A DNA stretch of 36,165 nt from Myxococcaceae bacterium (GTDB lineage Bacteria; Myxococcota; Myxococcia; Myxococcales; Myxococcaceae): positions 1 through 36,165 of the forward strand of contig JADGRA010000053.1 of NCBI GenBank assembly GCA_017881265.1, given 5' to 3'. The notes under the pieces are model-generated. The model did no database searches. It was given only the letters and a program-made list of their open reading frames with translations, and was not told the DNA's origin. The translations under genes and the position numbers were made by a program. Below are positions 1 through 36,165 of this stretch, in pieces; the stretch's first letter is position 1; every line of letters starts with the position of its first letter.

Positions 1-637
<637 letters not shown>

Positions 638-793
638 GTGACAGGCTTCCCAGGGTGCGGGGGCCACGGGTGCCCTCGCGCTGTGCCCTATTCCACGCCG
701 GGGCCCGTGTGCGCCATGAAAAAGCCCCCCAAAGTACAGCGCCGGCGGCACGGCGCAAGCCACAGCGCCCCCCAAAACCGTGGGAGTGCACGG

Positions 794-1867
794 ATGCAGT
801 CCGAGCAAGCCCGGGGCCGGGCGGCCCCCTCCCACAGAAGGCCACCCGCCCGCCCGCCCCCGCCCGCGGTGGTGCCGCCCGGCCCGGCGCGGCCACCCGC
901 CCTGGGCAGCTGGCTGTGGACGTGCCGCCCCGGCTTCGAAGTCCACCTGGCCGAGGAACTGACGCGCGCACGCGCCGTCCCGGAGGTGCTGGGCCCGGGC
1001 TTCCTCGCCTCCGCCCGGAGGCCCGGCGTGGACCCCGCGTTTGCCCGGACGGGCTTCCTTGTCCGCGCGCGGGCGCCGGGGCCGCTGGAGGCCGCGGCGG
1101 AGGCGCTGGCGCCGCGGCTACGACGCGCCGGCCCCGTCACGGTGCGCGTCTGGGGCGCGGACACGGAAGCGGGCCTTCAACTGGGGCAGGAGGCGCGCGC
1201 CCTGGAAGCGGCGCTGCAGGCGGCGCCCGGCGTCCAGCACCGCGACGACGGCGTGGCGCCCTTCGCCGAGGTGGCCCTGGTGGGCGCGCCGGGGGCGTGG
1301 ACGGCCGTCTTCGGCACCGTCCGGCGGGACGAGGCCGTCAGCTGGAGTCCCGCGGGCCGCCAGCGCATGCACCGCACCGGCGACGCCCCCTCGCGCGCCG
1401 GGCTGAAGCTGGAGGAGGCGTGGGCGCTTCTGGGGCTGTGGCCCTCGCCCGGGGAGATGTGCGTGGACTTGGGGGCGGCCCCCGGCGGCTGGACGGCGCG
1501 GGCGCTGGACAGGGGGGCCCGCGTGGTGGCCGTGGACAGGGCCGCCCTGGCCCCGGACGTCGCCCGGCACCCGAAGGTGCGCCATCTGCGCGAAAGCGCC
1601 TTCGCCTACGTCCCGGAGGAACCGGTGGACTGGCTGTTGTGCGACATGGCCTGGCGCCCCCTGGAAGTCGCCACGCTGCTGGCCCGCTGGGGGCGCGAGG
1701 GGTGGGCGCTGCACCTGGTGGCAAATTTAAAGCTACCCATGCGCGACAAGGTGGAGACGCTGGCCCGGGCGCGGCGCCTTCTGGAAGACGCCGGGTGGAA
1801 GGCCCTCCGGCTGCGCCAGCTGTACCACGACCGGGATGAAGTCACGGTGGTGGCACGCACCCGCTGA
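794..1867 (+). CDS. rlmM: 23S rRNA 2'-O-ribose methyltransferase RlmM-like
   Basis: SAM-dependent methyltransferase that, by family, methylates the ribose of C2498 of 23S rRNA. The SAM-binding motif [11 protein letters not shown] lies near residue 223. It is followed by a catalytic Asp in LLCDMAW, a Lys in NLKLPM, and the C-terminal run [12 protein letters not shown], which closely matches E. coli RlmM. Together these supply the K-D-K-E set typical of the family. I chose ATG 794 because GGGAG lies 7 bases upstream and the resulting 357 residues fit the family (about 366). In-frame ATGs at 716 and 638 would add a Pro/Arg-rich, low-complexity leader and lack a clear ribosome site. The N-terminal 40 residues are unusually proline-rich even from 794. 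The gene is divergent from secA. Confidence 0.9.
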
Positions 1868-1932
1868 CGGCGGCCACCGTTGGTGCAGTCGGGGGGGCCG
1901 CGCGGCGCCAGGCCTTGGGTTAGGAAAGGCCC

Positions 1933-2658
1933 ATGCCGCACACCTTGAACGACGCCACCGTGGAGACGCTTGTGCGACTGCAGCCCTTCGTGCGCAGCCA
2001 GCCAGCGGAGAAGCACGCCGCCCTGGCACTGCAGGCCCTGCTGGACGCCGAGTCCTGCCGGCGCGGCGGGCCGGACCCCGTCTCCTCTGCCCTCAACGTC
2101 CTCTTCCTCACCCAGGGCGCCCTCCTCAAGCCGGAGTACGACATCTCCATCCACGCACACGTGCCGTGGGAGGTGGGGATGCTGACGGTGGACGTGGTGG
2201 AACTCATCCGCGTCAACCAGGCGGCCGGCTTTCCCGCGGGCGACGCCGTGCTGCGCGCGGTGGCCAGCTGCCTGGCCGCCACCTTCCCGGGTGCGCCGGT
2301 GGTGCGCATCCACACCGACTGCTTCTGCGTCCTCTTCCCGCCCTCCGCCGGGACGGACGTCACCGAGGAGGTCCGCACCCGCGCCCGCGCGGCCCTGCCC
2401 GGGGCCGTCGCCGTCGTCCGCGCCCAAACGGACCGGCTACCTGAAACGGTGGACTTCACCCTGGGCCTGGCGCGGCTTCAGGTGGTGGACCCCTCGCACT
2501 GGCAGGTGCTGGGGCCCCTGGTGTGGGCCGAGGCCGAGCGCACGCACGTGCTGGCGCGGGCCCAGAAGGCGGACGGCGTGCTGCTGCGGCGGCTGGACCT
2601 CTCCGGCCGGGTAGCCGTCACGCCCGAGGAGCGCTCGGCTACTCGTCGTCGAGAATGA
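1933..2658 (+). CDS. Degenerate GGDEF-fold protein (probably no cyclase activity)
   Basis: A 241-residue protein whose second half follows the GGDEF layout. It has a metal-binding-like strand (MLTVDVVELIRVNQ), the glycine-rich GD element (AAGFPAGDAVLRAVA), then VVRIHTDCFCVLFP at the place of the signature. There GGDEF has become HTDCF, so both glycines and the acidic fourth position are lost. The tail (ERTHVLARAQKADGV) resembles the final helix with AK-G. Diguanylate cyclase activity is therefore unlikely; nucleotide binding or a structural role remains possible. GGAAAGG precedes ATG 1933. It lies 65 bases after rlmM on the same strand, and its 3' end overlaps the convergent M23 peptidase gene by 20 bases. 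The partner or target is unknown. Confidence 0.75.
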   Translation: MPHTLNDATVETLVRLQPFVRSQPAEKHAALALQALLDAESCRRGGPDPVSSALNVLFLTQGALLKPEYDISIHAHVPWEVGMLTVDVVELIRVNQAAGFPAGDAVLRAVASCLAATFPGAPVVRIHTDCFCVLFPPSAGTDVTEEVRTRARAALPGAVAVVRAQTDRLPETVDFTLGLARLQVVDPSHWQVLGPLVWAEAERTHVLARAQKADGVLLRRLDLSGRVAVTPEERSATRRRE

Positions 2659-3565
2659 ATTTCCGGGGGTTTTCCGGAAGCCCATTCACCCGCACTTCGT
2701 AGTGCAAGTGCGGGCCGGTGCTGCGGCCGGTGTTGCCCACGGCGCCGATGAGGTCGCCCCGGTGCACGTGCTCGCCCGGGTGGACCTGCACCTTGCTGAG
2801 GTGGCCGTAGCGCGTCTTCACGCCGTAGCCGTGGTCGATGACCAGGACGTTGCCGTAGCTGCCTTCCAGGCCGGCGAAGATGACGGTGCCGTCGGCGGGG
2901 GCGGTGACTTCCTTGCCGTGCGGGGCGGCGATGTCCAGGCCCTCATGCATCATCCGCTCGGCGGTGTAGGGGTCCGTCCGCTGGCCGAAGTCGCTGGTAA
3001 TCCACCCGCGGGCGGGCCAGACGCTGGGCGTCGAGGCGAGCAGACTCTTCTGTTCCAGGAAATAGGTCTGCAGCTGCTGCAGGCTCTGCTCCTGGCGCGC
3101 GGCCTCCGTGGACAGCGTCTCCAGCTTGGCCGCCAGCGTCTTGGGGGATTCGGAGGTGGGCGAAAGGGCGGTGAACTCGGACTCGCTGCTGCTCGGCGGC
3201 ACGCCCTTGGTTTCCATGGCCGTCGGGCCAAGCGCCAGGTTGCGCTGCGGGTCCGACAGCAGCGTCACCGCTCGCAGCTTTTGGTCGAAGCGCTCCACAC
3301 GCTCCAGCGTGGAGGCCATGTGCTCCACGTGCTCGCGGAAGCCCTTCAGCTGCGTGCGCAGCGCGACGTTCTCGTCCCGCAGCGCGCGGTTCTCCGAGGC
3401 GCGGTACAGAAGGTGCGTGTAGTGCACGGCCGCCACGGCCAGCCCCACCACCAACAGGCCGCCCCCGACCACCAGCTGACGCAAAAGCTTCCGGTCCACC
3501 TGGTAGCGGCGGACAGCCTGGTCATGCTCGGGAACGACGATGAGGGTGAAGCTCTTCTTGGCCAA
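2639..3565 (-). CDS. Membrane-anchored M23 family murein metallopeptidase
   Basis: Zinc endopeptidase of the LytM/M23 family, expected to cut peptidoglycan cross-links in the periplasm. From the N-terminus it has a short cytoplasmic tail, one membrane segment at about residues 31-50, a coiled coil (about 55-110 and again about 145-175), and the M23 domain from about residue 185. The zinc and catalytic motifs are complete: HEGLD at 207-211, YGHL around H255 and HLH at 286-288, so it should be active rather than an EnvC-type activator. The 308-residue length and architecture are usual for the family. Genes of this type often sit near secA; here rlmM and the degenerate GGDEF gene intervene on the opposite strand. 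Confidence 0.92.
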   Translation of the reverse strand: MAKKSFTLIVVPEHDQAVRRYQVDRKLLRQLVVGGGLLVVGLAVAAVHYTHLLYRASENRALRDENVALRTQLKGFREHVEHMASTLERVERFDQKLRAVTLLSDPQRNLALGPTAMETKGVPPSSSESEFTALSPTSESPKTLAAKLETLSTEAARQEQSLQQLQTYFLEQKSLLASTPSVWPARGWITSDFGQRTDPYTAERMMHEGLDIAAPHGKEVTAPADGTVIFAGLEGSYGNVLVIDHGYGVKTRYGHLSKVQVHPGEHVHRGDLIGAVGNTGRSTGPHLHYEVRVNGLPENPRKFILDDE

Positions 3566-3695
3566 AGCCCTGGCTCCCTAGGTTGCCCCCCAACCGTCAG
3601 CGTCTAAGCATACCCCGGGCGCACCCGTTGGCAGCAGCGTTTCTTACAGACCGGGTGAGAGAGAGGGCGCGCGTAGCACCCCGTTCCTTACACTG

Positions 3696-4529
3696 TCAAG
3701 GCGAACGCACGACACTTGCAGTGCGTGCATCCGGCCCGTCGTCAAGCTCGGCGCGCACGGCGATGACGGTGATGTTGTCGTCTCCGCCTCTCTCATTCGC
3801 CAGGTCGATGAGGCGCGTGGGAATTTCCTTCAGCGCGCTGGCCCGGACAATCTCGAGAATCTCCTGGTCCTCGAGCATGTTGGCCAGCCCGTCGGAACAG
3901 AGGATGAAGATGTCGCCGGCTTCCGCGAGCAGCCCCATGACGTCGACCTGGACTTCCTCCTCGAAGCCGACGGAACGCGTAATAATATTCCGGTAGCGGC
4001 TGTGACGCGCCTCCTCGGGCGTAATCATCCCCGCCTTAATCTGCTCATTGACGAGGCTGTGGTCCTCGGAGATTTGCTGGATGAGCTCCCCGCGCACCAG
4101 GTAGGCCCGGCTGTCACCGACGTGCGCGAAGAAGGCGTGCGCCTCGTCCAAAAGAAGCGAGATGACAGTGGTGCCCATGCCCGCCAGCTCCGGGTCCTCC
4201 TGGGCCTTGGCGAAGATGGCCAGGCAGGCCTGCTCCACCGCGCTGCGGATGGTTTCCGGGACGGGCGAGTCCTGCAGGCTGGCGGAGGCTGGGGGCGTCT
4301 CCAGGGCGGCCCGCATCTCCCTCAGCCGCTTGTCGATGGTTTCCACGGCGATGCGGCTGGCCGTGCCGCCGCCGGCGTGGCCGCCCATGCCGTCCGCGAC
4401 GACATAGAGCTGCAATTCCTCATCGATGAGGAAACTGTCTTCGTTGTGGTCGCGCTTCCTGCCGACGTCCGTCAGGCCTGCAGAGGCGGCCTTCAACCGG
4501 ACAGGAGCTCGCTCAGCCGGGGCACCCAC
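3696..4529 (-). CDS. PP2C-family serine/threonine phosphatase (Stp1/PrpC type)
   Basis: Soluble metal-dependent phosphatase that probably reverses phosphorylation by Hanks-type Ser/Thr kinases, which are abundant in myxobacteria. All core PP2C motifs are present: RDHNED, VADGMGGHAGG, VGDSRAYLVR, DHSLVN, LCSDGLANML and GGDDNITVI, supplying the metal-binding aspartates. At 277 residues it is slightly longer than typical Stp1, through a short N-terminal leader and an Ala/Asp-rich tail. The start used is GTG 4529, inside the last codons of recN (17-base overlap), which implies co-transcription with recN. No strong ribosome site is visible; a TTG about 11 codons on could also serve. Confidence 0.9.
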   Translation of the reverse strand: MGAPAERAPVRLKAASAGLTDVGRKRDHNEDSFLIDEELQLYVVADGMGGHAGGGTASRIAVETIDKRLREMRAALETPPASASLQDSPVPETIRSAVEQACLAIFAKAQEDPELAGMGTTVISLLLDEAHAFFAHVGDSRAYLVRGELIQQISEDHSLVNEQIKAGMITPEEARHSRYRNIITRSVGFEEEVQVDVMGLLAEAGDIFILCSDGLANMLEDQEILEIVRASALKEIPTRLIDLANERGGDDNITVIAVRAELDDGPDARTASVVRSP

Positions 4530-6279
4530 GCGACGGGGATGCTACGGCACCGCTGGAACTAGGGGCAATGGGAGAAGTGGCACCCGGGGTCCGCAATCGC
4601 CCGGAAGCACCCGGGCGGCGGGACGGGGTGGCACCACGCAGCAGCGCCTCGGCGGCCTGCATGGCCGCTTCGCTCACCTTGACGCCGGACAGCATGCGGG
4701 CCAGTTCCGCGACCCGGGGCGCCCCGGGGGCCAGGGCGGTGACGGCCGAGGCCACCCGGCCCTTGGCCTGCAGCTTGTGGACGACAAGGTGCGCGTCCGC
4801 ATGGGCCGCCACCTGGGGCAGGTGGGTGACGCACAGCACCTGCCGGCCCTGGGCCACCTGGCGGACGAGACGCCCCACCGCGTCCGCCACCGCCCCGCCC
4901 ACCCCGGCGTCCGCCTCGTCCAGCACCACCGTCTCGCAGGCGTCCCGTTCCAGGAAGACGCGCCGGAGGCCCAACAGCACGCGGGAGGCCTCACCGCCGG
5001 AGGCCACGCGGTGCAGCGGGCGCAGGCCCTCCCCGGGGTTGGCTGAGAAGAGGAATTCGACGTCGTCCGCCCCTTCCGCGCCCAGGGCGTCCGCGGCCGC
5101 GACTTCCACGCGGAAGCGCGCGCCGGCCAGGGCCAACTCGGCCAGGACGGCCTGGACGGCCCGGCCCAGCGTCGCCGCCGCCCGTTCGCGCTCCGTCCGC
5201 AGCGCCCGGGCCGCTTCCCACGCCCGCGCTTCCAAGGTGCCGCGCTGGGTACGCAGCGCAGCCAATGCCTCGTGCCGGCCTGCAAGTGTCTCTGCCTCGA
5301 CGCGCAGGGCAGCCACGCGCGACAGGACACCCGTCAAGTCCGTCCCGTGCTTCCGACACAGCCGCCGAAGGGCGTCTAGCCGGTCCTCCACTTCCAGAAG
5401 GCGCTGGGGGTCCGCCTCCAGCCGGCCGAGGTAGCTGCGCAGGCGGGCCGCTGCCTCGTCCAGCTCCGCCGTGGCCGTGCGCAGCGCCAGGGCCACGGAC
5501 TCCAGCTGGGCGTCTTGCCGCACGCCGTCCTCCACCGCGGCGGCGGCCCGGCCGGCCGACTCGGCCGCCCGACCCTCCTCAGTCAGGTGCGCCATGGCCT
5601 CCTCTGCCAGGGCGCGCAGCCGCTCGACGGAGGCGAGGCGCCGGCGCTCCTCCTCCAGCCGCACGTCTTCCTCCACGCCCGGCGACAGCCGCTCCACTTC
5701 CTCCACCTGGAAACGCAAGAAGTCGAGGCGCTCCTCGGCGGACGACGCCCCGCCCAGGGCTGCAAGTTCGCGGTCCACGGCCAGAAGCGCCGTGTAGGCG
5801 CCTTGGTACGCGTCGCTGGCCGCGGGCACCCGGCCCACCCTGTCCAACAGCGAGCGCTGGAAGGCGGGCTGGAAGAGGGCCACGTGGGCGTGCTGTCCAG
5901 CGACGTCCAGAAGGCCCTGCAGCAGCTGCCCAAGGACGCCCACGGTGGCCAGTCCGCCGTTGACGTGCACCCGGCCCCGGCCGGTGCGGCCCACCACCCG
6001 GCGCACACTGACTTCCTCCCCGGTGTCCGGAAGGCCCAGGGCTTGTAGGCGCTCGGCCAGCGCGGCGGTGCGCTGGAAGACGGCCTCCACCACCGCTTCC
6101 TCCGCCCCGGCCCGGACGACGCCCGCCTCCGCACGGCCGCCGAGGAGGAGGCCCAGGGCGTCTACCAGGATGGACTTGCCCGCCCCCGTCTCGCCCGTCA
6201 GCACCGTCAACCCCGGGCCGAAGGTGACTTCCACCTCCTCGACGACGGTGAAGGCTTGAATGCGCAGGCCAAGCAGCAT
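4513..6279 (-). CDS. recN: DNA repair protein RecN
   Basis: SMC-like ATPase used in double-strand-break repair by recombination. The Walker A GETGAGKS is at about residues 29-36. A long coiled-coil middle rich in Glu, Arg, Ala and Leu follows, then the C-terminal head with SGGEASR and Walker B VVLDEADAGVGG. I set the start at ATG 6279 (MLLGLRIQAF) because AAGGAG lies about 11 bases upstream and RecN proteins begin this way; nine extra codons are open upstream. The 588-residue length exceeds the usual 550-570 because of a Pro/Ser/Arg-rich tail after the last conserved helix. The stop overlaps the PP2C start. Confidence 0.95.
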   Translation of the reverse strand: MLLGLRIQAFTVVEEVEVTFGPGLTVLTGETGAGKSILVDALGLLLGGRAEAGVVRAGAEEAVVEAVFQRTAALAERLQALGLPDTGEEVSVRRVVGRTGRGRVHVNGGLATVGVLGQLLQGLLDVAGQHAHVALFQPAFQRSLLDRVGRVPAASDAYQGAYTALLAVDRELAALGGASSAEERLDFLRFQVEEVERLSPGVEEDVRLEEERRRLASVERLRALAEEAMAHLTEEGRAAESAGRAAAAVEDGVRQDAQLESVALALRTATAELDEAAARLRSYLGRLEADPQRLLEVEDRLDALRRLCRKHGTDLTGVLSRVAALRVEAETLAGRHEALAALRTQRGTLEARAWEAARALRTERERAAATLGRAVQAVLAELALAGARFRVEVAAADALGAEGADDVEFLFSANPGEGLRPLHRVASGGEASRVLLGLRRVFLERDACETVVLDEADAGVGGAVADAVGRLVRQVAQGRQVLCVTHLPQVAAHADAHLVVHKLQAKGRVASAVTALAPGAPRVAELARMLSGVKVSEAAMQAAEALLRGATPSRRPGASGRLRTPGATSPIAPSSSGAVASPSRGCPG

Positions 6280-6396
6280 GGGCGGTGACGCTCCTTGCCC
6301 CTGCAAAACGCAGGGACGGGGGCCACCCTAGCCCTCTCGGCCGACACTGGACAAATTTTCAGTAGTCGGCTGCTTCTTGCCTCTCGTGCGCGGGGC

Positions 6397-9300
6397 CTAC
6401 GGCTCGCGGAAGAGGTCTTCCACGTCGGCCTGGGTGAGGCCCTTCAGCCCGGCCTGCGTGCCTTCCAGAATGCCCGCGGCCAGCTCGCGCTTGCGGCGCT
6501 GTAGCTGAAGAATCTTCTCCTCCACTGTGCCTTGCGTAATCAGCTTGTAGCTGATGACGGCGCGCGTCTGGCCGATGCGGTGGGTGCGGTCGGTGGCCTG
6601 GTCCTCGACGGCCGGGTTCCACCACGGGTCGAAGTGCAGCACGTAGTCCGCCGCCGTCAGGTTGAGGCCGGTGCCGCCGGCCTTCAGGCTGATGAAGAAG
6701 AGGGGCGGCCCCTCCTGGGCGTTGAAGGCGTCCACCCGCGCCATGCGGTCCCGGGTGCGTCCATCCAGCGCCTGGTACTTCAGCCCCCGGCTGTCCGCCT
6801 CGGCCTTGAGGAGGTCCAGCATCTCGGTGAACTGGCTGAACACCAGCGCACGGTGCCCCTCGGCGACCAGGTCATCCACCAGCCCGAAGAAGCGCTCCAG
6901 CTTGGCCGACGGCGGCAGCTGCGTGCCCGGGGGCAGCTTCAGAAGGCGCGGGTCGCAGCACACCTGCCGCAGCCGCATGAGGGCGGCAAGAATGCTGACG
7001 CGCGCCCGGGCGAAGCCCACCTTGTCGATACTTTCGTGGACCTTGCTGCGACTCGTTTCCAGCACCTCGCGGTAGAGAGCCGCCTGGCCCACGTCCATCT
7101 CGCACCAGGCCACCACCTCCGTCTTGGGCGGCAAGTCCTTGGCCACCTCCGTCTTGAGGCGGCGGAGGATGAAGGGGTGGATGCGCCGGCGCAGCCGCTC
7201 GCGCGCGGAGGCGTCTGCCCCGAGGACAATCGGCTGCTCGTACCTCTCCGAGAAGTCCTCCTCGGTGCCGAGGAAGCCCGGCATGAGGAAGTCGAAAATG
7301 CTCCACAACTCCCCCAGCCGGTTCTCGAGCGGCGTGCCGGTGAGGGCCAGGCGATGTTCACTGGGTAGCGCCTTGCAGGCCTGGGCGGTGGCGGAGCCGG
7401 CATTCTTGATGTTCTGCGCCTCGTCCAGGACGACGTACTTCCAGCGCGTCTTGGAGAGTTCCTCGAGGTCGCGCCGTACCAGCGCATAGCTGGTCAGGAC
7501 AATGTCCACGTCCGCGAAGGACTGGGTGCGCCGGTCCTGCCCGTGCCACAACGCCACGCTGAGGTCGGGCGTGAAACGTTCCGCCTCGCGCTTCCAGTTG
7601 GCCAGAACGGACGTGGGGGCCACCACCAGCGAGGGCGCCCCCTTCTCCTCGTTGTGGGACTTGAGGAGGAGGGCCAGGGCCTGCAGCGTCTTTCCGAGGC
7701 CCATGTCGTCGGCCAGAATTCCCGACAGGCGGTGGCGGTGGAGGAACCACAGCCAGGCCAGGCCCGCCTCCTGGTAGTGGCGCAGCGTGGCCTGCAGCCC
7801 CGCCGGCGGAGGCACCGGCGCAGCTTCATCCACCAGCCGCAACTCGGACATGGCGGCGCGGGCCCGCGCTTCGATGTCGGCTGCGTCGCCGAGGCTGGCC
7901 AGGGCGTCCAGGGCCATCGCCTGGTACAGCGGCACCCTCGTGGTGGGCTTGCCGGGGGCCGCCCCGGCCTCCTCCAGAAGTTCCGTCGCCCGCTGCAATT
8001 CCTCGCGGTCCGCCTCGGCGAAGCTGCCGTCGGCCAGCGGCACGTAGCGCCGGCCGGAGGCCAGCCACAGCCGGACGGCGCCCAAGTCCACCGACTGGCC
8101 GTCGGCTTCAAAGCGGGCGTCGAGGTCAAACCAGTGCAGCGCCTCCATGCTGACGCGGATGCGCGGGCGCAGCCCGCTGCGCACCTTCACCTCCGGCAGC
8201 TGGGCGGCAAAGCGTTCCCAGGCCGCCGGCAGACTCTTCAGCCCCTGGGCCCAGAAGGTGACGGCCGTGTCGCCCTGGGCCACGTACGCCTCCCCGTCCC
8301 AGCGCAGCCCCAGCCCCGTCAACAGCTTCAGGGCGGCGCGCTCCTCTTCCTCGTCGCGCCGGTACAGCCGCCGCTGGTTGCCGAGGGAACCGATGGCGTA
8401 GCCCAGCGTCCCGGCCGCAGGGGTGACGGGCGCGGTGGTGCCGCCGTAGCGCGCGCCCAGCTGGGCCCGCACCTTCTCCGGGTTGCCTTCCAGGGTGAGA
8501 ATGAAGTGCGGCGGGGTGGACTCGTCGACGTCCAGGCCGTCGGCGCGCAGCGACAGGTCCAGCCGTGGCAGGTGGGCAGCGAAAAATGTCAGGGCCCGGT
8601 CCAGCTGCCCGTGGGGCAGCGACATGGACGGCTCCAGCATCCACTTGCGCCACAGCCGGGCCGGCAGGTTGGGGCGCACCGGGTACAGCGTCTGGCCGGA
8701 CAGGAGGTAGCCATTGCGCTTGCCCACCAGAAACACCGACTCGCGAATGCCCACCGGCTCGCCCTCCGGCAGCCGGAACTCCAGCGTGGCCTTCGCCCCG
8801 CCGTCGGTGGATTCCAGGTGCACTTGGGGAAGCGCGGGCGTCTGCGACAGCAGCAGCGGCGTCCCGCGGTACACCACCCGGGCCTCGCCCAGCACTTCCA
8901 GCAAGTCCGCCACTTCCTCATCGCCGAGGAGGAACTTCCCGTCGTAGCGGCTTTCGTACCGGGCCAATTCGTTGAGAGCCCGCTCATCCACCGGCCCCAG
9001 GCGCGCGCCCTGACTGAGCAGGCGCTTCACCTGGATGGGGCCAGCCGTCTGGGCTTCCTTGCGCCGCACGTCCACCAGCCAAGCCCGCCCGCCGTTGCGC
9101 GCATGGGCGGGCATGATTCGGTAGACGAAGGCATGGTCCGGCAAGGACGACAGGCCGAGCCAGCTCTCCAGCTTGGCCACCGCCGGCAGCGGCACCACCT
9201 CCGCCCCCCGGCCCTCCGGCGCCGTCCCCGCGGCCGGGGCGGCCGCTTCGGGCAGGGCCGGGACGGCGGCGCGCTCGGCCTGCAGGTGGGCCAGGGCCAC

Positions 9301-9588
9301 CGCCACCACGTGCTTGCAGTGCGGGCCGTAGCGGTTCCACGCCTGGCAGGTGCAGCTACTGACGAGGGGACGCGCGGCCGTGTCCAGGGTGGCCCGGTAG
9401 GGGTGCCCCTCACTGCCGGCGATGGAGCCGGACAGGACGGTGCCGGACTTGGCCAGGGCGGACACCCGGCCCAGGCCGGCATAGTCCCGGCCCTTCTTGA
9501 AGCTGGTGGGCTGCACCTCATCCCGCAGGAGGGCGACCCAGCTGCCCTCCTCGGAAGTGACGGCGCTCTGGAGCTCGGGCGGAGGCAA
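6397..9588 (-). CDS. SWIM zinc-finger SNF2/Rad54-type DEAD helicase
   Basis: Large (1,063 residues) SNF2-family ATPase expected to translocate on duplex DNA. A SWIM zinc finger (CxC and CxH at C79, C81, C91, H93) comes first. It is followed by about 500 residues without motifs I recognise, then the helicase core: Walker A DDMGLGKT, VVAPTSVLANW, DEAQ box VVLDEAQNIKN, TGTPLENRL, and in the second lobe VFSQFTEMLD, SLKAGGTGLNLTAAD and DRTHRIGQ. This order is standard for bacterial SWIM-SNF2 proteins, whose exact role (repair, transcription recycling or defence) is usually unproven. The start drawn is TTG 9588, with GGGAGG only 2 bases away, so the true start is uncertain. The gene is divergent from the ABC transporter genes. 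Confidence 0.92.
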   Translation of the reverse strand: MPPPELQSAVTSEEGSWVALLRDEVQPTSFKKGRDYAGLGRVSALAKSGTVLSGSIAGSEGHPYRATLDTAARPLVSSCTCQAWNRYGPHCKHVVAVALAHLQAERAAVPALPEAAAPAAGTAPEGRGAEVVPLPAVAKLESWLGLSSLPDHAFVYRIMPAHARNGGRAWLVDVRRKEAQTAGPIQVKRLLSQGARLGPVDERALNELARYESRYDGKFLLGDEEVADLLEVLGEARVVYRGTPLLLSQTPALPQVHLESTDGGAKATLEFRLPEGEPVGIRESVFLVGKRNGYLLSGQTLYPVRPNLPARLWRKWMLEPSMSLPHGQLDRALTFFAAHLPRLDLSLRADGLDVDESTPPHFILTLEGNPEKVRAQLGARYGGTTAPVTPAAGTLGYAIGSLGNQRRLYRRDEEEERAALKLLTGLGLRWDGEAYVAQGDTAVTFWAQGLKSLPAAWERFAAQLPEVKVRSGLRPRIRVSMEALHWFDLDARFEADGQSVDLGAVRLWLASGRRYVPLADGSFAEADREELQRATELLEEAGAAPGKPTTRVPLYQAMALDALASLGDAADIEARARAAMSELRLVDEAAPVPPPAGLQATLRHYQEAGLAWLWFLHRHRLSGILADDMGLGKTLQALALLLKSHNEEKGAPSLVVAPTSVLANWKREAERFTPDLSVALWHGQDRRTQSFADVDIVLTSYALVRRDLEELSKTRWKYVVLDEAQNIKNAGSATAQACKALPSEHRLALTGTPLENRLGELWSIFDFLMPGFLGTEEDFSERYEQPIVLGADASARERLRRRIHPFILRRLKTEVAKDLPPKTEVVAWCEMDVGQAALYREVLETSRSKVHESIDKVGFARARVSILAALMRLRQVCCDPRLLKLPPGTQLPPSAKLERFFGLVDDLVAEGHRALVFSQFTEMLDLLKAEADSRGLKYQALDGRTRDRMARVDAFNAQEGPPLFFISLKAGGTGLNLTAADYVLHFDPWWNPAVEDQATDRTHRIGQTRAVISYKLITQGTVEEKILQLQRRKRELAAGILEGTQAGLKGLTQADVEDLFREP

Positions 9589-9633
9589 GTCCTCCCAAGT
9601 AACACGGGAGGCTGCCCCTCTGCTGGTCAGCTT

Positions 9634-9645
9634 TGAAACGTTTCA
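9634..9645. promoter_or_regulatory. Perfect palindrome resembling a LacI/GalR-family operator
   Basis: TGAAACGTTTCA is a perfect 12-base palindrome with the central AAACGTTT core common to LacI/GalR-family operators. It lies between the divergent SNF2 and ABC transporter starts, 48 bases before ATG 9694. No LacI-type gene is in the window, so the regulator is unknown and the role is inferred from position and symmetry. Confidence 0.45.
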
Positions 9646-9693
9646 TTCTGGTTGGCGCACAAAGCCTGAGGCGAGCATAAGAGGGGGTTGTCC

Positions 9694-10623
9694 ATGGCCG
9701 AGCCCGCCATCAGCGTCGACGGCCTGGTGAAGCGCTTCGAGGACGTGACGGCTGTCGACGGCGTCTCCTTCAGCGTCCGGCCGGGGACGTGCCTCGGACT
9801 TTTGGGCCCCAACGGCGCCGGGAAGACGACGACGGTGGAGATTCTGGAGGGACTCCAGCAGCCCACCGCTGGGACGGTGCGCGTGCTGGGGCAGCGGTGG
9901 GCCGAGGCCCCGGAACGGCTGAAGGCCCGGATTGGGATTTGCCTTCAAGAAACCCGCTTCTACGAAAAGATGACAGTCGGCGAGACGGTGAAGCTGTTCC
10001 GCAGCTTCTACCCGGCCGGCATCGGCGTGGACGATGCCATCCACCTGGTGGCGCTGGAGGAAAAGCGGGACGGCCGGGTGGGCAAGCTGTCCGGCGGCCA
10101 GCGGCAGCGCCTGGCGCTGGCAGTGGCCCTGGTGGGAGACCCGGAGGTGCTGTTTCTGGATGAACCCACCACCGGCCTGGACCCGGCCAGCCGCCGCGGG
10201 CTGTGGGACGTCATCGAAGCGCTGAAGGCCCGCGGCCGCACCGTCGTCCTCACCACCCATTACATGGAGGAGGCGGCGCGCTTGTGCGACCAGGTCGTCA
10301 TTGTGGACCACGGCAAGGTGGTGGCCCAGGGGACGCCGCAGGCGCTGGTGGCGGCCCACGGCGGCCAGCAGCTGATTGAATTCGAGGCCCGGCCCATGCC
10401 GTCCGTGGAGGCCTGCCGGGCCCTGCCCGGCTGCTCCGACGTCCAGGTGCGCGACGGCACGCTGCGGCTGGCCGTCCGCGGCCTGCCGGAGGCGCTGCCG
10501 GCGCTTCTGCGTACCGTCGAGGCGGCCGGCGCCACCCTGCTGCAGCTGTCCACGCACGCGCCGACGCTGGACGACGTCTTTCTAAACCTCACCGGCCGCA
10601 GCCTGCGCGACGAGGAGGACTGA
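9694..10623 (+). CDS. ABC transporter ATP-binding protein (ABC-2 type exporter)
   Basis: Cytoplasmic ATPase subunit that powers the membrane protein encoded just downstream. It has Walker A GPNGAGKT at about residues 38-45, a Q-loop in CLQETRFYEKMTVGE, the signature LSGGQRQ, Walker B LFLDEPTTGLD and the H-loop TTHYMEEA. The C-terminal 80 residues form the extra domain common in CcmA/DrrA-like ATPases. I chose ATG 9694 because GAGGGGG ends 6 bases upstream; the TTG at 9688 abuts that site. The stop is 6 bases before the permease start, so the two form an operon. The substrate is not predictable; drug, lipid or polysaccharide export are family options. Confidence 0.93.
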   Translation: MAEPAISVDGLVKRFEDVTAVDGVSFSVRPGTCLGLLGPNGAGKTTTVEILEGLQQPTAGTVRVLGQRWAEAPERLKARIGICLQETRFYEKMTVGETVKLFRSFYPAGIGVDDAIHLVALEEKRDGRVGKLSGGQRQRLALAVALVGDPEVLFLDEPTTGLDPASRRGLWDVIEALKARGRTVVLTTHYMEEAARLCDQVVIVDHGKVVAQGTPQALVAAHGGQQLIEFEARPMPSVEACRALPGCSDVQVRDGTLRLAVRGLPEALPALLRTVEAAGATLLQLSTHAPTLDDVFLNLTGRSLRDEED

Positions 10624-10629
10624 CGGCCC

Positions 10630-11667
10630 ATGCCAGACAACAGCCACCCCCTCTGGCAGCTGTTCCTCATGCGGCTGCGCGCGCTGTGGCGCGAGCCCTC
10701 GGCCCTCTTCTGGATTTTCGCCTTCCCCCTCCTCATGGCGGTGGCCCTCGGCCTGGCCTTCCGCAACCAGTCCTTGTCCCGCCTGACGGTGGCAGTGGCG
10801 GAGGGGCCGGGCCAGGAGCGTCTCCTCAGCGCGCTGGCCGCCACCCCGGGGCTTCAGCCTGAGACGCTGCCCCTGGAAGCGGCGCGACGCGCGCTGGCCA
10901 CCGGCAAGGTGGCGGTGGTGGTGGTGGCGGGCGACACGCCGCGCCTCTTGGTGGACCCGGGCGTCCCGGAGGGGCGCACCGCGCGGCTGCTAGTCCTGGA
11001 CACGCTGCAGCGGCTGGCCGGGCGCAAGGACGCCATCAGCGTTCCGGAGGAACACGTCACCGTCCCAGGGGGCCGCTACATCGACTTCCTCATCCCCGGA
11101 CTTCTGGGGTTCGGCCTCATGTCCTCCTCGGTATGGGGCCTGGGCTGGGGGCTGGTGCAGATGCGCACCGGCAAGCTGCTGAAGCGCCTGGTGGCCACCC
11201 CCATGCGCAAGTCGGATTTGCTCGCTTCCTTCATCTTCAGCCGCCTGTCCCTGGCGGTGCTGGAGACAGGCTTCTTCCTCGCCTTCGCGCGCTTCCTCTT
11301 CGACGTGCGCGTGGCCGGCAGTCTCCTCTCCTTCGTCCTGGTGGCCGCCACGGGGGCCCTGTCGTTTGGCGGCGTGGGCCTCCTGGTCGCCTCCCGGGCG
11401 CAGAACAATGAAACGGCCGGGGGCCTCATGAATCTGGTCACCCTGCCGATGACAGTCCTGTCCGGCGTCTTCTTCTCCGCCAGTCACTTCCCCGGGTGGA
11501 TGCAGCCGTTGGTGAAGGCCCTGCCGCTGACTGCCGTCATCGACGCCCTGCGGGCCATCTCCGTGGACGGGGCTTCCCTGTGGGCCCAAGGGGGGCCGCT
11601 TCTGGTGCTGGCTCTCTGGGGCGCCGGCGCCTTCGCAGTGGCGCTGCGCATCTTCCGCTGGAACTAA
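10630..11667 (+). CDS. ABC-2 type permease subunit
   Basis: Inner-membrane partner of the preceding ATPase. The 345-residue protein has one N-terminal membrane segment (WIFAFPLLMAVALGLAF), a soluble extracytoplasmic loop of about 120 residues, then about five segments from near residue 155 onward (IDFLIPGLLGFGLM and later ones). This is the ABC2_membrane layout. The conserved NLVTLPMTVLSGVFF and PGWMQPLVKALPLTAVIDALR stretches near the end are characteristic of the family. It starts with ATG 10630 directly after the ATPase stop. Its 3' end faces the monooxygenase gene 11 bases away. Confidence 0.9.
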   Translation: MPDNSHPLWQLFLMRLRALWREPSALFWIFAFPLLMAVALGLAFRNQSLSRLTVAVAEGPGQERLLSALAATPGLQPETLPLEAARRALATGKVAVVVVAGDTPRLLVDPGVPEGRTARLLVLDTLQRLAGRKDAISVPEEHVTVPGGRYIDFLIPGLLGFGLMSSSVWGLGWGLVQMRTGKLLKRLVATPMRKSDLLASFIFSRLSLAVLETGFFLAFARFLFDVRVAGSLLSFVLVAATGALSFGGVGLLVASRAQNNETAGGLMNLVTLPMTVLSGVFFSASHFPGWMQPLVKALPLTAVIDALRAISVDGASLWAQGGPLLVLALWGAGAFAVALRIFRWN

Positions 11668-11678
11668 AAGGAGTGCCT

Positions 11679-12842
11679 TCAGGCGGCAGATGGAACGGGG
11701 GCACGCAGCGACGCCGAGAGGTCTTTGGCAATGCGCCGCGCCTCCACCCCGGCCTCGCGCAGCATGCCCGTCGGCGCCACGTAGAAGCCGCACAGGTACA
11801 GCTGCGGCAACGACGTCTCGCGCCCGCTGGTGCGCGGTTGCCCCGCGGCGTCCAGGACGCCGTCCACGTCACCCAGCACCTGCGCCAGGCGGTGGCGGTA
11901 CCCGGTGGCCAGGACAACCGCCTGGTAGGCCGCCTCCGCCCCGTCCTCGAAGAGGACGCCGTCCTTGGTGAATGCGCGGATGGCGGGCCTCAACTGCAGC
12001 TGCTTGTTTCGAAGCAAGGCCACTGTCCCGACGTCGATGAGGGGAACGTGCCTTCGCGTGTTGAGCTCCGTCAACGCCCCGACGGGCGCCTTGCGGAGGC
12101 CCAGGCGGGACAGGTCGCCGAACGTCATGCGCAACAGCGGTGCCGCCAGGGCGTCCGCCACCTTCGGCGGCAGCTTTGAAAGCGCAATGGCCCAGGTGAG
12201 GATGGGAATGCCAAGCAGCTCGCGCGGAAGCAGGTTGACGGCCCCCCGCACCACAATGCTGGGGCGCGCTCCTTGCTCGAAGAGGTCGATGGCAATCTCC
12301 CCGCCCGAGTTGCCGAAGCCCACCACCAGCACGTCCTGTCCACGGAAGCGCTCGCCGGAGGTGTATTCCGAACTATGAAGCACCACGCCCTGGTAGCCCT
12401 CCATGCCCGGCCAGTGCGGGCGGACGGGTGTGGCGTTGTAGCCGGTGGCCAGCACCAGGGCGCGCACCCGGTAGCGGGCCGCGGCCGTCTTCAGCGCCCA
12501 CGCCCCCTCCTGCCGCCGCGCCTCCACCACCTCCTCGCCGAACCGAGGCGCAAGCGAGAACGCCTTGGCGTAGGCCTCCAGGTACTCGATGACCTGCAGG
12601 CGCGAGGGGTAGCGTGGGTATGTCCGCGGCATGGGAAAGTACGGCAGGCCCGAGTGGCTGCGGTCCGTGTGCAGGTGAAGCCGCTGGTAGTGCCGCCGCC
12701 AGGACGGGGCGAGCACCGCTTCCTTTTCCAGAAGGACGAAGTCGACGCCAGCCCGCCGCAGGCAGGCAGCGACGGCCAGGCCGGCCGGGCCTGAACCGAC
12801 CACCGCCACGTCCGTGGACATCTCCCCCGCGGCACTACCCAT
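11679..12842 (-). CDS. Flavin-containing monooxygenase-like FAD/NAD(P) oxidoreductase
   Basis: Predicted two-dinucleotide-binding flavoprotein of the CzcO/YUCCA-like monooxygenase group. The FAD site GSGPAG is at about residues 16-21. The NAD(P)H site VVGFGNSGGEIA is near residue 175. ATGYN and LATGYRH motifs follow each Rossmann half. It lacks transmembrane segments and should be soluble. The 387-residue length fits bacterial members. ATG 12842 has a GGTGGGG run nearby; the internal ATG at 12821 has its purine run directly adjacent and is less likely. The substrate cannot be read from sequence. It sits 12 bases beyond the end of nadK on the same strand, so a shared NADP(H) context is possible but unproven. 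Confidence 0.87.
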   Translation of the reverse strand: MGSAAGEMSTDVAVVGSGPAGLAVAACLRRAGVDFVLLEKEAVLAPSWRRHYQRLHLHTDRSHSGLPYFPMPRTYPRYPSRLQVIEYLEAYAKAFSLAPRFGEEVVEARRQEGAWALKTAAARYRVRALVLATGYNATPVRPHWPGMEGYQGVVLHSSEYTSGERFRGQDVLVVGFGNSGGEIAIDLFEQGARPSIVVRGAVNLLPRELLGIPILTWAIALSKLPPKVADALAAPLLRMTFGDLSRLGLRKAPVGALTELNTRRHVPLIDVGTVALLRNKQLQLRPAIRAFTKDGVLFEDGAEAAYQAVVLATGYRHRLAQVLGDVDGVLDAAGQPRTSGRETSLPQLYLCGFYVAPTGMLREAGVEARRIAKDLSASLRAPVPSAA

Positions 12843-12853
12843 GTGTCCCCACC

Positions 12854-13699
12854 CTAGCGCTCGCCCCAGTGTAGCTTCTCGCGCAGCACCGCGAAGTAGT
12901 CCAGGCGCGGGTTACTCACCAGCAGGACCCGGTTGGGGGAGCGCCGGACTTCCAGCGTGTCCCCGGCCTGCAGCGCATGGCCGGACTGCCCGTCGAAGGT
13001 GACGTAGATGTCCGTCGCCTCCGCGCCCAGGTGAATGGACACCACCTGGTCCCCCGGCACCACCAGCGGCCGCTGGGTGAGGGCATGGGGGCAGATGGGA
13101 ACAATCAGGGCGCAGTCCAGGCCGGGGTGGATAATCGGCCCGCCGGCGGCCAGGGCGTAGGCCGTGGAACCGGTGGGCGTGGCCACAATCAATCCGTCGG
13201 ACTTGAAGGTGGCAATCAGCTTCCCGTCGATGCGCGTCTCGTGGTCGGCGATGCGCGACAGCGCCCCGCGGTTGATGACGACGTCGTTGAGGACTTCGTC
13301 CTCCACTGCCACCACGCCTGCGCGCAGCACGCGACAGGCCAGCTTCATCCGCTGCTGCACGCTGCCGCGCCCCGCCACCACCTCCTCCAGGACGTCCAGC
13401 CCCTCCGCCGCGGGCACCTCCGTCATGAAGCCCAGGCTGCCGAGGTTGATACCGAGGATGGGCACCGGCCGGCCGCCAAGTAACCGCGCTCCGCGGATGA
13501 GGGTCCCGTCCCCGCCCAGCACCACCACCAGCTCGGCCCGGGCCGCGACCTCCTCCGGGGTGTGGATGGGCCAGCCCAGTTCCTGGGCGAATTCCGGCTC
13601 CGCCAGAAAGGTAAGGTCCGGCCGGCGCTGGCGGAGGCGGCGGGCCAGGATGGCCGCGTCGGCGCTGCCCTGCTTGGCCACCACCGCGAGCGTCTTCAC
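12854..13699 (-). CDS. nadK: NAD kinase
   Basis: Phosphorylates NAD to NADP and thus sets the NADPH supply. The diagnostic GGDGT motif is at about residues 62-66, preceded by a run of hydrophobic residues. It is followed by GINLGSLGFMTE, the NDVVINRG motif near residue 136 and SDGLIVATPTGSTAYALAAGGPI near 168, all family hallmarks. The 281-residue length is typical. The start is GTG 13699 (MKTLAVVAKQ) and no strong ribosome site is visible. Only 39 bases separate it from the divergent rarA start. Confidence 0.96.
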   Translation of the reverse strand: MKTLAVVAKQGSADAAILARRLRQRRPDLTFLAEPEFAQELGWPIHTPEEVAARAELVVVLGGDGTLIRGARLLGGRPVPILGINLGSLGFMTEVPAAEGLDVLEEVVAGRGSVQQRMKLACRVLRAGVVAVEDEVLNDVVINRGALSRIADHETRIDGKLIATFKSDGLIVATPTGSTAYALAAGGPIIHPGLDCALIVPICPHALTQRPLVVPGDQVVSIHLGAEATDIYVTFDGQSGHALQAGDTLEVRRSPNRVLLVSNPRLDYFAVLREKLHWGER

Positions 13700-13738
13700 C
13701 TTGGGAGCAGGCTACTACTACAAGCGGGTTTCACGCCC

Positions 13739-15070
13739 ATGGACCTCTTCAGCCAGGCAGCCGAAAAGGAAGCCGCCGCCAGCGCCCCGCTGGCCGAACG
13801 GCTGCGCCCGGAAAAGCTGGAGGACTTCGTCGGGCAGGAACACCTGACTGGGGAAGGAAAGCTGCTGCGGCAGGCCCTGGCCACACAGAAGCTGCCCAGC
13901 CTCGTCTTCTGGGGCCCGCCCGGCACCGGGAAAACCACCCTGGCCCGCCTGTTGGCCAGAAGCAGCGGGGCCTTCTTCGTCGGCATGTCCGCCGTCTCCG
14001 CCGGGGTGAAGGACGTCCGGGAGGTGGTGGCGGCGGCGGAGGAACGGCGGCGGCTGCACGGCCAGGGCACGGTGCTGTTCCTGGATGAAATCCACCGCTT
14101 CAACCGCGCGCAGCAGGACGCTCTCCTCCCCCACGTGGAGAAGGGGACGCTGACACTGTTGGGGGCCACCACCGAAAACCCCAGCTTCGAGGTGAATGCG
14201 GCCCTCCTCTCCCGCACCCGGGTGGTGACGCTGCGCCCGCTGGAGGAGGAGGAACTGGTGGCACTGCTGCAGCGTGCGCTTACGTCCCCGAAGGGGCTGG
14301 CCGGCGCAGTGACGGCGGACGCCGGCGCGCTGGTGGCCATTGCCCGGGCCGCCGGCGGGGACGCGCGCCGGGCCCTCACCACGCTGGAGGTGGCCGCCGC
14401 CGGTGGGGGCAACGTGGATGAGGGTCGGGTGGCGGAGGCCCTGCAGAAGAGGACGCTGCTGTACGACCGGGCGGGCGAGGAACACTACAACGTCATCTCG
14501 GCCTTCATTAAGTCGCTGCGAGGTTCCGACCCCGACGCGGCGCTGTACTGGATGGCGCGCATGCTGGAGGCCGGCGAGGAGCCGCGCTTCGTCGTCCGGC
14601 GGATGGTGATTTTCGCGTCCGAGGACATCGGCAACGCAGACCCCCAGGCCCTGCAGGTCGCCGTCGCCGCGCTGCAGGCCCTGGAATTGGTGGGCCTGCC
14701 CGAGGGCACGCTTCCTCTCACCCAGGCGGCCACGTACCTGGCGCTGGCGCCCAAGTCCAACGCCGTCATCACCGCCTACGGGCGCGCGCGGGAGGCCGTG
14801 CTGGAGAAGGGTTCCCTGCCCGTGCCGCTGCACCTACGCAACGCCCCCACCCCCCTGATGAAGTCCCTCGGCTATGGCGGCGGCTACCAGTACCCGCATG
14901 ACTTCAAGGGGCACTTTGTGGCGGAGACCTACCTACCGGAGGGCCTGGAAGCGGCCAGCTTCTACCGGCCAGGCACCGAAGGCGGGGAGAAGGAACTATC
15001 CGCGCGGCTGGAGGCCCTGCGTCAGGCGCGCGCCAAGGGCCGCAAGCGCGAGCCCGGCGATGAGGGGTAG
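13739..15070 (+). CDS. rarA: Replication-associated recombination protein A (RarA/MgsA)
   Basis: AAA+ ATPase related to clamp loaders and to eukaryotic WRNIP1/Mgs1, acting at stalled replication forks. The N-terminus MDLFSQAAEK and RLRPEKLEDFVGQEH are typical. Walker A GPPGTGKT is at about residues 59-66, Walker B LFLDEIH at about 113-119, sensor 1 LLGATTENPSF follows, and the C-terminal tetramerisation part includes DPDAALYWMARMLEAGE and SEDIGNADPQAL. The 443-residue length matches the family. I chose ATG 13739; the frame is open much further upstream, but that stretch is antisense to nadK. Confidence 0.95.
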   Translation: MDLFSQAAEKEAAASAPLAERLRPEKLEDFVGQEHLTGEGKLLRQALATQKLPSLVFWGPPGTGKTTLARLLARSSGAFFVGMSAVSAGVKDVREVVAAAEERRRLHGQGTVLFLDEIHRFNRAQQDALLPHVEKGTLTLLGATTENPSFEVNAALLSRTRVVTLRPLEEEELVALLQRALTSPKGLAGAVTADAGALVAIARAAGGDARRALTTLEVAAAGGGNVDEGRVAEALQKRTLLYDRAGEEHYNVISAFIKSLRGSDPDAALYWMARMLEAGEEPRFVVRRMVIFASEDIGNADPQALQVAVAALQALELVGLPEGTLPLTQAATYLALAPKSNAVITAYGRAREAVLEKGSLPVPLHLRNAPTPLMKSLGYGGGYQYPHDFKGHFVAETYLPEGLEAASFYRPGTEGGEKELSARLEALRQARAKGRKREPGDEG

Positions 15071-15090
15071 CCCCCCCTTTCCGTCCGTAG

Positions 15091-15127
15091 ACGCCGACCG
15101 TGCGTCAGCGCGGCGGGCGGTCGGCGT
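15091..15127. terminator. Terminator-like hairpin between convergent rarA and hypothetical gene
   Basis: ACGCCGACCG at 15091-15100 pairs perfectly with CGGTCGGCGT at 15118-15127, giving a 10-base GC-rich stem with a 17-base loop. It lies 20 bases past the rarA stop and covers the final codons of the convergent gene. There is no clean U-tract on the plus strand, so it may pause transcription or work with other factors. Confidence 0.5.
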
Positions 15128-16397
15128 GCAGGTGGACTTCCAGGGCGCCGCGCGGGGCGGAGGCGTCGGTGAGCAGAGCGTCGGAGCCTTTGTCCTCCAG
15201 CTGGAAGGGCTGCTCGGCCGTCGAGCGCACCGAAGGGCTGAGGGCGTCCGCGTCGGGCCGCGGCCACAACCCCGTCTCTGCCCGCAGCGCATCCACCTCC
15301 GCCGCCCGGCGCAGAAGCAGTAGCTGCGCGCGCACCCGCGCGTCACTCTGGCTGAAGGCGCCCAGGTCCGGCAGCGCCCGGCGCTGCGTCCCGGGGAGGC
15401 CCAGCGGTTCCATGGCGGAAAGCGCCGTCAGCCGCGGGGCCGCCTTGTCCGGGGGTAGCCGCGCCACCGCCACCACCGCGTCCAGCCGGGCCTGCAGCCG
15501 GTGCCAGGCCCGGCCGCACACCACCGCCTCGGTGAAGTCCTGCGGCCGCCAGCCGTCCGGGGCCTGGGCCCAGGCCTGGACGCCGGGCGGCAGCGTGGGC
15601 AGCGACTCGGTGAGCAGCGGCGCGAACAGCTGCGCCCGCACGCCGACACTCCAGTCGGACAGCGTCTCCGCCAAGGGGGGCGTCCCTTCCGCCAGCCGGC
15701 CGAAGGCCAAGGCCGCCTGCCGCTTGGTCGCCAGGGGGGCAGCGTCCAGTGCCGCCGCGCAGGGGCCGAAGGCCACTTCGGAAACGGTAAGGGCGGCCGC
15801 GCGTCCCTCCAGCGCCGTCCCCCAGCTGCTGTCGCGGGCGAGGCCCAGCGTGTCCAAACAGGTGGACAGCGCCACCTCGGGCTGCCCGGCCGCCAGTTCC
15901 GTCCGCAGCCGCAGGGCGGCCATCTTGGCGGCGTAGGCCGCCGTCACCCAGGTGCGCGGCACCTCCTCGGGCTGGGGCACGTCCAGAAAGCCAAGGCCCG
16001 CCGGGGGACCGGCTTCTTCGGCGTGCGTGGCGGAAAGCAGCGCCTGAAGGGCGGGGGCGCCTGCGTACAGTTCCCGGAGGCAGCTGGCGGGCGCGCCTTC
16101 GAAGGGCGCCTCCCCCTCGCGCACGCCCTGGCAAAATTCGACGTCGGTGGAGCGCCCCTCCTGCGCGGCCAGCGCGTCCCACGCAGGGGCGGCCAGCCGG
16201 CCGAAGCGGCCCGGCACCGTAGGCGCTGACTGCACCGGACGCGGGTACTTCTCCGTTGCGCACTCGCTCAGCTGCGCCACCAACTGGCGGCGGAGTCCCC
16301 GCGTGTCGGCCTGCCACACAAACGCCGCGCCGGCCCCCAGAAGCAGGCTCAGTGCGGCGATGAAGACGAGGCGAAGCCGGTGCGTTGGACGGGCCAC
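15105..16397 (-). CDS. Membrane-anchored hypothetical protein
   Basis: I do not recognise a family. The 430-residue product has a basic start and one hydrophobic segment (LVFIAALSLLLGAGAAFVW, about residues 9-28) that would anchor it in the inner membrane, with the rest in the periplasm. The remainder is Ala/Leu-rich, probably helical and TPR-like, with at least five cysteines (in SECATEKY, FCQGVREG, SCLRELY, TCLDTLG, FGPCAAAL). That spacing would allow disulfides outside the cytoplasm. Strong GC bias at third positions supports coding on this strand. It stands alone between rarA (convergent) and the two-component operon, 92 bases beyond the latter's stop. Confidence 0.75.
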   Translation of the reverse strand: MARPTHRLRLVFIAALSLLLGAGAAFVWQADTRGLRRQLVAQLSECATEKYPRPVQSAPTVPGRFGRLAAPAWDALAAQEGRSTDVEFCQGVREGEAPFEGAPASCLRELYAGAPALQALLSATHAEEAGPPAGLGFLDVPQPEEVPRTWVTAAYAAKMAALRLRTELAAGQPEVALSTCLDTLGLARDSSWGTALEGRAAALTVSEVAFGPCAAALDAAPLATKRQAALAFGRLAEGTPPLAETLSDWSVGVRAQLFAPLLTESLPTLPPGVQAWAQAPDGWRPQDFTEAVVCGRAWHRLQARLDAVVAVARLPPDKAAPRLTALSAMEPLGLPGTQRRALPDLGAFSQSDARVRAQLLLLRRAAEVDALRAETGLWPRPDADALSPSVRSTAEQPFQLEDKGSDALLTDASAPRGALEVHLHADRPPR

Positions 16398-16489
16398 GGG
16401 CGGCGCACCCTAGCAGGGAGCGCCGCCCTGTCAGCCTTCACTTTTCCCGGGAGGCGGCGGAAGGGTGTTTGCCCCCCCCAACGGGCTGC

Positions 16490-17938
16490 CTACGCAGTCA
16501 TCGTCTCGGCCTTGGACTGCTGCGGAGCCGGGCCGCCCAGGGGGTTCCGGCCCACCTCATACTGCTTCAGCAGGCGCCGGAAGTTGCTTCTGTCCACACC
16601 CGCGGCGCGCGCCGCGGAGGAGACGTTGTTGCCGCTGCGTTCCAGAAGGGCCGACAGGTAGCGCCGTTCAAAGGCGCGCATCGCCAGCCGCTTGGCCTCC
16701 GCGTACGGCAGGTGGGCCAGGCTGAGGACCTCGATATCCCCGCCGCCGCCAGGGGCGTCCCGCAGGCCCTGGGGCAGGTCCTCCACGTCCACCAACTCGC
16801 GCGACGTCAGGACGACTGCCCTCTCAATGACGTTCTCCAACTCGCGGACGTTGCCCATCCACCGGTGGCACACCAGGGCCTCCATGGCGCCTGGGGTGAT
16901 GGAGGTCACCTTCTTGCCCATCTTCGCCTGGTACATGCGCAGGAAGTGCTGGGCCAACAGCGGCACGTCCTCCGGGCGGTCGCGCAGCGGCGGCAGCGTC
17001 ACGGTGATGACGTTGAGGCGGTAGAAGAGGTCCTCGCGGAACTTCCCCTGCTCCTTGGCCCGGGCCAGGTCCACGTTGGAGGCGGCAATGACGCGGACGT
17101 CCACCTTGGTGGTCTCGTTCGCCCCCACCCGCTTCACCTCGCCCTCCTGCAGCACGCGCAGAAGGCGCACCTGGGTGGCCGGCGGGACGTCGCCAATCTC
17201 ATCCAGGAAGATGGTGCCGCCGTCCGCCGCCTCGAAGAGGCCCTTCTTGTTGGCGGTGGCGCCGGTGAAGCTGCCCTTCACGTGGCCGAACAGTTCTGAT
17301 TCAAGAAGCGTGTCGGTGAGGGCCGAGCAATTGACAGCGACGAAGGGCTTGTCCTTGCGGGGGCTTCTGTAGTGGATGGCGCGCGCCACCAACTCCTTGC
17401 CCGTGCCGCTCTCGCCCTGGATGAGGACGGTGGCCGAGGAGTAGCTGACGGTTTCCACCAGCTTGAAGACGGCCCGCATCTGGTTGGACTGGCCGATGAG
17501 GTCCTCGAATTGGCCCTTGGCCGTCAGCTGCTCCTCCAGCACGCGCGTCCGGTCCTTGAGGGCCTTGCGCTCCGCCGCCTTGGCGACGGTGAGGCTGACC
17601 TCGTCGATGTTGGTGAAGGGCTTGGTGAGGTAGTCGTAAGCGCCAGCCTTGACTGCCTCCACCGCCGTCTCCACGGTAGCGAAGGCCGTCATCATGATGA
17701 CCTCCACCTCGGGCCGGGCCTGCTTGATGGCCTTCAACAGGTCCATCCCCGACAGGTGCGGCATGCGGATGTCCAGGATGGCGACGTCGATGGACGGGTC
17801 CCTGGCGGCAGCCAGGCCTTCCACGGCGTCGTCGATGGCCACGACATGGTAGCCCTCGCGCTGGAGGATTTCGGTGACGGCTCGCAGCACGATTTTGTCG
17901 TCGTCTACGACCAGGACTTTGGCAGCTCGCTTATTCAT
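16490..17938 (-). CDS. Sigma54-dependent NtrC-family response regulator
   Basis: Transcription activator of RpoN promoters. The receiver domain (residues 1-120) has the acid pocket VVDDDK, phospho-acceptor D56 (AILDIRMP) and K106 (LTKPF). The AAA+ domain (about 145-375) has Walker A GESGTGKE at 175-182, GSFTGA at 222-227 in place of the usual GAFTGA sigma54 contact loop, and Walker B GGTIFLDEIGD. A Fis-type helix-turn-helix (NNVSSAARAAGVDRSNFRRL) ends the protein at about 445-465. The start ATG overlaps the kinase stop by four bases (ATGA), so the pair is translationally coupled. The kinase and activator order resembles the hsfB-hsfA pair of Myxococcus xanthus, but orthology is only a guess. 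Confidence 0.94.
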   Translation of the reverse strand: MNKRAAKVLVVDDDKIVLRAVTEILQREGYHVVAIDDAVEGLAAARDPSIDVAILDIRMPHLSGMDLLKAIKQARPEVEVIMMTAFATVETAVEAVKAGAYDYLTKPFTNIDEVSLTVAKAAERKALKDRTRVLEEQLTAKGQFEDLIGQSNQMRAVFKLVETVSYSSATVLIQGESGTGKELVARAIHYRSPRKDKPFVAVNCSALTDTLLESELFGHVKGSFTGATANKKGLFEAADGGTIFLDEIGDVPPATQVRLLRVLQEGEVKRVGANETTKVDVRVIAASNVDLARAKEQGKFREDLFYRLNVITVTLPPLRDRPEDVPLLAQHFLRMYQAKMGKKVTSITPGAMEALVCHRWMGNVRELENVIERAVVLTSRELVDVEDLPQGLRDAPGGGGDIEVLSLAHLPYAEAKRLAMRAFERRYLSALLERSGNNVSSAARAAGVDRSNFRRLLKQYEVGRNPLGGPAPQQSKAETMTA

Positions 17939-19554
17939 TGCTTTGTGTTCCTCGGGGACAGCGACGTCAGGGGAATGGGGAGAAGGACGGTGAAGGTGGA
18001 GCCCTTGTCGGCTTCCGTCTTCACCTCGAAGGTGCCGCCGTGGTCCTTCACAATCCGGTAGGCGATGGCGAGCCCCAGGCCGGTGCCGTGGCCAGGCGGC
18101 TTGGTGGTGAAGGACGGCTCGAAAATGTGGGGCAGCACGTCCGGGGCGATGCCCGTGCCGCTGTCGGTGACGCTGAAGTAGACGGCCGTGTCGCGCCGCC
18201 CGGTGGAGACACCCAGCGTCCCCGGCTTACCGGCGAGGGCGTGCAGGCCATTCTGAAGCAGGTTGAGCACCACCTGGCCCAGCTGCGCCGGGTCGCCAAA
18301 GACGGCCGGCAGGTCCGCTTCAATGTGCGTCTCCAGCTTGGCAGACGGGGCCTGCTTCAGCTGGCCGCGGAAGAGGAAGCAGGCGTCGTCCACGCAGGCG
18401 GACAAGTCAAAGGTGCGCCTTTCCTCCGCGCGGCTGCGCCGGCTGAACTGGAGGAGGCTTTCCACAATTCGCTTGCAGCGAAGCGCCGACTCCTCAATCA
18501 GCTGCAGGGCTTCCTGGTCGCCGTTGGTGCGGCCGGCGTCGCGCTTCATCAGCTGCGTGAAGGCCAGGATGCCGCCCAGCGGGTTGTTGATTTCGTGGGC
18601 CACTCCGCCCGCAAGTTGGCCCACCGCAGCCATCTTCTCGCTCTCCACCAGCCGGCGCGTCATCTCGCGCTCCTCGGTGACGTCGCGGTAGGCGCAGACG
18701 GCCTGGCCGGCCTCGGCCATGGGGTAGACGTTGAGGACGTAGGTGCGGCCCTTGTGCTCAATCTCCGCCCGCCCCTCCTCCCCGCTGCCCAACGCCTTCT
18801 CCAGCGGGCAGCCCGGGCAGGGGTGACTGCGTCCGAAGAGGAACTGGTGGCAGCTGGGCGCCTGGCTAACGTCCTGGATGCGGTGGCCGGCCACCCGCGC
18901 GTAGGCCAGGTTGGCGCGGCGGACGCCGTAGTCCGCCCCGCGCACGACGGCCAGCGGCAAGTCCAGAGAGTCGAAGGAGAGCTCCCACTCGCGCTTGGCC
19001 ACCATGAGCAGGCGGGTGCGCTGCTCCACCCGCTCCTCCAAGTCGGCGTTGAGGAGCCGAAGCTCCTCATTCTGCTTGCGGGTAATCTCCGAGAGACGTT
19101 CGTTCTCCGCGACCACTGCAAATTGCTCGAAAGCGCTCTGAACCGTCAGCAGCAGCTGCGAGTCGTTCCAGGGCTTGGCGATGAAGCGGAAAATCTCGGA
19201 GCGGTTGATGGCCTCCTCAATGGCCCGCTGGTCCGCATGGCCGGTGAGGAGAATTCTCTGCGCCCGGGGGATGCGCTCCTTCACCCGGGCGAGAAACTCC
19301 GCCCCATTCATTCCCGGCAAGCGGAAGTCGGACAGGACGACTTCGGGCGTGAAGCTGGCCAGTTCCTCCAGCCCCTGCTCCGCGTCCAGCGCGGTGCGAA
19401 TCTCCCAGTCCCCATGCCGCAGCACCCGCTTCAGCGAGCGGAGGATGTTCTCCTCGTCGTCGACGACGAGCAGGCGTCCGGGAGATGGGGCCGAGTGCAA
19501 AGCGGGTTGCATGGGGGTCTGGACTGCACCCTCGTCGTGCAACGGCTCGGCCAT
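17935..19554 (-). CDS. Histidine kinase with N-terminal receiver and cysteine-bearing PAS domain
   Basis: Cytosolic kinase, no membrane segments. Order: receiver (about 25-145, acid pocket VVDDEE, phospho-acceptor D76, K128), coiled coil (150-190), PAS-like domain (about 190-295), then dimerisation helix with H320 (GGVAHEINNPLGG) and an ATPase domain with NLLQNGLHAL, DSGTGIAPDVL and GTGLGLAI. The PAS part carries C235 and a CPGC motif at 246-249, found in PAS domains of some sensor kinases and a candidate metal or redox site. ATG 19554 has AGGAGG 9 bases upstream. It is the first gene of the operon with the NtrC-type activator. Its input receiver could be phosphorylated by another kinase, making a phosphorelay. 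Confidence 0.94.
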   Translation of the reverse strand: MAEPLHDEGAVQTPMQPALHSAPSPGRLLVVDDEENILRSLKRVLRHGDWEIRTALDAEQGLEELASFTPEVVLSDFRLPGMNGAEFLARVKERIPRAQRILLTGHADQRAIEEAINRSEIFRFIAKPWNDSQLLLTVQSAFEQFAVVAENERLSEITRKQNEELRLLNADLEERVEQRTRLLMVAKREWELSFDSLDLPLAVVRGADYGVRRANLAYARVAGHRIQDVSQAPSCHQFLFGRSHPCPGCPLEKALGSGEEGRAEIEHKGRTYVLNVYPMAEAGQAVCAYRDVTEEREMTRRLVESEKMAAVGQLAGGVAHEINNPLGGILAFTQLMKRDAGRTNGDQEALQLIEESALRCKRIVESLLQFSRRSRAEERRTFDLSACVDDACFLFRGQLKQAPSAKLETHIEADLPAVFGDPAQLGQVVLNLLQNGLHALAGKPGTLGVSTGRRDTAVYFSVTDSGTGIAPDVLPHIFEPSFTTKPPGHGTGLGLAIAYRIVKDHGGTFEVKTEADKGSTFTVLLPIPLTSLSPRNTKQ

Positions 19555-19616
19555 GGCCCCGTGCCTCCTGAAGGCGTTGAAATTCCAGGGCTACGGACGT
19601 TTGGCCCCTGGGTCAG

Positions 19617-19645
19617 CCTATACCCATTGGCCTGTTTGAAGTCAC
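19617..19645 (-). promoter_or_regulatory. Sigma70-like promoter for the kinase and activator operon
   Basis: On the minus strand GTGACT (19640-19645) and TATAGG (19617-19622) are separated by 17 bases, each matching 4 of 6 consensus positions. They lie about 60-90 bases before the kinase ATG, which has a strong AGGAGG site. This is a prediction by eye. Confidence 0.4.
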
Positions 19646-19709
19646 GGGCGACCCGGGGAGAGTCGCAACCGGTGTGGGGGGGAAGGTCACCCCAAGTGTT
19701 TGAAATGCT

Positions 19710-20648
19710 TCAGGAGGGACGCCGCTCGTGTGTCCCTGGACCCGCTGGGTCGGTCAGACAGACCCGGTTTCTGCCGTCCCGCTTGGCCCGGTAGAGCGCC
19801 TCATCCGCGGTGCGGACCAACTCGTCGGTGGTGTGGACGTGGGCGGCCGGGTAGCTGCTGACGCCCAGGGACGTCGTCACCGAGACGGAGTCCGCGGGCC
19901 CCAGGCGAAGCGCGCTGACGTCGCGGCGGATGCGCTCGGCCACGGTGAGGGCGCCGGCCAGGTGGGTTTGCGGCAGCACCACGGCAAATTCCTCCCCGCC
20001 CCAGCGCGCGACGGTGTCCGTGTCGCGGATGCAGGCCTGGAAGCAGCCGGCCACCTTGCGCAGCACCTGGTCGCCCACCACGTGCCCCGCCGTGTCGTTG
20101 ACGGCCTTGAAGTGGTCGATGTCCGCCAAAATAAGCGCCATCGGGTTGTCGTACCGCTGGGCGCGGCGGAATTCCTCGGCCAGGCGAATCTGGAAGTGGC
20201 GGCGGTTGTGGATTTGCGTCAGCCCGTCCGTCAGCGCCAGGCGTTCCAGGCGCTCGCCCTGCACCAGTAGGGCGTCGGTGCGCTGCTTCAGGGCACCCCG
20301 GCGGGCCAGCCGGGCCAGCAACTCCACATGGTCCACCGGCGGGGTGAGGACGTCGTCGGCGCCCAATTCATAGGCGGCCACCCGTGACTCGGGCGCCTGC
20401 GTCAGCACCACTACCGGCAAGTCCACCCTCGCCTCGAAGAGGCGCAGGCGCCCCAGCACGCTGAAGGCGTCCTCGGCGCCCAGCGGGTCCTCCAGCAGCA
20501 GGGCATCCGGGGGCTCGGCATCCAGCCGGCGCATGACGGACGCGCCGTCGTCGAAGAGGGTGCACACCCAACCGCCCTGCTCGAGCGCGGGAACCAAAGT
20601 CCCCCGGGTGGTGGCCCGGGTGCTGGCAACCCAGAGCTGCATCTCCAA
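19710..20648 (-). CDS. GGEEF diguanylate cyclase with degenerate receiver domain
   Basis: Predicted soluble enzyme making cyclic di-GMP from two GTP. The C-terminal domain (about 135-300) has the intact signature WGGEEF at 216-221, metal ligands in LADIDHFKAVND, and the product-inhibition site RxxD at R208-D211, five residues before the signature as in PleD. So it should be active and feedback-inhibited. The N-terminal half has receiver folds but lacks the acid pocket, has E53 (LLLED) where the phospho-acceptor Asp belongs, and LTPP where LTKP is expected. Normal phosphorylation is therefore unlikely. The start drawn is TTG 20648, with GAGGGG 5 bases upstream; ATG 20642 is the alternative. 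Confidence 0.92.
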   Translation of the reverse strand: MEMQLWVASTRATTRGTLVPALEQGGWVCTLFDDGASVMRRLDAEPPDALLLEDPLGAEDAFSVLGRLRLFEARVDLPVVVLTQAPESRVAAYELGADDVLTPPVDHVELLARLARRGALKQRTDALLVQGERLERLALTDGLTQIHNRRHFQIRLAEEFRRAQRYDNPMALILADIDHFKAVNDTAGHVVGDQVLRKVAGCFQACIRDTDTVARWGGEEFAVVLPQTHLAGALTVAERIRRDVSALRLGPADSVSVTTSLGVSSYPAAHVHTTDELVRTADEALYRAKRDGRNRVCLTDPAGPGTHERRPS

Positions 20649-20759
20649 TGTGTCCCCTCAGGAAGCTGCAAATGCTAGCACGCCCCTTCCGGGCCGCCCC
20701 TTCCGGACTTCGTTTGGGTTGCTGGCCGTCCACCTCTCGGGCTACGACTGCCGCCCGCC

Positions 20760-22814
20760 GTGCCCGGCACGACACCACAGAGCGGCGGTCCGGGCCCGGC
20801 CCCTGAGGCCCCTGAAGCACCGGGCCTCGTCCGGCGGCTGCGCCACCTCCTCATGGGGCGGCCGCGCAGCGTCGAGGACCCGAGCGTCTTCCACAAGGTT
20901 TCCCTCGTCACCCTGTTGGCCTGGGTGGGCCTGGGGGCGGACGGACTGTCCTCCTCCTCCTACGGCCCGGAGGAGATGTTTCGCGCCCTGGGGACGCACA
21001 CGTCCCTGGCGCTGGGACTAGCCCTGGCCACGGCCATCACCGTCCTCGTGATTGCCCTCTCGTACAGTAAAATCATTGAACACTTCCCCTTCGGCGGCGG
21101 CGGCTACATTGTCGCCACCCGGCTTCTGGGGCCGAGCGCGGGCGTCGTGTCGGGCAGCGCGCTGGTGGTGGACTACGTCCTCACCATCACCACCTCCATC
21201 GCCGCGGGCACCGAGGCCGTGTTCAGCCTCATGCCGCCGGGCTGGGGCGGGGCGAAGCTGGTGGTGGAGCTGGTGGTCATCGGCGTCCTCGTCCTCCTGA
21301 ACCTGCGCGGCGTCCGGGAGTCCGTCACCATCCTGACGCCCATCTTCCTCGTCTTCCTGCTCACCCACGCGGTGCTGATTGTTGGCGCCCTCGGCGCGAG
21401 CGTCGGGACGACCGGGGCAGTGGTGCATGAAGTCCGCACGGGCTTCCAACACGACTTGGGCACCCTCGGCATGGCGGGCCTGTTAGCCCTCTTCCTGCGC
21501 GCCTACTCCATGGGCGCGGGCACCTACACCGGGATTGAAGCCGTCTCCAACGGCCTGGCCATCATGCGCGAGCCGAAGGTGGCCACGGCCAAGCGGACCA
21601 TGGCCCTGATGGCCGTCTCGCTGGCCGTCACCGCGGGCGGAATCACGGTGGCCTACCTCCTCCTGCACGTGGCGCCGGAGGAAGGCCGCACCATGAACGC
21701 CGTCCTGACCGAACGCTTCGCCGGCAACTACGTCGTGGCGGGGCTGGCCGTGGGCAAGGGCTTTCTCTGGCTGACGCTGGCCTCCGAGGCCCTCCTCCTC
21801 TTCGTCGCCGCCCAGGCGGGCTTCATCGACGGGCCGCGCGTCATGGCCAATATGAGTATCGACAGCTGGCTCCCGCACCGCTTCGCCCAGCTGTCCGACC
21901 GCCTCACCATGCAGAACGGCGTCGTGCTGATGGGGCTGGCCTCGGTGGGGGCCCTCGTCTACACGAGCGGCAACATCTCGACGTTGGTGACGCTGTACGC
22001 CATCAACGTCTTCCTCACGTTTTCTCTCAGCCAGGCGGCCATGTGCCGCTTCTGGCTGCGCCGCCGGGCCCGCAAGGACAAGACGTGGGCCCGCGGCATC
22101 GCGGTGCACGTGGTGGGCCTCGTGCTGTGCGCGGGCATCCTCCTCGTCAACCTCTATGAAAAATTTCTCAGCGGCGCCTGGGTGACGGTGCTGGTGACGG
22201 GGGGCCTCGTGTCGCTGTGCTTCACCATCCGCAGCCACTACCGCACGGTGCAGAAAAGCCTCTCCCGGCTGGATGAGATTCTCCCGTCGCTGCCCGAGAA
22301 ACCAGACGCGCTGCCCAAGCCGCTCGACCCGCGCAACCCCACCGCGGTACTGCTGGTGGGCAGCTACGCGGGCCTCGGCGTGCACTGTCTCCTCACCGTG
22401 CAGCGCCTCTTCCCCAACTACTACAAGAATTTCATCTTCATCTCCGTCGGCGTCATCGACTCGGCCAGCTTCAAGGACAGCGACGAAGTCCGCGAGGTGA
22501 AGGAGCGCACCGTGCAGAGTCTGCAGCGCTACGTGACGCTGGCCCGCGGTCTCGGGCTGGCGGCGGACTTCCGCTTCGCCCTGGGGACGGAAGCCGTGGA
22601 CGTGGCCACCCGCGTCTGCCGCGAGGTGGGGAAGGAGTTTCCGCGCACCATGTTCTTCGCCGGGAAGCTCATTTTTCAAAAAGAGCAGTGGTACCAGCGG
22701 ATTCTCCACAACGAGACGGCCTACCAGCTGCAGCGCACGCTGCAGTTCAGTGGTCTCAACGCCATGGTGCTGCCGGTGCGGATGCTGGAGGAGTCCCAGG
22801 CCGCGGCGGCCTGA
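20760..22814 (+). CDS. APC-family permease, KimA-like (possible potassium importer)
   Basis: A 684-residue inner-membrane transporter with about 12 membrane segments between residues 45 and 490 and a soluble C-terminal domain (about 530-680). The N-terminal YGPEEMF, the FGGGGYIVATRLLGP stretch, the SMGAGTYTGIEAVSNG loop, and the USP-like cytosolic tail resemble the Bacillus KimA (YdaO) potassium importers. General amino-acid permeases remain possible. The start is GTG 20760 with no strong ribosome site; the first 40 residues are Pro/Ala-rich. It is divergent from the diguanylate cyclase with a 111-base gap. Regulation by cyclic di-AMP, known for KimA in Firmicutes, is not shown here. Confidence 0.86.
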   Translation: MPGTTPQSGGPGPAPEAPEAPGLVRRLRHLLMGRPRSVEDPSVFHKVSLVTLLAWVGLGADGLSSSSYGPEEMFRALGTHTSLALGLALATAITVLVIALSYSKIIEHFPFGGGGYIVATRLLGPSAGVVSGSALVVDYVLTITTSIAAGTEAVFSLMPPGWGGAKLVVELVVIGVLVLLNLRGVRESVTILTPIFLVFLLTHAVLIVGALGASVGTTGAVVHEVRTGFQHDLGTLGMAGLLALFLRAYSMGAGTYTGIEAVSNGLAIMREPKVATAKRTMALMAVSLAVTAGGITVAYLLLHVAPEEGRTMNAVLTERFAGNYVVAGLAVGKGFLWLTLASEALLLFVAAQAGFIDGPRVMANMSIDSWLPHRFAQLSDRLTMQNGVVLMGLASVGALVYTSGNISTLVTLYAINVFLTFSLSQAAMCRFWLRRRARKDKTWARGIAVHVVGLVLCAGILLVNLYEKFLSGAWVTVLVTGGLVSLCFTIRSHYRTVQKSLSRLDEILPSLPEKPDALPKPLDPRNPTAVLLVGSYAGLGVHCLLTVQRLFPNYYKNFIFISVGVIDSASFKDSDEVREVKERTVQSLQRYVTLARGLGLAADFRFALGTEAVDVATRVCREVGKEFPRTMFFAGKLIFQKEQWYQRILHNETAYQLQRTLQFSGLNAMVLPVRMLEESQAAAA

Positions 22815-22851
22815 CGGCCGCGCGCCGCCCCAGGGGCCGCACGGCGGGGTC

Positions 22852-22871
22852 GTCTCCCCCGGAAGGGAGAC
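22852..22871. terminator. Hairpin terminator between convergent permease and fadJ genes
   Basis: GTCTCCC (22852-22858) and GGGAGAC (22865-22871) form a perfect 7-base stem with a 6-base loop, 38 bases past the permease stop and 10 bases past the fadJ stop on the other strand. The position suits bidirectional termination. The following TTGT is a poor U-tract. Confidence 0.55.
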
Positions 22872-22880
22872 TTGTGCCGG

Positions 22881-25067
22881 CTACGGGTAGAAGCGGCCCG
22901 CGCTGGCGGCCTTGTCACGCAAGAGCGCGGCAGGTTCAAAGCGCGCCCCCAGCTTGGAGGCCAGGGACTCCAGGCGCCCGGCCAGGGCCGCCGCACCGAA
23001 GGTGTCCGCAAAGCGGAAGGGGCCGCCGCGGAAGGGAGGGAAGCCAAGGCCAAACACCGCGCCGACGTCGGCGTCCCGGGGGCTCCGCACAATGCCCTCC
23101 TCCAGGCAGCGGATGGCCTCATTCACCATGGGGAAGACGCAGCGTTCGACGACTTCCTCGGGCGTCACCACCCGGCGCTTGGTGGACGGCGGCAGCACCG
23201 CGTAGACGGACTCGTCCACCACTTTTTTCTTCCCGTCGTAGGTGTAGAAGCCCTTCTTGGCCTTCCTGCCCAGCCGTCCGTCCCGCACCAGGGCGCCCAT
23301 GGCCTCGGGCGCGTGCATGCGTTCGCCGAAGGCGGCGTGCAGCACGTGGGACACCTTCTCGCCCACGTCGATGCCGACTTCGTCCAGCAACTGGTAGGGG
23401 CCGACGGGGAAGCCGAAGTCGAGGAGCGCCTCGTCCACCGCGCGTACTTCTGCCCCATCCAGCAGCAGGTGCGCGGCTTCATTGAGGTACGGGGCCAGCA
23501 CCCGCGAGGTGTAGAAGCCCGGGCCGTCCCGTACCACAATGACGGTTTTCCCCTGCTGCTTGCCCAGGGCAACGCACGTCGCCGTCACCCAGGGCGCCGT
23601 CCCGGCGTGGGTGATGACTTCCAGCAGCGGCATCTTCTCCACCGGGCTGAAGTAGTGCATCCCGATGACCTGAGCCGGTCGGCGCGAGCCTTCCGCGAGG
23701 CGCGTAATCGGGATGGAGGAGGTGTTGGAGGCAAAAATACATGTCTCCGGCGTGACGGCCTCCACCTCGTCCCGAAGCTTTTGCTTCAGCGCGACGTCCT
23801 CGAAAACGGCCTCCACCACGACGTCCGCCCTGGCAAAGCCCGCCCAGTCCGTGCCGGCGGTCACCTGGGCCAAACGGGTTTCCAATTCGCGGGGGGTGAG
23901 GCGCCGCTTGTCGACTTGCGCCTGCAGCTGCCCTCGCACGTGGGCCAGCGCCCGGCCGGCGGAGGCGTCGTCTCGTTCCTTCACCCGCACGGGCAGCCGG
24001 GCCGTCACCGCACTGACGTAGGCAATGCCGCCGCCCATCAGGCCGCCGCCCAGCACCGCCACCTTGGTGACGGGCCGCGGCTTCACGCTGTCGTCAGCGA
24101 CGCCCCGGTCTTTCTTCAATTCTGTTGTCGCAAAGAAGAGTTCCCGCAGCCGGTGGCTGACGTCCGTCGTCAGTAATTCCCCGAAGGCCGCGGCTTCGGC
24201 CGCCAGCCCCGCCTCCATCCCCCTCTCCGTCCCCGTGCGCACGGCGTCCAGCGCGCGCTCCGGCGCCGGGTAGTGCCCGCGCGTCTTGGCCCGCAGCCGC
24301 TTGCGTGCCTGGTCGAAGAGAAACACCCGGCCTAAGGGGTTGTCCTCCAGCGCCAGCTCCGTCCAGGCCTCCTTGCTGCCCAGCGCCCCCAGCAGCGAGA
24401 AGAGTCCGCCGCCCGTGCCCCCCAAACTCCGCCGCGTCACCTGGAGGCTGCCGTCCGCCAGCGCCTTGGCCCGCGCCATGGCCACTTCCAGAAGGAGCGG
24501 CTTGGGCACCACTTCATCGACCAGGCCCAGCTTCCTCGCCTTGCTGGGCCGGACGGACTTGCCCGTCAGGATGAGGTCCAGCGCCTGGGCAATGCCGATG
24601 AGGCGGGGAAGGCGCTGCGTGCCCCCGGCGCCGGGCAACAGCCCCAGCTGCACCTCCGGAAGCCCCAGCTGGGTCTTCGGCGAGTCGCTGCAGATGCGGT
24701 AGCTGCAGGCCAGCACCCATTCCAGCCCCCCGCCGAGGCAGGCGCCGTGAATGGCCGCCACCACCGGCTTCGGGTACTTGGAAAGCCTGTCAAAGCCCGC
24801 CTGCCCCTCCCGGGAGGCCCGCTCGCCGTCCTCGCGCGTCTTCAGGCTGCCCAGCCAGCGGACATCCGCCCCGGCGACGAAGCCGTCCGGCTTCCCGGAA
24901 ATGAAGACCACCCCCTGGACGCCTGTGTCGTCGAGGGCGCGCGACAGCGCCGCGTCGAAGAGGGCCCCGGTGGCCGGGGACAGGGTGTTGACCGGTTCTC
25001 CGGGCAAGTCGAGGGTGAGGACGGCCACGCCGCCCCGGACGTCATAGGCGAGGGCAGCGTCCGCCAT
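22881..25067 (-). CDS. fadJ: Fatty acid oxidation complex alpha subunit (enoyl-CoA hydratase and 3-hydroxyacyl-CoA dehydrogenase)
   Basis: Bifunctional beta-oxidation enzyme that hydrates enoyl-CoA and oxidises 3-hydroxyacyl-CoA with NAD. The N-terminal crotonase domain (about 1-200) has FVAGADVRWL and HGACLGGGLEWVLAC. The NAD-binding fold begins near residue 333 (VLGGGLMGGGIAY), and the C-terminal part includes GFPVGPYQLLDEVGIDVGEK, close to E. coli FadJ. The 728 residues compare with 714 in E. coli. The fadI stop and this ATG are one base apart (TGACATG), with GGAGAGG 7 bases upstream inside fadI, so translation is coupled. In the cell it should form a complex with the thiolase. Confidence 0.94.
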   Translation of the reverse strand: MADAALAYDVRGGVAVLTLDLPGEPVNTLSPATGALFDAALSRALDDTGVQGVVFISGKPDGFVAGADVRWLGSLKTREDGERASREGQAGFDRLSKYPKPVVAAIHGACLGGGLEWVLACSYRICSDSPKTQLGLPEVQLGLLPGAGGTQRLPRLIGIAQALDLILTGKSVRPSKARKLGLVDEVVPKPLLLEVAMARAKALADGSLQVTRRSLGGTGGGLFSLLGALGSKEAWTELALEDNPLGRVFLFDQARKRLRAKTRGHYPAPERALDAVRTGTERGMEAGLAAEAAAFGELLTTDVSHRLRELFFATTELKKDRGVADDSVKPRPVTKVAVLGGGLMGGGIAYVSAVTARLPVRVKERDDASAGRALAHVRGQLQAQVDKRRLTPRELETRLAQVTAGTDWAGFARADVVVEAVFEDVALKQKLRDEVEAVTPETCIFASNTSSIPITRLAEGSRRPAQVIGMHYFSPVEKMPLLEVITHAGTAPWVTATCVALGKQQGKTVIVVRDGPGFYTSRVLAPYLNEAAHLLLDGAEVRAVDEALLDFGFPVGPYQLLDEVGIDVGEKVSHVLHAAFGERMHAPEAMGALVRDGRLGRKAKKGFYTYDGKKKVVDESVYAVLPPSTKRRVVTPEEVVERCVFPMVNEAIRCLEEGIVRSPRDADVGAVFGLGFPPFRGGPFRFADTFGAAALAGRLESLASKLGARFEPAALLRDKAASAGRFYP

Positions 25068-25068
25068 G

Positions 25069-26370
25069 TCAGGCCCTCTCCACGATGAGGGCCGCCCCGT
25101 TGCCGCCCTGAGCGCACACCGTGCACAGGGCGGTGTTGAGGTTTCTCCGCTTCAGCGCATGCAGGGCCTGCATGACGACGCGGGCGCCGGTGGCGGCGAA
25201 GGGGTGGCCCAGAGCGATGGAACCCCCGTCCACGTTGAGGCGGCTTCGGTCGACCTCGCCCAAAGGGCCCTTGCGCCCCAGCTTCTTCGCGAAAGCTTCT
25301 GAGGCGAAGGCCTGGAGGTTACTGGCCAGCTGCGCAGCGAAAGCCTCGTGCATTTCAAACAGGTCGATGTCGGAGAGCTTCATCCCGGCCCGGTCCAGCA
25401 CAAGCGGCGCCGCGTAGGCCGGCCCCTGCAGCAGCTGGTCGGCCGGGTCCGTCGCCGCGTAGGCGAAGGCGCGCACGTAGCCGAGGACTTCTAGACCTAG
25501 AGACTTGGCCCGCGCCTCACTCATCACGAGAAGGGCGGCGGCGCCGTCGGTGAGGGGGGAGGCGTTGCCGGCGGTGACGGTGCCGTACCTCTTGTCGAAG
25601 ACGGGCTTCAGCGCAGCAAGCGCCTCTGCGCTTGTGCCAGCGCGCACCAGGTCGTCCTTGTCCGCCACCTTCTCGTAGCGCGGCGGGACGAGGACGTGAA
25701 ACACCTGCGCGTCGAAGTGGCCGTTCTTCCACGCCTGGGCGGCGTTGCGGTGCGAGGCCAGCGCAATGGCGTCCTGTTCCGCGCGGGAGATGTGGTTCTC
25801 CTGCGCCATCTTCTCCGCGGACTGCCCCATGGTGAGGCCGGTGGAGTACTCCGCAATGGCCGGTGGCACCGGGACGAGGTCAGAAGGGTGCAGCCCCTCG
25901 AAGGCGCGCAGCTTGTCCGGAAGGGTTTTCCCCCGAGAGGCCTTCACCAGCGCCCGCGCCAGCGGACGGCTGGTAAACACCGGGGCGTCGGACATGCATT
26001 CCGTCCCCCCGGCGATGGCCGCTTCCGAAACGCCAAGGGCAATGGCCGAGGCGACGTCCGTCAGGGCTTGAAGGCTGGTGGCGCAGGCGCGCGCCACGGT
26101 GTGCGTCTCCAGCGTCCGGGGCAGGCCCGAGGCCAGCACCACCTCCCGGGCAATGCCGGGCGCGAGCAGCGTGGGAATGACTTGGCCAAACACCAGCTGG
26201 TCCAGAGTCTTCGGGTCGATGCCGGAACGTTCCACCAGTTCCTGGACGACGGCCCGGCCCAAGTCCAACGCGGTGAGGGAGGCAAACGTGCCGCCCGCCT
26301 TGACGAAGGGCGTGCGGAGGCCCTGCACAATGGCGGCACGCGTCTTTCCGGCAACTCCGAGGGAGGCCAT
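25069..26370 (-). CDS. fadI: 3-ketoacyl-CoA thiolase (FadI type)
   Basis: Completes each beta-oxidation turn by cleaving 3-ketoacyl-CoA to acetyl-CoA and a shortened acyl-CoA. The acyl-accepting Cys is C96 in ARACATSLQA. The catalytic His is in GHPFAATGAR and the second Cys in CTVCAQGGNGAA. LVPVPPAIAEYSTGL and FEMHEAFAAQ match FadI rather than FadA. The 433 residues match the E. coli size of 436. It is the first gene of a two-gene operon with fadJ, and starts 41 bases after the end of hemE on the same strand. No FadR-type operator was recognised. Confidence 0.95.
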   Translation of the reverse strand: MASLGVAGKTRAAIVQGLRTPFVKAGGTFASLTALDLGRAVVQELVERSGIDPKTLDQLVFGQVIPTLLAPGIAREVVLASGLPRTLETHTVARACATSLQALTDVASAIALGVSEAAIAGGTECMSDAPVFTSRPLARALVKASRGKTLPDKLRAFEGLHPSDLVPVPPAIAEYSTGLTMGQSAEKMAQENHISRAEQDAIALASHRNAAQAWKNGHFDAQVFHVLVPPRYEKVADKDDLVRAGTSAEALAALKPVFDKRYGTVTAGNASPLTDGAAALLVMSEARAKSLGLEVLGYVRAFAYAATDPADQLLQGPAYAAPLVLDRAGMKLSDIDLFEMHEAFAAQLASNLQAFASEAFAKKLGRKGPLGEVDRSRLNVDGGSIALGHPFAATGARVVMQALHALKRRNLNTALCTVCAQGGNGAALIVERA

Positions 26371-26411
26371 GGCGTCTGCCCCGGGCTTTCACCACGCGGG
26401 TGAATTGGAAG

Positions 26412-27446
26412 TCAACGCACAGGCGCGTGCCGACCGAAGCGGTGGACGGCGTCCACCAGGGCCTTGGCGGCCTCTGGCGCGGTTGGCGGAAGAATCCCGT
26501 GGCCGAGGTTGAAAATATGGCCCACGGGCCCCGCGCGCCGCAGGACGTCCTGGACGCGCGCCTCGAGCTCGGCCTGCGGCAGAAACAGGGCCAGCGGGTC
26601 CAGGTTTCCCTGCAGCGCGACGCCCTCCCCCACCCGCGCGCGCGCGTCGTCGAGGCGGATGCGCCAGTCACAGCCGATGACGTCCGCGCCGGTGCGTACC
26701 AACTGGGGAAGCAGCGTCGACATGGAAGTCCCAAAGACGATGACGGGGACCCCGGTACCTTGGAGCTCCTTCACGATGCGCTGCAGGTACGGCAGGGCGA
26801 ACGTTTCATAGTCATCCGGCCCGAGCTCTCCGCCCCAGGAGTCGAACACCTGGACAATGCGCGCGCCCGCTGCCACCTGCATCTTGAGGTACGGGATGAG
26901 GGACTGCGTCAGCTTCTCGAAGAGGGCGTGTGCCAGCTTGGGCTGTTCAAAGAGCAGCCGTTTTATCTGGATGAAGCTCTTCGAGCCGCCCCCCTCCACC
27001 ATGTAGGCAGCTAGCGTGAAGGGCGCTCCGGAAAACCCGATGACCGGTACCGCGTCCGACAGCGCCGCGCGAGTGCGGCGGATGGCCTCGGCGACGAAGC
27101 CGGTGTCCGCCTCCGGGTCGGGAATGGCCAGCCGGGTGATGTCGGTCGCCGTCCGCAGGGGACTCGGGAAGTGGGGCCCTTTGTCCCCGAGCTCAAGCTC
27201 CATCCCCATGGCCTCCACAGGGATGAGGATGTCCGAGAAGATGATGGCCGCATCCACGCCAAGCCGCGTGACGGGCTGCACCGTGACCTCGGCCGCGAGC
27301 TCGGGCGTCTTGCAGAGCTCGAGAAACTCCACTTTCTCGCGGATGGCGCGGTACTCGGGGAGGTAGCGTCCGGCCTGCCGCATAATCCAGACGGGGGTGA
27401 CGTCGACAGGCTGGCGGCGCGCGGCGCGGAGGAGACGGTCATTCAC
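26412..27446 (-). CDS. hemE: Uroporphyrinogen decarboxylase
   Basis: Removes four carboxyl groups from uroporphyrinogen III to give coproporphyrinogen III in heme synthesis. The N-terminal WIMRQAGRYLPEYR is the family signature. The catalytic Asp lies in IIFSDIL near residue 72, and GFSGAPFTLAAYMVEG plus FDSWGGELGPDDY are conserved. The 344 residues match the family. The start is ATG 27446. It lies upstream of fadI on the same strand, but a functional link to beta-oxidation is not obvious. The tRNA genes are divergent from it, with 182 bases between. Confidence 0.97.
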   Translation of the reverse strand: MNDRLLRAARRQPVDVTPVWIMRQAGRYLPEYRAIREKVEFLELCKTPELAAEVTVQPVTRLGVDAAIIFSDILIPVEAMGMELELGDKGPHFPSPLRTATDITRLAIPDPEADTGFVAEAIRRTRAALSDAVPVIGFSGAPFTLAAYMVEGGGSKSFIQIKRLLFEQPKLAHALFEKLTQSLIPYLKMQVAAGARIVQVFDSWGGELGPDDYETFALPYLQRIVKELQGTGVPVIVFGTSMSTLLPQLVRTGADVIGCDWRIRLDDARARVGEGVALQGNLDPLALFLPQAELEARVQDVLRRAGPVGHIFNLGHGILPPTAPEAAKALVDAVHRFGRHAPVR

Positions 27447-27562
27447 GGGCGGTGCAGCCTAGCGCCCCGGCGGGAGTCGGTGACCTCGAAATGCGTAGGC
27501 AGAGACTGACCAAGGCGGCCTCGGCGACTGCCTCTTGAGCGCCTAGGGGAGGAGACGCCTCC

Positions 27563-27592
27563 TTGACACCCCGGCAAGTCCGCCAGTATGAG
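27563..27592 (+). promoter_or_regulatory. Sigma70-type promoter for the tRNA genes
   Basis: A perfect -35 box TTGACA at 27563-27568 and a -10 box TATGAG at 27587-27592 are separated by 18 bases, about 36 bases before the first tRNA. The strength of the match and its place fit a stable-RNA promoter driving both tRNAs. Confidence 0.7.
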
Positions 27593-27628
27593 CCGCCCGC
27601 TGCACGTTGTAGGGTGGAGACGGGAATC

Positions 27629-27700
27629 GGGCGGGTAGCTCAGCGGTAGAGCATCGCCCTTACAAGGCGAGGGTCACAGGTTCGACCCCTGTTCCGCCCA
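27629..27700 (+). tRNA. tRNA-Val (anticodon TAC)
   Basis: A full cloverleaf can be drawn: acceptor GGGCGGG paired with TCCGCCC, D stem GCTC/GAGC, anticodon stem TCGCC/GGCGA with loop CTTACAA, T arm ACAGG TTCGACC CCTGT, discriminator A. The anticodon TAC reads Val codons. CCA is not encoded. It is the first of two tandem tRNAs. Confidence 0.96.
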
Positions 27701-27715
27701 AGTCGTCGTCGTGCT

Positions 27716-27789
27716 GGGGAGTTAGTTCAGCTGGTTAGAACGCCGGCCTGTCACGCCGGAGGTCACGGGTTCAAGTCCCGTACTCCTCG
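27716..27789 (+). tRNA. tRNA-Asp (anticodon GTC); integration target
   Basis: Cloverleaf: acceptor GGGGAGT paired with ACTCCTC, D stem GTTC/GAAC, anticodon stem CCGGC/GCCGG with loop CTGTCAC, T arm ACGGG TTCAAGT CCCGT, discriminator G. CCA is not encoded. It lies 15 bases after tRNA-Val and is probably co-transcribed with it. Its last 23 bases plus the next two recur at 28931-28955, so its 3' end served as an attachment site while the tRNA stayed intact. Confidence 0.97.
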
Positions 27790-27791
27790 CT
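27767..27791 (+). repeat. Attachment-site copy 1 (3' end of tRNA-Asp)
   Basis: A 25-base direct repeat beginning GGGTTCAAGTCCCG and ending CTCCTCGCT, identical to 28931-28955. It covers part of the T arm, the 3' acceptor strand, the discriminator base and two bases beyond. This is the usual att core type for tyrosine recombinases, and tRNA-Asp is the known target of Myxococcus phage Mx8. Confidence 0.85.
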
Positions 27792-27797
27792 TCGGAA

Positions 27798-28141
27798 GTG
27801 CATGGAAGCAGAGCTGTTTTCCGCTCGTCGCCTAGCAATTCGGCGTCGCGGCCTAAAGTTGGCAAGAAGGGTGGCCACAAACGGCCGCCGCGGCTGACGG
27901 CCCCGTTGGGTGGTGTAGCGCGCCTTCTTAGCGGCGGTGCCGTCGCCGGTTTGCTCGGGGTCCATCGCTCCACTGTCTACGGCCTCTGTGGGCACGGCGA
28001 CCTCGCGCACATACGCGCCAGAACGCGATTCGAATTCGCCAAGAGGACTTCGCGGCGTACGGAGAGCGGCGACCATCCAGCGCGGCAGTTGGAATACGCG
28101 ACCGGAACAAGCCAGGAAGGGCCTTGCATCACGCAAAGTAG
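27798..28141 (+). pseudogene. Excisionase-like helix-turn-helix gene with a one-base deletion
   Basis: From ATG 27798 the frame gives a basic leader, then VAGLLGVHRSTVYGLCGHGD followed by LAHIR. This is the MerR/Xis-like helix-turn-helix of excisionases and of genes beside integrases. At about 28017 the expected wing (QNAIRIRQEDFAAYGERR) continues only in another frame, ending with TAG at 28139-28141; adding one base would restore a product of about 114 residues. Without that, the original frame runs on into the downstream secreted-protein gene. It sits seven bases beyond the att core, where xis or int genes commonly lie. It is probably non-functional unless the deletion is a sequence error. 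Confidence 0.6.
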
Positions 28142-28190
28142 GCACGAGAGATTACGCGCGCTCTCCGAGGCCCGCGGTAGGATTGAAGTC

Positions 28191-28676
28191 ATGCTGCTCA
28201 TGCTTGCGGCGTTGCTGTTGGGTCAGTCGCCCGCAACCCCCGGCGTGTCCGAGGCGCATGCGAAGGCTGTTGTTAGGCTCGGCATTGCGACTGGGAGCTT
28301 GGCCTTTACGTCAAAGTTCGCGTCCTACATCTGCAGCGTGCAATCGGGGCGGGGATGCGAGCGCGCCAAGGACGACGTCCAGTCTGCCAGGATGAAGGTG
28401 CAGGAAGTCACGGACCCCGACGTCAAACCGGAAAATATGAACGGTTGCGAGAAAATGCTCCTCGCTGCGGCAACGCACTACTCGGAAGACCGCTTACTGG
28501 CAACAGGCATCGCATCGGCCCAAGGCTTCTCCGCGCATCTGGCGGCTGCCCTCGAGCAAGCTCGTGCTCAGCTCCAGGTTGAGCCCGGCCCCGACGCCAA
28601 ACTCCTCTCAGCGTGCCGGGCAGTGCCTGGGTCGTGGTTTGCAGCAACCTGGGACGCAGTGGTGAAGGCCGACTAG
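28191..28676 (+). CDS. Small secreted hypothetical protein
   Basis: A 161-residue product of unknown family. It begins MLLMLAALLLGQSPATPG, a short hydrophobic signal peptide with likely cleavage after a small residue and no lipobox Cys. The mature part is mostly helical and hydrophilic, with four cysteines (YICSVQSG, RGCERAK, NGCEKML, SACRAVP) that could form two disulfides in the periplasm or outside. ATG 28191 has an AGGA about 9 bases upstream. The same frame is open far upstream because of the frameshift in the preceding gene. As the only intact gene between the att repeats it is the probable cargo of the element. Confidence 0.6.
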   Translation: MLLMLAALLLGQSPATPGVSEAHAKAVVRLGIATGSLAFTSKFASYICSVQSGRGCERAKDDVQSARMKVQEVTDPDVKPENMNGCEKMLLAAATHYSEDRLLATGIASAQGFSAHLAAALEQARAQLQVEPGPDAKLLSACRAVPGSWFAATWDAVVKAD

Positions 28677-28904
28677 GTTACGCGCTTGACTGTCCAGAGC
28701 CTGAGTTCCCTCGGCGCAGAGCGCGTAGACGGTGGACGGACTGACTCCGAGACGTGCCGCGACCTCCGTTGAGGGGAACTTCCTTCTCCAGTATTTCTCC
28801 AAGACAGGGGAGGATTCGGGGGAACTCCAGAGGATTCGAGGGGACTCATAGACTGGTTCAAACGCCGAGAAGGACAAGTCTTTCGAGAAAAAGCGACGTG
28901 TCAT
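28673..28904 (-). pseudogene. Opposing helix-turn-helix (excisionase-like) fragment
   Basis: From ATG 28904 on the minus strand the frame reads MTRRFFSKDLSFSAFEPVY, then STEVAARLGVSPSTVYALC followed by AEG. This is a second MerR/Xis-type helix-turn-helix resembling the one at the other end of the element (TVYALCAEG versus TVYGLCGHG). After AEG the wing-like continuation ELRLWTVKRVT lies in another frame and stops at 28673, so a frameshift near 28700 is likely. Unshifted, the frame runs into the secreted-protein gene to 28608. No other domain is visible. Confidence 0.45.
28810..28847. repeat. Two tandem 18-base direct repeats near the right att site
   Basis: GAGGATTCGGGGGAACTC (28810-28827) and GAGGATTCGAGGGGACTC (28830-28847) match at 16 of 18 positions with a period of 20. 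They lie about 85 bases inside the right attachment copy, where integrase arm or excisionase sites are often found. They also fall within the opposing helix-turn-helix frame, where they encode similar peptides, so a purely coding origin is possible. Confidence 0.5.
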
Positions 28905-28930
28905 CGCGGGCTTGCGGAAACGCCCTCCAA

Positions 28931-28955
28931 GGGTTCAAGTCCCGTACTCCTCGCT
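28931..28955 (+). repeat. Attachment-site copy 2
   Basis: A perfect copy of 27767-27791, with no tRNA body in front of it. It marks the far border of the inserted DNA. The flanks differ completely on both sides. Confidence 0.85.
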
Positions 28956-29133
28956 GGTGCCGTTGCTGGGGATGTTGGGCATCTTCCACCGGTTTGTGGT
29001 GTCAACCAGCTTGTTTTACTGGTCTTTTCTAAGGATTCCGAGGCCAGGAGGGCTGGTTCCAGAACAGGCTGTTAGTCGTAAGTGCATTATTTTGTTGTGC
29101 TTTAGATGCTGGCAGCGTCATGCCCGCCGGCGG
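28956..29133. other. Gene-free, AT-richer spacer between att site and IS element
   Basis: No convincing coding frame, RNA or repeat was found in these 178 bases. It is visibly less GC-rich than the core (runs such as TTGTTTTACTGGTC and TTATTTTGTTGTGC). It may include the sequence that originally followed tRNA-Asp before insertion. Confidence 0.4.
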
Positions 29134-30483
29134 GGTCAAGTCTCGATCTGTGTGTAGTTTAGCGGTGGCGTGGATCTCCCCGGCGGGTCAGGCTGCCCTC
29201 GCCTGATCGGCGTTGAGCTGAGACATGTCGAGATAGAAACGCTGGCTCCAGATCGCCGTCACCGCGATCGCGACCGCGGTGATGAGCCGCGGGGCGCTGG
29301 AGCGGTCGGGGAACGCGCCCACCGACTTCGTGCGGCGCTTGATTTCGGCGTGGAGCCGTTCGAGGCCGTTGGTGGTCTTGATCCGGCGCCAGTGGGCCCT
29401 GGGGAAAAGGTAGAACTGCGTGGCGGCTGCGAAGCCGCCGTCGAGGGTCGCCATCGCCTCGGGAAGCTCGTGACCGAGACCCACCCTGAGGGCCCAGGCG
29501 CTTCTTGGCGTCGCCGCCGGTGGGAGCCGCGAAGATGTTCGTGATCTCGCGCCCAAGGCGGCCACGGAGGCGCCAGGGAGTTCGAGCGAGGACATTTCGC
29601 TGGAGGTGCACGACGCAGCGCTGGAGCTTTGCCTCGGGCAGGTGGTGGCGGACGGCGGCTGCCAGACCGGCGTGCGCGTCTGCGATGACCAACTTCACCC
29701 CAGTCAGTCCGCGTTCCGTGAGCTGACGCAGCAACTCGGTCCAGCTGTCCTCCGATTCCTGCGCTCCGATGGTGATGCCCAGGAGGCGGCGCTTGCCGTC
29801 GGGACCGATGCCGTACGCGACGAGCGCAGCCACGTTCTCGACCTTCCTCGCCCAGCGGACGTCGAGGAATGTTCCGTCGAGGTAGAGGTACGTGATGGGC
29901 TCCACAATCGGTGCTCGGCGCAGCTCCTCGACCTGCTGCTCCAGGCGACGGGTGATCCGGTTCACCATGGACTTGCCGACCTCGTCGCCGGCCAGCGCTC
30001 CGGTGACCTTCCCCATCTTCCGGGTGGAAACACCGTTCACATAGGCGGCGACGATGGCGTGGTCGACCTCCTCCATCCGTCGCTTGTAACGACCGAGCAC
30101 GTTGGCGGCGGAGCCGTTCTCGCGCGTCCTCGGCACCTCGACATCGAGATAGCCCATCGACGTGATGAGCCCGCGCAGGTAGCTGCCGTTGCGGCGGTCC
30201 TTCCGGCCACCGATTCGAGCCCACCGGCTGGCGCCTACCATCCCGCGGATTTCCTCCTCGAGCAGGGTCTCCAGCGTCATCCGGATCGCTCCGAGGAACA
30301 CCTGGCGAAGATCTCCACGGACGTCTTCTTGGGACAAGCCTTAAAATCGGCAACGTCATCCACGGGGCAGCTCCTCGGCCTCCCCGCCAAGGGAGGGCCA
30401 TTCGGGTTTGGCTTCCCGAGGAGCTTCCCCGTCATTTCCGTCGACTGCGACTTCATCAACTACACACTCTTAGAGACACCACC
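29134..30483 (-). mobile_element. IS256-family insertion sequence
   Basis: A transposase gene of the IS256/Mutator type is bracketed by imperfect terminal inverted repeats. GGTCAAGTCTCG and GTGTGTAGTT at the left (29134-29159) match the complement of 30458-30483 at about 19 of 26 positions, including GTCTC and GTGTGTAGTT. The length of about 1.35 kb fits the family. No target duplication is evident at the ends I chose, so the exact tips are uncertain or the insertion is old. Confidence 0.7.
29188..30337 (-). pseudogene. IS256-family transposase, frameshifted
   Basis: The N-terminal two-thirds, from TTG 30337, holds the first two DDE residues (YLYLDGTFLDVRW and VIADAHAGL). It also has CVVHLQRNVLARTP, a family hallmark. 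The C-terminal third with the Glu (TTNGLERLHAEIKRR, then VGAFPDRSSAPRLI) lies in a different frame ending at 29188. The switch point is at CTGGGCCC near 29493-29496 after AKKRLG. Unshifted, the first frame continues as nonsense to 29159. IS256 transposases are normally made from one frame, so this copy is probably dead unless the base count is a sequence error. Confidence 0.85.
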
Positions 30484-30641
30484 TTCACTCATCGGATACC
30501 TGGGCAGCAGGCTTGATTCGAGCGGCAGTTAGACTCATGCCCTATGCCAGCCGCTACCAGCTCCCGAGAAGGCTTCATTGCATTGAGCACCCGTTCGCGG
30601 GACCGCCACGCTGTCTTCGCGCATGCGCCGCGATGGACACG
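30484..30641. other. Spacer between IS element and AI-2E family gene
   Basis: No gene is supported in these 158 bases. They contain no clear terminator hairpin after the AI-2E family gene, which ends at 30642. Confidence 0.4.
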
Positions 30642-31880
30642 TCACTTCGGAGGTTTCTCGGGAGCGCCTGCGGACTCGGAGTTCCGGATCTGTTCGATAT
30701 CGACGGCAATGGCTCCGGCTTCTTCGGGTGATGCACCGGCACTTCTTCTCGCATAGGTTCGTTCCGCCTGCTCGTCTCGCGCCCGAAGAGCAAGATCGTC
30801 GGTGTCATCTCCTGGTAGCTCTACTCGAAGCTCCTCGACGAGCATCAGGACCGCGGCAGCGAGGGGAAGGGCCAATAGCGCGCCCAAGATTCCGCCCAAT
30901 TTGCCTCCTATCAGGAGCGCAACCACTACCGCTGCAGGTGGCAGCCGGAGGGTTTTCCCATAGACGCGGGGTACAACCACCCGGGTCTCAAACTCCTGGT
31001 AGAACACCATCGCGACCAAGACGATCGTCGCCACCGCCGTCCCGCGCGAGAGGGCCGCCAGGACTGCCGGGGCAGTTGCCAATATCCCTCCCACGAAGGG
31101 GATGACGTCCACCAGGCTCGCAAAGGCCGCAAGGGCTAGCGCATTCGGGACTCGGCAGATGGAGAACAGCGCGAAGGCAAACACACCTATCGCTATGGAG
31201 GTGACGACCTGTCCCCGCATGTACCCGCCCACGATGATCTCGAGGTTCAAGAGAACGCGAGCCAGGCGCACGTGGAATCGGCGCGGAACCAGGGCATAGA
31301 GAGTCCCACGCATCCGTTCGTGGTCTGCAATGAAGTAAATTGCTAAGACAATGGAAGTCGCCCCGTAGGCAAGGGCTCCCGCGACGCTGAGCGATATGGC
31401 AACGGCTGAGGTCACAGTGGCGCCCTCAACTGTCTTGCCCGTCGCAAAATGGCGGACCGTCTCGCCGAGGGGAGCCGTTAGCCGATGCGTTTCTAGCTTC
31501 TTGGCGAGCTCTGTTCGGATTGCGGGAAGGTTTTCGACGATGTGAGAAACCTGGCTCCAGAGAGGAGGGACAATGAGGAGCCCCAGAAGCCCGACGCACA
31601 CCCCGACACCAACGAACGCCAGCGCCACCGCCCAGACCCGCTTCACCCGGTGCCTCTCCAGCCAGCCCACCAGCGGATTGAGCGTTCCGACCAGAAGCAG
31701 CGCAACTACGACTACCATAACAATCGCCCAGAGCTGGATGAGCAACCAAAGCGCCAAGGCGGTGAGAACGACAGTAGCTATGCTAGCGTATGAAATCTCG
31801 AAGCGAATGCTCCTGCCTTCCGACCTGCGATCCGCTCGGTCCTTCATCTTGCGGCCTTGATCAGGAGTCATGGTTCCCAC
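30642..31880 (-). CDS. AI-2E/PerM family transporter
   Basis: A 412-residue inner-membrane protein with about eight membrane segments: a pair at residues 33-65, one near 85-105, then a soluble loop (about 110-155), then the rest up to about 350. Conserved features are YFIADHERMRGTLYALVPRR, ASLVDVIPFVGGILATAPAV and the final GGKLGGILGALLALPLAA. Members export varied small molecules, or sodium/protons in some species; the substrate cannot be read here. A hydrophilic, acidic 55-residue tail follows. GTG 31880 is preferred because GGGGAGGT lies about 9 bases upstream; ATG 31871 is too far from it. It is divergent from the ribbon-helix-helix gene. Confidence 0.88.
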   Translation of the reverse strand: MGTMTPDQGRKMKDRADRRSEGRSIRFEISYASIATVVLTALALWLLIQLWAIVMVVVVALLLVGTLNPLVGWLERHRVKRVWAVALAFVGVGVCVGLLGLLIVPPLWSQVSHIVENLPAIRTELAKKLETHRLTAPLGETVRHFATGKTVEGATVTSAVAISLSVAGALAYGATSIVLAIYFIADHERMRGTLYALVPRRFHVRLARVLLNLEIIVGGYMRGQVVTSIAIGVFAFALFSICRVPNALALAAFASLVDVIPFVGGILATAPAVLAALSRGTAVATIVLVAMVFYQEFETRVVVPRVYGKTLRLPPAAVVVALLIGGKLGGILGALLALPLAAAVLMLVEELRVELPGDDTDDLALRARDEQAERTYARRSAGASPEEAGAIAVDIEQIRNSESAGAPEKPPK

Positions 31881-32006
31881 GCGTGGCTACCTCCCCAGGG
31901 AAGAGTGGCGTTGCTGTGGTCTGGGGTCAGGGAAGTTGGCACCCATTGCGTGCGGCCGGTGCCAGGGGGCGTCGCGTTCCGCTCTTCCTCCCAGGAAACC
32001 GCCCTC

Positions 32007-32026
32007 TACCATCCACTTAGATGGTA
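32007..32026. promoter_or_regulatory. Palindromic operator candidate before the RHH regulator
   Basis: TACCATC (32007-32013) and GATGGTA (32020-32026) form a perfect 7-base inverted repeat with a 6-base spacer, ending 31 bases before GTG 32058. Ribbon-helix-helix proteins often bind such sites in front of their own gene, so autoregulation of the RHH and esterase operon is plausible, with possible effect on the divergent AI-2E gene. Confidence 0.5.
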
Positions 32027-32057
32027 TAGGGATGGCGGGACCAGCACGGAGGCGAAC

Positions 32058-32465
32058 GTGCCGAAGAGCAGACCGACGCTCCCCGAGACAGAGAAGCTCA
32101 CTATCAATCTGGGATTGGTCGACCTGGGGCAGATCGATCTCCTGGTGCAGGAAGGGTTCTATTCGAATCGGACCGATCTGATTCGCACCAGCATCCGCAA
32201 CCAGCTGGCGGTCCATGCAGACGTCGTGAAGCAGGCGGTCGCGCGCAACAGCCTGAGCTTGGGGATCCAGCGTTATGCGCGCGCCGAGCTGGAAGCGGTG
32301 CGAGCAGCGGGGCAGCGACTCCGGATTCAGGCGCTCGGTCTCGTGGTCATTGGCGAGGACGTGACGCCGGAGCTGGCAGTCGCGACGATCGAGTCCGTGG
32401 CCGTGCTGGGAGCATTGCATGCAAGCCCGGCGGTGAAGGCGGCGCTGTGGAAGAGAATCCAATGA
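32058..32465 (+). CDS. Ribbon-helix-helix (CopG/MetJ-Arc type) transcriptional regulator
   Basis: A 135-residue protein with an N-terminal ribbon-helix-helix. The strand EKLTINLGLVDL is followed by helices GQIDLLVQEGFYSNRTDLIR and SIRNQLAVHADVV, the usual DNA-binding dimer fold. The C-terminal 60 residues (LRIQALGLVVIGEDVTPELA) form a small extra domain of unknown role. GTG 32058 is supported by GGAGG five bases upstream; the frame is open for 67 codons before it, but these lack coding character. Its stop overlaps the esterase start (ATGA), so the two are coupled. It probably regulates that operon. Regulator-depolymerase pairs of this kind are known from proteobacteria. Confidence 0.82.
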   Translation: MPKSRPTLPETEKLTINLGLVDLGQIDLLVQEGFYSNRTDLIRTSIRNQLAVHADVVKQAVARNSLSLGIQRYARAELEAVRAAGQRLRIQALGLVVIGEDVTPELAVATIESVAVLGALHASPAVKAALWKRIQ

Positions 32466-33667
32466 TTTACAACCAGGATGGGAAAGGGCCGCCGAGCAGG
32501 GCAATGTTGGCTTCCATGCGAGAAGCGATCCGGATCTTGCGGACCGGCGGACCGGGGGAAGCGACGGCTGCGATTCAGCGGGCGCTGCAGGGAACAATGC
32601 CGACGGACGGCGCGGCAGCCGTCGAGCGGGTGAAGTTGCAGCTGTCGAGACCGGCGCGTGCCGAGGGATCACCGGCCGGTTCGCGACCGCCGTTCCGGGC
32701 ATCGGTGCCCGTGGATGCCTTCGTGCCCCGGACCACGTCCGCGCACTTCAACGCATCAAAGTTTGCGGCAAGGCACGAGCAGGGGCGGAAGGCCGACCTC
32801 CCGGCAGGCGAATTTCTCACAGGGTCATTTGCCAATCGCGCGGGCGCCCGCGACTACAAGCTGTACGTGCCGAGCGAATATCACGGGCAGCAGTTGCCGC
32901 TCGTCGTCATGTTGCACGGTTGCACGCAGACTCCGGATGATTTTGCCAGCGGTACGCGGATGAACGCGGCGGCCGAGCTGAAGCCGTGTTTCGTGCTCTA
33001 CCCGGCGCAGGCGCACCGGGCCAATGGAAGCCGTTGTTGGAACTGGTTCAAGAGCAGCCACCAGGAGCGCGACCGGGGAGAGCCGTCGATCATCGCGGAC
33101 ATGACGCGCGAGCTCATCGGCAAGTATGAGCTCGACCGTCGACGCGTGTACGTGGCCGGGCTTTCTTCGGGCGGCGCGATGGCCGCCGTCATGAGGACGA
33201 CCTATCCCGATCTCTATGCGGCGGTCGGGGTGCACTCCGGGCTGGCGTACGGCACCGCGCACGATCTTCCATCGGCGCTGGAGGCGATGCAGGGGCGTCC
33301 GCGCGCGACGGCGGCGGGGGCCGGACCCGAGGCGACACCGGTCATCGTGTTTCACGGCGACGGCGATACGACGGTGCATCCTCGCAATGGCCACGAAGTG
33401 CTCGCGCAGTGCCTGCCGGGAAGTGGAGCATCGGCGAGCGCACCGAGGACGGAAGTGCAGGGCGGGCAAGCGCCGGACGGGCTTCCGTTCACGCGCACGC
33501 TGTATCGAGACGACGCTGGGCGTGTCATCGCAGAGCATTGGGTCGTCCACGGCGGCGTGCACGGGTGGTCGGGCGGCAGTCGCGAGGGTTCATATGTCGA
33601 CCCCCACGGTCCGGACGCGACGCGCGAGATGCTGCGCTTCTTCTCGCTGTGGGCGCAGCCGGCGTAG
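32462..33667 (+). CDS. PHB depolymerase family esterase
   Basis: Alpha/beta hydrolase of the poly(3-hydroxybutyrate) depolymerase group, expected to cut polyester or other ester bonds. The oxyanion region is VVMLHGCTQTPDDFASGT. The nucleophile is Ser about 235 in GLSSGG, the Asp candidate is in FHGDGDTTVHP, and the His is in HGGVHGWSGG. The conserved CWNWF is present. The first 115 residues form a low-complexity leader with no signal peptide (MIYNQDGKG start), so an intracellular enzyme is more likely than a secreted one. ATG 32462 has GGAAGAG just upstream and overlaps the regulator stop. The substrate is uncertain. Confidence 0.88.
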   Translation: MIYNQDGKGPPSRAMLASMREAIRILRTGGPGEATAAIQRALQGTMPTDGAAAVERVKLQLSRPARAEGSPAGSRPPFRASVPVDAFVPRTTSAHFNASKFAARHEQGRKADLPAGEFLTGSFANRAGARDYKLYVPSEYHGQQLPLVVMLHGCTQTPDDFASGTRMNAAAELKPCFVLYPAQAHRANGSRCWNWFKSSHQERDRGEPSIIADMTRELIGKYELDRRRVYVAGLSSGGAMAAVMRTTYPDLYAAVGVHSGLAYGTAHDLPSALEAMQGRPRATAAGAGPEATPVIVFHGDGDTTVHPRNGHEVLAQCLPGSGASASAPRTEVQGGQAPDGLPFTRTLYRDDAGRVIAEHWVVHGGVHGWSGGSREGSYVDPHGPDATREMLRFFSLWAQPA

Positions 33668-33897
33668 GTCGGAGGACGGACCACACCTGCGCGGGGTGCC
33701 CAGAGAGCTGAGTACGGGTGCGGTTCACCAGGCAAGCTGGAACAGACGCGAACGAACGGCTTCAGACTTGCTTCGCTGAAAGCCATGCCGCCACAGTCAA
33801 ACACACTGTAATCACGAGGTGGGTCGTTCCGATGTATGGTGAACCGGAGTCTTACGAGCCGCTCGGTGAGACTTCCGTGGTCGGCTGGTTTCTCTAG
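33668..33897. other. Gene-free stretch with a long imperfect hairpin
   Basis: No gene is supported. At 33844-33880 there is a hairpin of about 13 pairs: GTCTTAC with GTGAGAC, inner GAG with CTC, outer GGA with TCC plus bulges. It ends 17 bases before ATG 33898 and could be a terminator, an attenuator-like leader or part of a decayed RNA. I could not match it to a known class. Confidence 0.35.
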
Positions 33898-34380
33898 ATG
33901 CCCACAACGCTGCTCGTCACCGCGACGGATGAGGAGCTTCCTGAAGTCCTCAAGACAGCCGCGTTGAACGCGACCTTCACAACGCACGAAGGACTCGCCA
34001 CCGCGCTGAAGTTCAAGTCGGGCGCGCTACTTCTGCTCATCGACGAAGCACATGTCCCCACCGTCCTGGCCAGCCGGCGCGGCGACCTACGTGCGGTCGT
34101 TCTCGTTCAGCCTCGGCCCGTCCCATCGCTCTTCCCTCGTCCCGTCGTCGCGGTCGTTGAGCGGCCCATCCGGGCCGAACGGCTACTGCGCTGGCGCTCC
34201 GGAGCGCGTTGGCCGGGCTTCCGGGCGGCGGGTCCTGACGAGGCCGCGACCCCGCTCGCGGATGAACGCCCTCGCCACCCCTGGGCAAGCGGATGGCGGC
34301 GCTGTGCGCGTGCGAGCCGGCAACTCCGGCGCTGCTCCCGGAGCCGCCCGTTAACGCCTGGGGCGTTTCTCACCCAATGA
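33898..34380 (+). CDS. Receiver-like protein, copy 1 of a tandem pair (C-terminus probably frameshifted)
   Basis: Residues 1-98 look like a degenerate receiver fold. There is a first strand TTLLVTATDEELPE, a strand ALLLLIDEAHV where the phospho-acceptor would be, RAVVLVQPRP, and VVAVVERPIRAERLL, where R-P stands for the usual K-P. The next gene copy shares this layout almost residue for residue. After RLL at about 34190 the frame becomes Arg-rich nonsense up to 34380. In another frame ALRSALAGLPGGGS then a stop (34236-34238) matches the end of copy 2, so a small indel near 34188-34195 is likely. No output domain is present. Function unknown. Confidence 0.55.
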   Translation: MPTTLLVTATDEELPEVLKTAALNATFTTHEGLATALKFKSGALLLLIDEAHVPTVLASRRGDLRAVVLVQPRPVPSLFPRPVVAVVERPIRAERLLRWRSGARWPGFRAAGPDEAATPLADERPRHPWASGWRRCARASRQLRRCSRSRPLTPGAFLTQ

Positions 34381-34447
34381 TTCGGCCCGGGGTTATTCTT
34401 GACCAAGCGCAACTGCTCGGTCGGCCTGGTACCGTGCCAGGTTCCGC

Positions 34448-34785
34448 ATGACGCCGACGCTCCTGGTGACCGCCGCAGATGCGACCCTGCCAGAGCTGCT
34501 CCGCGGTCGTCAAGGATCACGGCCACGTTCACAACGGCCGAGGGCTTGACCTCCGCGTTGGATTTCAAGGCGGTCCCGTTGCTGCTCCTGGTGGACGAGA
34601 GCCAGGTGCAGCTGTTCCTGACCAGCCGGCGTCAGGACCTCCGGGCGGTCGTCCTGGTCTCTCCGCAGCCGGTTGCGGCAATCTTCCCGGCCCCAGTCGT
34701 CGCGGTGGTGGAGAGGCCCTTGGAAGCCAATCGGCTGCTGATGGGCATCCGCAAGGCGCTGGAGACATTCCGCCCTACGTCATAG
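34448..34785 (+). pseudogene. Receiver-like protein, copy 2 (N-terminal frameshift)
   Basis: ATG 34448 gives MTPTLLVTAADATLPELLR, parallel to copy 1 (TTLLVTATDEELPEVLK). The match then moves to another frame (ATFTTAEGLTSALDFK, LLLLVDESQV, RAVVLVSPQP, VVAVVERPLEANRLL) and ends IRKALETFRPTS at 34785. The shift lies between about 34504 and 34521, where this copy has two bases more than copy 1. The second frame is also open back to TTG 34399, which an automatic caller would use, giving a 128-residue protein with a nonsense start. The tandem duplication with copy 1 is clear from the protein alignment. Confidence 0.6.
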
Positions 34786-34844
34786 TGCGTTCGGGCGCGT
34801 GCTCGGCTCGCTCTCGTGGGGGCCGAGGCCGCGGGCATCTTCGT

Positions 34845-35108
34845 TTAGGCCGTGCCAGCGCTCTGAGTCGGAGAGACAGGTTCACCGAGTGCCAGCCGCG
34901 CCGCGCGCAGAAACGTGATGGCGCCCTCAGCGGTGCGGAATGCGCTGGTTGGTAGGGAGACGCCATCGAGGTCCGCCAGCGTCACCATCAGTCGATGATC
35001 TTCGTCGCTGATGCGCCATTCGCCCACCGGCGTCGCTTGGACCCTGGCCAGAGCAGCGGCGACGTGCTCGCGGAGTCCTTCGAGGTCGTCGGGCCGGATG
35101 GTCGCCAC
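34845..35108 (-). CDS. Small hypothetical protein
   Basis: An 87-residue soluble protein, family not recognised. It starts GTG 35108 with AGGAG 9 bases upstream, which strongly supports this start. The sequence alternates an N-terminal helix (DDLEGLREHVAAALARVQ) with strands (GEWRISDEDHRLMVTLADLDG) and a C-terminal helix (AEGAITFLRAARLAL). It may form an operon with the gene 25 bases upstream. Confidence 0.6.
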   Translation of the reverse strand: MATIRPDDLEGLREHVAAALARVQATPVGEWRISDEDHRLMVTLADLDGVSLPTSAFRTAEGAITFLRAARLALGEPVSPTQSAGTA

Positions 35109-35133
35109 GGGAATGCTCTCCTACTGTCCAGGC

Positions 35134-35394
35134 TCAATCGTCCGCGCCAGAAACTCTCCCCGAAGCCTTGCCCCGAGAGAGAACTGGGCCATGAGCAGGA
35201 AGCCCAACGTGAACGCTTGCGGTTCGCACGGACTGCTCGGGAAGCAGTTGGCCCGTGCGAGCCGAGACCTCTAAGAGGAAGTGCCGCTGCTCGGCGGTGG
35301 CGACCCACGGGTGCGTGTCGGCAAGCTGCTCGGTGAGGAGTCGCACGGCGCAGAGCAGCTGGGACACTCTCTGCGATGAATCGACAAAGACCAT
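35134..35394 (-). CDS. Possible small hypothetical protein
   Basis: From ATG 35394 an 86-residue frame begins MVFVDSSQRVSQLLCAVRLL and continues with helix-forming sequence up to about residue 55. A less convincing Gly/Ser/Val-rich tail follows. A weak GAGGGTG lies upstream, rather far. The frame is open beyond the ATG to 35493. It is placed here because it precedes a better supported gene on the same strand; it could be spurious. Confidence 0.35.
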   Translation of the reverse strand: MVFVDSSQRVSQLLCAVRLLTEQLADTHPWVATAEQRHFLLEVSARTGQLLPEQSVRTASVHVGLPAHGPVLSRGKASGRVSGADD

Positions 35395-35555
35395 GGCAGC
35401 AGATGCGCACCCTCGGACGGAATAGCTAGGTGTGCGTCCTTCTTCCACCCGTGGCGGGGATCCTCTCACGGAGAAACGCCATGGAAGGCGCAACCGCGCC
35501 GTTCCCTTGAGGAGTCAGCTGGTCGCGAGCCACGAGCATTCCTATCTCGCAGGGA

Positions 35556-35819
35556 ATGACACCTCGAACACGCATCGCGATGTCGCTCTTGGTCGCACTC
35601 GGGACAGGCGGGCTCGCCATGGCTCAGGCTCAGCCCAAGGCCGCTACGCCGCCGACTCCCACCACCAACCAGACTACCTATGCGCCGACTCCGGCACCCA
35701 CGGGAGCAACCGACGGAGGGGCGATGGGGCAGGTCGATGCCGGCAATGCGGCCGTAACGCCAAACACGCCAAACTGGACCGGCAATCGCTTGGCGCCCGA
35801 TGGTGGGGTGATTCGGTAG
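35556..35819 (+). CDS. Small secreted Pro/Thr/Ala-rich protein
   Basis: An 87-residue product with a clear signal peptide (MTPRTRIAMSLLVALGTGG ending near AMAQA) and a short mature part rich in Pro, Thr, Ala, Gly and Asn, with no cysteines. No domain is recognised; such peptides are usually periplasmic or released. ATG 35556 has AGGG almost touching it; ATG 35580 would still leave a signal segment but lacks a ribosome site. The gene is convergent with the GlsB remnant. Confidence 0.6.
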   Translation: MTPRTRIAMSLLVALGTGGLAMAQAQPKAATPPTPTTNQTTYAPTPAPTGATDGGAMGQVDAGNAAVTPNTPNWTGNRLAPDGGVIR

Positions 35820-35899
35820 GCCCTGCGGAGGAATCAGAGCGATTCGACTGCTCGCTTGAGCCTGGTCGGGCCGCATAGGTGCCGGCTTGGACCTGGTCG

Positions 35900-36165
35900 C
35901 TAGACCATCCGCCCACGGACCACGCGCCAGATCCCGAGCGCGACCACGGCCCCAATGACGCTGCCGACGATACGGGCGGACTGAAAACCAGAGGGCCCGG
36001 CATCGGCATTGCGATTTCAGAACGAGGTTCACCAGGCCACCCGCCGACGAATGAGCCAAAGATTCCAAGCACGATGGTCATGATCCACCCCATCGAGTCT
36101 TTGCCCGGCATCACGGCTCGGCCGATGAGTCCCGCGATGAGGCCCACCACAATCACTGAAGCCAT
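35900..36165 (-). pseudogene. GlsB/YeaQ/YmgE family membrane protein gene with two frameshifts
   Basis: Small stress-associated inner-membrane protein of the transglycosylase-associated family (usually about 80-90 residues). The first part (MASVIVVGLIAGLIGRAVMP, then GKDSMGWIMTIVLGIFGSFVGG) is typical. The next piece (LVNLVLKS) is in a second frame after a shift near 36036-36043. The last piece (SARIVGSVIGAVVALGIWRV, then VRGRMV and stop at 35900-35902) is in a third frame after a shift near 36010-36018. Without the shifts the first frame continues as nonsense to 35674. The ATG lies exactly at the window edge, so a longer start cannot be excluded. Confidence 0.7.

Follow-up and report, generated by a model that had tools for sequence, protein, structure and literature searches.

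Does the inverted repeat that precedes an RHH regulator gene and an esterase gene in a Myxococcaceae genome turn this pair into a self-controlled unit, and is stored polyester what the enzyme breaks down? The window (the whole stretch of DNA analysed, 36,165 nucleotides) makes up contig C4 in a genome of 4.4 Mb and 81 contigs. Its repeat is a site conserved before this pair of genes in dozens of other bacteria, where it very probably forms part of a self-repressing switch for the breakdown of stored polyester.

The operator and the gene pair in the window

The repeat TACCATC-N6-GATGGTA is exact at 32007-32026, as the initial annotation had it. It has no second match in the window when two mismatches are allowed (mean for shuffled sequence, 0.02), and no second site in the host genome when one is allowed. 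Overlooked at that stage were a third half-site, GGATGG, which lies exactly 11 bp past the second; outer arms that, judged by eye, bring 11 of 12 positions into symmetry (CCCTCTACCATC and GATGGTATAGGG); and the internal structure of the esterase leader, described below. A 7+7 repeat by itself proves little, and it is the comparison across genomes that settles the site as the putative operator. Recognisable −35 and −10 elements were not found before the operator in the window, so the overlap of promoter and operator considered below is borrowed from relatives. The features of the locus are collected in Table 1.

Table 1. Coordinates of the operator, the gene pair and a nearby transposase in the window
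Feature	Position	Strand	Basis
Mutator-family transposase ORF	29159-30337	minus	profile match
Operator: core half-sites 32007-32013 and 32020-32026, third 11-bp-phased half-site GGATGG 32030-32035	32003..32036	+	motif model match 32007-32036, E 5.9e-6
RHH gene ribosome-binding site, GGAGG	32048..32052	+	sequence
RHH_8 (PF17723) transcriptional regulator P0001, 135 aa, GTG start	32058..32465	+	Pfam profile
PHB-depolymerase-type esterase P0002 of 401 aa with e-dPHAscl catalytic domain type 1; first 4 bases shared with the end of the RHH gene	32462..33667	+	NCBIfam
Predicted N-terminal helical hairpin of the esterase, residues 13-45	32498..32596	+	structure model, conservation
Predicted disordered linker, residues 49-111	32606..32794	+	pLDDT <50
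Alpha/beta-hydrolase domain, catalytic S235, D302, H367	32795..33664	+	model, conservation, structural match

The strong ribosome site claimed for the RHH gene is present, with GGAGG ending five bases before the GTG start, as is the four-base overlap with the esterase gene, whose start and the RHH stop share the ATGA at 32462-32465. P0001 matches RHH_8 (PF17723) with 175.1 bits, against a gathering cut-off of 25.4, over profile positions 1-119 of 119, and this is its only Pfam match at E ≤1. In the AlphaFold model of the P0001 monomer, two helices are predicted in the N-terminal part, and the strand region has pLDDT values below 50 (residues 1-36). Residues 67-135 are predicted, mostly with confidence, to form a C-terminal beta/alpha domain, with pLDDT block means of 89-95 from residue 71. 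This domain contains near-invariant DVxPELA and VLGA motifs and is a candidate sensor or assembly domain. Its fold gave no informative match in Foldseek (best E 0.28) or VIA-align (best Z 3.4, over 63 residues at 2.8 Å), and a search of solved structures by sequence with the RHH protein returned chance-level matches only.

The pair had been described as lying among acquired DNA, which is borne out by its distribution and by the transposase, but not by base composition: G+C around the pair is unremarkable, at 0.60-0.69 over 30 to 35.8 kb of the window. The RHH gene occurs in two of 60 genomes, its own included. In the other carrier, a MAG labelled Myxococcaceae, a contig end cuts the locus; the RHH proteins are 95% identical over 97 residues and four half-sites can be seen by eye upstream of the gene. 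An esterase was extracted for 64 relatives; the nearest of these are labelled beta- and gammaproteobacteria, with identities of 78% for the RHH protein and 54% for the esterase. The pair was likely gained horizontally, judging from these comparisons. In the transposase ORF, profile part 292-379 is unmatched in frame and seems, by eye, to be continued in an overlapping minus-strand ORF at 29188-29595, which suggests a frameshift.

Conservation, phasing and reach of the operator

A search for the same repeat before homologous pairs in other genomes had been proposed as a check; it was run, and the repeat was found. From at least 520 confirmed loci of RHH_8 relatives in a scan of species genomes, the best 80 were taken, mostly labelled alpha-, beta- and gammaproteobacteria; as these are the closest, the sample leans to near relatives. 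A motif fit, seeded from one relative and applied to about 250 bp upstream of each of 81 RHH_8 loci (the 80 relatives and the window), converged on TACCATCCATATGGATGGTATATGGATGgc, which is present upstream in all 81. The motif carries 33.5 bits of information, and ten shuffled sets gave 6.9-8.2. All 81 real scores (lowest 7.0) lie above those of all 78 downstream control stretches (largest 0.5). Seven of the 81 fitted sites are weak, with scores of 7-18 (L009, L051, L060, L063, L076, L077 and L078, mostly Bradyrhizobium).

As a motif fit scores its own training set, a separate model was run on held-out loci. This model, R1, was made from 55 of 60 distinct operators scoring above 29, a biased choice on account of which the held-out test matters. 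The held-out set comprised 22 loci, i.e., 20 RHH_8 genes over the cut-off, from other genomes and with the nearest training locus 70-80% identical, and two genes below the cut-off. Three loci were kept out of the set: L092, whose gene is that of L014; L096, which is one half of a gene whose remainder is L094; and L097, which scores below the cut-off. The model matched 18 of the 20, 17 of them with E <0.01. Over 72 kb it gave 39 matches, each immediately upstream of an RHH gene; the two below-cut-off loci run alongside gave no match. The two misses, L104 and L105, have no model match, yet in both a related palindrome is visible by eye at the operator position. L105 (G403:C1) encodes one of the most divergent held-out RHH_8 proteins (58% identity) and its palindrome has the arms ATACTCC/GGAGTAT; in this one case, protein and site may have changed together.

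GATG occupies the second half-site in 73 loci. A further GATG follows at +11 bp in 52 of these, at +22 in 22 and at +33 in five, and CATC recurs upstream at −11 in ten and at −22 in six; the only other spacings reaching three loci are GATG at +19 and CATC at +23. Half-sites repeated every 11 bp are one helical turn apart and therefore on the same face of the DNA. Upstream, 62 of the 81 loci have TTGA[CAT] at some position from −50 to −20 relative to the operator (200 shuffles gave a mean of 6.8 and at most 14), and 43 have it exactly 27 bases before the operator; in a separate count, TAnnnT begins at −5 of the operator in 43. In about half of the loci, a putative sigma-70-like −10 box thus appears to be the start of the half-site array, and such an array, reaching from the −10 box across the transcription start, is laid out as a repressor site would be.

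The genome-wide reach of the operator was assessed in 22 genomes or records, the window's genome among them, all chosen for holding RHH_8. The model matched 21, and the best match lies at an RHH_8 gene in every one; G071 contains no match at E ≤1. Matches with E 0.1-1 were treated as chance. At E ≤0.02, the single off-locus match in the 22 genomes or records is located inside an unrelated 419-codon ORF (G598:C76, E 0.013). As far as the scanned genomes show, control by RHH_8 would be local autoregulation with no regulon. A looser operator pattern was tried and discarded as uninformative, since its words are common: among the matches listed, it has many in each of 16 genomes, several-fold more than a reversed-pattern control in most of them. 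In one Bradyrhizobium (G068, the genome of L063, Bradyrhizobium niftali), three operator sites each precede an RHH_8 copy, with an esterase following two of these copies and the third at a contig end. That repeat, regulator and esterase make up a compact autoregulated unit, as the initial annotation held, is well supported by the conserved operator upstream of homologous pairs, and autoregulation of the operon by RHH_8 is strongly supported by the same comparison of sequences.

The esterase and its probable link to stored polyester

P0002 scores 325 bits against NF050058 (e-dPHAscl type 1; curated cut-off 150). Its best structural match in Foldseek is a PHB depolymerase, with feruloyl and acetylxylan esterases at weaker E-values. 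With the Lihuaxuella thermophila PHB depolymerase (PDB 8daj, 9byu) it shares the hydrolase domain, at 45% identity and a TM-score of 0.81 on target length; the two sequences match from residue 114 of P0002 onward, which leaves out the hairpin and linker. Under the rule used for extraction, 16 of the 81 loci have no esterase ORF, and these were excluded from the counts of leader, triad and distance. In the 65 remaining esterases, S235 and D302 are conserved in all and H367 in 63, and the window esterase has all three. We take these residues to be the Ser-Asp-His triad of the depolymerase family, which fits the lipase box GLSSGG.

The esterase had been said to lack a signal peptide and to carry a long leader. 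By a hydropathy measure, a hydrophobic N-terminal segment is absent from all 65 esterases (near the N-terminus, the largest 15-residue Kyte-Doolittle mean is 1.55, the median 0.70), in agreement with the former point. The leader is less plain than that description, as it consists of the conserved predicted hairpin and the disordered linker. Its conserved segment includes A22, A34 and Q39 (95% each) and L42 (94%), and in the model the hairpin on its disordered tether looks like a docking module.

The esterase gene lies directly downstream of RHH_8 in 78 of the 80 relatives' loci (the best 80 of at least 520); in the remaining two, a contig end cuts the locus short. Among the 20 held-out RHH_8 genes, L094 and L111 have no intact neighbouring esterase, and both RHH genes look broken or partial. 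L094 (G103:C25, 527-970 on the minus strand and 1282-1737) has kept its operator, with RHH_8 split over two frames and no esterase match in the 1.5 kb downstream, and is likely a remnant, to judge by its sequence; a divergent ORF resembling a phasin is located about 310 bp from its operator (Phasin_2, 23.4 bits, cut-off 24.9). Across 65 loci, the distance matrices of the RHH protein and the esterase correlate with r 0.79 (the largest of 1000 permutations reached 0.19), which shared ancestry alone could also produce. In a sample of 250 genomes of one order, an esterase at E ≤1e-30 is found in 44, of which 28 have no RHH_8 over the cut-off; a closer esterase (E ≤1e-70) is found in 23, and eight of these are likewise without RHH_8. 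As the esterase often occurs without RHH_8, the enzyme family would be wider than the pair and control by the regulator optional.

The host genome encodes PhaC and has two matches to PF07879 (PHB_acc_N), which we take to be the DNA-binding domain of PhaR; one of these PhaR-type matches is about 3 kb from PhaC on the same contig. In 274 genomes of one class, PhaC is present in all seven with RHH_8 over the cut-off and in 56 overall; in the order sample, it is present in all 16 with RHH_8 and in 168 overall. Weak PhaC matches (E >1e-10; 15 in the class set, two in the order set) were not counted. Together, the two samples contain 21 distinct genomes with RHH_8, and PhaC is found in 21 of 21. The probabilities of this co-occurrence by chance, 5e-5 for the class and 0.002 for the order, are uncorrected for genome size and phylogeny, and omit G062, the centre genome, which had been chosen for having RHH_8. 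Beside the pair, no PHA genes were detected by tblastn in the 80 loci within at most 4 kb on each side, a search of limited reach with single queries (one phasin-like ORF, two PhaR proteins and one PhaC N-domain). The earlier proposal of an esterase on internal granules divides into two parts: that the enzyme is internal rather than secreted agrees with its N-terminus, with the PhaC and PhaR-type genes of the host and with the presence of PhaC in the RHH_8 genomes, while its action on granules is plausible.

Proposed mechanism, alternatives and known systems

In the mechanism that we propose, RHH units would fill half-sites on one face of the DNA, i.e., the palindromic pair and the extra half-sites every 11 bp. 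In many relatives this array would extend from the −10 box over the transcription start, so that bound repressor would block RNA polymerase. Once repression is lifted, both proteins would be made together, possibly with translational coupling via the ATGA in the window; the enzyme would cut intracellular polyester, and fresh RHH protein would shut the promoter again. Our guess for the inducing signal is a product of PHB turnover or the granule surface, acting via the RHH C-terminal domain; sensing of granule state by the regulator, put forward in the initial annotation, is likewise a guess. We infer DNA binding by RHH_8, repression rather than activation, and PHB as the substrate. Taken as a whole, it is probable from the sequence comparisons that RHH_8 acts locally as the autorepressor of an operon of two genes, of which the second encodes a cytoplasmic PhaZd-type (PhaZ6/PhaZ7-like) PHB depolymerase.

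Activation of the operon by the RHH protein would agree with the long, multi-site array of half-sites, and some RHH proteins, AmrZ for example, are described as activating as well as repressing. It appears improbable: in the 43 loci with TAnnnT five bases before the array, the half-sites go on downstream across the expected start, and an activator bound there would stand in the way of the polymerase. A toxin-antitoxin pair, with the RHH protein as antitoxin and the hydrolase as toxin, would share the gene order, the gene overlap seen in the window, the upstream RHH gene and the autoregulatory operator, and RHH relatives do occur on plasmids (100 of 72,556 plasmid records). This reading was rejected and has very little chance of being correct: no antitoxin family exceeds its cut-off (the ParD-family model gives 13.1 bits against 46.2) and PADLOC gave no match; the supposed toxin is an enzyme of 401 residues that retains the full depolymerase triad and is 45% identical to a solved PHB depolymerase; and of 44 genomes with the hydrolase, 28 have no RHH_8.

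A further question is whether the enzyme acts extracellularly or on another ester, its link to stored polyester being accidental. The NCBIfam name of the esterase family includes 'extracellular catalytic domain', the weaker Foldseek matches are to feruloyl and acetylxylan esterases, and the single phasin, PhaR and PhaC queries revealed no PHA gene beside the pair in 80 loci. Against this stand the lack of a hydrophobic N-terminal segment among 65 esterases, the presence of PhaC in all 21 sampled RHH_8 genomes and the PHB depolymerase as top structural match, which make this reading rather unlikely.

Autorepression through a phased array has precedents: Arc, MetJ, CopG and omega are RHH repressors with phased arrays of half-sites about one helical turn apart. 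The RHH_8 unit likewise has several half-sites about one turn apart, but differs in its half-site (GATGGTA), in its own C-terminal domain and in having an esterase as the controlled gene. PhaR, the granule-bound repressor of PHA metabolism, is another parallel: like the RHH_8 protein as proposed here, it is autoregulated and tied to PHA storage (review, PMC7204398). PhaR controls phaP and its own gene, whereas the RHH_8 operator is convincing only before RHH_8 genes, and P0001, for which RHH_8 is the only Pfam match at E ≤1, has no match to PF07879. A bolder reading makes RHH_8 the counterpart of PhaR on the degradation side, with a C-terminal domain that would read granules or a turnover product and free the depolymerase operon, and a hairpin that would dock the enzyme on the granule; we regard this as speculative and unlikely in full.

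On the enzyme side, PhaZ6 and PhaZ7 (PhaZd1 and PhaZd2) of Ralstonia eutropha H16 are placed in the e-dPHAscl catalytic domain type 1 superfamily, and PhaZ6 was first characterised as PhaZd, an intracellular PHB depolymerase (PMC3430594). P0002 is likened to them by this shared superfamily designation; its type 1 catalytic domain without an evident secretion signal agrees with the intracellular PhaZd type. No report of an RHH regulator for PhaZ6 or PhaZ7 of H16 was found. Published expression of the two gives a mixed picture. In a proteome of H16, H16_B2073 (PhaZ6) and H16_B2401 (PhaZ7) were undetected (PMC4870535), which fits a shut operon if both genes are controlled in this way, and an RNA-seq study of R. 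eutropha lists phaZ6 among the more expressed depolymerase genes. A 2024 study describes the regulators and promoters of R. eutropha phasins, depolymerases and hydrolases as unidentified except for phaP1; its pull-downs took phaP1, phaZ3 and phaZ5 and not phaZ6 or phaZ7 (PMC11332829). As the depolymerase regulators of R. eutropha are reported to be unidentified, the RHH_8 unit is worth an experiment.

Sznajder and Jendrossek reportedly found in 2014 that PhaZd1 and PhaZd2 are highly active with no detectable role in PHB mobilisation. A dedicated repressor with a defined operator, as seen across alpha-, beta- and gammaproteobacteria, suggests one possible reason, namely that repression may have kept the operon silent in those experiments. 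On the bolder reading, control by RHH_8 would, where PhaZd-type enzymes carry it, help to explain why they are very active in vitro and seemingly idle in vivo. Our literature search, which covered little of the subscription journals, found nothing joining an RHH/CopG regulator with a PHB depolymerase; RHH autorepressors are known, as are PhaZd-type enzymes, and neither their pairing nor its operator was found in print. In L108 (G517:C1), esterase genes are located on both sides of RHH_8, all on the same strand. A megaplasmid of Cupriavidus necator C39 carries RHH_8, the operator and the esterase together.
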